A stretch of 64,000 bases of DNA from Tricholomella constricta (Eukaryota; Basidiomycota; Agaricomycetes; Agaricales; Lyophyllaceae): contig JAACJP010000009.1 of the NCBI GenBank assembly GCA_013368375.1, forward strand, positions 434,001 through 498,000, read 5' to 3'. A program made the position numbers and the translations under genes. Each line of letters opens with the position of its first letter. Within the stretch, counting starts at the first letter, position 1. Of the stretch, positions 1 to 64,000 are shown in pieces. Below the pieces are notes generated by a model. That model was not told the DNA's origin. It ran no database searches and was given only the letters and a program-made list of their open reading frames with translations.

Positions 1-165
1 AGCACGCCATCGCCTACCTGTCATTATATCACTTTACTTTCTAACCAACACCATCTCCCCCAACAGCGTGCTCCTCCGTAAAATCTCTTTTCGCTGAAGC
101 ACGCCGTCTGACCAAGGTCTCTGTACAAGAAGCCACCGGCACCCACATTACTATCTAGTTACGAG

Positions 166-3100
166 ATGGGACCTTCAATCGACCCCAAAACTGCTTCCAA
201 ACTGCCCATCCACGACTTGCCCACTCCGGAACCTGAGTCGCCCATGAGGCAAAGGAAACCCTACCGCTTCTCGACGTTGTGCGCGACAGTGGATAATCCA
301 GACATGAAAGATCAATACGGCAGTAGTGCCGTACCGATTTACCAATCAGCCACCTTCAAAGGGGTTGGCAATGATTTCGATTACTCCAGGAGTGGAAATC
401 CTACCCGTAGTCACCTTGGTACGTCCAACAGCCTTGTAATTTTCCAACGATTATGAAAAGCGTTTCATACAGAACACCACATCGCCAAAATCTCCTCGGC
501 CGAGCATGCATTCGTTGTCTCGTCCGGCATGGCCGCGCTTGATGTCGTCCTTCGCATCCTCAAGCCTGGTGATGAAGTTATTGCAGGAGACGATCTTTAC
601 GGAGGCACAAATCGGCTTCTTACCTATATTCGCAGCCATGTTGGTGTTACTGTCCACCATGTGGACACGACCAAACCTGAGACTCTCCACTCGCTAATCC
701 ACCCCACAAAGACCGCTATGGTCCTCCTCGAATCCCCCACTAACCCCTTGCTCAAGGTTGCAGACCTTGCTACCATCAGCAAGGATGTCAAGGAACGCGC
801 ACCCAATGCAATTATCATTGTGGATAACACCATGATGAGTCCGTACCTTCAGCGGCCCTTGGAACACGGTGCAGACATCGTGTACGACAGCGCCACGAAG
901 TATCTTAGTGGACATCATGATCTCATGGCTGGTGTGATAACTTGCAACCGGGACGATATAGCCAAGGTATGTAAACAAGGTTATGCCGTATACTGTGTTC
1001 TCAAAAGTTTGTAATGTAGCAATTAGCATTTACCATTAATTCTGTTGGCAACGCCCTCACACCCATCGACTCCTTTCTTCTCCTCCGCGGAATTAAAACA
1101 CTTGCTCTCCGCATGGATAGGCAACAGGTGACCACGAATATCGTCGCAGAGTACCTCCATAGTCTCGGGTTTCAGGTACACTATCCCGGCTTGGCCGATC
1201 ACCCAGGACGTGAAATCCACGAACGAATTGCTGATGGAAATGGGGCCGTTCTCAGCTTCGAGACCGGAAGCAAGGGATTGAGTGAGCGCATCGTGGGTGG
1301 GACGAGGCTCTGGGGTATCAGTGTAAGCTTTGGATGCGTGAACAGCTTGATCAGCATGCCCTGCGTCATGTCGTGCGTAATATTTCATCCACGCCTCGTG
1401 CCGTGACTAACGAGAATGGATAGCCATGCATCCATCGACGCAGCAACGAGAGCGGCCCGTGGTCTGCCCGAGGACCTCATTCGCCTATGCGTCGGTATTG
1501 AGGACGTGCATGATCTTCTGGATGACCTCGAACATGCTCTCATCGATGCAGGCGCCATTGAATTTAATGTCGTGCAGAACAGATACCTCCGGGTCTCTAG
1601 TGCCGAGGATGGCCAGGCGATTAGCCGTGCTGTTGAAAAATTGGCACTTGATGGTGTACAACCACAGGAGAATAGGGAGTGGTTCGTCAGTGCACCTGGC
1701 AAAGTCATCTTGTTTGGAGAGCATGCTGTGGTACATGGTGTGGTAAGTCATCTTGGCTCCAGGTGTCTTGGCACGCTCGGGGATTAGGCCGATGTTCTTT
1801 ATCTCGTCTCCTAAGGCCCAACGCCCTACCTTTTCCGTCTCGTACCTTGAAACTCTTACTTACTTATTGTCTTCTGTAGACCGCAATCGCAGCGTCAGTG
1901 GATCTCCGGTGCTATGGCCTTACGACCCCTAGGAACGATAGCAAACTCTCAGTGCATTTCCACGACATCGACAGCTTCTACCACGAATGGGACATCGAAG
2001 CGTTGCCGTGGGACGCTGTGACCCCCGTACCTGCGGGCAGTGAACATCCGGAGGTCCTCGATCAGAAACTGATTGACGCTATTGTTGAGGGGCCGCTGAA
2101 AGCGATCGATGAGAGCAAGCGGACTGCCCATGCTGCGTCCCTGGCCTTCCTCTACATGTATTTGATCCTCGCCAATGGAGGAGAACGGTATGTTTATTTC
2201 GTTGGCCGCGGACCTTGCAACGACTGAATCCTCGATTGCAGACCGTCGTTCAACTTCACCGCGCGATCAACACTCCCGATTGGTGCTGGCCTCGGCTCTT
2301 CGGCCTCCTTCTCGACTTGCGCGGCAACAGCCATATTGCTGCTTCAAAGTCGGATCACTTTGCCAGCACCCCCGGCGCCAACCTCACCGAGCACAGGCCA
2401 CATTCACGTATCACACCAAGGCCGCCGAGCCCTCCCGACAGCTCTGGCTGAGGAGGTGAACCGCTGGGCCTTTGTAGCCGAGAAGATTCTCCATGGCAAT
2501 CCCAGTGGCGTAGACAACAGCGTCGCGGTTTTCGGTGGTGCCTTAGCATACACTCGTGCTGGATTCGAGAGGAAGAGCGGCATGGAAGCCATCCAAGGGC
2601 AAGCTCCTTCCGCCATTTTCGACTGGGATCTTGTCCCTGACGGATCACCTACCCCCTAGATTCAAGTCGCTGAGATTCCTCTTGACCAACTCCAAGGTAC
2701 CGCGAGACACCAAGAAGCTCGTCGCCGGCGTTGGCGAGAAAAAGGCCAACGTAAGCAGTTGCTCCCTGGTAGAGAAGACCGTGGATTGAGGGACTGACTC
2801 TGCACCGTACGCTCAGGAACCTGAGTTGGTTAATGGCATCCTGAAGGCCATCCAGAGCATCAGTGACGAAGCTAGGAGGGCTCTGGCGGATCCGGAGCTG
2901 CCTCGTGATTCATTATTATCCGCTCTTTCCGTGAGTTATTATTTTGCTACCAATCAATGTACGGCAATTGACTCTTACGTATCTATTCAGGCCCTTATTC
3001 ACGAAAACCATGGTCATCTTGTCACGCTGGGCGTTTCGCACCCGTCGTTGGAGGTCATCAAGAACACAACGGCCGCGGAACCTTATCAGCTGGCCACCAA

Positions 3101-3541
3101 ATTGACTGGTGCCGGCGGAGGAGGGTGCGCGGTTACTTTAGTGCCGGATGGTGCGTATGGAGTCTTCATTCAGCGGGAGCATCGATCTTACGGTGCACGT
3201 TCACCCCAGATTTCAAGGCACAGGACCTGCAAAATCTGATAAACCAGTTGATCCGCGAGGGCTTCGAGCCATATCTCACATCTGTGGGGGGAAGTGGTCT
3301 CGGGATCTTGTCGCCATATGGTTATCACAGAAACCTTGGATCTGCTGGCGCAGCTCAATTCCCCGGCCAAATCACTCCCCCAGAGACACCGAGTCACAAC
3401 GGCGATTCTACGTCGCAATTGGACGTGGGGCAGGAAGATGGCGCTAAAGACCTTCAGCCCATTCGCGCCTCGTTTGAGATGACCTCGATCTCTGAACTTC
3501 CTTCGTGGGCTGAGAGCCTCGGGCGTTGGCTGTACGTTTGA
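166..3541 (+). CDS. Cystathionine beta-lyase / mevalonate kinase fusion
   Basis: Ten exons can be joined: 166-418, 473-966, 1020-1372, 1424-1742, 1880-2187, 2242-2598, 2660-2750, 2817-2930, 2991-3150 and 3210-3541. They total 2781 nt, an open frame of 926 residues. Residues 1 to about 415 are a PLP-dependent Cys/Met-metabolism enzyme of the cystathionine beta-lyase type (methionine synthesis). The PLP lysine lies in SATKYLSGHHD, and SVSFGCVNSLISMPCVMSHA and GIEDVHDLLDDL mark its C-terminal region. After a linker of about 40 residues, SAPGKVILFGEHAVVHG, LPIGAGLGSSAS, NPSGVDNSV and LTGAGGGGCA are the ATP-binding and GHMP-kinase motifs of mevalonate kinase (isoprenoid pathway). Exon 4 encodes the lyase end and the kinase start in one frame, with no stop and no Met codon between them. 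The intron at 2599-2659 is GC-AG. Two proteins made by an unseen mechanism remain possible. Confidence 0.85.
2599..2659 (+). other. GC-AG intron in the fusion gene
   Basis: The donor reads gcaagc and the acceptor ccctag. Only this junction joins the kinase segment ending MEAIQG to FKSLRFLLTNSK in frame and keeps the ten-exon sum divisible by three. No GT donor nearby does so. Confidence 0.7.
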
Positions 3542-4265
3542 GCATGCTTTAAGGCACATACGTAAGTTTCTAGTTAGTTGTTTTGTTATAAAGCATAGAC
3601 CGCAAGTTGGAATGTTTGTATTCAATATAATAGGATTATCATATCGCTGTATTATCGATGAAGTCCTAGCGCGTACGTTTGGACTGAAGGCTTTTCCTGC
3701 CGTCTTCACCTGCAAGCAGGGGGTTACCCTTCGAGCTCAGAGATTCCGTCTGCCGGGCCTTCTCGACTACTCTAGGCTTGCCTCGTGTAGGTTATACCTT
3801 GCGTCTGCAGAGCAGTATTTGACTTACAGATTTTACATACATATGCATGCACGCGCACCTCACTATTGACGTCACAGTCGGGCTGAAAGTACCAAATCAG
3901 TGAGCCGACCCTGATCTACAAGTCAATCTTCTCTTCGAGTCTGATCGCCCGCTGCGTCAAGATTAGGAACAGTCATCGGCAACTTAATCTTTAGAAGCTC
4001 GATTAGGTGTATAAACAGAAGAGTAGGTGTTGTTGATACAGCAGGGTTAGTTGTTAACTACTTGGCATGGCATCCTGTGAAATACAATAGGTAAGATGTG
4101 GAGTGCGCGAGATAAATATTAAATAGGTGTGTTGAGGAAGAGGAGAATAATTATGTAGCAATGTGTTATGATAACGATAGCATGGACGAGAGCTTGGAAA
4201 TTGGAATATTTGATTTTGAAGGAGCTCCGGATAGAGCAGAGGAAGGTGGCATGGGTGGGAGTAAA
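3542..4265. other. Intergenic region with no recognised gene
   Basis: This AT-rich stretch lies between the end of the fusion gene (+) and the end of the terpene synthase (-), so it should hold the 3' ends of two convergent genes. I see no conserved coding sequence in it. Confidence 0.6.
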
Positions 4266-5519
4266 TCACTCGATGTCCGAGTCAACGTCGAGCTCCTCGG
4301 GTAGCTCGCGTGGCTGAAGAGTCACAAGGCGAGTTTCTTTGATCTCCAAGTGTTTAACGCCGAAATACCGTTGGGTTTCAAAGCTCCAACTAAACCAAAA
4401 AAGTATGAGCAAGAGAGGTTCTTTTCGTCAAATGGGGGAACTTACTCAAGGTTTCCTTTCACCCAACAACCCAGTCCTTGAATGAAGCGCGCTACCTCGG
4501 AATCGACGGAGGTACCCCAGGATGGAAGACGAGCTTGTGCTGAGGTAAAGCGCTCCATAAGCTCGTTGCAGAATGTACCAACGTGGTCCGATGCCTCCTG
4601 GAGCGTCATGTTCTTGTTAGCCATGAGGACGGTCACGATGTTGTTTCCGCTGATTCCTTTGCTTTGTTCCATGTTGTATGAATAAATGTCCTTGAGGGTC
4701 ATATGTGAGAACGTTGGCCGCCAAAGGGGACATTGAAAAACTTACATTTGCCCAGCAAACGTGGTCAACGGCCGCCCAATAAATTTCCATGAACGCCGGA
4801 TCTTCGAAGACCTCGTCAGGAAGGTCCGTTCCGAAACAGTATTCGATGAGGCCGAAGCAAAGGCGGACGGCGCTGTTCTCGCGGCGCAGTGTGATGAAGG
4901 AGTCCACGTCGAGAATTTGGCCTCGTTCGCGGAGCTCAGCCTCCTTTATTACGCAGGCACAGTATGTCTCCCAGTGCTTCAAAAAGCGAGCTGTTGCTTT
5001 AGCACCTGATAGGCGGAGAAAACGGGCTCGAAATCTAAAGTACGTCGTCAATATGATTTTAGAGTCCGGAAAGGAGAGAAAGGCGTACTCCTTGGTCATT
5101 TGAGAAAAGACGGAGCGATCATCCCAGTTGGGGTCCCTCATGGCGTTGAGGAAAATGTTGCCTGTGGCTAAAGCATCCTTGCCATTCTGCTCGTCGCTGA
5201 GTTCGTCAAAAACGAATAGGACATTGACCTGTGTACGAAAAAGGCGTCAGGAGGATACCTAACCAGTCAGCGAGATACTTACAAAGTCACAGCAGGTTCT
5301 GAATTCTTCGTAGCCAGCATAGTTGTAGGCATGAGACACCAGTAACTCGTTAGAGCCGAGCACGAAGAAAGCACGTTTTCTGTCAGTGAAAACGTTATAG
5401 CTGTTGATCCAAGCGCGAGCCTCGGCTGCTGCTTTTTCGTAGTGAGGGTTGACACCTGAGTCAAGACGGCAAGACGCCAAAAGGTCTGGAAGAATAAACT
5501 GATTCGGTGCAAGTGTCAT
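4266..5519 (-). CDS. Sesquiterpene synthase (terpene cyclase)
   Basis: This is a class I terpene cyclase of the fungal sesquiterpene synthase type, expected to ionise farnesyl diphosphate and cyclise it. Exon 1 starts at 5519 and ends at TCCDF. The next exon holds the aspartate-rich metal-binding motif in [12 protein letters not shown] (D-E-x-x-D). After further introns, splicing WAN to [12 protein letters not shown] gives the second metal motif, ND-x2-S-x3-E. The last exon encodes [11 protein letters not shown], a tryptophan/arginine C-terminal signature of these enzymes, and ends with an acidic tail (LDVDSDIE). About 340 residues, which is family-typical. An intron within the long central exon (GA|gtacgc to ctttag|A) gives [12 protein letters not shown]. 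Neighbours are not biosynthetic, so the product cannot be guessed from context. Confidence 0.88.
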
Positions 5520-8417
5520 GTTGGAGGTGAAGGGCAGAAGAGAGGAAAGTCAATGAGCGGTGGGATGAGGTTGAGAAGGACCAGAGAGAGTCCTTTTATA
5601 CAGAACGCTGAGGGGGATATCCCACCGGGAACTCAGAGCATCGGGAAAATCACAACGCGTCCCGATCTCATCTCAGCAATAGAGAAGGAATATTCAGCAA
5701 CTCCATGACGAATCTACCGATTTATTGCGCAGGGGTCAATGATTCATACCGTGATGTCCATTTCCGCATCGAGAGGCGGGCAACAAGGAATCTGTGCCGA
5801 ATCTCGAAGAGCGGTGGACGTCTCATGTGCAGAAGGGGACAGAAGAACTGGGTATGCGGTGTAATAAAAATAGCCGCGAGCGTCTATAAGTGAATCCTCT
5901 CACTGATGTAACGTGTACATGCCATTTGGACCGGCGTTGTGCCTATTTGATGCTTCGACCGTTGATCCAGATCCAACGCCTCCGAACGCTGAGATGATAA
6001 GTCAGTGATGATGACAGAACAAAACAGTATATTCATGATGATGCGCACGATGGATATTGGTAACTGAGGAGGCCTTGCCGAGTCATGATACAGCTCTCTC
6101 CGTTCCGGACGATCCGGGTTTAAGTCAAGATGACTCTGGGGATCCTGGAAACATGTAGGAAAGCACGGACCGAGGAAACCGCTTTCTCTGACTTGAAACA
6201 TTTGCTAGTTGGAGGTCTGGTAGGAAGTACGACGAAGTTACACCGGTAGGCCGATGCCCTCGTGCCCGTCCGTCTCCTCGCGGCCTTCGGTACAGGGTGG
6301 AGAGGCCACCATTATGACATCTTTCATGAAAAATTCTGAATCGTTCTGATCCCGTAACAACTCACTTCTCTCCGCGGCATCATCAAAGGTGCGCTCACCC
6401 ATGCTCGGATATTAGACTTTTCCAGGCAATTCGCTTAGAACCATGAACCCGAATAAACATGCTATCCATCCACCGCATGGTAAAAGGTCGGGGACCTTTA
6501 GAACGTTAGCGCTGATGAAATTTGCGACCCGATAAGATGGCGCACCAGCTTTTGCATCATTGCATGCTCGCGGTGTGGCACAGATGAGTACTGTAAGCAA
6601 CCGTCTCTAAGTGCCCTGACCTCTGCGATCCGGGCTCTGGGGAATGGGAACATGCAGTGTTCTCAGGTGAACTAAGAATTCAACGCCGAGGTATCCGTGC
6701 ATTATCGAGTTTTTTGTGGATAATGAACATAATGAAGCCTTGTTTTGAATTCCAAGGCTGTCGATTATTTGCCCTGTTGCCAGTTCCTTCTGAGCCCACT
6801 TGGCAGACACATGTGCTCTAGGCCTGTGTCAAGGGTCCCGTCAATTAATGATATCCCGGATGATGTTTTTTATACCGGGCGCTTTATCGCAATCGAGCGT
6901 CAGTGTTCCCGTGCAACCTGTCATACGAAATTTCCTCAAATGGTTGTCCACGTCGTCGGCAACCAAAGAAATTGACAATAAATGGAAACTCACGTTTCCT
7001 GCATCAGGGAACGCCACCGGAAGGAAGGTAGCCGTATACCAGGATGTGGGGAGACTGAGGGAGTACGTTTGGGCCGCAAACGCCGAGTTATTGATGAGCA
7101 ACGAAATATGGAGATGGACAACGCAGATGCAGTGCCCTGTGGAATCTGATAAAACAGGGGTCAGACGCAGCGAAATCCAACGATTGCAACGAAGCTCTTC
7201 GATGGCGGATACACGTTTTCCGTTGTTGATGATAGTAGATGGCGCTGTGTAGTATCTAACTGGGCCGAACGGAGCACAAGTTCCCCTAACATCGAGTTGT
7301 ATGTTACTAAACCCGAAATGAATTTAATGCGCTGTATGTTTGAGCTCACGGGACTCGCAGGACCTGTCTTAGTCTCCCTTAGCGACTGCAAAAGGAGATC
7401 ACTTTACTTGTAAAATTGGGCATGGAGTGATGAAGTCATTTACTTGCAACGAGTGATCCCTTGTTCCTGAGGCCCAACATAACGCATGTGCGCGTGGCCA
7501 GACAGCACGTGTAGAAGACGCAGATTCAGGGCGATCCGCGGACTGCATGCGCAGCACTGGACAATAGATAACGAACATAGATAAATCGTCTGGCTGAGAG
7601 TAACAGGTTGTTACGTACGAAATGAGATATGTAACTGCATCTTGAGAAGGGCGGTCGGCAATAGCCATGCCGAGGCCATGCTCTTCTGGTAAATCGGCTT
7701 TTGAGGGAAATGCACCTGGGCCTGGAACGCCTGTAACATAGTCTGGCTCGCGTTGAATATGTAACATACGTCCTATCGAAGTAAGAAGGTCAGTTAAAGT
7801 AGCCCTCGCTTTTCAGGTGCAAACAGCGTGATGAGGCAGTAGCAGAGAGGTGGATGAATGGATGTAGAAGCTTCGTGACAAAGACATTCGCCCTCGGAGG
7901 CTCCAGCTGGCGCACAACGTGGACGAGCATATGTTTCGTGGCCTGATTATATGGGCATGAAGCTCAACAAAAATTTGCACGGTAGTCAATCAATTGCGGG
8001 GTACGCTTTGCTTGTTTATCAGCTCACGAATCAGAGGACTGCGCTTGCCTGCCGGCCTGTACTGTAGGTGTCAGAGATATCAGATCTTCAATAATACACA
8101 CGACACTCACCTACTTACTAGGAGAATCAACGCTTTTTCAACAACTGATATGTCAAGAAGACTCTCAAGTTGATAGCTGAGGATCTTAACGACGATATTG
8201 CAGCGGATTCCTCTGAAGAGCCGACTGGCGATGCTCGGGATGATGACAGTGTTGAGATAACATGAGACGAAAAGCAACAGGATGTTAGTTTATACAATTT
8301 GCATCTAGATGAATAAGATTATAACAGGGGTAGAAGGACGAGGAAAGGAAGAGCCCAACAGGAAGCCTCCAGGAATGAAGACAATCCTGGAATAGATCAA
8401 ATCGAAAACACAACGGC
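5520..8417. other. 2.9 kb without a recognised gene
   Basis: Only short uninterrupted frames occur, for example 7399-7767 (-, 122 codons), 5884-6201 (-, 105 codons) and 6841-7101 (-). None shows a family motif, a signal peptide I would trust, or splice-linked continuation. A short acidic open stretch ends near 8264 on the plus strand (EDLNDDIAADSSEEP), but I found no upstream exon for it. A lineage-specific gene or a non-coding RNA is not excluded. Confidence 0.5.
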
Positions 8418-9313
8418 TTAAAAGCATATGCGATAACTTGCGTAACGCCCGCTGGTTTCACTTGGTCTCGTGATTTTGACCACCTGTCCTCGACGAAGGC
8501 CATAGTATCGCGCAACGGGATCCGCTAATTGAATACGTGGTAGCTGAGTTTCCTTGAGGCGGCTATCCGGACGTAAATCGCGGTTCGTGAACGGAGGTAT
8601 TTGCGACGCACTATTTTTCCAGCAGAACTTTCTTCTCTTCCGGTGACAGCACGTCGTGGCGCGGCACTAGGGTGTGGTGGGTGATGTTGACGAGAAGATC
8701 TGATTCAGAGAACTCCTCCAGTCGATATTGGGCAGCCATGGCCACGATGACCTATTTTAAATGCGATCGAGATTGTTAGATGCGGTAGTAGACGGGAGGA
8801 CCCACTTTTCTGGCGGAAGGTGTCATATTTCCGGGGAACACAATGATGCCTCGTTGAATGGACTTTTCTTCGAGAATACCAAGGAGCCTGAAGTAAGAAG
8901 GGTTAAGTTGAATCATCTAGACGTTTCGCTACCACACACTTCCTCATTGTCTTCACACCAACGCTCTTTTCCTCCGAGAAGAACACGAATATTTGATCGC
9001 TTGGGTTGACTCGAGACGATGTGTAGAAATTCAGTTTGTTGCGGCTGTTCGTGAAACAAACATTCAGTCCAAGAACGAGAGCATGGCTTCCAGAGCGTTT
9101 ACTCTACGACCCCACTTTCAGACGCGTAAGTCGACTTGAACGTCGGTAGGTCCAAGTGGATTTCATCGTCGGAAACCAAGAAACCCTGATTTGCGCTTGG
9201 TGTCAAGAAGTGAACCGGATTCGAGTTCAAAGATGGCTGACCCTATCTTTGACCAGTTCATGGATAGTCCTGTTGACTTTCCATAGTTTTGCTGACTCGT
9301 CGACGTCGCCCAT
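8418..9313 (-). CDS. RPB5: RNA polymerases I, II and III shared subunit Rpb5 (RPABC1)
   Basis: This is the ABC27/RPABC1 subunit common to the three nuclear RNA polymerases, located in the lower jaw near downstream DNA. All exons are short. The start at 9313 gives [20 protein letters not shown], the usual Rpb5 N terminus. Further exons give [20 protein letters not shown], then [20 protein letters not shown], then [15 protein letters not shown], then the C-terminal assembly domain: [40 protein letters not shown], and [20 protein letters not shown] followed by SYRICF and a stop. The last intron splits the tyrosine codon of EKYRLKE. The exon 2/3 junction is uncertain, since a canonical phase-matched donor is not obvious. 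It is divergent from SWD2 with only 76 bp between start codons. Confidence 0.9.
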
Positions 9314-9389
9314 GAGCAGAAAAGTATTGAAACTCCGACGCTTCCATGCAATAGATTATTGATTCCGCACCGTGACTCTCTCAAACACC
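9314..9389. promoter_or_regulatory. Shared bidirectional promoter, RPB5/SWD2
   Basis: Only 76 bp separate the divergent start codons of RPB5 (9313, -) and SWD2 (9390, +). Both products act in RNA polymerase II transcription. The two core promoters must overlap, or lie partly inside the opposing 5' UTR or first exon. No TATA box is evident in the interval. Confidence 0.6.
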
Positions 9390-10763
9390 ATGGCCCCTCA
9401 GCCCAACGCGAATAATGCACCGGCGCCAACGCTACTTCTAACAAACACGTTAATGGTACGAGAGTGAGCGAATTCATGTCAGCAATATAATCTGACTCTA
9501 TCCTCAGTCCCGGCTGAAGCCTGCAAAAATCTACAAGAATTCAATTGACCCAGCGCCAATGCCCACACCCGGGAGTTACCCCCAAAGATCTCCGAATTCT
9601 GGGCCACGACATATCACTGGAATAAGCTTTGATGACAGAGGGGACCAGGTTATCACTGCAGGAGAAGATGAGACATTCCGATTGTACAATTGCAAAACCG
9701 GCAAGCGAGTTCTCTCTTTTCTCGAGACCCTTCTGGTGTTAACATTCCTTCCATACGAAGGCAAATCAAAAACTTGCATTCTAAAAAGTACGGTGTAGAT
9801 CTTCCTAGATTCACGCACAGGAACTCGGCCATCGTCCACGCTTCGACCAAAGAAGACGACACGATCCGCTACCACTCATTACATGACAACAAGTATCTCC
9901 AATACTTTAAAGGCCATAAGGGAAGAGTTACTTCCTTGGAAGTCGCGCCTATTGATGATGGCTTCGTGTCTGGGTCGATAGACAAGACTGTCCGACTATG
10001 GGATCTTCGCGCGCCGACGTGCAGGGGGCTTCTGACAGTTCCTTCTTATCCAATCGTTGCGTACGATAATACGGGCATCGTGCTCGCAATTGCGGTTAAT
10101 CATTACTCGCGCATCCTCTTATACGACCAAAACAACTATGACAAGGCACCGTTCCTTACCATCACCCTCGAAGATCCTACTTTGTCGCTCATCAGTTATC
10201 CCCCAAGGCCAATCTATATGACGTCTCTATCTTTCTCCTCTCACGGGAAATTCCTCCTTGTGGGCTGCTCTGGCGATGCACACTATATTCTAGACGCGTA
10301 CGATGGCACACTGCTTGCAAAGCTGGAGGGCCATGTTGGGTTGGAACGACGGTCGATGTCCGCACCCCCAAGCATCGAACCAGCGAAGGGGATCAGTGGT
10401 GAGGAAGTCTCTTTCACGCCCGACAGTAAATACGTGGTAGGCGGGAGCCTGGACGGAAAGGTGTTCGTGTGGGATATACAAGGTTTGCAGGCCAGAACCA
10501 ACAAGGACGACCCTCCTCCCCCTGTGAAGCGAATACAACCTCTCGTGTCCCTGGACGGTCATCCGGGACCATCGAGATGTGTAAAATTCAATCCACGCTT
10601 CGCGATGCTGTGCACGGCAGGGCCCGAGCTGGTTCGTCGTCGAATAAATATCTTGCGTATTTCTGTTTACAAGTGCATAATCCAGGCGTTTTGGCTACCT
10701 GATACGACAGGGGACGCTGAAGAGATTGCTCGGGGATTACTGAAAGGGACTCGGCCCGCCTGA
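9390..10763 (+). CDS. SWD2: WD40 protein Swd2 / WDR82 (COMPASS and cleavage-polyadenylation subunit)
   Basis: Swd2 is a beta-propeller subunit of the Set1/COMPASS histone H3K4 methyltransferase and, in yeast, of the cleavage and polyadenylation factor. Exon 1 encodes MAPQPNANNAPAPTLLLTNT. After a short GT-AG intron come SRLKPAKIYKNS and the first blade, GISFDDRGDQVITAGEDETF. A GC-AG intron (9705-9760) joins KTGK to QIKNLHSKKYGVDLPRFTH, which is diagnostic of this family. Then come SLHDNKYLQYFKGH, GSIDKTVRLWDLR, SSHGKFLLVGCSGD, PDSKYVVGGSLDGKVFVWD and DGHPGPSRCVKFNPRFAMLC. A final intron (about 10631-10686) leads to AFWLPDTTGDAEE and a stop. About 380 residues. RPB5 is divergent on its left. 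Confidence 0.92.
9705..9760 (+). other. GC-AG intron in SWD2
   Basis: The donor is gcgagt and the acceptor acgaag; the intron is 56 bp. It completes an AAG lysine codon and restores the conserved YNCKTGK-QIKNLHSKKYG junction. Reading through the intron instead gives a stop shortly afterwards. Confidence 0.7.
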
Positions 10764-11628
10764 TCAATTATATTATGAGGACCATGGACACACCCACTTG
10801 CACGTTTCATTTGTATAATCCATAGGTGTCCACTGCTGTGCGAACCTGTGGACCGTTTCGTGCGAGACAAATCGCATCACAAACCTTCCGAGCACGCGAC
10901 CTGATACGCAGCCTTACAGTACTGGAATAACGGTGGCATCGATTTGAAAACCGGTTATTGAAGAGATTCCGAGAGATGCCATTGTCTTTCCCGTCATGAT
11001 AAATTCGAGATGGAGAATGGCGGCAGAAGCCCACTTCCAAGTTGTTCTTTGTGGCAAGCTATGTAAGGCTTCCTTTCACGGTCCGAATGGGATCACAAGC
11101 GCTACAGTGCCACAAGGTTGGCGGTGCGCGAGAATACATTTTGATGTTTCGTGGCGCCGATATCCAGAAACCGTTAGCAAATGGGATCTGGCGAGTAGAT
11201 TTTTGTCAGAATCTGTTCTACATACCCAGCTTCTCCCAAGGCCAATGACGCACTGTTGAGGTGATGTGATGTCGTGACTCAGCTGTACAATGTCGAGTTG
11301 CAGGTGCATGAACCCATGGGGACTCCCTCGTCTCTGAAACGTAGCTAAGTATACGAGCGTGAAACGCAGCCGGCAACTGATCCAGCGGCCCAGTCGCCTG
11401 CGGATGCGAATTCGGAACAGCCACCCTCGTCGAACGCGTAGTCAATCGCGTCCTGATCGGTGGCAACATTACGCGCATTGTCAGTGGCTGGTCATGTGAC
11501 CCCACAGCGGAGACGTGGCAAAACAGAGTTGCAACGATTTCTCAACAAGACTTAGACCTCGCTGATAGTTTGTTGAAAACCCTCGTCAACGCTCTCCCCG
11601 TCCTCTCTCTTTGTATTCACCGGCCAGG
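10764..11628. other. Intergenic region with no recognised gene
   Basis: It separates the SWD2 stop from the TRAP-alpha start. Short open frames on both strands, such as 11218-11505 (-), have no recognisable motif and no codon-usage argument in their favour. The proximal part of the right side, CT-rich near 11590-11620, is probably the promoter and 5' UTR of the downstream gene. Confidence 0.5.
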
Positions 11629-12782
11629 ATGCGTTTTTACGCTCTTCTTACCACTCTCGCTGCCCTCGTTCTGTCCGTTTCGGCATGTAAGTCTCCAGCG
11701 CTCCGATATGTCTGAACATCCCCGGTGAATGAATTATTACCCACCACAGCACCCGCAGGAGACCCTACCGAACCCGACGTTGCCGTTACAGCGAATTTCC
11801 CGGAGTCTAACCCGTTCGGTCGTGCGTCACCGTCGTCCATTGCATTCCTGACTCCATGTCTGACCCATTTTGACGCAGATGTTGTAAACGGAGAGAAGAA
11901 TTCGCTACTTCTCAGTGTCGAGAATAAGTCGGGACGTAACGTCACGTTGGTTAGCGTCGCAGGCTCGGTGCACCACCCCGAATCCAGTCGTTTGGTCAAA
12001 AATGTATGTCATAATTCGACACCTCTGACTGCAGTTTCTGACAAAGTCACAGCTCACAACGACGAAATTTGGCATTCCCCTCTTGGAAGGCGTTAAATTG
12101 GAGGTTCCATACGCGTTTTTCAGCGAGTCCGTTCCTTCCTCTCTTTATCTCCGTAAGTCCGTTAGCTGATGTATGTATGTCATCATAGATTCAAGGTATC
12201 ATTCGACCGAAACCTACGTGTCTATTTCAATACAGCTGACAATATCTTATAGCCGGGAGACATTCGCCTGAACGTCTGGCTGGAACATTCCGTTGATGTC
12301 TGTCCTTTCGTCGCATTACTCCTGCGTCAACAGCGGCTCACCGTGTGATACAGGACTCGAATTACCGCGTCTCCGCCTACGACTCTGTGGTTACCATTGT
12401 AGAGCCCGAGATTTCTATCTTGGACTTCAAGCTGTAAGCCCCATTTACATCTCCTCATTACTAATCTCACTCGAAGGTTCTCAGTGTCTCGACCTATCTG
12501 ATGGTCGCTGCAATCTTCGGCGGTCTCTCGTATCTCGCATACTTCAACCTTGTTCCCCAGCCCAAGAAGTCGCGCTCTAAAAAGACCCCAGCCGTCTCTT
12601 CCCCGGTCGGTGCCGTTACTGCAACCGGTGCCGGCGGCTACCAAGAGGAATGGATTCCTGAGCACCATCTGAGGAAGACTAAGAAGGGGGCCAGCGGTGC
12701 TGCCAGCGGACCCAGCGGTGACGAGCTTAGTGGAAGCGAGGTCAGCGGAACTGAGGGCAGGAGGAGAAAGGGGAAGAGGTAA
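11629..12782 (+). CDS. Translocon-associated protein alpha (TRAP-alpha/SSR1-like, Irc22 family)
   Basis: This is an ER membrane glycoprotein of the TRAP-alpha family, which assists Sec61-dependent translocation. Exon 1 is a signal peptide (MRFYALLTTLAALVLSVSA). Later exons give a lumenal domain: GEKNSLLLSVENKSGRNVTL with a possible N-glycosylation site at NVT, then KFGIPLLEGVKLEVPYAFFS, PGDIRLNVWLEHSVD, and YRVSAYDSVVTIVEPEISIL. A single membrane span follows (YLMVAAIFGGLSYLAYFNLV), then a cytosolic tail that is serine/glycine-rich and basic (GRRRKGKR at the end). The junction before PGDIRL is uncertain: the phase-compatible donor (gttcct) is weak, and a better-looking gtaagt site nearby is out of phase. 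About 260 residues. Confidence 0.8.
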
Positions 12783-12951
12783 ATATACAGAGAGTCTGAT
12801 GAGTTAGGAAAGACAAAAATCTAATACAGGGGTGTATTTTATTTAACGTTCGGATTCTATTGCTTCACGTTCGACCTTTATCAATATGAGTGTCCAAGTC
12901 AAAGAATCAAAGCATCTGTCCTTCCGCAACCTTTGCACTGCGAATATCTAT

Positions 12952-14037
12952 TCAACGTCTCCGTCGAAGTCCAAAAAATAAATCCCAACGGGTGAAAACC
13001 TCTTTACCCCAACTTGACGATGTGTTCCTTCTCTGCATCCCAGAGGAACAGATAGGTAGCGAAGTATCGTTGGTTTCACGAGAAGATTTCCGACCTCGGT
13101 GCTTTGGACGTGGGGCGACAGCGTCGATAGTAATCGCGTCGCTCATCTTTTTCAGATAAGCAATAGCAGAGAGAATTAATTCTGTGTCCTCCGCCCACCC
13201 GTCCAGCAGCGACTGCTCTTGCTGAAAATCGTCGCGCACGAGAAACTGGTGGCGTTCATAAACCGAAGCCCAGACTTGCGACATTATGGAGATGCCAATG
13301 AAGATTTCGTACAACGCCTCAATGCTCGACGCAAGCGCGGCAGGCCCGTCCGGGTAAGCCGCCAAGAGGTTGGATTGAACAAAGTCGTGCCGTACGTCCG
13401 TTTTTTTGGACGCGGATGCTGGCTGTGGATGCTCTGAAATAACCTGGTAGACAGGTGTACGACGTGGTTTGCCGGAGCGTCGCAGAAAGCAACTTAGGTG
13501 TGGCGCCAGACGCGTGACTTGGACAGAAATTTGTTGATGCAGCGACAGCACGACCTGAGAGCTCGATAGCAACGTGCCTGAGAGATTGATGAGCTCCCGG
13601 AAGTAATGGGAGAACTCTTCGTCACTAAATGCTCTGTGACCATCGCGAAGACGTGCAGCCCTGAGGCTGAAATCATAGCATTGGTGCAGAAAACGGATAA
13701 TCCCTTCCCACTCGCGATGGAGAGACTGCTGGAGCTGCGTGAATACGTCGCGGAATTGGTGGAGATTTCTGCCGCCGTTCGCGTTGATAATCGCAACTTG
13801 TAGATTGTGCAGGGAAGACATCGTGCTCTGCACGCCTGTGGAGATAGAAATAAGAGCTGATCCTAGACTCGGATGGCCCGCTACATCGTTCGATTGGGGG
13901 ACTGGAGTGCTGGTTGAGAACTGGAGCGGGGGAGAAACAGAGTGTCCATCAGGACTACTGTGCTGGGGCGGCGTCACGTTGGGGGTAGAGACATTGGTAG
14001 CAAGCGGTAGACAATCTTGCGTATTGTGGGTCTCCAT
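12952..14037 (-). CDS. Hypothetical protein, 361 residues, helical, single exon
   Basis: I do not recognise this protein. It is one uninterrupted frame from 14037 to 12952, unusual among the intron-rich neighbours. Residues 1-60 are proline/serine-rich and probably disordered. From about residue 60 to 190 it looks alpha-helical with regular hydrophobic spacing (FTQLQQSLHREWEGIIRFL, FSHYFRELINLSGTLL), and again at 225-310 (SIEALYEIFIGISIMSQVW). The C terminus is basic and ends RRRR. There is no signal peptide. The general pattern of a helix bundle with a charged tail resembles the unrecognised gene at 15067-16854, so the two may be distant relatives. That is a guess from architecture, not from alignment. 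Confidence 0.55.
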   Translation of the reverse strand: METHNTQDCLPLATNVSTPNVTPPQHSSPDGHSVSPPLQFSTSTPVPQSNDVAGHPSLGSALISISTGVQSTMSSLHNLQVAIINANGGRNLHQFRDVFTQLQQSLHREWEGIIRFLHQCYDFSLRAARLRDGHRAFSDEEFSHYFRELINLSGTLLSSSQVVLSLHQQISVQVTRLAPHLSCFLRRSGKPRRTPVYQVISEHPQPASASKKTDVRHDFVQSNLLAAYPDGPAALASSIEALYEIFIGISIMSQVWASVYERHQFLVRDDFQQEQSLLDGWAEDTELILSAIAYLKKMSDAITIDAVAPRPKHRGRKSSRETNDTSLPICSSGMQRRNTSSSWGKEVFTRWDLFFGLRRRR

Positions 14038-14166
14038 CTAGTACGGGTCAGAGACGCCAATGAATGATACGGTGGTGTGTACTCACTAAAAGGATCGAGG
14101 AAAGTATAAACAGCAAGGAGTTGGGGGAAATACAACCGTAGGGCAAGCGTACAATGTGTATAACAT

Positions 14167-14655
14167 TTATCCCCCATTATGTATTAAGAAGGCCGCCTGG
14201 AGGTAAGACTGCGGGAGGACGGGGCGTTGGAGCACTTCTCTTCGTCTTCCCTGCTGGATTTGCGAGGCTATGACTTCGAATGTCTCGGTATTCAGAGCAT
14301 CCATGGCTGTCTCAAGGTGCGGATATGCCGTTCTGCGATTGTAGAGTTCCTTATCGATGAATATGAGCTTGAACAACTTGTACCACCACCGGTCTTCTTC
14401 ACTCTTGTCATGAGGCCAAATTCGCTGTGCTCTTGATATACCTTCGATCCGGATTGTGAGCATACGAAACTGCCACGCGCTCATTCTGCGTAGGAAGCAT
14501 CTGTACTCGCCAGTATGAAATTTGGGAGCATCCAATAACATCTTCAAGAAGAATCGGAAGACCATCATGATGGACGCCGGCCCGGGATGCTGTGCTTGTC
14601 GCGTAGTCACGGGCGCGTGACGTGACTGACGTTGTTTCCTGGTCACGCTTGGCAT
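14167..14655 (-). CDS. Hypothetical protein, 162 residues
   Basis: An open frame with plausible composition and no recognised family. The basic N terminus (TRKQRQSRHAPVTTR) could be a targeting or nucleic-acid-binding segment. The middle is rich in aromatic and charged residues (KSEEDRWWYKLFKLIFIDK). It ends with LIHNGG just 130 bp upstream of the next minus-strand frame, so it might be the 5' part of a larger transcript that also covers 12952-14037. I found no splice pair that joins them convincingly. Confidence 0.35.
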   Translation of the reverse strand: MPSVTRKQRQSRHAPVTTRQAQHPGPASIMMVFRFFLKMLLDAPKFHTGEYRCFLRRMSAWQFRMLTIRIEGISRAQRIWPHDKSEEDRWWYKLFKLIFIDKELYNRRTAYPHLETAMDALNTETFEVIASQIQQGRRREVLQRPVLPQSYLQAAFLIHNGG

Positions 14656-14703
14656 CCTCGCAACTTAACCCCCGCTACATTGACACTTTATGGTGAGAGG
14701 AAT

Positions 14704-14997
14704 ATGAAATTCTTTCTCAAGAGGACCATTGATTCGATGATCATTAGACATCGCTGGCGAGCGTTTAGCAAGGCGCGCAAGTTGAGAAGAACCTACGTTG
14801 CGGCTGTGTACCATTCCGCGCGAAAGTTGAGTTCTGGGCTACATTTGGGAACGACGCGAAAGCTTATTCACAGCGCTAGGATCTTTCAGAAATTCCGACT
14901 AGCAGAGCCTCAGAGGAAGCCCGTGATCATAAGCCGCATGGCTCACCTAGAAGTCAGGTCTGCGCTGAAGGCCTTTTCGAAGGAAGCTCATCGTTGA
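14704..14997 (+). CDS. Small basic open frame, 97 residues, doubtful
   Basis: It starts MKFFLKRTIDSMIIRHRWRA and stays strongly basic (many R/K, few acidic residues) to its end, SKEAHR. Such a composition could suit an organellar or nucleic-acid-binding peptide, but may equally be chance in a gap between two genes. It is divergent from the 162-residue frame, with only about 50 bp between starts. No family is recognised. Confidence 0.25.
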   Translation: MKFFLKRTIDSMIIRHRWRAFSKARKLRRTYVAAVYHSARKLSSGLHLGTTRKLIHSARIFQKFRLAEPQRKPVIISRMAHLEVRSALKAFSKEAHR

Positions 14998-15066
14998 CTA
15001 TCGAACGGTATTAAAGGCCTCCAGAAATGACTAGAGTCATTTTAAACTGCTACCCGCTATCTACCC

Positions 15067-16854
15067 ATGACCCAGAATTCCGAAATACTACTACTCGCGC
15101 TCTTCGAGGCCGTGCCTCCAGGCGACCAGTGCGATCTCTTTGCTAAAGCTCTGTGCGAAACTACGGCATCTATTGAACCATGGCTCAAAGCCACGTACGT
15201 TCACTGGCTGTATCACATCTTCCACAAGAGCTGAAATTGATCTTCAAGGTCGGATCATCCTGTTGTGAACGAGATGATCATTATGGTCCAGGATGTAGTC
15301 GTGTTTTTTTATAGCGCCTTGAAATCTAGCAGGGACGCGGCGCTACATGGCTATAGGCTCTTGCAAGACATGTCAACCTTCGTTCATCATCTTCGTGATG
15401 AAAATACCAGCGTCGAGGAATTGCAGGAGCATATCCGGGGCATGTCGAGTCGTGCTGAGAAAGCTCATAAGAACGCACAGCGCGTCTGCCTGCATTTCTC
15501 CGAAATGAGAAAAGGAATATATGCGGTAAGCATCCATCCGCAATGCAATCGACTGCGTCGACCTCTCTGATACAACTTCTCCCAGATAACCAATCGCATT
15601 CCAGCGGAGGTTTCTGGTCTTGGAGATGAGGAACATCGAATCATGAAGAAGGTAGCAGCTGGTGAAAAAGAACTGCGCACTCTGAAGGTCGTGAAGTCAT
15701 GCAGCATAGCTGGTGCTGCAGTAGTTGCTGCCGTCTCTGTCGTCACCTTCCCGCCAGCTCTCCTATTTCTGCCGGTGGCGCTTCCATTGCTCACCCTTGT
15801 TATCGAGGCGAGAGAGATTCAATTGGCGAAGAAGATCGAGAGTATGTGTTTAAGACTATTTTATCACGCCACGCCTGCTGATTTCCTGTGTCCAGAGCGA
15901 GAAAAGAAAGTGTACGAGTGTAGAGACGCCATCGCGCAATTAGAACGCATCGCGGAGGGTTTGCAGAAATTGGATGCTTTCAACGACGGTTTGACGCAAT
16001 TCTGGAGCCGGGCAGAGACGAGCCTTGAGGTACTCAAAGGTCGTGTTGGAGAACTTCGAGGAGCAAAATTCTTGAAACTAGAACTGAGTACCATCGAGAA
16101 AACCTGCGAGGAACTTGGAAGAGCCCAACTCAGTTATTATGACAGAGTCAGTGTGACGTCTCCCGACCGTATCAGAGGTTAATTAACGTTGCAATTGCTG
16201 CAGGTGAAGAACCTGGAAATGTACATGCCCACACCCGCGGCTACTCTGGAGACGGGTTCACGAGCGGAAACAGACCCCCCATTCGCGGACGCAAATTCAG
16301 TTTGCTCTCAAGTCACGCTACGGCGTCATAATGCTCTCAAACGTCGCGAAAGCGAGGAGACCATTCCTAGTATTGTGATATCTGGCACGGACAATCTCCC
16401 GGCCCCTCTCGATTCGCGCACTAACAGGTCCTCGCGCTCTACACCTACAGAGTCATGTTCATTGTCCTCGCGCATCTGTTCTTGCTCCTCTAGGAAGGAG
16501 GACCGGACGTTCAATGGCTCAGACGTGCCACGGGATGCACTGATTCAGAGAACACACGCTTCCGCCACGACGGCAGCCCACCGTGACAAACCTAGATCTC
16601 GGCACCATTCTCCTCGCCGTTCAGAAGGAGCGCGTTCGCGTTCACCCCCTCCGTCACGCGATTCTGGGTCCGGGGGCTCCCGCAGCTCCAACAAGTTGCG
16701 GAGTTCCGAGTCCTCTCGCGACTCCCGCAGGTCCAGCTCCCCAGCTTCGTCGCGTCGCTCGGAATCGCCTATGCTCAAGGTAGTGACGACGGTAACGAAG
16801 AGCGTGCCCTCAGCGAGGAGCCCGCGTCGTGGATCTAATGATCACAGGCGATGA
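15067..16854 (+). CDS. Unrecognised helical protein with hydrophobic hairpin and SR-rich tail
   Basis: It can be spliced from the ATG at 15067 (MTQNSEILLLALFEAVPPGD) through exons at about 15255-15523 and 15585-15843, then 15898 to about 16144, then about 16203-16854. The first part is helical with coiled-coil-like spacing (SVEELQEHIRGMSSRAEKAH). Next comes a roughly 38-residue hydrophobic stretch with a central proline (SIAGAAVVAAVSVVTF then ALLFLPVALPLLTLVI), long enough for two membrane passes, then another charged helix (IAQLERIAEGLQKLDAF). The last exon is low-complexity and rich in SR, RS and SP (HHSPRRSEGARSRSPPPSRD). Helices around a hydrophobic hairpin resemble alpha-helical membrane-inserting proteins in general, but I see no motif naming a family. 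Confidence 0.6.
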
Positions 16855-18166
16855 TATTCGGATATTGCATGCAAGCCATATTTGAACCACTTTTAGCGCG
16901 GCCTCGGACTTCACGGTAAACACGATTAAATCTAGCCGCCCGCCACGCTGTCGGAGGGCTTCCAAGCGGTGTAGACGCTTGGTCTTTGACCTCTTTCAAA
17001 TACTCTCTCGGAGCCCGATTGTTGGGTGTCGAGCTGTGCGCTTGGTTCACTTATAATTTCCACTTATTACTTCCCGAAATCTAGATAGTCTTCTTGTCAA
17101 CTTTGCCACGCTGTCGATTTACATATTCCTCATATTCCCTGCCTTTACGCTCTCACAGATAGTCGAATTGTGGCCGTGTATATATCTTCTATGTAAATCT
17201 AAAATACTGGTCATCTCAAGGTATTTGTGCTCCCAGTACCCATCACTTGTATGCAGTGTTTTACCAACATCTTTGTGCGCCTAATACCCACCTGTCCACT
17301 TGAATGCAGTGTATCAGATAAATGACCCATCGACGAGACGGTCAAATCGGGCACCGTGCATTGATACATGGAAGGGCCATGTGATTGGGCGATGGGCCGC
17401 GCCCATGGCGAGTCATAACACGAACTGACGAGGGAATTTGACGGCTATGGGGGCTGAGCGAACCTGTGCGGTCTATAAGGTAATGCGACATGACTTTACA
17501 ATCTATGGCATGAGAAGTGGTGTCCATGTATGGATCCAAGATCAGGGTCACCGAGGCTGGAAACCCAAATATCGCTGTACTTGTAAAAGGAAGCCAGAAT
17601 GGACAGCTTCATACACCATGTTAATCTCGTGATAGGAACTCAGGCATCCAAGACGATGTGGGGTAGCACGACCAGAGAGGGGTGTATCCTAGGGTGTCTA
17701 CAGACGGTCTCGTATTTGTGGTCGACATAAGCAACCAACAGTGGCAGCTGCCAGAAAGCCTGTTGGGCTGAAATTCAACACAAGTTGATCATATCGAGCA
17801 GATCTGTCAAGCTCTCAAGATCAATCACAGTGATGTCCACCATATGTGCAGAACATCGGAGGCTATTCAGGAGCATTATCGATTCGAGAAAGTCAAGCCG
17901 GTCCCGCGAAATGGAGCTGCAGACAGGCTTAGGGCAAGGATTGGTGGAACGCTGATTTCAGCAGAGAAACACAGCATTCTAGCGACAAACTGAGCGATTC
18001 TGATTCCAGGTTGGTGCAAGGGTGATTGTTTTGTTTGGTTGGGCTTGGCGACTCTGTTCGACCCAATATTAGAGCCCAATAATTGTCCGCGCTTCCCCCT
18101 CCACGCGCCCCCTCCTCCCTATCTTTTTCTCCTTACCTCCTCTCTCCGACCCATAGTTCAACAGAA
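16855..18166. other. Intergenic region, no gene seen; RAS1 promoter at right edge
   Basis: No conserved coding sequence is evident in 1.3 kb. The final 120 bases before 18167 are pyrimidine-rich (cttccccctccacgcgcccc and similar), as in many fungal 5' UTR and promoter regions, and probably serve RAS1. Confidence 0.5.
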
Positions 18167-19267
18167 ATGGCGGCCAGGGTGCGCTGTGCTCCGACTTTCA
18201 TCTTTGGGACCCCAGGCTGACAGAACCACATGACAGGCACAGTTCTTGAGGGAGTACAAGCTCGTTGTTGTGGGCGGTGGTGGTCTGTGGTACTTTCCTA
18301 TCGAACTTTGTCTCACGCCGCCTGAACCTTGTCGTTACTCAGGTGTCGGAAAGTCTGCCCTGACGATACAGTTCATCCAAAGCCATTTCGTCGATGAGTA
18401 CGACCCAACTATCGAGGGTGAGTTGATGCATTCTTTTTCAGACAGACCCGAATTTATATGCGCCCGCGCTTGCTCAGATTCGTACCGCAAGCAATGCGTC
18501 ATTGACGAAGAGGTTGCGCTTCTGGACGTTCTCGACACAGCAGGCCAGGAGGAGTATGGGTAAGTTCAAGTCCCCTATCTCGCCCTGTGGTTATGCTGTT
18601 GGTCATCCCATATTATTATCTTTGGAATCATCGTGCCCTTTGAAGCCAAAGCACGCCCTTTGTGCTATGACATTATGCCTTTTACAGCAACATTCTAATC
18701 GCTTTTCTTTCACAACAGAGCTATGCGGGAGCAATACATGCGCACCGGGGAGGGCTTCCTTCTCGTCTACTCTATCACTTCACGCAACTCGTTTGAGGAA
18801 ATCAGCACATTTCATCAGCAGATTCTCCGAGTAAAGGACCAGGACTCGTTCCCTGTCATCGTCGTGGCGAACAAGTGTGATCTCGAGTATGAGCGCCAGG
18901 TTGGCATGAATGGTGCGGCTTCTTTTCCTTTATTATCCGACGCAAACTGAAGAGAGTCTTTTTTCTACAGAGGGCCGAGACCTCGCCAAACACTTTGGAT
19001 GCAAGTTCATCGAGACTTCAGCCAAACAGCGCATCAATGTCGACGAGGCTTTCAGTAACCTTGTCCGCGAGATCAGGAAATACAACAAGGTTGGTCAGTT
19101 TCCGGTCCCCCACATACAGTACCTGATTTATATTTAACCCAAAGGAGCAACAAACCGGCCGACCTGCTCTCCCGGGTGCGGGTGGCGGTGCTCCTGGTGC
19201 ATACGGTGACAAAGGCCAACACGACGAAGCCCACGGCGGCTGCTGTGCGGGCTGCGTTGTGCTCTAA
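18167..19267 (+). CDS. RAS1: Ras-family small GTPase (Ras1)
   Basis: A plasma-membrane GTPase switch for growth, cAMP and mating signalling in fungi. Exon 1 is only 12 nt (MAAR), followed by [16 protein letters not shown]. Splicing gives the P-loop GGGGVGKS. Switch I and the effector loop follow (DEYDPTIE joined to DSYRKQ), then switch [13 protein letters not shown], then NKCD and ETSAKQR for guanine specificity. The tail is a glycine/proline-rich hypervariable region ending [10 protein letters not shown]. The CVVL CaaX box predicts prenylation (a C-terminal Leu favours geranylgeranyl transferase), and the adjacent CC pair is a likely palmitoylation site. Six introns interrupt it, several in phase 1 or 2. 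About 214 residues. Wild-type glycines at the P-loop and Gln in AGQEE suggest a regulated GTPase. Confidence 0.95.
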
Positions 19268-19647
19268 TGGCATTGTCATCATTACTCTTTCCCCCCAGTC
19301 CTTTCCTGCTTCATCTCTCCTTTTCATCTATCTCTCGGCGGTGTTCATTCTCTGGCTTGTGAACAATTACGGAAGGTTTCGTCGGAACTGAAAGAATTTT
19401 TGTACATATATTTTAGAACGTGGCTTATTTCATGATTTTGACTTCCTTCTTAAATTTCTTCTCCCAGAGTTCTCGCCGCAGCACCGTTCATTATTCTTTT
19501 CAGTCGCTTTTTCTTTTGCCGTATCATTCAGAATGAGCACGCAAAGATCACTAGATATAAGGATATAAAATAGCTCATTGTGAATACGCACATTACAAGT
19601 TGTAGTCGGGCAATAAATTACCCTTCCTGCCTAGCCCGGAAAGGTCC

Positions 19648-20661
19648 TCAGTTCACTTTTTCGTCATCGGATGCGTCGTGTTCTAGTGGAGGTAACTTCT
19701 CCCCTACAATGTTCAAGATGAGATAGTGCAAACGAGCAGGTTTTTTGAGCTTACCTGGCGGCGTCCTGATCACGTCTTCCTCATTCACAATCCGGACGGA
19801 GTCGATGCCTAACTCGTAGTGACCTGCTGAGCCACTATTCCCGCCAAGCAAGGATATGCCAATGCTCCGTATCTTCTCCCGGTACATCTTGATCTGGTCC
19901 TCAGAAAGCTCCCCAGAATTCGTCCGCACAAAGCTATCGAAAGGAATCTGGAAATTCAAAATTAATGCATGATTTATTCCTTTGTCCCGGAGACTCACAA
20001 ATAGGTCTTCCCATGAATTGTCGTGCCGCTGGAAGTACAAACGGTGCTGCCAGAGGTCGGTTGAGATCGGCCCGTCCGTCTGGATATTCGCAAAATAGGA
20101 AGAACGCGTCCGAGGGTCCCCGCCTATCCGTACTCGCAACGCCAAATACTCGTGATTCGACACGTCGTCCATGATGTCTCCAAACAGCGTAGGCCTCGCC
20201 TTTAACGCAAAGCGTCAGCGGTCATCGCACACAAAACATGTTCCAACAACCCACACCGACACACCTTGTTCCGAAACCCTGCGTATCCCCCGCGCAGCTT
20301 CCCCTCCAGGCCAGACTTGACACCCAGCCGCATTTCACCCCAGAACTTGCCTACGGCACGCCGTCCGATGCTCTCGTTGGTTTCGGGGAATTCCTCAAGA
20401 TCTAGGTTGACCGTCGAAGTCCCGCCAATGTCGCCGTCGCAGCCGGTGGCGAATTGCTGTATGTCTTCTCGGTTGTTGAAGGTGAAGAGCGTCCGGGGCG
20501 CGCGGGATATGGTATCTGCGCCCTTCATGCGCAAAACTTGAAATCGGGAGTTGTCGTGAGCGGTGTGGTTGCCATTGATGGAATTTGTACTACTTACCTC
20601 TGGACGCATTGTCTCGGAATACTTGGCTCGTTCTGTTGAGATATTGAGATAGATAAGACAT
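19648..20661 (-). CDS. Complex I assembly factor CIA30 (NDUFAF1 family)
   Basis: A mitochondrial chaperone required to assemble the membrane arm of NADH:ubiquinone oxidoreductase. Exon 1 (20661 leftwards) encodes MSYLSQYLNRTSQVFRDNAS, a possible mitochondrial targeting segment. Then come TLFTFNNREDIQQFATGCD with DIGGTSTV, GKFWGEMRLGVKSGLEGKLR, GGYAGFRNK, and after an intron ARPTLFGD and LALRVRIGGDPRTRSSYFAN. An intron inside an otherwise open stretch joins DNSWEDLF to IPFDSFVRTNSGEL, as expected for the CIA30 beta-sandwich domain. A last short exon gives GEKLPPLEHDASDDEKVN. About 275 residues, typical for fungi. Confidence 0.9.
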
Positions 20662-21091
20662 GGTGAAGAGTGGAGGTTAGTTCCCGTCGAAAGTCGCGCT
20701 TGACGTCAAGATCACATGAGTAATTTCCAGGTAATTTCCAACCTTTTCAATGTTGATCGCGTCCGTCCTCTGTGTCCAAATAATGCTGGTATGACAAGTA
20801 CATATATTACTCAGTACAATTGCAAGCGAATGTACATGTATTACACTTGAAATCTCTCCAGAGTAAAGTGGGTTGAACTTGCTTGTACATGAGTACACAA
20901 AGTCCTACAAGGTATATAACATCGATGTCCATTCGAAGTGTCAGTGTGAAGGTCGAATACTGTCCAATCCGTGTGAGGAACTAATCAACACTTCCGAAAG
21001 AGCTAGCAGCACTGAAGTGATCATTGAACTCGTAAAGGGAACGTCAAGGTTTCGAAGAACGGAATGTCCATGAAAGGTCCGTCAACGTTTT
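20662..21091. other. Short intergenic region with no recognised gene
   Basis: It lies upstream of the CIA30 gene and downstream of the receptor gene, both on the minus strand. It should contain the CIA30 promoter and the receptor terminator. No motif stands out beyond AT-rich stretches around 20800-20930. Confidence 0.5.
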
Positions 21092-23393
21092 CTAAGCATG
21101 ATACATCCTGCCTTGACTTGAGCCCTGGCGGGCAGCGCCAAACTCAGAAGTGTTGCCGATCGAACCATGCCTCGAAACGAGAACAGCTCGCTGACGGCCT
21201 GTTGGGGCAGGGCCGATGGCAGGAACAGCCGAGTAAGAGCGACTGTGGCGCGGGAGGGCAGAGAGCTGTCTCGGGGAGCTTGACGATCCCGGGGTACCTG
21301 GCGATGCGAAGCCAGAATTCATGGCGCTGAGCAATGGGCGGTTGTAGCCGCTGGGTGAGGCTGACGAAGTTTGGGTGCCGTTCCGGGAATCCCAATTCGT
21401 CGGATCGTAGTCCGGGGCCAGGTCAACGTTGGCACGAATTCTGGGGCTGGCGCTATCACGTTTGCCGAAGGTCTGGGTGGAAGGATTGCGTGAGATGCTG
21501 TGCTCAACAGGCGACCATGTACCATTGACGGTGCGGGTAGCTGAATGCATTTGCTCGAGACTGGGGTGGTGGAGCACAGGAGAGCGCGTGCGGCGTGGAG
21601 CGGCGGGAAGACCAAATGAATCGGTGGACACCTGACGAGCGTGGTCGCTCAAGGCTCGGGTTGTGCTTGGAGAGAACTTCGGCGCTGCGGGTTCAGGCGG
21701 GGAAATTGTTCGCTGAAGTTCATCAACCGGAGTGATCGCACGTCCGATCGAAGGCGAACTAGGGTAGCTATAGAAGCTCTGCACACTTGCGGATCGCTCT
21801 TGGTGGGCAGGGAGCAACGGGCGCACAGATGACGGCGGGCTGACCTGACCGAAAGATGTGATGGCGGGCGACCTATACGAAGGCGTCGGGTAGCGATATT
21901 GATCAACCTTCTCCTCGAATGACCGCTGTGCCTCCTTGGATTGAGAAGATTCATAGCGTTCGAACATGCCACCTGTTCCAAAGCTTAGTGAACTTTCCCT
22001 TTGTGACGGGGTGTCGAATGCAGGCTCCAAGATGCGAAACGTATTGTAAAGAAGGAGAACATTAACGACACCTGTTCAGACTAAGTCAGATGGAAACTAT
22101 TGTAAATTGGTAACTACCCACCGAGCATGAACCAGCACGTGAAGGCAAAGATCATCGATTCAAAGGATACCGTGAAACCAGAGATGACCAACAGCCGCAT
22201 TACAGAGTATGGGACGAGAAGAGCAATGTATGCTGCAGGTACACGAAAATTGAATACCTGGAGCACAATGATAATTGTGCTACCCACCAATTGGATACCT
22301 AAAGCCAAGGAATGTCAGCTTATAATCAATGGAAGGGTAAATGAGCTTACCAAAGCATGCTCCTTGCAATCCGAGCGACAAATCGGTGGTAGTCTTCCGT
22401 AACTTTCCCAGCGACCCAACGCTCCTGAGGATCCAAAGTCAATTTGATCCCACCCTTGATGTTCAAGGTGCCCCGGAGAACGAGGAAAAGGAGGGAGTAC
22501 AAAATGGCTGATAGAACCGAAGCGACGAATATCTGTAATGCGTATGATACACAGATGTAAACGACATGATCGAAAGAAGGGTCTAGGACATACCGGGAAG
22601 AGGTGGAAAAAGAACTGAGCCTTCAGATAGACCGAACTCACGCCACACGAAAGGCCGCTCACACCATAAGCGGGGCCAAATTTGTACTGTTTGGGGTTGA
22701 CGAAGGGACCGGCCGCTAGCGCAAGTCAGTGGTCATTGGAGCGGCATTCATCAATAATGCTATGTTCACCTAAAAGTCCAGCAGATATCCATCCAACAGT
22801 GATGACAGACACAGCAACGAGAACAGATTGCCGGTTTTGTAACACCAGAGAATTGAATGTGTGGACTGCGATGGTGACGGTAAAATAAGCTGTGGCCCAA
22901 TTGCCGATCTGCATCAAGATGGCTTGCACAATGGAGTCGGTCAATCAAACACTTGGGCCGAGATATTTCAGCGTTACCTTGCAGTGTGCACAATCCGCCT
23001 TAAATACACTGTCAGAAATTGCGCTTCTGGACAAGTTGTGACAGACCTTCGGTGATGCCTTTGTCGAGAGTCCAACGAAGGCCGATGAGACCAGAGATGC
23101 CGGTGAACATGTTCGCTATGAGCAAGCACACAGCATAATAACCAAGTTGCGTGTTGAAGAAGATATATTCTTTAGGCTCAGAGCTGCTGGGCGACAGTCT
23201 TTGACGGATAGCCAACCAGATGACACGGCATGCAACAGTGACCAGAGCAAACGTAGAAAGCACAGCGAATGCATTGACGGCCTAGACGTGAACCCACACC
23301 TTCGATGAGTGAAAGTAAAGTCAGATAAAGCAGACGTACGATTGCTCCTCCAAGTTCACTTTTGAGTAGCGGTACAAATTTTGCCTCGGACAT
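21092..23393 (-). CDS. Putative seven-transmembrane receptor (fungal GPCR-like)
   Basis: Exon 1 starts at 23393 with MSEAKFVPLLKSELGGAIV. Later exons give successive hydrophobic segments: TFALVTVACRVIWLAIR; LGYYAVCLLIANMFTGIS; YFTVTIAVHTFNSLVL; VLVAVSVITVGWISAGLL; AQFFFHLFP joined to a span beginning FVASVLSAILYSLLFL; VLQVFNFRVPAAYIALLVPY; and SMIFAFTCWFMLGGVVNVLL. The order and the short loops suit a seven-helix receptor of the glucose or cAMP-receptor-like classes found in Agaricomycetes. The last exon (22030 to 21092) is a 300-residue serine/proline-rich cytosolic tail with many SP and SS sites, suited to phosphorylation-dependent regulation. The ligand cannot be inferred. Exon ends are approximate. 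Confidence 0.6.
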
Positions 23394-23854
23394 TGTCGAT
23401 CAAGAGATGGCGAAAGTAAAGAAAGTGGAATCGTTTCGAACGGAAAGAACACTACTTGAGCGTGAAAGAGTGGTCGTCTTGCGCCGGTGTCTTGAACAAT
23501 GCTGTATCTGCTAGAGACACAGAGGGAACCAGTCCAAAACGAAGGAGGGGATGAACAGCCTGACTGGAGAAACGTCAAGGGACTCGAAGAAGAGAGGCAG
23601 CTTCGACGACCCAGCTAAATGCGTATTTACATGTGTTATCCCAGTGTTATCCCAGTTTATTAGTGCCAAGGGTGCACGCATGGGACTATCACTGATACTG
23701 AGGATCAAGTGATCATTATAAATTTAATCGACAGATGTGGGATACATGCGACTGACATGGACTCTCCTGTAACGACTCTCTGACTACCATCATGTCCGGC
23801 CGAAGCATCGCCAATTTGAAATAACTTACAGATGATCATTCCATAAATGTATCC
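23394..23854. other. Intergenic region, no gene seen
   Basis: This is the interval upstream of the receptor gene and downstream of the polymerase eta stop codon. It includes a tandem duplication of about 11 bases around 23636-23655 (ttatcccagtg, ttatcccagtt). No coding features. Confidence 0.5.
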
Positions 23855-26454
23855 TCATGATCTTCGAAAGAATTTCTCGATACCCGTTGCCTGTGGTTCT
23901 TTCCGCCTCTTTTTTTTGGGGGATGACATCTTCGAAGGGCCCAAACCACCCTTCATGGGTCCAGATACGCTCTTTGAAGGCCCCGAGATGACCATGCCGC
24001 CAGTCGATTCTTTCGCTAGATCCTGAGCAAAGTGAAAATCGTCGTGCTCCAGGCGCAGAACCGCGAGCTCCTCCTCCTCGTCGATAGACGTAAAAGGTGA
24101 GGATATCGTCTCGCCACATCTAGAGCAAACGAAGGAGGGCACACACGTGCCAGATGAACGATCTTGTGCCGCAATACCGTCAATAATCGTGGAAATGTCG
24201 TTCCCTTTATCAGTTAGGCTGCCATCAATAAATATGCGTCGGACGCCGTCGTCGTCGTCGTCGACATCGTCGCCGCGTGGTCGTTTGGCAGGCTGTTTGA
24301 AGAAACCCTCGATGCTTTGTTGGCCAGCCTCGGCACCCTCGATGCCGGTGAAGGCAAGTTGAACATTTGTCACTTTCATCGCCAGCTCAGTGCCAACGAG
24401 TTCCTTCCACAACTTGTCACCAGCTGCGGCTATCGTATCGACAGTTACTTCACGCGTGAATGGAAAGGGAGCCTGCTTTGAACGACCTGCCTCGTAACCT
24501 GGGGAAACCATTGACGTATGACGTTACTGTGAGAGAAGGGAACGCACCTCTGCGGGCATGTAAAACGATAGACTTGGGCCAGAGATTGGGACTGGCCTTC
24601 CGAGCCTCATTGAGTCGAAGTGCGAGCTCCGCGGCGAGCACTCTTATCCAGTGAAAGCCCTCAGACGCATTCGTGATCGCATTCGGGAGGTTTTTCGATG
24701 CCAGCATGCTCTTATTTAAAGTCGATTTCTCTTTCACTTGAAATGTCCAAGTCAGTTGCATGGAACGATGTGTCAAATGCGTTGTAAGAGACCTTCTGAT
24801 CTGTCAATTCCACTGGCAGCAAATGATAAGAGGAAGCAGAATAACTGACGGGAATAACATGACATACCGAAGGATCTCATATATCCAAATGGAATCCTCG
24901 CCGAACTTGCGTTGCATTTCGTCTGAAGCACCATCAGGTTTAAGGCAGCAGAAGATGAACATGACATACCTAAACTGATGGACCTGTAAAGTATGAATCA
25001 GAACCCGTAAAATGAAGACGACCGGCTTCAGACACACAATAGATCGCCGACGGTGTTTACTTCAAATTCTTTCGCGATGGCGGTCCCTAGCTTTCCGCCT
25101 AGATATCTGATCTATTGTATCATTCCACATCGGAAAAAACCATCACAGGGGATATCGCACACATACCTTCTGAAAAGATAACGGCCGTAGATATTTCGGT
25201 ATCGCAGCATTCCGTAGGATGCTCTAGATGATCATCAGGTCAGATATATTCAGACTCGTTGGCTGAGGCCCTACCTGACTGTTCGGTTTTTTGTACGACG
25301 CTGTCAACTACGCAGTACTTCAGCGATTGATTGCAACGTTTCTGCGTTCAAGACATACCTTGGCCAAGAATTTGTTTCTCGCAATACCCTGGGACAATGC
25401 CAATTAGATCATATACAAAGAGCAAGGTCTTTTAAACAAACCGCAGACGTGGAGTACCCAAGTCTCTCATGAACCTGATGTCTTGCTTTTCCTATTAATT
25501 CTGAACCGATTGACAGGGCGACATCATGCCAGGTCATAGGCACGACCTCTCCGTCTACATCTGTGGACGTCGAAGCTTCCTCTTTGATAGAAGAGCCTTC
25601 CGCCAGTGCATCCACCGTCAAAGCCCCGTCCGCTTTCTCTTTCTCCGGCGGAGCAGGGTTAACGGGTATCATATAACCCACCTTATTCCATGATATGGTC
25701 GGTGGTGGGGGTAAGGGGGTATCGACGCCGTTTGGCGCATCGGGGGGGACCTGAGCAAGGTAGGGGTATCTCTCCAGTAAGATTTCGCGCACGCGTTTTG
25801 AGAAATCAAAAAATGCCTCGTCAATGGAGGCCTTTTCTGCATGCCACCAAGGTCAGCCCTCGGAAAATCCTCGAAGCAAACTTTACGGCGCACCGATTTC
25901 AACCCCAGGTAGACATTCCTTGAACATAGCAGCAATCTTCAAACTCTCTCTTCTATAATAGTCCAATGACACCTGTCGTGAACCGCATGACGTGGATAAG
26001 TCCACCCAGCGGCGGTCTGAATCCACCTGCCAAAACTGACCTTATGCGTTTTCGTATCAACGTCATCCCAATACCCAGGCTCCTTCTCTCCCTCCTTATA
26101 CGTCGCAACATGTACGACTAGCAAGTCCGGGTGCTTCTCCTTGAGTTCCTTGAAGTTATACCGCTTCATCCTCGAGATCCCGTACTTCCTCGCGGGGTAG
26201 TTTACGGCGATGGGCGCGTCCCATTGCAACACGACAAGCGGCGTATTCTTGTCAGTCCCGAGGCGCACCATCTCACATGCCGCGTAAAATGCATCGCTGT
26301 CGCAAAGCGCGATGACGCGCAGGGGGTCGCGGATCCCGAGGTTTTGGGCATAGAGATGCCGGTAGGTGATCGTGGGGTCTAGATCTTCGAAGTCTTGGTC
26401 GGTGGCTTTCCCTTTCCCTTTCCAGGGCGCCTGGATGTGTGCAGGGAACACCAT
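23855..26454 (-). CDS. RAD30: DNA polymerase eta (translesion Y-family polymerase)
   Basis: Y-family polymerase that bypasses UV photoproducts in the nucleus. The start at 26454 gives MVFPAHIQAPWKGKGKATD. The palm carries VIALCDSDAFYAACE (metal-binding Asp) and, after two introns, KASIDEAFFDF, the SIDE catalytic motif. A low-complexity insertion with acidic and proline-rich segments follows. GIARNKFLAK and PKYLRPLSFQKIRYLGGKLG are the thumb helix-hairpin-helix. The little-finger domain follows. The C terminus has a C-x2-C (CSRCG) followed by EHDDFHFAQDL, a UBZ-type ubiquitin-binding zinc finger. QQSIEGFF and the terminal TGIEKFF are PCNA-interacting (PIP) motifs. Many short exons; exon ends between 24780 and 25400 are approximate. 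Confidence 0.9.
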
Positions 26455-27169
26455 TTCCCTGCGTGGCCTATGTGCTCGTCGTGTAGTGAGTTCAAGACAA
26501 GCGCTCCGAGTCCAACAGTCTTCTGTGGACTGGGATGTGTCATATTATCTTCACGTGATCTTTGCGCGACGCGTGAAAATTACGCGTCGCGGAAAGATCT
26601 CCCTCTATGGTGCACACCGACAAGGTAAACTTTGAGTTCCACCTGAGCTGTCTAGTCGGTTGAATTTATTCCATTCCCAATTCCAATTTCAACTCCAACG
26701 CCTGCGACTCCCGGTCCACATTGCGGCGACCTGGCACATATTGCTCATTCGAAATCTGAAAGATTCATGCATGATATGTATATCTAACTATCTGTTCCAC
26801 CCTTATCCTCCCTTAAATCGTAACGATGGGCCTCTTTTGTGAAAAAATCACACATATGGGGGGAGTGAAATTATCGATAGGCGCACATCAGGCGAGCCCA
26901 ACCACTGGAGAGAAGCTGCCGACATCAAAGTATTGACCTCCGCCTCACTCAACCCTGTCTGCATTTCTTTCTCGATGGGCCTATCTTCAGTTACATGAAT
27001 CATCGGCTATATACAGTCCAATTCCAACTTCTGCTGCAAGTTCTGCAAGCAAAAAGAGCGCTTGCATATGACACAGAATAAAGATGATCAACGTGGTTTG
27101 TAAGAGTACACGTTTGCAACACAACAACTATAGTACAGTTACAATTCGCTTCGTTCGTTCCAATACAGC
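26455..27169. other. Intergenic region, no gene seen
   Basis: It lies between the polymerase eta start and the AIF-like stop, both minus strand, and should contain the polymerase eta promoter. The sequence is pyrimidine-rich around 26660-26710. No conserved coding segment. Confidence 0.5.
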
Positions 27170-29663
27170 TCATTGGACAACAGCTTTCAAGGTACTCGCA
27201 GTGCTGATGTCCACAGACAATAAATCCTGGAAGCGATGGTTAAAAAAGGACTAGAAAGACCGATTTTATTTACCTTTCCGCCCCTCAGCTCTTCAAATGT
27301 GGGCATCAGTCCCAATCGCAGCAGCTCCGATGCCTTGCTGACCACAGGGTCATTCTGCATGCTGTAGAAGATACCTTTTATAAGCAATCATATTTGAATG
27401 GAATGGTGGTCCTAACCTTGCGACAGCGACGACCTTTCCTTGCTTGCCATAGTAGGCGATGAACTAAATCATATTCAGTGTCCATCTCCGTAAGAATAAC
27501 TTTACACTAGGACAGACCTTCATTGCACCGGGATCGCCTTTGACGACGACATCATCGTAACCATGGCCGACACCGCAATATCTCAGCTGCTGGCCCTCTG
27601 GAAGGAAATGAAGAATGATTCGTTTTGAGATCAGCAGAGAAACAAAGACGCACGGGCACTCCAAAATACGGGTATTTTTACAAAGGGTTGCGGGCTTCCA
27701 GCAATGGTTTTCCCAACAGCGCGACCGTGGTTCCCAGCGACCTAAGGAGAAAGGACAACCCGATGTGTCACTGTACCCTTGTGAAGGGGACTTCCACGAC
27801 GTACATTCCAATGCTCGATGCGCGTGAAGTCCCCTGAGATCTGGGGATAGATTGCGATATCACCTATTCCCCCAAATGGCGTACGAGATGAGTTGACTCT
27901 CTCGAAGACGCACACATGAGAAACCACGCACCGATGGCATATACGTTTTCCTTGTCCGGGCTATTCTGGACTCGCAGGTATTTGTCGACTTTGACGCCTC
28001 CGTCCTTCTCGAGCTCGACCCCAGTTCCCTTCAAAAACTCGGTCGCGGGAGCGACGCCCACGCCCATGACGATAAAGTCTGCCGGAATGGTTGTGCCATT
28101 GATAACAACACCGCTCGCGAGATTCGCGTTTCCTTCCTGGGGCACAATTTTTTCAACCTTTGTTTGCATATGGAACTTGACGCCCTGCGATTCATGATAC
28201 TGGATTATTCCGTGCGTAAGTTTTCCTGCATTGTAAAATTTGCTTGAGATATGGGAAACACACCTTCTGGAGCCCGGCACCGACTTCTGTGCCGAGGATG
28301 GCTTCGAAAGGGTGCGCCTCCATGCCGATGACATCTATGGATGCGAGCTTCCGCTTCGCCACGGCCGTGACGATTTCCATGCTGATGAAGGAGCTCCCGA
28401 TGACCACCAAACGCTTCCCTTCCTTCGCCGCTATTTTTGAAACATTCAGATGGTGTGCCTTGGACATCCCGTTGAAAAGACAAACCAGCATCGACCTTCT
28501 GCGAATCAGAGATGCCTCTGAACGTATACACGTTCTCGAGTTGAGCTCCCTCAACGGGAAGTCGGCGCGGGGTCCCTCCAGTAGCGAGGACGAGTTTCTC
28601 GTAACTTAGAGCATCCTTACCGCCGTCAAGGATAACTTGTTTCTTGGCAAAGTCGATCGACGTGACTTCCTGAATCTCACATAAGTAAGAGTCGAGTAAG
28701 ATGCAGACGATGAGCTTACAACGCCCAAGCGGATGGTAGTTCCGTATTTGATTTTGAGCTCAGCAGCAGTCAACCATTCCACCTTTGTGGGGTCAGTAGA
28801 GAGGGCCTTGCTAAGCTTCGTCCTAAATGCCGCGTCAGAGATCGCTCGCGACGCAGGTTGAGATGATGTACCTGTCAATGGGTGTGTATGTCTCCTTTGA
28901 AAGTATTGTAATTGGTGCCTTATACCCATGCTGCAAAGAAACACCGTCAGCTTGTGGCGCAGCAGTGAAACAAGAAATAGGAACCTCTCTGAGACTCTCG
29001 ACGGTCTGGAATGCCCCAGAACCCCCTCCGACAATGATGACGCCCTTTCCGACAGAATCGCTGCCGCTGCTCAAAAGCTTTGGTTGCCTGGCCTTGTTTT
29101 CCTTGAGAGTGTTCGTCGGATTGGCGGTTACGTGAATTTTGCCATCTGCGACATGGGCCTTAAAAGAATGTATGGCGCTTGGAGCCGGGGCATCCTCTGA
29201 AATTTGGAACTCTGAGACTGCAAATCGGACAAGGAAGAGACTGAATATTCACCAATATCTCCGGTGGATAGCTTAAAGCAAGCTGAGGATACTCAGAGCA
29301 CTGATATTTCCAGGATTGTATATCTTGAACTGACCTCCATGCCAAGGGCTGTAAATGACCCGATCGGAGGTCATCGTGAATAAATTGATGTCTTTCAGCT
29401 GTCCAGCATACATACCAAACCACCCTGCCATCGGATGTGAGAACTCCCTTCGCCAATGGGGCTCCGTAGTGCGTGCAGAATGCGCTTGTTGCATGGATCT
29501 TGTCACCGAGGCGCGATATAAGGACTTTGCCATCTTCAAAGGCAACCTCCTTCCTGTGAAACCGGATACCTTAGATCAGATTCAATTCACGAGATTCCAC
29601 TTCATACATCTGGCCGTCTTGAAGCTCAGCATCGTCCAGAACTGCTATGGTCTTGGTTGACAT
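27170..29663 (-). CDS. AIF-type oxidoreductase with N-terminal Rieske domain (AIFM3-like)
   Basis: A flavoprotein of the apoptosis-inducing-factor family with an N-terminal Rieske [2Fe-2S] domain. The start at 29663 gives MSTKTIAVLDDAELQDGQMY. Cluster ligands are CTH in FCTHYGAPLAKG and, across an intron, CPWH in VVCPWHGGQFKIYNPG. After a linker, GVIIVGGGSGAFQTVESLRE is the FAD-binding Rossmann motif. KLVLATGGTPRRLPVEG and KRLVVIGSSFISMEIVTAVA follow, the latter being the NAD(P)H Rossmann motif. VMGVGVAPATEFLKG and ENVYAIG-DIAIY form the second FAD motif. The C-terminal domain ends LLSVDISTASTLKAVVQ. About 550 residues. Likely a NAD(P)H-dependent electron-transfer enzyme; subcellular site unclear. 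It is divergent from the F-box gene. Confidence 0.88.
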
Positions 29664-30000
29664 TTTACGGGTTGTGAAGGGGACTGTTAAGAGTGGTTTC
29701 TGGGTTCGTATACGTAGGCTTATGAATCGAGGAACCAGAACTCGCATTCGTCAGAACGGTAGACGTCTGGTGATCCAACTGAAGATAGTTCAGCCAATTA
29801 GCGGCCTGCAATTGCAACGTGATGAGCGACGATGTCACGCCCAGGAACTCTGTGAATACCGCCATCAAACTTCGCTCCCGCCCCGCCGACCATCATGATC
29901 TTCATGAGATTGCGGCATACGGCGGTGCAACTTGAAACTGCATCACAAAGTTGCAGCCATAGTCTTATTTCTGACTTTTCCTTGTTTTCATACAACAATC
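29664..30000. promoter_or_regulatory. Divergent promoter region, AIF-like / F-box genes
   Basis: 337 bp separate the two start codons. An in-frame ATG at 29932 could extend the F-box protein by 23 residues, which would shorten the interval. No TATA box or known operator was recognised. Confidence 0.45.
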
Positions 30001-31519
30001 ATGACACCAGCTTCATCTCTCTTCCATCTGTTTTTTGAAAGAATCACCCCGACACCACTCAGGAGGCTCTTAACTCATGGTCACGACGAAGGTCCCCAAG
30101 CCATGCCTCCCGAACTTCTGGACCAGATAATCGACCGATCGCGCAACGACAGACCGACTTTGCTCGCGCTAGGTCTGGTTTCGAAGCAAACCCTCGCCCG
30201 AAGCCGACATTACCTGTTTTCTACGGTGGAATTCGACGACAACGACAAGCACTTCGATACGTTCCTTGGCCTCCTGGACGCTCCTTGGACCAGCTTTACA
30301 GCTGCGACGGTGTCTCTGCACGTCAAGGATCTATTCCACTCAACGAGGGGATATACATATCGCCCCAAAAGGAACATCCTTCGCATCCTTTCCAGTCTTA
30401 CCCACCTGACCACGCTTTGGGTGACGTCGACGTCGTGGCGATGCATCCCGTCCCATATCCGACAATTCTTCTTCCAACTGCGCATAACCGACTTGCAATT
30501 CGACTCGGTTGAATTCTACGAGAGTGAATTCGTGGAATTCTTCTCCATGCTCCAGCCATCCACCGCGATGATCACTGCGTACAATTTAAAACACGAGGAC
30601 GGCGATGATCTCTCCGCAATATCGTCGATCTTCCAACAACAATTTCGCTTGAAAACCTTGGACAGCTATTCACTCGTGCTTCTGAAAGACGTGTGGGACC
30701 CTTTACGTTTCAAAGACCTCAATGTCACAGTGGAATCATTTCATCTTCGATTGCTTGACCTTGCTACAAGCGACAGGGAGACGTCCACCGCTTTCATCTC
30801 GAGATTCCTGACACACATCGGACCATCTCTCAAACGTCTGTTTATCAACATTTCCGAACCACATTTTTGGCCAGGTATGTTTCTCTTATGTTCTCATCGA
30901 TGCCTTCCAACAGCCTGGCAATTTAGATGTTCTGCCATTTTACGAATGTGTAGACTTTTCTCAATGCGTCAATCTGCGCGTAATCCACTTCGGAACCGTC
31001 ACCTTGGATCATGGGGACGCCGCAGAGAAAATGTCGTCCATGGTGTCGACGATGTGGAAGTTGCTCTCAGCTCTACCTTCGCATTCCATAGAGGAAGTCG
31101 TACTCACATTCGACCCCCATTGCAGCTCTGTGGAGGGAAGTTTGGATGAGCTAAAGCGCTTCCCCTGGCTGGATCTTGTTACCCGCGTGCAGAAGATGTT
31201 CCAGGTCTTACAGAAGATAGAAATCCGGATGGGCGGTTCATACTTTAGGTACGGTCGAGAACTCGCTCCACATGTCGAGGCACTCCGTCAGGCGGGGCTG
31301 AGGCAACTCGAAGAAGAAGGTGTCGTGTCCTTTTCTGCAATTCCTCGAGCTGTAAGTACCCTCTTGTTCACGTAAACCACTCGTCTGATTGCCTTTCGGG
31401 CAGCCGGGGGAAACTCTCCAAGTAAGTACTTTTCCTCGTTCATTTTTGGCATCCTCATGAACTTATGGTGGAACAAACAGTTTGAATCACCATGGAGGGA
31501 GGTCACTGATAGCCTTTAG
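30001..31519 (+). CDS. F-box-like / leucine-rich-repeat protein
   Basis: It has the layout of the large Agaricomycete F-box-like families. Near residue 33, an F-box-like helix (MPPELLDQIIDRSRND, then TLLALGLVSKQTLARSRHYL) would bind Skp1 in an SCF ubiquitin ligase. The rest is a long helical/strand region with repeated leucine patterns (LRFKDLNVTVESFHLRLLDL) for substrate binding. Exon 1 runs to about 30873 (ISEPHFWP). Exon 2 begins with DVLPFYECVDFSQCVNLRVI. Further introns lead to PGETLQ and then FESPWREVTDSL with a stop at 31517-31519. About 450 residues. These families duplicate and diverge quickly, so the target cannot be named. Confidence 0.7.
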
Positions 31520-32439
31520 GAGCCCTGAAGCACGCTGGGTGGTATTCTGGAAGTACACGCGAGAGCTCTTGCTCCGAATTTTTTTACGGTAGCTCAATTT
31601 ACTGCAGGCGATTGGTTGTGACTTTGATACACTGTGCAATGGGGTTTTACGGTACATGTAGCGTGATTTCGAGTTGATCTCGAGATTTTGAAGTCACTGT
31701 ACAGTAAAAGTACTGCGGGTTGGTGACCAGCTTTAGTTCTGGAGCCTCCCTTTGTGCTGACTCTTACGTCCCCCTCCCGAAGTTATCCTGGTTCAGATCG
31801 CTGAACAGTTTTGACATATAAGCGTATATGATTATGAAGTAATTTGTATTTTGCTTACCTTCTGAATCGGCCTTGTACCTCCAGTCGAGCAATTGCTGGA
31901 CAGTCTACGTGGCCATTGAGCAGAACATCCACACTGCGAGAAAATATGATGGCCAGTGCTAGTCTCCTCGAGTAACAGCAGGTTACAGCTCGCCGTATCC
32001 AAGAACGCAGAGCGCAAGTTTTTATGCGCACAAGTTTATTAGTTTCGCCACGATTCTGGGGGTTGAAGAATTGGAAGAACTTGTCAGGGGATGCGCTTTA
32101 GGACTGCTGAGGCCCAGTAGAACTGGCGATATAATTCTCCCGCTACATATATGTGATCTCCAAAAATTCAGAAGTGGCACGAGATCGCTGGAGATCGCTG
32201 GAGACCTAGAATACATTCCAGTCTCAACGGGCTAGGGTCCTGGACCGCCATGACGAGGAGAACAAGATTCATGAGACAACATCGACTGTTGGCGCAGAGA
32301 CGTTGATCGTGTTTAAACGATTATATGTAAGTTTGTTTGCAATTGAATTTTGCACATTCCTCCTTGATTCCTCCAGTTCCTCCATCTTGTGCTACCAGTC
32401 AATAGCCAATTGACAGCACTTCGGTTTATCTTGTGCCAC
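31520..32439. other. Intergenic region left of the repeat block
   Basis: Nothing coding is recognised. The right edge abuts the outer end of the left arm of an inverted repeat (about 32440). Confidence 0.5.
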
Positions 32440-32768
32440 CTCTAGTACGGTTGCCTGGGAGTCCAAGGTCTATTTTCAAATCCCGCTCAAATAATTCAGT
32501 CGACCTCAAAATGTCTAAAGCTTCTGCAGTTCACCACCGTGTTTAATATATGGATATCTGGTCTTTGAAATGCTGGTAGATGATGGGTGGATACTTACAG
32601 ATGGCACCGATACTTCTGCTCATGATTTTCGAGTATTTTGGGAGTCAACATGACATTGACAAGGTGTTGGAAAAATGTGCAAAATCTACCATGTAAAATC
32701 CTCCTCCTTCTGATGCTAGAGGGACTATTCATATTTATCTTGACTCTTTAGAGAGTGCCGCCCTATGT
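32440..32768 (+). repeat. Left arm of a diverged long inverted repeat
   Basis: The reverse complement of 46076-46455 matches this segment in the same order with roughly 75-80% identity by eye. Shared blocks include tattttcaaatcccgctc, tctttgaaatgctgg, tattttgggagtcaa and tagagagtgccgc. The arms are 13.3 kb apart today but would have been only about 320 bp apart before the LTR element inserted, so this looks like a foldback or MITE-like element. Confidence 0.7.
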
Positions 32769-32787
32769 ATAGAGACCTCGTCGCGAA

Positions 32788-33060
32788 GGTTTTCTTGCCA
32801 GCAAAGCCGGAGGCAGGTTCGCTTGTTTCCGGTTTTCAGACTCCGCTCACGTGCGATTCACACACAGTGGGAGACTATGTTAATTGTAACAGCGGTTGTT
32901 TTCAAACGGTACTCGTGGGATTGAGTAGATAGCTCTAATTTCTATCACAAAATAAAACAAGTGACAGATAAGAATGAGATGATATATGTATCGACGGCTT
33001 GAACCGGCACATGAGCGGAGTATGAAAACCGGAAACGGCCTGCTTCGCTGGCAACAACAC
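32788..33060. repeat. Inner imperfect inverted repeat
   Basis: The segment 32788-32850 (containing ttgccagcaaagccgg and gtttccggttttcagactcc) is repeated as an imperfect reverse complement at about 33010-33060 (gcggagtatgaaaaccgg, ctgcttcgctggcaac). It lies in the centre of the larger foldback structure and may be its own small insertion or an inner stem. Confidence 0.6.
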
Positions 33061-33086
33061 CTCGCATCGAGGTCGCTGGAGGGCGG

Positions 33087-34141
33087 TGATAGAGCTAGAA
33101 GGCCTGTAGGTGCTGTGCACAACAACAAAACAACTAACAACTATGGGGGGCGAGAAATGTTAAAAGTTCCCAAACACGCGAGTGTGCAGGGTTTGAAAGT
33201 GGTGGTGGGATGAGAGTAAAGACGATCCGACTCGTAATTAGTCGAGCCGACGGCGACGCGATAGAATACGATCGTTCCCAGGCGGAACGGGTCGGTAACA
33301 TGACTTTTGTGTCGGTTGTGCGACAACGAGACGAACGAGACGAATACGAAGAACTCACGGGTTCGGGCGACGGTTTACGAGACGACAGAGACGACGGTTA
33401 CGAGGTTTACGACGGTGGCGACGGGTTATACGATGAGAACGATGCGGAGACGACAGAGACGACGGTTTTGAGCTATTAACTCTGAGAGTGAGGGAAAATA
33501 CGGGCTGTAATTCACTGGGGGAGGTAGGTAGTACATGGGTATGTTTTTATACTATGTGACCGACTCGCCTCTCGCAGGCCGGCGAGACAGGTGTTTTACT
33601 GGTTTATTGAGACAAGCGTCGCCAAGCTGGGTACCACGCGGCGCTTTTTAGAGAGTGTGGCGCTCCTTGGCTCGGCAAAGGGGCTTTTGATCGGTTCGAG
33701 GCGTCGGGTCGGATGTGTGATTGGTGGCGGCCTTTCGATCGGTAGTGGCTCTTGGAGGCGGAACTCCGTGGTGCGGCCGGATCCTCTCTGCGAATGGCTG
33801 GGCAAGGTGTTTCCTAGGGTAATTTCAAATCGGGTTTGGTTGTCGCCGGGTTGAGACCTTGGCATACAAACGTGCGCGGTCGCTGACAGATTATACGGCG
33901 TTCCGTGCTCCGTGTACCCAGGGAGAAGAACTGGCGTTTCAAGTTACTCTGTCTCTTGGTCGGTACGTCGGTCGTTTGGTCGTATTGTCGGTCGGTCTGT
34001 CGTATTGTCGGTCGGTCTGTCGTATTGTCGGTCGGTCGGTTTAGCGCTTCGGTCGTATTCGGGAGTGTGTTCGTTGTGGCGCAGCGGTTGAGGTCCGTAT
34101 TATGGGCTGGCTCTGTGTATAGCGCGGGACGGTGCTCATCA
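33087..34141 (-). repeat. 3' LTR (1055 bp)
   Basis: It is the direct repeat of 45001-46075. In element orientation it starts TGATGAGCACC and ends CTCTATCA. It lacks one of three copies of a 20-bp unit present in the other LTR. Substitutions relative to the 5' LTR are at 33301 (T versus C), 33617 (C versus T) and 33974 (G versus A). Open frames inside it (for example 33210-33479, +) are GAC-rich simple sequence and are not called as genes. Confidence 0.93.
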
Positions 34142-34160
34142 TCTCCTCCTTACTTGAAAT
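34142..34160 (-). promoter_or_regulatory. Polypurine tract adjoining the 3' LTR
   Basis: In element orientation, aagtaaggaggaga lies directly before the 3' LTR (TGATGAG). This is the position and composition expected of the primer for plus-strand DNA synthesis. A 7-bp stem/4-bp loop hairpin (ccgactg-tcct-cagtcgg) follows on the plus strand at 34161-34178. Confidence 0.75.
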
Positions 34161-34263
34161 ACCGACTGTCCTCAGTCGGCCCCGTGCCTCGGTCAGGGGG
34201 CGTATGTCTTGGAAAGGGGGGACTGGGATAGGAGGACGTGGCGGTGCCGACGCGCTGGTGACA

Positions 34264-34272
34264 TATATATAT
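34264..34272 (+). promoter_or_regulatory. Candidate TATA box of antisense gene A
   Basis: tatatatat lies about 35-40 bp upstream of the ATG at 34306, oriented for plus-strand transcription. It lies inside the retrotransposon but outside the LTR, implying a promoter independent of the LTR. A TATA match alone is weak evidence. Confidence 0.4.
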
Positions 34273-34305
34273 CTATCCAGGTTCTCGTTTGGTCCACTCA
34301 TCGTT

Positions 34306-35608
34306 ATGTCGAGACCTCCTGTCGATCTTCAGCGCACTCTCCGCTTCTTGGAACGAGACTGGGACGAATGGCAATCGCTGTCGGCCGACTCGCCTCGCTA
34401 CGCGCGCACTCGTGTGCTGCAATACTTGTCAAACGGCTTCGAAGTGCTTAGGTCGCCGGCAGCTAGTCCCTGGCGTTGGATGTGGCGCGACGAGGAAGAG
34501 GCATTGTTCAACATCTGGTCTACGATCAAGTCCGACCCCGAATGGTCCGGGCGGTTCGCGGACCTAGAACCGAGTGTGCGTTCGTTCTCCGGTTATTTGG
34601 TCGTTCCTGCAGGGTATTAACGCGCTAGTTGGTAGTCCGACCACCCCGACCGAGAGTCGGACGCTCGGGAGCGTATCCGCGCCGCCTCTGCTGGAGAAGA
34701 GGCAGCGTCTGTTGTGCGGGAGCGTTCGTGCGCTTCCTCTGTTGGAGACGGGGACCAAGAAGAGTCTGTCGTCGAGATCTCTGGGGAGTCGGTATTGGCA
34801 GCACAGGGGAGGCGACACGGTTTGTGGCTGGAGCGGCTTGAGGAATTTAAGAAGGAATATCCTGAGCATTACACTCGTAGCGAAGCAGTAAGTCGTCGGT
34901 TCTCGTGTAGCCTTGTTTTCCTGCTCATTTGTTGTTTAGTGCGATCGTTGTGTGAGCTACGCTTTGGACTGCGTTCAGCGTAGCGACATTGATACTTGCG
35001 CGGTTTGCGAGATTCAATCCCGACCATGCGAGACGAACGAGGTGGGGTCGTTTCGGCCAGCTCCGCACCAGTTTGTGTCGTGCTCAGGAGTGGGACACTT
35101 TTGTGACGCGTGTATGCCCCCTCCGCTGTTCGACGATGTCCAATCGCCCGATCTGGCGAGGGCCGCCCAGCGCCTTGTCGTGACTCGTTCTGCGGATTCG
35201 GTAGACCGGGGTGCGGGTCTCCTTTATCAGGGTCCGGTGTTTCGCCCTGAGGACTTCCTTCGTAACGAAGATTTGCGTGGTCTGGGCTTCACCCAGCCGT
35301 TGTCGGTTATTTCGCGGTTCGGTCTTGCCGATGTAGATCGGGCGCTGTCGGCGCGCACCGTTTTCTTGCGTACTTTGGTCCAGGAAATTCAAGTCCTTGA
35401 ATCGCGCCAAGAGGTCATGCGTTCGTCATCCCGTCAGCTTTACGAGCAGGTCGTGTCTACGTCGTCGGCCCTTGACTTGCTTCAGGCCCGGCGCGCAGAG
35501 TTAGTTGGTGCGTCTGCGATGGGTAATTCGAGGAGTGGGGGCAGCGGCAGTGGACGCGGTGTCGGCGGTGGCGTACGCGACGATAGTGGCGAGGGTTCGT
35601 CGCCTTGA
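34306..35608 (+). CDS. Antisense retrotransposon gene A, Zn(II)2Cys6-like protein (396 residues)
   Basis: Three exons, 34306-34575, 34636-34887 and 34940-35608, with both introns in phase 0. Exon 1 gives a tryptophan-rich domain (RDWDEWQSL, PWRWMWRDEEEALFNIW). Exon 2 is charged and ends LWLERLEEFKKEYPEHYTRS. Exon 3 opens with CDRC and the cysteines run C-x2-C-x6-C-x8-C-x2-C-x6-C, the spacing of a fungal binuclear zinc cluster. There follows a conserved block (FLRNEDLRGLGF, ADVDRALSARTVFLRTLVQE) and a coiled-coil-like helix, then a glycine/serine-rich tail. It is a paralogue of gene B. Function unknown: DNA or RNA binding is inferred from the cysteines, but the basic residues usual after the second cysteine of true Zn2Cys6 activators are few. 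Confidence 0.75.
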
Positions 35609-35826
35609 CTTCGGGTTTGTCGTGTTTTGCGGTCGGGTTGTGTTCGTTACCGGTCGCGTATTCCGTATATACCTATTTTGTTGTTCGGGCCCTAAAATTG
35701 GGTCGTTCTTTTATAATTCGAACTTTTCGTGTTTTAAGTGGCGCAGGTCGGTTCGTTGTGTCGGTCGGTTTTGTGGTTGGCGGTGTCGGTTGCTAGTATC
35801 GGCTGTCGTTTTATCTGTAGTTCCTG

Positions 35827-35845
35827 TCTCCTCCTTACTTGAAAT
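35827..35845 (-). promoter_or_regulatory. Second copy of the polypurine-tract sequence
   Basis: The 19-base plus-strand sequence at 34142-34160 is repeated exactly here, and the match extends with a few changes through the following hairpin and cagtcggcccg. It lies about 160-180 bp upstream of gene B, as the first copy does for gene A, so it is part of the unit that was duplicated. Confidence 0.8.
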
Positions 35846-36003
35846 GCCGGCTGTCCTCAGTCGGCCCGGGGACCGGCCGAAAAAATTCTAGAACTGACGC
35901 GTGTGTGGCGTGAGATGGCGGTGGCGGTGCAACAGAATTTGACCTCGCGTCAAGTTCTCAAGGACCCTCTGTCTTTCTCGGCTCCCTCTTTCTCGCTCCC
36001 ACC

Positions 36004-38093
36004 ATGTCCGTCGGTATGGCTAGCCTCCCGCCAAACTACGCGCTCGTCCTCGAGGACCTGCAGGGCGACTGGGACGACTGGCGAGCACTGCCTCCCGATG
36101 CGTCGCGTAAGACACGCCTCGCCATCCTCGAAGGTCTGTTAGAGGGAGTTACGGCGTTACGTGCCCAGGGGGGCGATGAACCGCGTTGGGTGTGGAAAGA
36201 GGAGGAGTCTGCGTTGCGGGCCATCTGGGCCGTCATAGGAGAGGATGCTGAATGGAAGGTGCCCTTTGGTGGCCTAGAGCCTGAGGTATGTCGTTGTTCA
36301 GTTGTTTTGACTGGCCCGTGGGTGGGCTGCTCATCCAGCCTCCCCAGAGTGAGAACGCGCGCCGTCGTCGCGCACGTCGTGCTCGCCTAGGTGCGGCGGC
36401 CAATATACGCGCTTCACAGTCGGTGGCGCCCGAGGACCTGCCAGCGTCGTCGACTGTGGCGGTTCTACCAGTCGACCTGCGTCTGCCCACGACCGATGCC
36501 AAGGCTACGGTCCCTGTGGGAGCTGGAAGTGCCCTCCCAGCGTCCGCGACGGTTGACGACGCGCCCCTTCGTCCGGAGTCGGGTGCGCGATCAAGTGGTA
36601 TCGCTGGCGCGGCTGCGGCTGGTGGAGATACCCATACCGTAGCGGGTGTCGTGCAGGAAGCTGAAGCGGCGACAGTTATGGCGATGGCGGAGCGGATGGG
36701 GCGGGAAGCCCTGGGTCCGATGCGAGCCCCCCTCCTGTCGCGCTCACCTCCGGCGTCCGACGTCGTTATGCTCGATCTGGCACCCCCCGCGTCGCCCGTC
36801 GCTGCTGCTCCTCCAAAGGGGAAGGCTAAAGCTAGGGCCAAGGTGACGAGCGTGCGCGACCCCGAATATCGCCCAGTGACGCTACCCCATATGTCGGCCG
36901 GAGGGGGACGTCCGAAAGCGGGTGCCGCGGGTGAGTTCGCGTTTGTTTCACCCGTCATTTTTAGTCCGATCGACGGGCTCCCACTGACACCTTCAGTAGG
37001 TGGACCACCCGTCGTCCTCATCGACACGGTGCCGGCGCCAGCTAGCCGCAAGCGGAAGCGCGCTGTCGACGACGAAGGCGAGGGGTCCGCGCCTGAGGTA
37101 GTGGCGATGGTCAGCAAGGCAGAGAAGGTGCCTGGGGCGGTCAAGGCGGGGAAGGCAACTGGTAAGAAGGGGGCCACGGCGGCCAAGAAGCGGGAGCAGA
37201 CTACGGCAGCGAGGAAGGCCGCCGCCGAGTTTAAGTGGCTGGAGCGACTAGAGGAGTTCAAAGTCGCCCACCCGAACCACTTCATCCGCGACGAGCCGGT
37301 AAGTTGTCGTGTGCTTCGTCGGGTCGGTCGCATTCTGACGAACTTCTAGTGCGATCGCTGCGCAGACGCCGCCGTGGATTGTTTCCAGAAGCCTGAGGGC
37401 GGGATCTGTGCGCGGTGCAAGATCTTCTCCAAGCGCTGCGAAACGGTGAAATACAAGACCGACGTGGAGGTTGGCAAAAAGTCGCGCCCCCGGAGTCGTC
37501 GTCGCGTCGCCTCCAAGTCCGTTGTGGAGGACTCAGAGGAGGACGTGGAGGTCGTGTCGCCCACTGTCGCGCGTCGCCGAGCGCGTGACTTAACGGCGCT
37601 CAGTGACGAGGACTTCGGGCCGACTGCAGGTGCTTTTCAGTCCGCCCAGTACGCCGTCGAGGGTTCGGACATGGGCGCCAGTTTTGTTCACGGTGGACGC
37701 GTACCCCGCGGTACCAGCCTTTCTCGTAATCGCGATTTGGATGGCCTGGGATACGCGACCGATTTGTCGCGTGTCGCCTCTCTTTCCCTGGGGGACGTCG
37801 ACCGGGCCTTGTCGTCGCGTAACGCACTACTGCGGTCGCTAATCCAAGAGGCGCAGCTATGGGAATCGCGTCAGGAGATCGCCCGCTGGGGCCTCATACG
37901 GGTGCGTGAGCAATTCGCAGGGACGGCGAACGCGATCTCTGCACTCCGTAGGCGACGCGCTGAGTTGATGCGAGCGGCTGGCGTCGAGTTCTCGGAGAGC
38001 GACAGCGGCGCGGATTCGGAGGAAGAAGCAGTGGAGACGGATGAAGAGGACGACGAAGAGGAGGCGGGAGGGGACTTGGAGGTTGGGGAGTAG
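36004..38093 (+). CDS. Antisense retrotransposon gene B, Zn(II)2Cys6-like protein (658 residues)
   Basis: Three exons, 36004-36285, 36348-37298 and 37350-38093, all phase 0, placed exactly as in gene A. Exon 1 repeats the tryptophan-rich domain (LQGDWDDWRAL, PRWVWKEEESALRAIW, FGGLEPE). Exon 2 is much longer than in gene A: about 290 alanine/proline-rich residues with a basic patch (RRRRARRAR) and SRKRKRAVDDE, possible nuclear localisation signals, before WLERLEEFKVAHPNHF. Exon 3 opens CDRC with C-x2-C-x6-C-x8-C-x2-C-x6-C, then the shared RNRDLDGLGY and GDVDRALSSRNALLRSLIQE blocks, a long helix (RRRRAELMRA), and an acidic C terminus (DEEDDEEEAGGDLEVGE). An acidic tail with a zinc cluster recalls transcription regulators. 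This is inference only. Confidence 0.78.
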
Positions 38094-38468
38094 TTGTAGG
38101 TGGGGGTCGGCGTCGTGTCTGGACTCTTCTTGGTGTCGTGTTTGCGTCGTTCCTCCGCTAGAGGCGTCGCACGTATATATCTCGTGCTGTGGACTTTGTC
38201 GGTGCCCGTAAATGGGCTTTTCTTTTAAAAAAAATGTAATATATGTCGTGTGGTTCTCCTGCGGAGTCTGGCATTAAGTGTGTGATCTTGGAACTTGAGT
38301 GGGGGTTTAAAAGAACGAAAGGAAAGACTGTCGTTCAGGGTGTTTGGACTTCGCGAACGGTCGGGTCGTGGGACGTTGGGTAGATTTAGGGCGTGAAGAA
38401 ACCAGAGAGGGATAGATATCGAAATGTTTATTAAAAAGGGGGTATACGGGTAGCCGGGAGTCGAGCGG
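38094..38468. other. Convergent 3' region, gene B / pol
   Basis: This 375-bp interval lies between the gene B stop (+) and the pol stop (-). It includes an A-rich stretch (ttttaaaaaaaatgtaatat, 38224-38243) that could hold polyadenylation signals on the plus strand. No coding sequence. Confidence 0.5.
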
Positions 38469-41400
38469 CTAGTTTTGCTCGCCTTCCGATTCGGAGTCGT
38501 CGCCTACGACTTCGGGTCGGTCTTCATCGTCGGTGATTGTTGTTGCTTCCAGTTCTCTGAGTCGCTTGGTGTCTATGTCCAGAGCGCTGTCGGGTAGGAG
38601 GATGTTGTTTCGCGCGAAGTAGGGCGCGAGTCTGAACGCTGCTACAGGCCGGTGTAAGACGGTGCCGTCCAGTTCGCAGAGGATGTAGGCGCCCCCGCGG
38701 TTGCGCGAGATCACGACGAGCGGTCCTAGGTATCTAGATCGCATTTTGCGGTTGAGCGACTTCTCGATTTTCGTGTTGCGCATCAGGATGAGGTTTCCGC
38801 GTTTAAAGTTATAGTCGCGCAAGGTTCTGGCGTGTTTAAGTTCGAAGCGAATCGCCGCTTGTCGTCGCGCTGCGTATACGTCTGAATGCAGTCGTTCTAG
38901 GTCGGTCGCTCGTTTCTGTAGGGCGATCGCGCGACGTGTCAAGAGGTCGGTGGAGGACAGGATAGAGTCGGGCGGTGGTTGTAGGTACGTGGCTTCGACG
39001 ATATCGAGTGGTAGAAGGGGTTGGGTTCCTGTCGCGGCGTAATAGGGGGAGCACCCCATTCGCTTGCGGATCGTGACGCGTTCAGCCCAGAAGACTGAAT
39101 ACGCGGATTGTGACCATTTACTTTCGTTTCCGTCGGCGGCTTTGAAAAGGGATTGTCGTACGTCGAAATGGGATCGCTCGACGAGCCCGTTGGCTCTAGA
39201 GTTATAGCCCGAGATTCGAATATTGTGTATGTGGTATTTCTTTGTGAGGTGTTCCGCGGCTTTGATGAAGGCTGGACCGTTGTCGGTTACGATTTCGCGC
39301 AGTCCGCCCCACCGGCAGATGATGTCTTCATACATCCAATCGCCGAGGGTGCGACTGTTTTCCTTTCGGAGCGCGCGCCATTCAGGAAAGTGAATCAAGG
39401 AGCAACGACCTTGGACAATGTATTTGAAACCATTCGACGGCGGTAGGTGCATAGTGTCGATGTACATTTTTGCAAACAGTGGCGCGGGTGTCGCAACGAC
39501 CGGGGGGATCAGGACCTTGGTCGTTTGCTGGATCTGGCATATGTGACATGTCTGTACGAACCACACGACGTCGGCCCGAACATTAGGCCACCAGAAGCGT
39601 TCGAGCAAGGTTGCGCGTGTCGCGTAGAAGCGCTTATGTCCGAGGTTGTCGTGGACGGATCGCAGAATCTCTAATCGTGCATTGGGGCGGGCGACTAGTT
39701 TATGTGCGCCTTGGCTATCTCTTCTCCAGAGTCGTGTTCCGTCTAGGAAGAACCCGGTGGCGTATCGGATGAAGGTGGCGTACTGATCGTCGGACATGCC
39801 TTCTGGCCGTTCGAGGTTGGTCAACCATTGTCTAACCGCCTCTATGCGTTGGTCTTGGGCTTTAGCGGCGTCGGTCCTGGGTACGTCGTCGTATGACATG
39901 TCGGTCGAATTCGCGTTTGGGTCGGTTATTCCTGTATCGTCGTCGGTACGGATTCTGGGTTGTCGTGGGGGGTCGGCTGCGAGTTCGTGAGTCGTTGAGT
40001 CTGGCGGTACCGTGTCAGTGTATACTGCCACCATCTCCTCCTTACTTGAGATCTGAGCCATAGCGAAGATCTGACACACATGCAACGGCGACGGCGGTCG
40101 TGGCAGCGGTTGAATAATGTGCATGAGTCCTTGCATGCGGTCGACCCAATCTTCGAAGTCGGCTTCTTCTGCGTCGTAGTTGTCGGCTGGATCGTCGGGT
40201 TGTCGTGGGCGCCGGGACAAACCGTCGGGTCCATGGAACGTGCCTTTAACATGGACAAGTTCGAAGTGGAACATGAGGACAGATACGATCCACCTGTTTA
40301 TGGAAGCTGACGGCTGGATGTCGGGGTTGGAGAGCATTCCTTTAATGTAGCGCGCGTCGACTTCGACGACCAAGTTGCGGACGCCTATAACGTACAGTCG
40401 TAAAGCGCCAAGCGCCCGAAATAGGCCGTAAAATTCGAGTTTTGGTTGAGAGAACCGTGATTCGCGGTCGTTCAGTGTAATGGAACCGAACCGATTGTAT
40501 CTGCGTCGTTTCCGATCGACGGGGTCGGCTTGACAGAGGTAGAATCCGACTGCTATGTGGGAAGTGTCGACGGCCAGGATGACGGGGTCGTCCGAGGCGT
40601 AGTCGATGGGTACGAGGGGTTTCGCTTCTGCGATCGCCTCGACGATGTCACGCTGTGCTGCGATCTGGTCGGGGCCGAACTCGAAGACTGCGTCCTTGCG
40701 GGTTAGTTTTACGAGGTGGTGTGCGCGATGAGCAAAGTTTTTGACGAATATCCTTAGTACTCCGACCGTTCCTAAAAACGCGCGTAACTCTGATAGGGTG
40801 GCGCACGACTTCCAATTACGCAGTAAAGCGAGTCGGTCCGCGTCGGGTATGCGACCATTGGGCGTGCAGACGTGTCCGAGGACTTTAAATTGTGGTGCGC
40901 ATAAAATCAGCTTCTTGCCGGAGAAGGTGCCGCCGCAGTACTTCATGCGCTGGAGGATTCGGTTGACGTTGTTGAAGAACTCCCAGATCGCGAATCGCAC
41001 GTCGGCATTGTCGGGGTGTGTTTTCGGCAATCCTGTGTCCGGGTCGGGGTACCAAGTTGCTGGTCCCTTTATAGCAGCATCGTCGATATAAGGCAGTGTA
41101 TAGTCCGGGATCTCTGGTTGCAGGATGTGAGTGACGTCGTCGTGGAAGATTGGGACGGAGTTGGTCCAGCCCATAGGTAAGGTGACTAGGCGTAACGCGC
41201 CGAAAGGTGTTTGGAAAGTGGTAAGGTCGCGCGACGATGGTGCGATTAGCCGTTCGTCGTAGCCGACAAATAGGTCTAACATTGCGCCACAAATGCGGCC
41301 GGCGAATTGTTCAGCGACGTGGTCTGGTATCGGAGTGACCCCCGAGTGTCGGATAGTTACTCGGTTGAGCGGTTCGAGGCTGTGGACGAGGCGGAACTTG

Positions 41401-42233
41401 CCATTTTTCTTTAGGGTGCAAAACCAACGGGATCGGTAGCTGGAGTTGGACGGTTCGTAAACGCCAGCGGCGAGTTTAGTTTTGATAATGTCGCAAACTT
41501 CATCGTAGATGCCAGGCGGTATGGGGATATTTTGTTCGATCCAGGGTGTGTGTGCGACGACCGGGATATCGATAGGGGGAAAGAAATCCGATCGAAAACT
41601 ACCGCGTTCGGAATCGTCCCATGCGAAAGCGAGATTCTGCTTACACATGAGGTCGTGCATAATTGCTCGTTCGGAGGGCGTTAAGAAGTCTGGGTGTTCA
41701 CGGTCTAAGTCGTCTTTTCGCTCTAGAGTGTAGCGGCCGGTGGGTTGGAAAGGGGGCGGGTTGGGCAGCAGAGTCGGCATGTCGGCGAGAGGGTCGCCCA
41801 ATATTTTGCGCTCGATGCGGAAGTGGTCGGGACAACTTGCTATAATCGATCGCACTTTTTGCGCTACTGGTTTGTACTTCTTTTTGGTTTGTACGCCTTT
41901 GATTTTCACCACGAAGGCGTTGGTGGCGGCGTTGGTCAGGGATTGGGTGTGGCGTCCACTATGGCGCTCGTTGTTCGGTAAAATAGTGCAGAGGGTCGTT
42001 CGTTTTTGAGGGTTAGAGTTGGTATTAACGGATTGGTCGGCGATTGCTGGTGCGGTTAGTTCGGATGCCGCGACGTAGAGTGAGGCTAGTTGCGCGTCGT
42101 AGGTGGCGTCGCTATTAAATTCGGTCGGTAGTTCGCAGAAAGAAAGGACAGTCGGGGTAAAGCTTAGTGGGTCGTACTCGAGGAGGAGTGCAAGATCGCC
42201 GTGATCTCGACTTATTTCCTCGAGAGTATACGA
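38469..42233 (-). CDS. pol: Retrotransposon pol: reverse transcriptase, RNase H, integrase
   Basis: The frame is open for 1254 residues from the -1 frameshift site at 42233-42239 to a stop at 38469-38471; it has no Met needed at its start. Reverse transcriptase follows in order: LKKNGKFRLVHSLEPLN, FQTPFGALRLVTLPMGWTNS, and the catalytic YIDD in LPYIDDAAIKG. RNase H starts at VILAVDTSHIAVGFYL and includes KLEFYGLFRALGALRLY. Integrase has the HHCC finger (HDNLGHKR then CHICQ), catalytic residues in YIDTMHL, VTDNGPAF and GLVERSH, and a GPY/F-like module (RSRYLGPLVV). I see no chromodomain. Protease sits in the preceding gag frame. No stops or obvious inactivating changes. Confidence 0.92.
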   Translation of the reverse strand, partial: SYTLEEISRDHGDLALLLEYDPLSFTPTVLSFCELPTEFNSDATYDAQLASLYVAASELTAPAIADQSVNTNSNPQKRTTLCTILPNNERHSGRHTQSLTNAATNAFVVKIKGVQTKKKYKPVAQKVRSIIASCPDHFRIERKILGDPLADMPTLLPNPPPFQPTGRYTLERKDDLDREHPDFLTPSERAIMHDLMCKQNLAFAWDDSERGSFRSDFFPPIDIPVVAHTPWIEQNIPIPPGIYDEVCDIIKTKLAAGVYEPSNSSYRSRWFCTLKKNGKFRLVHSLEPLNRVTIRHSGVTPIPDHVAEQFAGRICGAMLDLFVGYDERLIAPSSRDLTTFQTPFGALRLVTLPMGWTNSVPIFHDDVTHILQPEIPDYTLPYIDDAAIKGPATWYPDPDTGLPKTHPDNADVRFAIWEFFNNVNRILQRMKYCGGTFSGKKLILCAPQFKVLGHVCTPNGRIPDADRLALLRNWKSCATLSELRAFLGTVGVLRIFVKNFAHRAHHLVKLTRKDAVFEFGPDQIAAQRDIVEAIAEAKPLVPIDYASDDPVILAVDTSHIAVGFYLCQADPVDRKRRRYNRFGSITLNDRESRFSQPKLEFYGLFRALGALRLYVIGVRNLVVEVDARYIKGMLSNPDIQPSASINRWIVSVLMFHFELVHVKGTFHGPDGLSRRPRQPDDPADNYDAEEADFEDWVDRMQGLMHIIQPLPRPPSPLHVCQIFAMAQISSKEEMVAVYTDTVPPDSTTHELAADPPRQPRIRTDDDTGITDPNANSTDMSYDDVPRTDAAKAQDQRIEAVRQWLTNLERPEGMSDDQYATFIRYATGFFLDGTRLWRRDSQGAHKLVARPNARLEILRSVHDNLGHKRFYATRATLLERFWWPNVRADVVWFVQTCHICQIQQTTKVLIPPVVATPAPLFAKMYIDTMHLPPSNGFKYIVQGRCSLIHFPEWRALRKENSRTLGDWMYEDIICRWGGLREIVTDNGPAFIKAAEHLTKKYHIHNIRISGYNSRANGLVERSHFDVRQSLFKAADGNESKWSQSAYSVFWAERVTIRKRMGCSPYYAATGTQPLLPLDIVEATYLQPPPDSILSSTDLLTRRAIALQKRATDLERLHSDVYAARRQAAIRFELKHARTLRDYNFKRGNLILMRNTKIEKSLNRKMRSRYLGPLVVISRNRGGAYILCELDGTVLHRPVAAFRLAPYFARNNILLPDSALDIDTKRLRELEATTITDDEDRPEVVGDDSESEGEQN
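40034..40052 (-). promoter_or_regulatory. Third polypurine-tract copy, inside pol (possible central PPT)
   Basis: The plus-strand sequence tctcctccttacttga recurs here exactly (16 bases; the next three are gat instead of aat). It codes for ISSKEEM, between RNase H and integrase. Position in mid-pol recalls the central polypurine tracts of lentiviruses and Ty1, which prime a second plus strand. That role here is inferred. Confidence 0.6.
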
Positions 42234-45034
42234 AAATTTACGTCGGTCTTGGGGCGGCGACGTTGTCCGCGCGCGAAGGTCGGTATCGCGATGACCTCTC
42301 GAGTGTTCGGGTCGGTGATGGTTATGATCGTATCGTCGGCGGATCTCGTTTTCACGTTAGAGCAAGTAAGTACGTCGAACGGGCGGCCAAGGAGTATATC
42401 GTATGCGGGATTGCGAATGACGTGCATTTGGAGGTAGAGCGTGACCTCTCCTATCGTACAAGGTACGTTTCGTGCTAGACCGAGCGACGGGTCGGTTGTT
42501 CCATTCGCTGATTGCATCTGCAGCACTATAGTTGGGTCGTATTTGACCCCTAGTCCATGGCAAACTTCTTCCGACATGGCTATGATCTGGCACCCGCTGT
42601 CGACGATGCTTTCTATCTGTTCTCTCGCGTCGACCATTATCATGATCGACCTGAGTGCGTGCGATTCCATTGCGACGATCAGTCGGTCCGGATGCTCGCC
42701 AGGTAGTAGTGTCTGGTAATACGTGTCGTAGATGTCGCCGGTGACTAGCGCTCCGGGCGGTGGCGTCGCGTTGTCGCTGTTGGATTCGCAAGGTAGTGCG
42801 TCGAGTTCCTCGATGAACGCCGACGTGGGGACTTCTTGGTATACCGTTGCGAGGTTGCCGGCGACGATACGCTTCGGTGTATTAGCTTCCCTAAACTTTC
42901 CGCGAACCTCTGGCGCTACCCCGCAGAGTTCTCGAACTGTGACCGGTATGGTGGCGTCGAGTGCGCGTTCGAACAGAGTCGTTGATTTGGTTGGATCTGT
43001 AATGGGCGCTTGTGTGCGATACGCACTGTCGGCTTTCGCCCTCTCCGTGGCGGCTAAGTTTCGCGTGGTAGGGGGGATGTATCGGTTCTCAGGAATGTTA
43101 GAGAAAGGGTGTACTGGAGTTTGGTCGTGGGCATTGCCTGTGGCGTCGGTCTTGGTACTGGGGATCAGAGGTATGTTGGCCGGTGGCGGGGGAGCCTTGG
43201 CTTGGCTTTTCGTCGCGTCCGAGACGGGCTGCGACGCGGGCGCTGATTTGTTGACTGGTGCGATCCTTGGTTGGTCGGCGTCTTGAACGGTTTCGACCGT
43301 GACGGGTCGCTTTTGCGGTGCGCGGCTAATAAGTTCTACGCCGTCGAACACCTCTTTCCTTGCGCGCAGGGTGTTGAGTTCTCGTTCTAACACGATCATG
43401 CGATCCTCGATTTTCAGGTCATGGTCGGTGACGTCGTTAAACTGTAGTATTTCCAACATCATGCTTTCGGTCGGGTTCGCGTTCGCTGATAGCTGTCCTG
43501 TCGCCATTTGGCCGGGGTTGCGTCTGTGCCACTCGTCTAACTTGTCTTTTATGTATCGGCCTGGAGTTCCCGCCGGTATGCGCGCGCCGCTTGGTAGGCC
43601 TATTTTGTTGTCGTCGGTTCGTCGGCAGCGTCCTTCGGTCGCGTATGTTTGATGTATGGGACAGTTAGGAATATAATGTCCTTCACCACCGCAGAAGTGG
43701 CAGTTGTCATTAGGTGACTGATTCGGTCGGCCGCCGTCGCCTCCTTTGTCTTGTCCTAAGCGTTGGATATGTTGTTCCAACAGGTTGATTCTTTCGTAGA
43801 GCTCTTCCAACTTGAGGGGCTGTCCCGTGTTAGGCGACTTGGTCGCGCCCGTTAACGACCCGCTTGGCGCGATCGTAATTTGTGGGGGCGCGCCCGATGG
43901 CGCTTCCTGTCGTTGGCCGGCGTTTGTTCCATGGAGGATATGTTCAGCCGCAGCGCGAACGGTTTCCGTGGCGTAGGGGTCGTCGGGATGGTGGTTCGGG
44001 TTTAGGATCTCGAGCCTGCGATGGATCTTTGACCATAGATCGGACTGGAACGCGCGACGGAATTGGCGGTCGCGTTCGTTTATCGAAAGTCGGTTTTTGC
44101 TGACAAGGAACTGGGTAACAGAAAGGAACTGTCGGTAATATTCCCCGAGGTCACTATTCGACTGGATCCCGAGTCGGTGTCGTTCTCTGATCAGGTAGTC
44201 GAGGTCGGCCATTGAATACTTTCTTTCTTCGCTTGCGCCTGGGTAAAGCGCCATTATCGCTTTTCGCCAGTCGTCGTATGTGGTACCGACTGCGAATTCG
44301 TCAAGTTGCTCCCACAGATCCGCGGTATCGATGTCGGTGTATCGCGTAGTGTGCGTTTTCTTTTCTTGCTCATCTACGACGTTACACTCGATGAAGAGAT
44401 GATTTAAGTCCGAAAAATATCGGCGCAGTTCACGCGCGCGTTCGGGTACGAACGTCGGCGCCGAGCTTTGTCCGCGTGCGGGCATCGGCTTTATAATGAT
44501 TGGTGGTTGTGCCATGATAGATGGTATTGGTTTCGGGATAGGGGACGGGGAGGGGGAATACGACGGTGAAGAAGAATCTGAGATTTCTGGGGTCGCGGGC
44601 GATAGATAGGGGAGTCTAAATTCAACTCCTTGATCGGTGGTAGGAGGTTCCGACGCAAAGGGGTCGAAAGCTAGGTCGGGTTGCGCGGTTGGTTCGGGGA
44701 GCGGTGTTTGATCGGTCGGGGTAGGCGACGGTAGTGTCGACGAAGGGCTATAGAAGAGCGGGCTGAGGTTGTTATGGATCGCGCGGTGTGGGGTTACTGA
44801 GCGGAAGAACGGGGAGAGCGATTCTGAGTCGGTGTCGACTTGTCCGAGAGCAGCGCGAATTTCGGCACGGAGGGTTCGGGCTTTAGCTTCTTGTCGGGTT
44901 GCGGGCGGAATGGTCGACGAGTCGTAGGTTTTTATGAACAAGAGGAATGAGGTTGCGTGTTCGGCGGTGGCTTTTAAAACCCTCGCGGTGGGCTCCAGAA
45001 TGATAGAGCTAGAAGGCCTGTAGGTGCTGTGCAC
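42212..45034 (-). CDS. gag: Retrotransposon gag-protease
   Basis: The frame is open from within the 5' LTR (45034) to a stop at 42212-42214, up to 940 residues. The true start may be the later Met of MAQPPIIIKPMPARGQ (about 44515), since the upstream part covers the primer-binding site. A capsid-like helical region (ERARELRRYFSDLNHLFIEC, DWRKAIMALYPGASEERKYS) leads to a CCHC zinc knuckle, CHFCGGEGHYIPNC (C-x2-C-x4-H-x4-C), for RNA packaging. A proline-rich linker follows. The C-terminal part is an aspartic protease with catalytic DSG in IESIVDSGCQIIAMS and the flap/hydrophobic motif AYDILLGRPF. Pol follows in the -1 frame. Confidence 0.9.
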   Translation of the reverse strand: MHSTYRPSSSIILEPTARVLKATAEHATSFLLFIKTYDSSTIPPATRQEAKARTLRAEIRAALGQVDTDSESLSPFFRSVTPHRAIHNNLSPLFYSPSSTLPSPTPTDQTPLPEPTAQPDLAFDPFASEPPTTDQGVEFRLPYLSPATPEISDSSSPSYSPSPSPIPKPIPSIMAQPPIIIKPMPARGQSSAPTFVPERARELRRYFSDLNHLFIECNVVDEQEKKTHTTRYTDIDTADLWEQLDEFAVGTTYDDWRKAIMALYPGASEERKYSMADLDYLIRERHRLGIQSNSDLGEYYRQFLSVTQFLVSKNRLSINERDRQFRRAFQSDLWSKIHRRLEILNPNHHPDDPYATETVRAAAEHILHGTNAGQRQEAPSGAPPQITIAPSGSLTGATKSPNTGQPLKLEELYERINLLEQHIQRLGQDKGGDGGRPNQSPNDNCHFCGGEGHYIPNCPIHQTYATEGRCRRTDDNKIGLPSGARIPAGTPGRYIKDKLDEWHRRNPGQMATGQLSANANPTESMMLEILQFNDVTDHDLKIEDRMIVLERELNTLRARKEVFDGVELISRAPQKRPVTVETVQDADQPRIAPVNKSAPASQPVSDATKSQAKAPPPPANIPLIPSTKTDATGNAHDQTPVHPFSNIPENRYIPPTTRNLAATERAKADSAYRTQAPITDPTKSTTLFERALDATIPVTVRELCGVAPEVRGKFREANTPKRIVAGNLATVYQEVPTSAFIEELDALPCESNSDNATPPPGALVTGDIYDTYYQTLLPGEHPDRLIVAMESHALRSIMIMVDAREQIESIVDSGCQIIAMSEEVCHGLGVKYDPTIVLQMQSANGTTDPSLGLARNVPCTIGEVTLYLQMHVIRNPAYDILLGRPFDVLTCSNVKTRSADDTIITITDPNTREVIAIPTFARGQRRRPKTDVNFRILSRK
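42233..42239 (-). promoter_or_regulatory. Candidate -1 ribosomal frameshift heptamer, A AAT TTT
   Basis: In gag phase the codons are gtA AAT TTT, fitting X-XXY-YYZ. Slipping back one base enters the pol frame (next codons TCG TAT ACT), which stays open to the pol stop. The gag stop lies 18 bases beyond the heptamer. A downstream structure was not evaluated. Confidence 0.6.
44979..44998 (-). promoter_or_regulatory. Candidate primer-binding site
   Basis: Read on the minus strand, TGGAGCCCACCGCGAGG begins three bases inside the 5' LTR end, the usual place for pairing with the CCA 3' end of a tRNA. It would need a tRNA ending GTGGGCTCCA. I could not assign the tRNA. Confidence 0.55.
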
Positions 45035-46075
45035 AACAACAAAACAACTAACAACTATGGGGGGCGAGAAATGTTAAAAGTTCCCAAACACGCGAGTGTG
45101 CAGGGTTTGAAAGTGGTGGTGGGATGAGAGTAAAGACGATCCGACTCGTAATTAGTCGAGCCGACGGCGACGCGATAGAATACGATCGTTCCCAGGCGGA
45201 ACGGGTCGGTAACACGACTTTTGTGTCGGTTGTGCGACAACGAGACGAACGAGACGAATACGAAGAACTCACGGGTTCGGGCGACGGTTTACGAGACGAC
45301 AGAGACGACGGTTACGAGGTTTACGACGGTGGCGACGGGTTATACGATGAGAACGATGCGGAGACGACAGAGACGACGGTTTTGAGCTATTAACTCTGAG
45401 AGTGAGGGAAAATACGGGCTGTAATTCACTGGGGGAGGTAGGTAGTACATGGGTATGTTTTTATACTATGTGACCGACTCGCCTCTCGCAGGCCGGCGAG
45501 ACAGGTGTTTTACTGGTTTATTGAGACAAGTGTCGCCAAGCTGGGTACCACGCGGCGCTTTTTAGAGAGTGTGGCGCTCCTTGGCTCGGCAAAGGGGCTT
45601 TTGATCGGTTCGAGGCGTCGGGTCGGATGTGTGATTGGTGGCGGCCTTTCGATCGGTAGTGGCTCTTGGAGGCGGAACTCCGTGGTGCGGCCGGATCCTC
45701 TCTGCGAATGGCTGGGCAAGGTGTTTCCTAGGGTAATTTCAAATCGGGTTTGGTTGTCGCCGGGTTGAGACCTTGGCATACAAACGTGCGCGGTCGCTGA
45801 CAGATTATACGGCGTTCCGTGCTCCGTGTACCCAGGGAGAAGAACTGGCGTTTCAAGTTACTCTGTCTCTTGGTCGGTACGTCGGTCATTTGGTCGTATT
45901 GTCGGTCGGTCTGTCGTATTGTCGGTCGGTCTGTCGTATTGTCGGTCGGTCTGTCGTATTGTCGGTCGGTCGGTTTAGCGCTTCGGTCGTATTCGGGAGT
46001 GTGTTCGTTGTGGCGCAGCGGTTGAGGTCCGTATTATGGGCTGGCTCTGTGTATAGCGCGGGACGGTGCTCATCA
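45001..46075 (-). repeat. 5' LTR (1075 bp)
   Basis: It is the direct repeat of 33087-34141, with three rather than two copies of gtcggtcggtctgtcgtatt near 45900-45965 (+). It begins TG and ends CA. It should carry the promoter for gag-pol, including the TATA box at 45458-45465. Confidence 0.93.
45458..45465 (-). promoter_or_regulatory. Candidate LTR TATA box
   Basis: The minus strand reads TATAAAAA in the 5' LTR, about 457 bp before the LTR end in the direction of gag. The same sequence is in the 3' LTR near 33544-33551. A transcript starting 25-35 bp later would have R-U5 of roughly 430 bp. Confidence 0.5.
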
Positions 46076-46455
46076 GCGGCACTCTCTAGGAAGGTGAGGT
46101 ATATGTGGTTAGCCCCTCTAACATCAAGAGAGAAGGAGGAGGGTAATTTACATGCTGCCTCTTGCACACTTTTTTCACATCTTGTTAGGATCATATTGAC
46201 TCCCAAAATACCCTAAAATCATGAGAAGAAATACAAAAGCGATCTGTGGGCACCTAACCATCATTTGCCAGCATTTCAAAGACCAGATATGTACATATAT
46301 TACACGGTAATGGATTGTAGAAGCTTCAGATACTTTGAGGTGACACGAAATTATTCGAGCGGGATTTGAAAATAGACCTTGGACTTAGTCTCCGGTAGCC
46401 GACCTTAGTACAGATGACAGTCGATCTGTTATACCTTGGACTCCCAGGCAACCGT
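46076..46455 (-). repeat. Right arm of the diverged long inverted repeat
   Basis: It pairs with 32440-32768 in reverse complement, starting right at the retrotransposon boundary (gcggcactctctagg). Relative to the left arm it contains an extra stretch of about 50 bp (around 46383-46436) bordered by a repeated ccttggac, which looks like a small insertion with a short duplication. Confidence 0.65.
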
Positions 46456-46612
46456 ACACCTCAAACTTCGAAGCTCCTCAAGGCAACCAAAATCCCATTT
46501 TTTGGTCATGAAAGGATGCTCAATACCCAAATCTTTATTTCGATAGCCAGAATGCACCGTGCGTGTCTAGTTAGCACAGTTTTTATCCCCTACTCATAAC
46601 CACCCAGACATC

Positions 46613-47055
46613 AGCAATCCTTCTAAATTCCGGAGGCTCAAGCGACACGCCATACATGCCAATGTCTCGGGTCTCGTCAAGGTGCACGACCTATTCAGCT
46701 CGCCCGGAATGTAATACACTGAAATCGCATTTTAACAAGACAGGAAAGCCTGGGGTACTCGTGTTTGAGGGGAGCAAAGAGTCTATCTCAACTTTTCTCG
46801 AGAACGTGCGTGGTATGTGCACCCGCAGTTTACAAATCTTATTGACTTAAACCAACCTACGCAGTCCTTCGTTATCTCCAATTCCAGCACGTCGACACGC
46901 AGCCCTTGGCCATTGATATGCAGGGTGGTTTGGCTCAATCGAAGGTCGGGTTACGCGAAGTCGTCGATATGAGGGCGCTTGTCGACGCGCTGGACCAAAT
47001 TGGTCTAAAGCCTTGGTTCAGGACGCAAATGTCGATGGATAAGGGGCCGCCGTAA
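46613..47055 (+). pseudogene. 5'-truncated RWD/DUF1115-like protein gene (RWDD2 type)
   Basis: Three exon-like pieces survive. SNPSKFRRLKRHAIHANVSG (46613 onwards) is followed by an intron-like gap. KTGKPGVLVFEGSKESISTF then ends at ENVR. After an intron (about 46813-46863) comes LRYLQFQHVDTQPLAIDMQG, then LVDALDQIGLKPWFRTQMSM and a stop at 47053-47055. KPGVLVFEG and the terminal WFRTQM pattern fit the C-terminal DUF1115 domain of RWD-domain proteins. I find no N-terminal RWD domain upstream, where the repeat block begins within a few hundred bases. The 5' end is therefore probably lost, or lies in small exons I could not see. Function unknown. Confidence 0.45.
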
Positions 47056-47209
47056 CCTTGTTGGACGCTGTGAAAGAGAGAGCAACACTGAACGCACCTT
47101 GCCCACGGGTATTCCAATAATCCGACGAGCCTTTCATCGACACCACAAACGGATGTATAGTTGTGGAAGCCGACGAAACGTGTTCTGATGTATATCTGCA
47201 TATGGTACC

Positions 47210-48372
47210 TCATTTTCCCCACCGCCACCAACCATCACCAGGCTCATCCTTCTCACTCTTTGCAGTCCTGTTCAGAATGCTGCCCGCTTTGAACCCCTGA
47301 TCCCGTTGCCTCTCTTCCCACTCATCATCATCCAGATATTTCCTAATCGCCCTTCCCTCCAGGTTCGACGGTCCTTCACCCACACCCAGTGATTCCTTCC
47401 TTTTGCGGTTCCACTCCTCCACCTCTTCCGCATCGTCCGCCAGCGCAACGTACGCCTTGGCCACGCGCCAGTCAACCTCCTTCATCAAAGTCTGCAACCT
47501 CTTCTCTGCGCGCTCTTTGCCACGGCTGGCCTCCCGTTCTCTTGCCTGCTCCGGTGTTTCTTTATTCAAAGGAACTTCAGTTTTCCGCACTGTCGGCGGG
47601 AGGATGAGAAAGCGCCGGGTGTGCAGGAGGTGTGGTGTGGTTCTGAGTGTGCTGGGTGGGAGGTTATTCAGCCGACACAGTTCATGACCCTGGAAAGCCT
47701 TCTCAGAACAAGACCGATAAAGACTCAATTGATACCTACGTCAAGCCCATAACGCAGGACAATACCTTGAAGGGTATCGGATCTGGTGATGTGGTATTTC
47801 AGAGGCAAGGACTCGGCCTCTGTTCCATCCGGAGTTTGTTCATCCTCCTCTACTGTTGGAATCTCCGACTCAATTGCGGTGGTTGAGATGTCTCCTTGAA
47901 AAGCCTTGTGTGGAATGATCGCGGGCGGAGGGCTCTGTCCTGGGGAAAGGACATCCTGGGCGACAGTTAGGCCTTCTTTCTCATCGTCGAAGTTGGATTC
48001 GTCCTCATCATCACCTAAGACAAACATATCTTCATCCCTTGCAGCCCCGTCAATGTTCAGACGAGCTCCCGAACGAGGTATGGATCCTGAAGGAGAGCGC
48101 ACAACGCCAACGCCTCCGAGACATGCCAAACAGGGATTATACCTCTGGAGCCGGGGGTTTCTCGCGATGCAGCTGGGGCAAATGAGCCGTTGGCAGCATG
48201 GCGTAGTAAAAACTCCGGCTGATATATCTGTTGTCGACGTCGATATGCCAGAGTTTGAATTGAATTTCTTGAGAGGTGGGAGAGAAGAGGAGCAAGCGAA
48301 ACAGAGCGTGGTATTCTTGTCGATGTCAACTTTCGTGACAGATGTGAGGAGCAGGGGAGTAGGGTATGGCAT
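47210..48372 (-). CDS. LysM-domain protein with cysteine-rich zinc-binding region
   Basis: The start is taken at 48372 (MPYPTPLLLTSVTKVDIDKN); an upstream in-frame ATG at 48483 would leave 3 bp to ATG17. The N-terminal part has paired cysteines (LCFACSSSLPP, TTPCCQRLICPSCIARN, YNPCLACLGG), a RING- or zinc-ribbon-like ligand set. An acidic linker follows. A LysM domain is formed across an intron (about 47692-47737): LKYHITRSDTLQGIVLRYGLD joined to GHELCRLNNLPPSTLRTTPH and RFLILPP. The C-terminal part is charged and helical, ending DGWWRWGK. There is no signal peptide, so the LysM is probably intracellular, unlike secreted chitin-binding LysM effectors. About 370 residues. Confidence 0.72.
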
Positions 48373-48486
48373 TGGCAATGATTTCGCTATTCTTGATGGA
48401 GTGTAAGATTGATAGTGGGAATGAAGAGGAGTGTGACATGTGGCGCTGCGGACGACGCGTCCGAGTCTCACGATGACTGTCAACTC
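48373..48486. promoter_or_regulatory. Shared divergent promoter, LysM gene / ATG17
   Basis: About 114 bp separate the preferred start codons of the two divergent genes. No core promoter motif is evident. Confidence 0.45.
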
Positions 48487-50452
48487 ATGTCATCACCGCC
48501 GGCCCAACCGCCTCTCGTCTCGCTCGTTCTACAGTCAAAGAAGGCTCTCCAGAACGGCGAACAGCTCTGTTCACGCGCTCATGCCGTCTCCAACACGTCC
48601 GCCAATATCTCGATCGACGTTGTAGCCCTTGATGCTAAAGTGCGATGGGTGACAGAGGCTGTCGGCGAACAGCTCAAGGTACCTTTACATGACTATGACA
48701 AGCAGGAATTTCTAAATCACACATGATAGCTGGTGGCAATAGTGGCCAAGAGTATTGAGGAGAAACGCGCGTACCTTGAGAAACAGGTTCAGGTGAGCGC
48801 ACAGTGATCTTCGCGATATATCCCGCACCTCATCACAGGTGCTGCCTCGCGTACCCAGGAATGGGACAAGCTTCGCGTGAAACACTCCGACGCGCTCGAC
48901 AATGTCCTCGAGTCCCTTGGCTCGCAGCTCGTGCCACCAGACTTTCACCAAAGCACCTCAGCGGACTCGTCCCTTTTCGGGAGCCAACTCTCGGACGGTG
49001 GTCAGGAACAATATTCGGACCCGCGCAAAATTAACGGCTCGGGGGGTACAATATCGGCAGTCAGTCATAGCCCCTCGTCGACGCTGCGATTTGGCTTGCG
49101 CAACGGCAACAACGCAAAGCAATGCGAGAAGGAGAAGGAAACGGACAAGAGGTCATGGAAGACACTCCGCGATTTTGTTGATGATCAAGCTATCGAGGAT
49201 GCGCTGGAAACGATGGAGAACGACCGGCTGGGACTCGATGTAAGCACCTACATATTTCACCTCAAATCGCGAGCTCAGTCCGTTGTCATGTGCATAGTAC
49301 ATCTTAAGCAAGACGGACGAATACCCCGAAACACTTACAACCACGATAACCTCCATTCAAGACTCATTACCAGAGATCTCCCCGGACCCTCCAATGAAAT
49401 TTGTGGAGGAAATTCTTGCTGCGCAGGATGTGATAATAACGTCCATGGCGGCCCATCTGGAAAGTTTGACATCCCATTATGGTCAGATGGCCAACGCACT
49501 GCGGGAGAGCGAAGCTGGAGAGGCATTCAGCGAAGAAGATTTGCACGGTAATTTACCCACAATACTATACGACAACCCATTTATGCTGCCGTTATCCAGA
49601 CATGAATCGGGATACTAATGAACTCCCTGCGATTATGGCTGAACTAGAAGAGAGTGCTGACGCGATCGATGAGCATCAGTACGTGTTGCGCTCCGATGAA
49701 TCTCTTGTTCTAATCACTACCCTTGTAGCGAGAAGCTTCAGGCCACAAGAAAGATGTCAGATATCCATCTATCTCTTCTGATCCACACTTTAGACGACCT
49801 TGACGAGCTGGGTAACATTATGGTGGAGATGTTGCAAACTCAGGAGGAAGTTGAGGTACGTCCCTCGCTCGCCCATCCCTTTAAATGTTTTTTTGACCTC
49901 GGGGAATGCATACACAGGTGAAATGTGAAGAGGAATTGAACGGACTACATAATCACCTCTTGACGATTGAGCACCTTCACAACCGCTTCGTGTCCTACCA
50001 GACCGCCTTCAACAAGCTTATCCTAGAGCTCGCACGGCGAAGACAGTACCGCGAAGCTGCTGAGAACATCGCGCGGGGGATGGCGTCGCAGCTTGAGTCC
50101 ATGACGGAGGGTACGTTTACCCTACATCGTGTCTTTGCAATAGACTCAGGTCTCCGTCTATAGAAGAGAACCACGTGCGCAGTCTCTTTAATGCGGAGTA
50201 CGGAGCCCATCTTCCAGAAGACATTTGTCTCTGTGTTGGGAATGCGCCGACGCGGTGGGAAGTTGTGCCACGGAGCGGCGACGCGCTGGACTTCTTGCCT
50301 GTTATCGACAGCGATCTCATCACGCAGGTACGTTGAAGGCTCGGTGGTATCTTGCATGATGTTGATATCAGTGTTGGATGATTTAGGCGAAGGACCACAT
50401 TCAGGCAGAGCTGGAGGGGTCACCTGGCGCGTTAGGTGCAGAAAGCATGTGA
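48487..50452 (+). CDS. ATG17: Autophagy scaffold protein Atg17
   Basis: Atg17 is the long coiled-coil scaffold of the Atg1 kinase complex at the phagophore assembly site. The start at 48487 (MSSPPAQPPLVSLVLQSKKA) is followed by LQNGEQLCSRAHAVSNTSAN and LDAKVRWVTEAVGEQLK. Further exons give WDKLRVKHSDALDNVLESLG, a low-complexity insert, TLRDFVDDQAIEDALETMEN, MKFVEEILAAQDVIITSMAA, HLSLLIHTLDDLDELGNIMV, and LHNHLLTIEHLHNRFVSYQT with FNKLILELARRRQYREAAEN. The C-terminal signature is HLPEDICLCVGNAPTRWEVV. A last intron (50330-50388) leads to AKDHIQAELEGSPGALGAES. About 500 residues, usual for the family. It is divergent from the LysM gene. Confidence 0.9.
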
Positions 50453-51603
50453 GGATTGGATGAATCAATCGGCCTGCACTCCGTCAAGTTCAGCATTGCT
50501 CAATTAGAGTTGAGTCTATTCTTCACAGTATTTTGTGAGCTTCAGCGTGATACAGATTTCCCTTTCTCAGGGTCGCACGCTGTGGTCCTCTCGAAATTTT
50601 GTATCCTTTTGCAGTCGTTGCACGTATCACTATTGACATATCTTCTTATTCCCACCACCACCACCACGATCATTATCACGACCTTTTACGAACTCCAACA
50701 ACCTTCAATGACATCCAGAATCTATACAACAACAACTCAATTCATCACCTAGCAGAAGCCCCGCCACTATCCATACATCTCGGATTCGAGTTTTCGAAAA
50801 ACCTATCGGTGCTCTATGCCCACCCTCCACCCCAAACTCGCTATCCTATACTCATCCCTCATTGCCCTGGAAATGGCCACTATAGGTCTTGGATGTTGTA
50901 ATCCGTGTTCCGCCTCAAACAAGCTTCCAAAAAGCTGCCTCGTTCATGATTGGAGCAGAACCGCTACCTCAGCCCGGAAGTTTGCTGAATCAGATCTTCA
51001 CGCCCATGCCTTGCCTTGTGAGCAGTCAAAAAGTTGTATGGCTTTACGACGATTTACATCCCTCAGTGTAAGGAATATCTGTACTTATGTATACGTAACA
51101 GCGCTTTAATAAACATAAACCATACCCTAGAATCTAGCGCTAGAACTATGTAATATACGAGCACACTGAGTGTTGAGATGTCGCTTTATGCAAGCATGGT
51201 CTCTCGAGATCTCAGCCATGATGTTGGGCTTCCAGTGAGGGGTGAGCGAAGAAATGGACGACAGTTTTAGGACAACATCGGGAAAGTTGTTTGCGGATTG
51301 CACGCAGCCGATGAAAGCAATCCTTTAGATGATGAATGTCCTTTGCCAGTATGAACATCATCGATTCTATATTCCATGTAGGTCCCGATTCCAGAGATGG
51401 ACAAGTCAGTATGACAGGTGGCCCGTGAAGCATTGCGTTACCCTTCAGCCTAATGGTATGGTGGTATGGATGGCCTTAATCCATATATGTAGGTCATCTA
51501 ACCAGTCGCAAGACTGTAATAGCCATCTAAAACCAACGTAGCGAGCACGCGAAAACCATGCGAGGATGGACGAGGAATTTCTAAACTTCGTAGAGTTATA
51601 TGA
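50453..51603. other. Intergenic region with no recognised gene
   Basis: It lies between the ATG17 stop (+) and the ABC transporter stop (-). A short CAC/ACC-rich run (ccaccaccaccaccacgatc) occurs near 50654. Open frames here are short and unsupported. Confidence 0.5.
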
Positions 51604-54600
51604 TTAGGATGAAGCCTCGTCATTAGCTGTTAATTTTGCTGCGAGTTGAAGATCGTCTAGAGTGATCGAAGAGCGTTCGCACATCCCTCTGAAGATCCCG
51701 TTCGGAATATGATATAGCTGGATAGGGGTGTCGAATTCCTGGACAAAAACTGTGAGCTCTGGCCGAAAGCTACCGATGGACTAGTGCTGACCGCGATTTC
51801 CCCAGCGTCAAGGACGCATATCCTGTCGTAACTGATAATAGTTCGTAGCCGATCTATGACGGGGTTTCAGTAAGCTTGGATGCGTCGAAAAGGCGAGTGA
51901 GGACGCACGGGCAATGCATAATATTGTTCTATCTTTGAATTCATAGGCAATTGTATCTTGGATGTTCCGGTCAGTCTCGTAATCTACGGAAGCTGATTAA
52001 AACGATGGTTCAGTTGAATCGGTGAAGAACGAGAGCTGAACCGAGATCCCACCTGTCGCTTCATCAAGGATGATCACTTGGGCATCCTTCACCAATGCTC
52101 GAGCCAGCGACACCAATGACCGCTGTAGAATATTGAGCCCAGATCAATCTCTTTACTAAAAACGAGTCTACCTGGCCAATTGATAAGTTGCCGCCCTCAT
52201 CTTCGATGACGCTGTCGAGCGTGAACCGGTTCATGGGTGTGCGCGCGCCATTCGGCTCCTCTTCATCCGAAACCACGAGCGAGTGACGTTTAGACGTATT
52301 CTCCACTAGATAGGCCCGCTTCAGTGCATCCCAGAGAGCCGCATCATCGTGAAGCCCAAAGGGGTCGAGATTAGAACGCAAAGTTCCAGAGACTGAAAAA
52401 GTATCAGTCAGATGCCTAGATATAAAGGTTTCGACAAGCGTGTGATCGTACAGAGCAACTGAAGAGAAAAAAAGGACATGAATTTGATTGTAAGTATTCA
52501 GTCTGACTAGAAACTCACTGGATCTTGTGGGATGATAGCAAGCCCGTTCCTCAAATCGGTTAAACCAACATTGGAGATGTCGACGCCGTCGATGCTGATG
52601 GATCCGCTCGTAAGCTCGACCAGCCGATACAGTGCTGTCTACGACTCAATAAATTGACAAGAGTTCAAGTTAGGAAGATGACATTACCGGTCATTATAGA
52701 GCTCTTTCCCGCCCCCGTTCTTCCAACGATGCCTATTTTCTCACCAGCTGTGACAGTCATGGAGATACCTATGTCGAAAGTGAGAAAGATGGACCGTCCA
52801 AAAGACAAATTCAGCATACCCTTCAACACAGGAGGGAGGTCAGGTCTATAGTTGAGCACTACGTCTCTCAACTCGACGCGACCGTGAGCTGGCCATTGAG
52901 AGGGGGGCTTCATGTCCGGTATCTCGTGAGGTGCTTCTTGTTCGACGGCGGTCGCATAATGGACAATACGTTCGACAGAATTCATGTTATTTTCCACCTC
53001 AGCACTTTGTCGAACAAGCCATCCGAAACTTGAGAGAAAAGATAGATATGGCGGTGAAAAATGAGAGGTAATGGAGGACGTACGCTTGTTGGACACTCAG
53101 AATGTAGGAAAGGACAAGTCCGGTCTGGGATGGAGAAATCGTGAATCGCGTGCCAACAGCGAGCATCGAGACGACAAAGGTCAATAGTGCTCCCAGGAAA
53201 TCCAAGCGGATACCAAGCCATCGCTGTAAGAGTGAGCCATTCAGCCAATTGAATACGAAGCTTAGGATACAACTCATGCGACGAACCTGGTTAGTTACGG
53301 TCAACCAATATGCACTGTTTAGTAAGAAATGTCAGATCGTGTTTGGGAAACGATTATTACACTATACCGGTTCTCCACGTCCACCCGCGTCTCGTTGTCA
53401 AGCCGGAACCTTTCTGATTCACCATACGCGCGAATCGTTGCCAGTCCAGAGAGACTTTCGGAGAAGTGAGAATACAAGGAGGATCGCAACACAGCATCTA
53501 TTTTGAACGATCAGCACGTCTACACAGACTCATTTGTGATTAAACCTACCCAGTCGCTAGACTCACTTTTCAGAAAACAGAGAAGAGCCTTGACATGGAG
53601 GAGGGAATCGACATACCTTCATTTCACGAGCACTTGCGCGGTAGAATGCCGCAGCGTAGAGGTACAAGACGACGATGCAGGCCACGCCAATAAGGAACCA
53701 AGGCAAGACGATGGAGATCAAGATGATAGCGCCGATGATCGAGGAAGATGTGCCCGCGAACATGCGCAGCGAATCTAAGCATCATGTCAAATCAAGATAG
53801 GAAGTCGTTGGAGGACCACAACAGGCATACCTCCGAGCAAGTTGTCGATGGTGTCAATATCTAGACGGCGTCAGTTGTCTAATTTCGCTTCTAATTCGGC
53901 CGCGTTTACCTTTCGAGAAACGGTTCATGATACGACCAAGGGGCTACAACTGCGCATTAGAGGTTATCGAATATTACACGACGCCATCAACTCACAGTCG
54001 TTTCAAAGAAGGACATCGGTGCATGCATGACACGATCAATAGCAGCCTGTTTATTACATCAGTTGCTGGTCCAATCCCCGACTTTAAAAGTGACCTTGTG
54101 CAGACTTTGGGATGCGAAGTAAGTCAGTAAGGCAAACATGCTTCCCATGATGAAGAATGCTATAGCTTGGGCTACGCCCAAGAATGCATAAATGCCCATC
54201 TGCAGTGCGGTGTGAGTTAAGGCCTTCCAGATAAAGTAATCACATACGTAAAATCCTTCCGGTTGCCGCCATTTCCTGAATTAGATGTCAGTCAATGTAG
54301 GGAGCTACCGAAGATTGCACCTTATACCGTTCTTGCCAGTAAACGAGCCTAGCCCCGGTATCAGCATATCCAACGCAGGGAGGTGAATGGAGGACACAAC
54401 ATACCAGTAGGAAGCCATCACCGTCGCACCCTGGATGAGCACCAACGAGAAGAACAGCAGCGGAAGCACAACTTTGCCCTTCCCCGCGCGCGAATACTCC
54501 TTGTACACATCCCACGCAATGGCACCCGTGTTCCTCTCCTCCACCTGCATCAGCGCCGCCCCCATCGTTGCCTTCTTGATCGGGCCCTCCCCCTTCGGCT

Positions 54601-57399
54601 CTGTCTCCTTCCCACCAGCAGTGGCCACCGCCTCAATCTCGTCTTCCTCCTTCTCCGCCTCAACCTCCTCCTCTTCCTCCTTCGCGCCGAACTCAGTCAC
54701 GAACTTTGCGAACTCGCCGTGCCCGCTCATGAGCTCCGTGTACGTACCGCGCTCCGCAATGCGTCCCTCCACGATCGTGTAGATGTAGTCGACCTGTGGC
54801 AGGAAGTGGAGCGCATGAGTCACGAGAATGCGCGTTTTTCCCGACAGGCTATTCTGGAGCACGTTCTGGAACACAGCTTTCCCAACGTGAGCATCGAGAG
54901 CGGAGAGCGGGTCCTATATATGGTATATATCAGCTTTGATACGGTGGGTTTGTTTCAGGTCCAAGCGTCGAAAAACTGGCTTACATCGAAGACCTGGATT
55001 TCAGTGTCACAGTAGATCGCCCGGCAGATGTTCATCCGCTGTTTCTGGCCGCCTGAAAGCGAAATGCCCTTCTCACCGACTTCCGTAAGGTCGCCGTTGG
55101 GCAGCATCTCCAAATCAGGCCCAAGACAAGAGTCATGTATTGCCTTCCAATATCTCTCCTCTTCATACGGTCGACCAAAGCAGATATTCTCCCTAATCGT
55201 CGCATTCTAAACCACAATCAGCCCGATCCCTCTTCTCCAAGCGTATATCAATGGTTCAACACTTACCTGTATCCATGCGCTCTGCGGACAATACCCTACA
55301 CTCCCCCCAAACCTCACAGTGCCACCCGTCCGCCTCATCTCTCCGATGATCCCCTGCAGCAGCGATGTCTTTCCGGACCCCACCGCGCCGACAATTGCCA
55401 CGAGCTGCCCGCGCGGCACGCGCAGATCCAGGTCCTTCATCCTAAACACGTTCTCCTCGTCGCTCTTCGCTTTGTCCTGCGCCTCCTTCTCCTCCATGGC
55501 TTTTGCAAGCTTCGCCTCGGGGCCACGCTTTTGCTTCGCACCGCCTGCAGCAGCCTTGGAATCCATGTCAGGCGGGGGTGAATCCCACGTGAAGGACGCG
55601 TTGGTGACTTCAATGGCGACGTCGAGGGTGGGGTCGACGATTATAGTTTCGGTGAGCAATTCAGCTTCGAAGACGCCATAGAGGCGGCTGGTGGCGTTAG
55701 CTGCATCGGCAATGGCGCTGAAAGAGACAGCTGAAATTATGTATCAGAATTAGCATCGTAGGTAGGGTGACACCATAATGTGGGGACGCACGTAAAAACA
55801 TGAGCGGGAGCCTGAGAAGTGTGAACAGAGTGAGGGAGGAGAAGATGATGCCGGGTTCGAGAGCGTGGCCTGTGGCTGAATAGGTGACGAACGCGATGAC
55901 AGAAGCCAGAACGGGCATACTCATGGCGACTGCATTGTTGGCCGCGCGAATGAGCAGCAGGGAGCGGATGTACCTGAAAATGCGAGCTCAAAACTCAGAA
56001 GAGGAGACAAGAAAGAAAACTGAAACGCACGCCATCTCTCTCTTCCTGTAGTCAAAGATCCTGGCCAGAAAGGGGATCTCCCATGCAAAGAACTTGATGA
56101 CTTTCATACCACCAAGTAGCTCCTGCAAAAGCTTAGCGCGCTTGTCTGTCCAAAGCATGCTCTTCATGCGGAGGGTGAAGAGGCGTTTCATGACCACGGT
56201 TTGCACGGGCGTTGCGAGAATGAAGAATGCAAAGCCAGCGATAGCACTGGGGCCCAGATTCAGGATCAGAAGAATTAGGCAGATAACCATCTGAATTGGC
56301 GCCGTCCATGCCTGTTGACCAAGAGATGAGCTCGATACAACTGATCGTAAGGAATAGATACACGCCATGTGGAAGAACCCCGCGCAAAAATCGATCCTGG
56401 AGACGTCGGTAGATATATGATTAACAAGCTTGCCATTTGTTAAGGTCGATCGAGCACGCGAGGTTAACTTGAGGGAACGAGTATAAATGGCAGTGATAAG
56501 CCCTCCACGAAGGAGAACGCCAGTAGAGGTCGCTCGATAGAAGAAATGGTGGGTACACAGGGAGGCTATGACCTGGAGTGCGATGAGGCCAAACGCGAAG
56601 CCAATACCCTTTCCAATAGGAGGCACGGTGGTTCCGAGCTTGTGTCCGACATAAGAGTCTGTCGCAAAATTGATGATAGCCTGTACTTGATGAGAGATGG
56701 CGCATATAAGGAGAATCTGCATGACGCACCTTGACTAGAAGAGGACTGGTGACTTGTGCGGTGTCGCCGACGACCTTGAGCAACCCAGAGGACCAGAACC
56801 ACCATTTGACACTATCGTTCATGGCCCATATAAGACTCGCTTTCCTCTTCCCGTCAACCTCACGCCACTTCTTCTCCTTCTCCTGCCGCCTTCCACTGAA
56901 TGTCCACACCACATTTTTCCACCAACCTGGACGAACCTCGCCATTTGCAAGGCGTGTATTGTACTCCTCCGCCTCTTTGTATCGCCGGTCGAAGGACGCG
57001 TTTATCCTCTCAGCGATGTACGCTGCACCCCGGTTAGCCTGGAGCTTGTAGAGATCAGGGGCCTCAAGTGGACGAGCATACCCCAGAGAAAGCAGCGGGG
57101 TCACCCAGCCGAAAGTGATGAGGTCAAAGAAATGAGCCGTTGCTTCCGGGATAAGCTCGGCATCATCGATAGAGCCTTTTGGCGGTGGAGGCTCCCTATT
57201 CGACGTAAATGGGACGCGTAAAAGACTGCGACGAAGGATCAGGAGATAGCGTGAGATGCATGTATGACGTTGGCGATGCTTACCGTGATCGTCTGGTGCG
57301 TTGATGGGTGGCACTGCTATCAGTCTTAGGGTTCTCGGCTGATTTCTCCGTTACGAGCGAGGAATCGGAGCTTTTGAGCGAACTGGTTGACCTGGCCAT
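51604..57399 (-). CDS. ABC transporter, ABCC (MRP/Yor1-like) family
   Basis: A full-length exporter, TMD1-NBD1-TMD2-NBD2, with many introns. It starts at 57399 ([20 protein letters not shown]). The cytosolic N terminus leads to [20 protein letters not shown], typical of the Yor1 group, which lacks the extra TMD0. NBD1 has Walker [10 protein letters not shown], signature [14 protein letters not shown], and Walker B VFDDPLSALD. An acidic/lysine-rich linker ([15 protein letters not shown]) precedes TMD2 with [23 protein letters not shown]2 has Walker [10 protein letters not shown], a diverged signature [15 protein letters not shown], Walker B VIILDEAT joined to [12 protein letters not shown], and the H-loop IAHRLRT. 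The last exon gives [20 protein letters not shown] and ends NDEASS. Expected substrates are drugs or organic anions across the plasma membrane. Confidence 0.92.
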
Positions 57400-57919
57400 T
57401 GAGGAGAGCAGGATGGACGCGCGCACCCCCGCCGCATGAATAGGTTTGATTTATCTCAGTGCCGGAAGAACTTCCGGGAGATGTCATCATAAATGTCATT
57501 GGCTGAATAAGCCACCGGCGACTCCTCGTTGCCTCCTTAATACCCAGCCTTTCCGCTGACAGCCGTGGGTGGCATGGGGTCCATTTGGAGGTTTACGAGC
57601 GCCGAAAGCGAAACCATTGCTACTACAGCGCAAGCCCCTGCTGTAGGATGTGAGAGTCAGTGAAGCCGATAACTCGCGCGTCCGTGTCGAGGCTGTGTCG
57701 AGATCTCACGACACCCATGCACAGCGTGATGATCATCGAGGGGCGCAAGGCGTCACCGTCGATTCATAGCTGAGCTATAAATAGCACATGTACACAAACT
57801 TGTCGTCACACGTATTCTGCGTACCCAGACCGTTACAACACATTACAACACGTAAAGACTGCACAAAGCTGAGACTACATATGATAAACCAATAAAACAC
57901 CAGAGCGTCAGCCTCGATA
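57400..57919. other. Intergenic region, ABC transporter promoter and P450 3' end
   Basis: No coding sequence. The part at 57840-57900 is AT-rich and may contain the P450 polyadenylation region. The right neighbour reads leftwards into it. Confidence 0.5.
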
Positions 57920-60525
57920 TCATCTTTTGCTTTCAACAAGTTCGACCTTGATGGGCAACTGCGGCTGGCCCGGCAGACCCTCCACAGATGGGGTTACAAT
58001 GCCTCCCATCTCCCAGAGAATCTTCTTGTCTGACAGCGCGAACCGGAATTTCGAAATGAGGACGGACATTGTCGCCTCTGTAGCAAAGACAATTTGTCAG
58101 TGGCCCTACACATACAGCAAGATGGGAGGGGACTCGGAGACGTACTCAGTTCCAGCTCGGAGAACTTGAATCCGATGCAAGCCCGCCCACCGCCCAAAAA
58201 TGTGAGACTGTCAAGGAAATTAGCTCTCTCGATCCCAAAGTCGTTATCACATCATAATACTCACATATGAGAATAGACACCGGGCAGACGCGCGTTGATC
58301 AAAGCCTGGGGCAGTGGCGAGAGCCAACGTTCAGGTTTCCATTCAGCCGCATCGGAGCCCCACAACAACGGGTCCTGGTTGGCGCACAATATCGATACCA
58401 CAACATTCGTGTTGTTCGGTAAGAATATCGAGTGCATCTCGCGACCATCAAGTCCTGTAATGGGGGCCGAGAGCGGCAGGACGATGTCCTGTCTTGTCCT
58501 GTGAAGATTATGAAGCAGGTGAAGATGAAAGAATTGGCCTCCACGCACGTTCTAATTACCGTGGACACTGGTGGATAACTATGCAAGAGGTATAGGTAAA
58601 CGATGCACAGAAGATAACAGAAGATAATGGGGTTGGCTCACAGACGCATTGTCTCGCGTAATACGGCGTCCATGAAAGGGAGGGCGACCAACGCATCGTA
58701 TGACAGTTCACCATGCGTATCACGGGCCTCCATGATCTCTTTCCGTAGCCTTTCCTGCGCATCGGGATAGGTCGCAAGAAGATGAAGGATCCTAGCAAAC
58801 GCGTTTGATGTCGTGTCCGTACCTGCAAACGTGAATGTCCTAAATGATGATCAAGTTGGTGAGCATGTCCAATCACTTCTAAGGTCGATTGTTACGCACG
58901 AGAGCTAGCGGAAGCAAATGTGGTCAGAACATTTTCAAAAATGATCAAATTTGCGGCGCACCTGTCCCAAAACCTCCCTTTCGGGTAAGCGATCTTCCTC
59001 CGCTGCCTCCCGATTGGCCCTCACTAATTAAATGTCAGCTCGACGCGCATCCATCCTAAGGTCAAGCCCGTACTTAAGATGCTCAAGATATCCTTCGCCG
59101 GTGCCGCGCCCTTCTCTGTGCCCTCGCCACGATCCATCTTGAGCTTCTTGTCCTCATAAATCCGCGTCGTCGTGTCGTCCATGACGTTCACCAACTCTCT
59201 CAACCTGCGCAGGTTACGCCACGGGATCGCGAGGACATCGACAGCGCGCTTCCGGAACTCAGGCGACCCGATCTGGACGAGCGACGGCAGCATGAACTCG
59301 CGCATGAACTCAAACTTGAAGAGGACGGGCCTGAAAACGCATGCAGGCGATGCATGCTCAGAAAATCGTTTTCTAGACAGTGCGAAAGTACTGACACCAG
59401 ATCTTTGGCGGCTTTGCTGAAGGGATGGGGGACGGCGCCCTCAGTGAGGGGGTCGAAGGAGTATCCGAGTCCACACTGGCCGATCATCTCGAGGGCCGCT
59501 CGGGTCATCCAGTACAGAACATCGACCTATAAGACAATTAGAGCCATCTAAGTTGGCGTCATGATACAGTACTGACCTCTGGAGCACCGCGCTCTACTTG
59601 TAATTCGATAGCATCGCTAAGCTATTCATCGATGAGTTACTGCCTGATGAGGAGCTCAAATATCCTTACTTTCTTTGCGATGTCGTCAAAGATTGGAACT
59701 ATTCAAAGAGTTAGCATGTTTCCTCGCAGTGACACGAAAAGAGTGCTCACCCATGTTACGCATATGTGCGACCGAAAATACAGGGTTGATAAGTTTGCGT
59801 TGTTTACGATGCTTTTCGCCTTGATATTCGTCAGGTAATAGCACTCTGGAAACGAACGGAGAGTTGCACACACCCAGCGAGGCCAATAGTCCATCACCGA
59901 ACACAATACCGTTAGAGCTGGGTAGTGGATAACACTGTTCAGTCGGGTTGTCATATGGCACGAGAGAAAGAAGCCCAACGTACGCAAGGAAGGCCGTCGT
60001 CTCTTCATAAACATACTGATCCTATATTTTCATTGTAAGCATAAGCTGGGAAAGCCTTTTACTTGGATTGCTCAACTGACCTTCACAAGAATGTGGTGAA
60101 CAGCCTTCGGGTCGTAGATGTACAATTGCCGCGACTGTCAAAGACAATTATTGAGCAATGAATTTCTCAATGCGCATAGGAACGTACGCCGAAAGGTCCG
60201 AAGATACCGATGACTCTGCCAACTACTCATCATGTCAGTGATCTGATGAGTTTGGATCCCTAGTTCGCCCTTACACTGCTCCGCGATCTTCGTGTGGAAG
60301 TCGAAACCATGGATATTGTACAATTGTCCAAAGTTCCCTTTTAAACGAAGGATATCAGCAAACGGACGGGTCAACATCCTTATATTGTGACACACCTTTC
60401 AAGAACGAGCCCGAAGGCGGGCCCGGGATATTGTCGAGATCACTCGTCGTGAAGCTACTCGAAATAAACCGCCATAAAGCCCACAGGACGGAAAACACAG
60501 CAACTGACTCGAGGAAGGTGAACAT
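57920..60525 (-). CDS. Cytochrome P450 monooxygenase
   Basis: A membrane-anchored class II fungal P450. It starts at 60525 (MFTFLESVAVFSVLWALWRF, an ER anchor), followed by a proline hinge (LDNIPGPPSGSFLK). Many short exons follow: GNFGQLYNIHGFDFHTKIAE, GRVIGIFGPFG, DGLLASLG joined to KHRKQRKLINPVFSVAHMRN (helix C WxxxR-like region), RAALEMIGQCGLGYSFDPL, and PVLFKFEFMREFMLPSLVQI. The helix I, ExxR and PERW regions follow (DAAEWKPERWLSPLPQALIN). The heme loop is TFLGGGRACIGFKFSELEL, matching F-x2-G-x-R-x-C-x-G. It ends LPIKVELVESKR. About 540 residues. No terpene cyclase or other pathway gene adjoins it, so substrate is unknown. Confidence 0.88.
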
Positions 60526-62312
60526 GGGTGAAAGGATGTCGCTACTTCATGGAGATTCAGCCAGGTAATATAGGTCAAGGATGTCTCCATTTGCACAGAA
60601 GGAAGGGCGATGTCGTTGCCCCTTAATCAGGCTTAGCCGCAGCGTGGTGTGCTTGGAAATTGCAAAGCAGGGGTAACGGATGAGAATTTTCTGGGATGTC
60701 GGCCCAAACCTCTTGGATCGCGGTTGTGTCATGGACCCACAAAGTATGGCATGAGTCGGGAAAGTCGGGAACGGGCATCACCTTCTGTAACTCGCAAAAG
60801 CTACCCAGCACCCTGGCGCAAATCAGCTGTTGGTGTCAGGGCAGATGCAGGGTGCTACCAACACTGAGGTCTGATATGATGTTCACGCTGGGTCTCAAGC
60901 CCTGATGGGCATGTGTACGAACTCTGGATCCTTCGATGGAACTTAGGTGCGGCCACGAGACGTTAATAATAACCGGAAAGAAATGTTTTTATCGGTCGAT
61001 TAGGATAAGTAAAGTCCAACATCTGATCAAGCACTGGGACTAAATATCAACCGAAATCCGAACGCAAAGTTTGCTTGATGGTCAGGGGACAACAAGCCCA
61101 GATGTTGAGAACATCGGACGAATGAAATTTAAATCGATCGTGTTTTGAGCTCATGATGTCAAATTTCCGGTCCTTGACGTTGTGTGAATCTGTACCGATG
61201 CTGACGGATAGTGCCTGCCCTACAACGTGTTCAGGCTCAAGCAAAAAAATCATGAATGGGGATCAAGCACTCAAGATTTCGCGGAACGATCACTCCTGGC
61301 GCTTTCGAATAGAGTCTAGTAGACAACATGCCCATTGGTGATGTATAACGTTGGCAGCCTTTCTGAATAAGGCGTCATCTACATATTATCACCGGAACCG
61401 CTGGGGCTGGACTCAAGGGACGCTGATATTCGCTTACTAAAATAGGCCTTGATGGTGCACGGGTTGACATGGAGGCCATTTTCCATAAACGAGTTAACTG
61501 CAAGACATATATTCCAAAGAGCCCTCGCTAATGTGAAAGAACTCATTAAAATCCGCGCAGAGAGAAAATCATTGGTACAACGGTTTGATAGAACATACAC
61601 TCTGGCGTGTGCAGAGCTTTCCTGATGGATTGCGGTTACGGGTGCAGACAGGATGTTGGTGTAATTTGTTGAAACTGCAACTTGTACTAGTAGTACAGGA
61701 GGCGTGGGCTTGGTCTCCCCCATTGCGCGCCAAGTGTCCCGACGCCTTCCGGAATCGGAAGCGAAAGCCAGAGGCGTCCCCTTGCTGGTAAAGAAACGCG
61801 ATGAAGTGCATCACATGCTCATTTGTTGAAGCACATTTAGATTCATTTTTTCAGCCACCATCTCTTTCCCGTAAGTGCCCTGGGACCCTCACAAATTGAC
61901 CCTCTTAAATTCCAATGCCAATGCTGCCGGAGGAACAGGCCCAACAACGCTTCGTTGGAAGATGACTAGACGACCGCGCGTTATGTTTTGAAAGGCTCCC
62001 GAAACCACCTGCCGGGCAAGGCAAGTTCCCCTTTCCCCACTTATTTAGCACGCCTTGAAGTATTCTTGATAACCAGGCCCATGAATGATGATTGACGACA
62101 GAACACTTCTCTGGTCTTGGTGCGTATCCTGCAGAGTAATGGATTTTCGATAGAAATGCAGCTTAAGGAATATGACTGCGCATTGCAAGCAAACCCTGAG
62201 CAAACCGCTCTAGATGGGCCCGCTATTTCGCCAAAACACACGGGCGAACGCTGGGACGAGCAGCCTGAAGAACGGGAGAAGGGACGAGGTCTTAGGCCTA
62301 GCCTGAGCCGCC
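60526..62312. other. Intergenic region with no recognised gene
   Basis: 1.8 kb upstream of the P450, with short frames on both strands and no motif. It could hold the P450 promoter and an unrecognised small gene. 61379-61723 (-, 114 codons) is the longest frame and has no support. Confidence 0.5.
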
Positions 62313-62530
62313 AATAAGTTGCTGCGGGACAAAGATGGCGATCCGAACGCTGTATACGAAGGTGGCACGACCAGTCTTCACAACGCCGCTTCGAAAATTC
62401 TGCAGAATGGGTGTCATTGTGTGAGTGACATGATGCTGCGATATGTCAACAGGACGGACGATAGCGACTGCGCTCGATTATGCGGGATCAGGATCCGCTC
62501 ACGCGATCATCAATCTTCTCTCCCTATCCA
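62313..62530 (+). pseudogene. Decayed ankyrin-repeat fragment
   Basis: One frame reads KLLRDKDGDPNAVYEGGTTS followed by LHNAAS and later MMLRYVNRTDD. The next repeat continues in another frame as ATALDYAGSGSAHAIINLLS. DGDPNAxxxxGTTxLHNAA and VNRTDDxxxTALDYA match the ankyrin repeat consensus. The frame change near 62465, a stop just upstream, and the absence of flanking repeats indicate a relic rather than a live gene, although unseen small introns are possible. Confidence 0.5.
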
Positions 62531-63235
62531 AATCGCCATTGATTGCTCAACCCGGCCTTGATGATACAGCGAAAATCCCGAAAATTTCTGCCATACGGTT
62601 GATGTGCTTTCGTTCTCTCCCTTTACATTTGGAAATTTTTCTCAACTATTGATTCCGAGAATAAACCACATTCATATTATGTATCGTCTCCGGAAGTTCA
62701 TTGTCAATCTAAAAGGTTTGTTCTTTCCTAGTCTAATTTTCCACTTCGGCATTTTTTTCTTCCGACGACGGGAATCTGCAGTCAAACAGAATGTTGGTGG
62801 TGGAGGCTATGGATGGATGGATGGATGGGGTTGCATCTAAGGATGTGTGCTTTCTCACACTCCCAATCCTATACTTATCTCGTCCTTGTAAAGGCAACCT
62901 CAGGGCCTATCAACGAGCACCAGCAGTCATTCTGCAACTTCTGCAATGCATCACGCCCTGAGATCACTCCTGGTCCATTTGAAACTTGACGTGTGGGCGC
63001 GATCATCGACATCTTATCGTTCAAACGGGTGGCTCCTCCTGCCAATATGGGGCTTTGAGGCGGCAACAACCACCCTACAGATCATAGTCGTACCCCGGAT
63101 ATTTTCAAGGTTCAATTCAATCCAGGAAATTATAGTACACACCACGGTCCCGCGGTTTCAGGTTGACGGCTCGAAGTTTGGCGGTTTGCTTAAAGGCGGC
63201 GTCGACCTCTTCATGAGCATTGTCTTTTTTCCATC
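62531..63235. other. Intergenic region with a GGAT microsatellite
   Basis: A run of tggatggatggatggatggg occurs at about 62811-62830. Otherwise nothing is recognised. The right end contains the probable promoter of the membrane-protein gene at 63236. Confidence 0.5.
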
Positions 63236-64000
63236 ATGACTCCTGAAGAAGCTGCATTGCTGCAACGCATCGGTACTGTCCTCCTTCTGGATCTTGCAAC
63301 AGTCACGACAGTGTCTTTATTTTATGGTACTCTAACAAGAATCTTTGTCTGTCAGTGTGACCTGACAACTGGTCTTAACTGGTCTTGTCAGGAATGTTGA
63401 TTTTGTTATTCTCTACCGCGATCTCCACAATGACGTTCGTGCTTTTCGCGCGCTCTTATAAATTCCTGTTTACTGATGAACTAATAACAATTTTTTACAG
63501 GCGGCGTGGCCTCAAGTCGCGTGCAACCTTAGCCATGTTCAGCGTGACGCTCGTCAGCTTCCTTCTTGGGACGCTCTACTGGATCTCTTCGGTGGCGGTC
63601 TTCGTTATTCAGATCCGAGAACCGCTGGTCCATATTCTCGACGCGCCGTTGGACAGAGCCAGGCTCACCGCAATCAATAAGATGATATTTCCTTACGCGA
63701 GGCTTGCGTCGTGGACGAATCAATTGTTGGTATGTAAAGCTCTTTATTCAATTCAAAGGTCATGGCCCATCATTTCGTCTTATAGCCCATAGTCAGTGAC
63801 GCCGTAGTCATTTGGCGGGCTTGGGTCCTATTTGCAGAACAGCGCTGGGTAATGATCGGCCCATTAACACTGCTGCTTGCCACAACAGGTATTTATTTCC
63901 TTACTATTGACGCACCGTGAGCTTACCCGCTCTATAACTCTCCCTACAGGTGCTACCCTCGCCTACCTTGGCCTGACATCAAGCTTCGCCGTGTCTGTGA
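63236..64000 (+). CDS. Multi-pass membrane protein, Agaricomycete type, partial at window end
   Basis: It starts at 63236 (MTPEEAALLQRIGTVLLLDL). A short intron (63328-63391) joins LFYG to MLILLFSTAISTMTFVLFAR. Next come RATLAMFSVTLVSFLLGTLY and WISSVAVFVIQIREPL, then after an intron SDAVVIWRAWVLFAEQRWVM and GPLTLLLATTGATLAYLGL. At least four hydrophobic spans are present before the window ends without a stop. VIWRAWVLF followed by a basic/aromatic segment is a recurring pattern in abundant, uncharacterised seven-span proteins of mushroom-forming fungi. I can name no function. Confidence 0.65.

Follow-up and report, generated by a model that had tools for sequence, protein, structure and literature searches.

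Paired antisense six-cysteine genes in a Ty3/Gypsy retrotransposon family of Tricholomella constricta, and the exchange of one of them between element copies

Among fungal LTR retrotransposons, the Boty-like elements of Botrytis cinerea carry an antisense gene, brtn, which was reportedly described by Zhao et al. in 2011. Excerpts of two articles list brtn as an additional antisense gene in Boty-like Gypsy elements of this fungus (PMC7264820; PMC8365987). In plants, according to an excerpt of PMC11963269, antisense accessory open reading frames (aORFs) encode predicted DNA binders of unknown role, with a DNA-binding protein predicted in 97% of the clusters, and for gene23 of the Grande element both an own upstream promoter and a nuclear protein are reported (excerpt of PMC7264820). 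Further from these, HBZ of HTLV-1 is presented as an antisense retroviral gene with a nuclear product (excerpt of PMC11963269), and VANC of the Arabidopsis VANDAL elements as a sequence-specific, diversified protein that binds the noncoding DNA of its element (excerpt of PMC5735166).

In this work, we analyzed a window of 64,000 nucleotides (the whole stretch of DNA studied) from the genome of Tricholomella constricta, which holds a retrotransposon with two genes, termed A and B, lying antisense to gag-pol. As antisense accessory ORFs were already known in plants and in Botrytis, A and B are not the first of their kind. As far as the excerpts describe them, the plant aORFs (Grande gene23, RIRE2) share position and orientation with A and B, but their hosts are plants and they encode a TRP28 domain instead of a six-cysteine (C6) zinc cluster; further, the excerpts of PMC11963269 and PMC7264820 mention neither a tandem paralogue pair nor gene exchange. 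Compared by description, brtn is likewise antisense in a fungal Gypsy element, a precedent that the sequence-only reading of this stretch did not mention, whereas its host is an ascomycete and, going by the title of the report, it is a single gene. HBZ, a bZIP-type protein, is as described also an antisense accessory gene of a retroelement, but a retroviral one, and no homology is expected. The open-licence literature searched yielded no description of a fungal LTR element with a pair of zinc-cluster genes. What is new here is the exchange of B types between element backbones, the module of polypurine tract (PPT) and palindrome shared by both genes, and a B protein of type t5 scoring near the Zn2Cys6 cut-off.

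The element extends from position 33087 to 46075 and is a young retrotransposon; its Ty3/Gypsy assignment, in agreement with the sequence-only reading that preceded this analysis, is indicated by its LTRs, primer binding site, PPT, target-site duplication and domain order. Its 3' LTR (33087..34141, minus strand, as pol; 1055 bp) and 5' LTR (45001..46075, minus strand; 1075 bp) have TG...CA ends, differ by three substitutions and one 20-bp repeat unit, and carry in U3 a variable number of CGG-bearing 20-bp tandem repeats; the element is flanked by a 4-bp target-site duplication, GCGG. Both the PPT and the primer binding site are placed as fits a minus-strand element, the latter, TGGAGCCCACCGCGAGG (44981..44997, minus strand), adjoining the 5' LTR and being assigned by its position and TGG start. 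The gag-pol region (38469..45073, minus strand), delimited by ORF frames and Pfam rows, comprises a gag/zinc knuckle/protease frame (42212-45073, minus strand), with the protease close to the end of the gag frame, and a reverse transcriptase (RT)-RNaseH-integrase frame (38469-42356, minus strand), following the protease-RT-RNaseH-integrase order. Pfam rows of the pol frame placed RNaseH at 561-692 and then the integrase zinc domain at 892-944, while the RT, which gave no Pfam row, was placed by its YIDD motif and position. A chromodomain, a feature of the chromovirus clade only, gave no Pfam row in the element frames, a search that a divergent one could escape.

Genes A and B lie on the plus strand between pol and the 3' LTR, which confirms the antisense placement claimed previously. 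Gene A (34306..35608; exons 34306-34575, 34636-34887 and 34940-35608) encodes 396 aa, with the C6 motif opening exon 3, and gene B (36004..38093; exons 36004-36285, ~36348-37298 and 37350-38093) encodes 658 aa, displaying by sequence and model a KRKR stretch, the C6 motif, a long C-terminal helix and an acidic tail. Their standing as tandem paralogues held, both genes having three exons and phase-0 introns (51-62 nt), and so did the proposed exon sizes and the shared WLERLEEFK and DVDRALS blocks. Exon 2 of B has 317 codons with an acceptor ending at 36347; an acceptor nine bases upstream (320 codons) was rejected because the former aligns better with other B types. Comparison of copies places the gene structure beyond chance: intron 2 of A bears a GTAAG donor in 26/26 copies read, all of them precluding in-frame read-through, which is also impossible for the B intron in 27 of 28 copies read (the donor was misassigned for L018 and L019, and GTGAGT is the likely donor in L018). 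Among the first 53 genome matches of A exon 3 (at least 75% identity, from query residue 1), 52 were free of internal stops, and one of four additional fragment matches at the same identity has a stop. The KRKR stretch, which gene A lacks, is found upstream of C6 in the window B and in 10 of 12 B loci examined, with RKHKR in L032 and KRKC in L034.

Zn2Cys6 clusters follow the spacing C-x2-C-x6-C-x5..12-C-x2-C-x6..8-C, and classical proteins of this class display an RK-rich loop between Cys2 and Cys3. The third exons of A and B conform to the six-Cys spacing of Zn2Cys6 (PF00172), specifically as C-x2-C-x6-C-x8-C-x2-C-x6-C, the arrangement given by the sequence-only reading. The first three Cys served to locate the third exons of 26 A and 28 B copies, in which the remaining three always occurred at fitting spacing, and all six Cys were invariant in an aligned set of 8 B and 2 A sequences; conversely, the A-like proteins of two group-2 elements (L033, L035) lack C6. 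The Pfam Zn_clus profile was tested with six sequences (t5 of L033, t5 of L034, t3, t2, A and the window B), and none reached the cut-off of 21 bits: the t5 B of L033 fell just under it (19.0 bits, E 0.0015) with a match spanning all six Cys, the t3 B gave a weak row (11.7 bits), and the remaining four gave none. Thus, of the Zn2Cys6-like character claimed for both genes, the motif stood, and kinship came near significance in a single sequence, below the Pfam cut-off. The RK-rich loop is absent in most types, and the Pfam search found no other domain typical of Zn2Cys6 factors in A or B. The AlphaFold model of B exon 3 (mean pLDDT 53) reached confidence in one part only, a helix of 63 residues (147-209), the helices at the C6 part (2-12 and 21-26), where a Zn2Cys6 cluster has a two-helix zinc-bound fold, having pLDDT of about 50 or lower; a Foldseek search with this model returned six rows, none at E 0.001, and a PDB profile search returned a single irrelevant row (E 1.8). 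Pfam rows for DUF4637, MIF and ThiD2, together with Lentiviral_Tat for A exon 1 (E 0.0047, under its cut-off), were taken as chance. Compared with the fungal Gal4-type factors of PF00172, A and B share the spacing, the near match of t5 and a candidate CCG/CGG-ended site, but score below the cut-off, mostly lack the basic loop, and have C6 in mid-protein, more than 100 residues ahead of the long helix.

Both genes are a regular part of the element family, as had been claimed: an antisense B occurs within 9 kb of 64 of the 76 family RT loci tabulated for this genome, homologues thus being found at the same position, vs none of 14 divergent RT loci, the ORF lists of two of the latter (the Gypsy loci L041 and L042) showing no frame resembling A or B. 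When approximately 8000 best-word candidates were scored in each search, no relative beyond this genome was found for A alone or for a four-row composite alignment, and a ten-row exon-3 alignment matched one protein, D9615_010527 of T. constricta, in which the annotator joined an unrelated upstream stretch with DUF6534 to a B exon identical over 225/225 residues to exon 3 of the L033 t5 B. A and B are under purifying selection, with median dN/dS (NG86) far below 1, at 0.29 for A exon 3 (25 distinct sequences) and 0.12-0.27 within B types, the RT having 0.038 and the integrase 0.05 when read in frame, in contrast to 2.6 for a pol segment read out of frame. Constraint in B is strongest at the C6 part, which hardly varies in t1 (pN/pS 0.02; 0.13 in t3), followed by the helix (0.15 in t1, 0.20 in t3); in A, the C6 part (0.24) is no tighter than the helix (0.26).

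A conserved PPT followed by a CCGACTG-N4-CAGTCGG palindrome precedes both genes, a shared module that the sequence-only reading had likewise not noticed. Module 1 (34142..34182, plus strand) consists of the PPT at the LTR edge and palindrome CCGACTGTCCTCAGTCGG (34162-34179). The latter begins 144 bp ahead of the A ATG, and a TATA-like stretch aligned across copies lies between module 1 and the ATG (34262..34274, plus strand). Module 2 (35827..35867, plus strand), upstream of B, consists of a second PPT copy and palindrome CCGGCTGTCCTCAGTCGG (35847-35864). The pattern had 137 matches in the genome and none in a reversed control. Part of the PPT is prescribed by the regular expression, which leaves the profile unbiased over the palindrome only; there, over 25 distinct B-side instances, core columns are 0.97 conserved vs 0.45-0.70 more than 10 bp to either side, flanks that are lowered by indels because the profile is ungapped. 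Perfect 7-bp inverted repeats were found in 36 of 51 instances, two of them altered on both arms (CTGACTG/CAGTCAG) with symmetry kept, and 15 were imperfect, three badly. The palindrome lies ~110-170 bp ahead of start codons, which were assigned except for t2 and t4 B copies. Zn2Cys6 transcription factors bind CGG-type sites, often palindromic, and a candidate site of this kind, CCG-N12-CGG, is present upstream of A and of B; the conserved palindrome suggests the promoters of the element itself as target. Co-variation of the palindrome with B type was considered and rejected, the palindrome being nearly constant across types with small changes in t3, which ill fits a separate DNA target for each B.

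At least five divergent B types were recognized, and these have moved between backbones, an exchange that the sequence-only reading had missed. L018 and L023 have an RT dS of 0.00 and pol DNA 99-100% identical over ~2 kb, yet their B types differ and the B region is 51-65% identical; B exons and introns lose identity together, and monophyly of t2 on the RT is rejected (p-AU 3.8e-5). These same results speak against ordinary fast evolution without exchange, an explanation that we regard as extremely improbable even though B diverges more than the RT within a single type (median dS 0.70 in t1 vs 0.28 for the RT over all types). Recombination between copies would swap whole B coding cassettes among otherwise near-identical elements.

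As the sequence-only reading had suggested, the proteins may regulate transcription of the element or the host, or counter silencing. With moderate confidence, we propose that A and B are accessory genes with their own promoters, B being exchangeable, whose nuclear products bind DNA and regulate the very element that carries them. Each would be transcribed antisense to gag-pol, its transcript spliced, and its protein directed to the nucleus; exon 1 would encode an N-terminal Trp-containing domain, followed by a linker that varies and is basic in B; exon 3 would open with a putative Zn2Cys6-like cluster, and a long C-terminal helix would mediate dimerisation, with an acidic tail added in B. Homo- or heterodimers might then bind the CCG-N12-CGG palindrome beside the PPT and set element expression, A and B thus regulating themselves and thereby activating or protecting the element. 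Observations that sit poorly with a regulator are the absence of KRKR and of tighter C6 constraint in A, the group-2 proteins without C6, the missing RK-rich loops, the imperfect palindromes, and a low-confidence model without a fold match.

Anti-silencing factors resembling VANC, which would bind noncoding DNA of the element and strip its repressive marks while an arms race with the host drives B types apart, appear unlikely, although the conserved noncoding motif is found mainly at A/B-bearing elements, strongly divergent B types sit on near-identical backbones, and the U3 tandem repeats vary in number, the target motifs of VANC being described as tandem repeats that differ among related elements (excerpt of PMC5735166). 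Both systems involve diversified element-encoded proteins, DNA binding by A and B being a proposal; however, VANDALs are, by description, DNA transposons, and the best-conserved motif here, the palindrome, hardly changes while the protein diversifies. The module could instead be an RNA or replication signal, an extra PPT with an adjoining hairpin, A and B acting elsewhere, for example as nucleic-acid chaperones or integration-targeting factors: module 1 includes the 3' PPT itself, an RNA hairpin is also compatible with the symmetry, several palindrome variants pair as G-U in gene-sense RNA, and pol holds a third PPT-like copy without palindrome (40034..40052, minus strand; 18/19 bases; candidate central PPT). 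This copy equally indicates that a PPT can persist without the palindrome, which is also conserved before B, where there is no LTR edge, and whose similar ATG distance in both genes suits a promoter element, so that we consider this explanation rather doubtful. That A and B were captured from among host transcription-factor genes and travel as selfish passengers of no service to the element is highly unlikely; fungal hosts do have many Zn2Cys6 genes and retained introns are expected of an antisense gene, but purifying selection has acted over many copying rounds, most tabulated copies retain the gene, and with exon 3 as query no clear non-element relative appeared among the genome matches listed, 17 of 82 tabulated B loci having no listed RT within 12 kb.

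Returning to the proposed regulators, B might constitute a specificity cassette, a set of interchangeable, idiomorph-like genes that determine which copies become active or protected as a group, comparable to the immunity regions that lambdoid phages exchange; the PPTs in pol and before B would segment plus-strand synthesis, the segment between them (the end of pol plus B) being the unit of exchange. We offer this extension tentatively, as possible rather than probable.

The self-regulation of LTR retrotransposons beyond gag-pol is largely open. In this family, intact copies are numerous, the candidate site is clear and one of the two proteins has natural replacements on near-identical backbones, which makes specificity, autoregulation and anti-silencing directly testable, and a modular accessory gene exchanged between copies would, if true, give selfish elements a further means to diversify.

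The Ty3/Gypsy element occupies positions 33087-46075, with gag-pol on the minus strand. Its LTRs, 1055 and 1075 bp long, begin with TG and end in CA, and they are set apart by three substitutions and a single 20-bp repeat unit. A GCGG target-site duplication bounds the element. The PBS, starting with TGG, and a polypurine tract (PPT) are present on the minus strand, and Pfam domains for protease, RNase H and the zinc-binding part of integrase were matched in the minus-strand frames. The U3 contains a CGG-rich 20-bp tandem repeat (33970-34045 and 45880-45975), whose number varies between the two LTRs and among copies. The element is flanked at 32460-32761 and 46076-46385 by inverted repeats whose arms measure 37, 195 and 51 nt and are 75-97% complementary, the innermost right arm beginning at 46076, the base directly after the LTR; a palindromic DNA transposon or MITE was probably the landing site.

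The sequence-only reading had described two antisense three-exon paralogues between pol and the 3' LTR, and this structure was borne out: genes A and B lie on the plus strand, and exon 3 of each opens with CDRC. Their introns are in phase 0 and 51-62 nt long. Intron 2 of A has a GTAAG donor in 26/26 copies and allows no in-frame read-through in any of the 26; for intron 2 of B, read-through in frame is impossible in 27 of 28 copies, two of the 27 being judged from a misassigned donor. In the public annotated protein D9615_010527, P is followed directly by CDRC, a junction that coincides with the predicted acceptor. This Tricholomella constricta entry, in which a DUF6534-bearing stretch is fused to a B exon 3 of type t5 (one of at least five divergent types, t1-t5) identical to that of locus L033, is likely a wrong gene model. 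At L017 and L029 the B exon 3 match stops near residue 65 and resumes downstream, in a different frame in L029, as an extra intron or a frameshift would produce.

The A/B pair is a regular feature of this element family. The 44-Mb assembly (118 contigs) yielded at least 169 matches to A exon 3 and at least 150 to B exon 3, figures that are not copy numbers, as A and B cross-match. Of the 76 tabulated RT loci of the family (≥85% identity), 64 are followed on their 3' side by an antisense B exon 3 at a distance of up to 9 kb (median 2.4 kb), and the other 12 lack one; among divergent RT loci (41-46% identity) the count is 0/14. Three loci with a divergent Gypsy RT (46% identity), C4:287063, C25:51093 and C53:71151, have open frames of 2192, 2052 and 1905 aa, respectively, and no antisense B among the matches listed. 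Of the 82 tabulated B loci, 17 showed no antisense RT within 12 kb among the RT matches listed; two of these, on contigs C12 and C57, begin at most 12 bases from the contig end.

Where it borders the LTR, the 41-bp sequence TCTCCTCCTTACTTGAAATRCCGRCTGTCCTCAGTCGGCCC constitutes the 3' PPT; a second copy precedes B with 95% identity, despite protein identity of 38-39% between the coding parts of A and B. Each of these two PPTs forms a module with a CCGACTG-N4-CAGTCGG palindrome, and the PPT core lies 127-186 bp from the ATG where a start codon is assignable (t2 and t4 B copies have no assigned start). Genome-wide, PPT plus palindrome matched 103 times and the palindrome alone 137 times, with 0 matches for the reversed-pattern control of either. 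By eye, most of 100 palindrome sites examined (of 137) adjoin A/B genes; possible exceptions include C15:7749, C20:302867 and C11:592508. In 25 distinct B-side instances, aligned ungapped, the core columns are 0.97 conserved and flanks beyond 10 bp 0.45-0.70. Perfect 7-bp inverted repeats occur in 36/51 instances, counting those of L035 and L036, altered on both sides to CTGACTG...CAGTCAG; symmetry is broken in 15/51, badly in three, all t3 elements. A third PPT-like copy in the window element lies inside pol (40034-40052, 18/19 bases, without palindrome), as in several other loci, and is a candidate central PPT.

Comparison among loci indicates, at the sequence level, that B is exchanged between elements. 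L017-L021, L023 and L027 share 87-96% DNA identity with the window element in the LTR, in exons 1 and 3 of A and in alignable pol segments, against 49-73% in B segments, introns as well as exons. Between L018 (t2) and L023 (t3), about 2 kb of pol are 99-100% identical (RT dS 0.00) and LTR plus A 86-97%, against 51-65% for B; identity drops about 120 bp past the module before B, near the B start codon, and recovers near the pol end. L023 and L037 display the opposite pattern (LTR plus A 72-90%, B 94-98%). In L023 and L027 two modules, one of each kind, precede B, as expected at a junction. The RT tree (14 rows) rejected a single t2 clade (p-AU 3.8e-5), t2 having been chosen after inspection of the dS table; in the B tree t2 forms one clade with starred support, as do t1, t3 and t5, with only 75 for t4. 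This quick B tree, for which the program warned of long branches, nested A in the t2/t4 part, hinting that A derived from a duplicated B gene.

Both genes are selected as proteins. Pairwise NG86 medians of dN/dS, descriptive as pairs share branches, were 0.289 for A exon 3 (25 distinct sequences) and 0.241 for A exon 1 (18); for B exon 3 they were 0.139 in t1 (n=12), 0.120 in t2 (3), 0.175 in t3 (6), 0.273 in t4 (3) and 0.153 in t5 (3), compared with 0.038 for RT (n=13) and 0.050 for integrase in frame (15 loci). Regional pN/pS for the C6 motif, following basic stretch, middle, helix and tail was 0.02, 0.38, 0.22, 0.15 and 0.36 in t1 (11 sequences, without L024) and 0.13, 0.38, 0.26, 0.20 and 0.40 in t3 (4 sequences, without L023 and L039); in A, C6, middle, helix and tail gave 0.24, 0.33, 0.26 and 0.63.

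Exon 1 encodes a Trp-containing domain common to A and B (38% identity), and exon 2 a variable linker, which in B includes a KRKR stretch (window and 10/12 loci examined) followed by an acidic patch. Short exon 2 stretches of B such as SVVEI resemble SUMO-interaction motifs. Exon 3 comprises the C6 motif, a variable part and a long helix, with an acidic tail in the B sequences examined of types t1-t4; helix 147-209 of B exon 3 is the sole confident part of the structure model (mean pLDDT 53, two-row alignment). All six cysteines are invariant among ten aligned A and B sequences. Kinship with Zn2Cys6 proteins is likely but formally short of the Pfam criterion, since Zn_clus matched the t5 B of L033 across all six cysteines at E 0.0015 and 19 bits (cut-off 21), t3 weakly, and the second t5 (L034), t2, A and t1 not at all. 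In group-2 elements L033 and L035, an A-like gene retains exon 1 and the helix and lacks the C6 part, and the C6 scan of third exons detected the B exon alone in L033-L036 and L039; such a protein would suit a partner role without its own DNA-binding domain.

Antisense accessory genes are described in plant elements (PMC7264820) and an antisense gene, brtn, is named in Botrytis (PMC8365987); the word "antisense" does not occur in the main text of a survey of fungal LTR elements (PMC3248453). As far as searches of open-licence papers show, three things are new: the zinc-cluster pair, the swapping of one of its two genes, and the module of PPT plus palindrome.

The palindrome and a TATA-like stretch upstream, together with the basic stretch, C6 motif, helix and acidic tail, would make up the anatomy of a regulator that binds DNA and acts on its own element, and we lean towards autoregulation by A/B through the palindrome as candidate site. 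Anti-silencing comparable to that of the VANC proteins of Arabidopsis VANDAL transposons is a doubtful alternative, and it appears unlikely that the module is a replication or RNA signal with A/B acting elsewhere; that these genes, selected as proteins, are passengers is very improbable. The palindrome does not vary with B type, which argues against type-specific B targets inside it. A, conserved in group 1, may be the main reader of the palindrome, or the B types may differ by partner rather than by DNA site.
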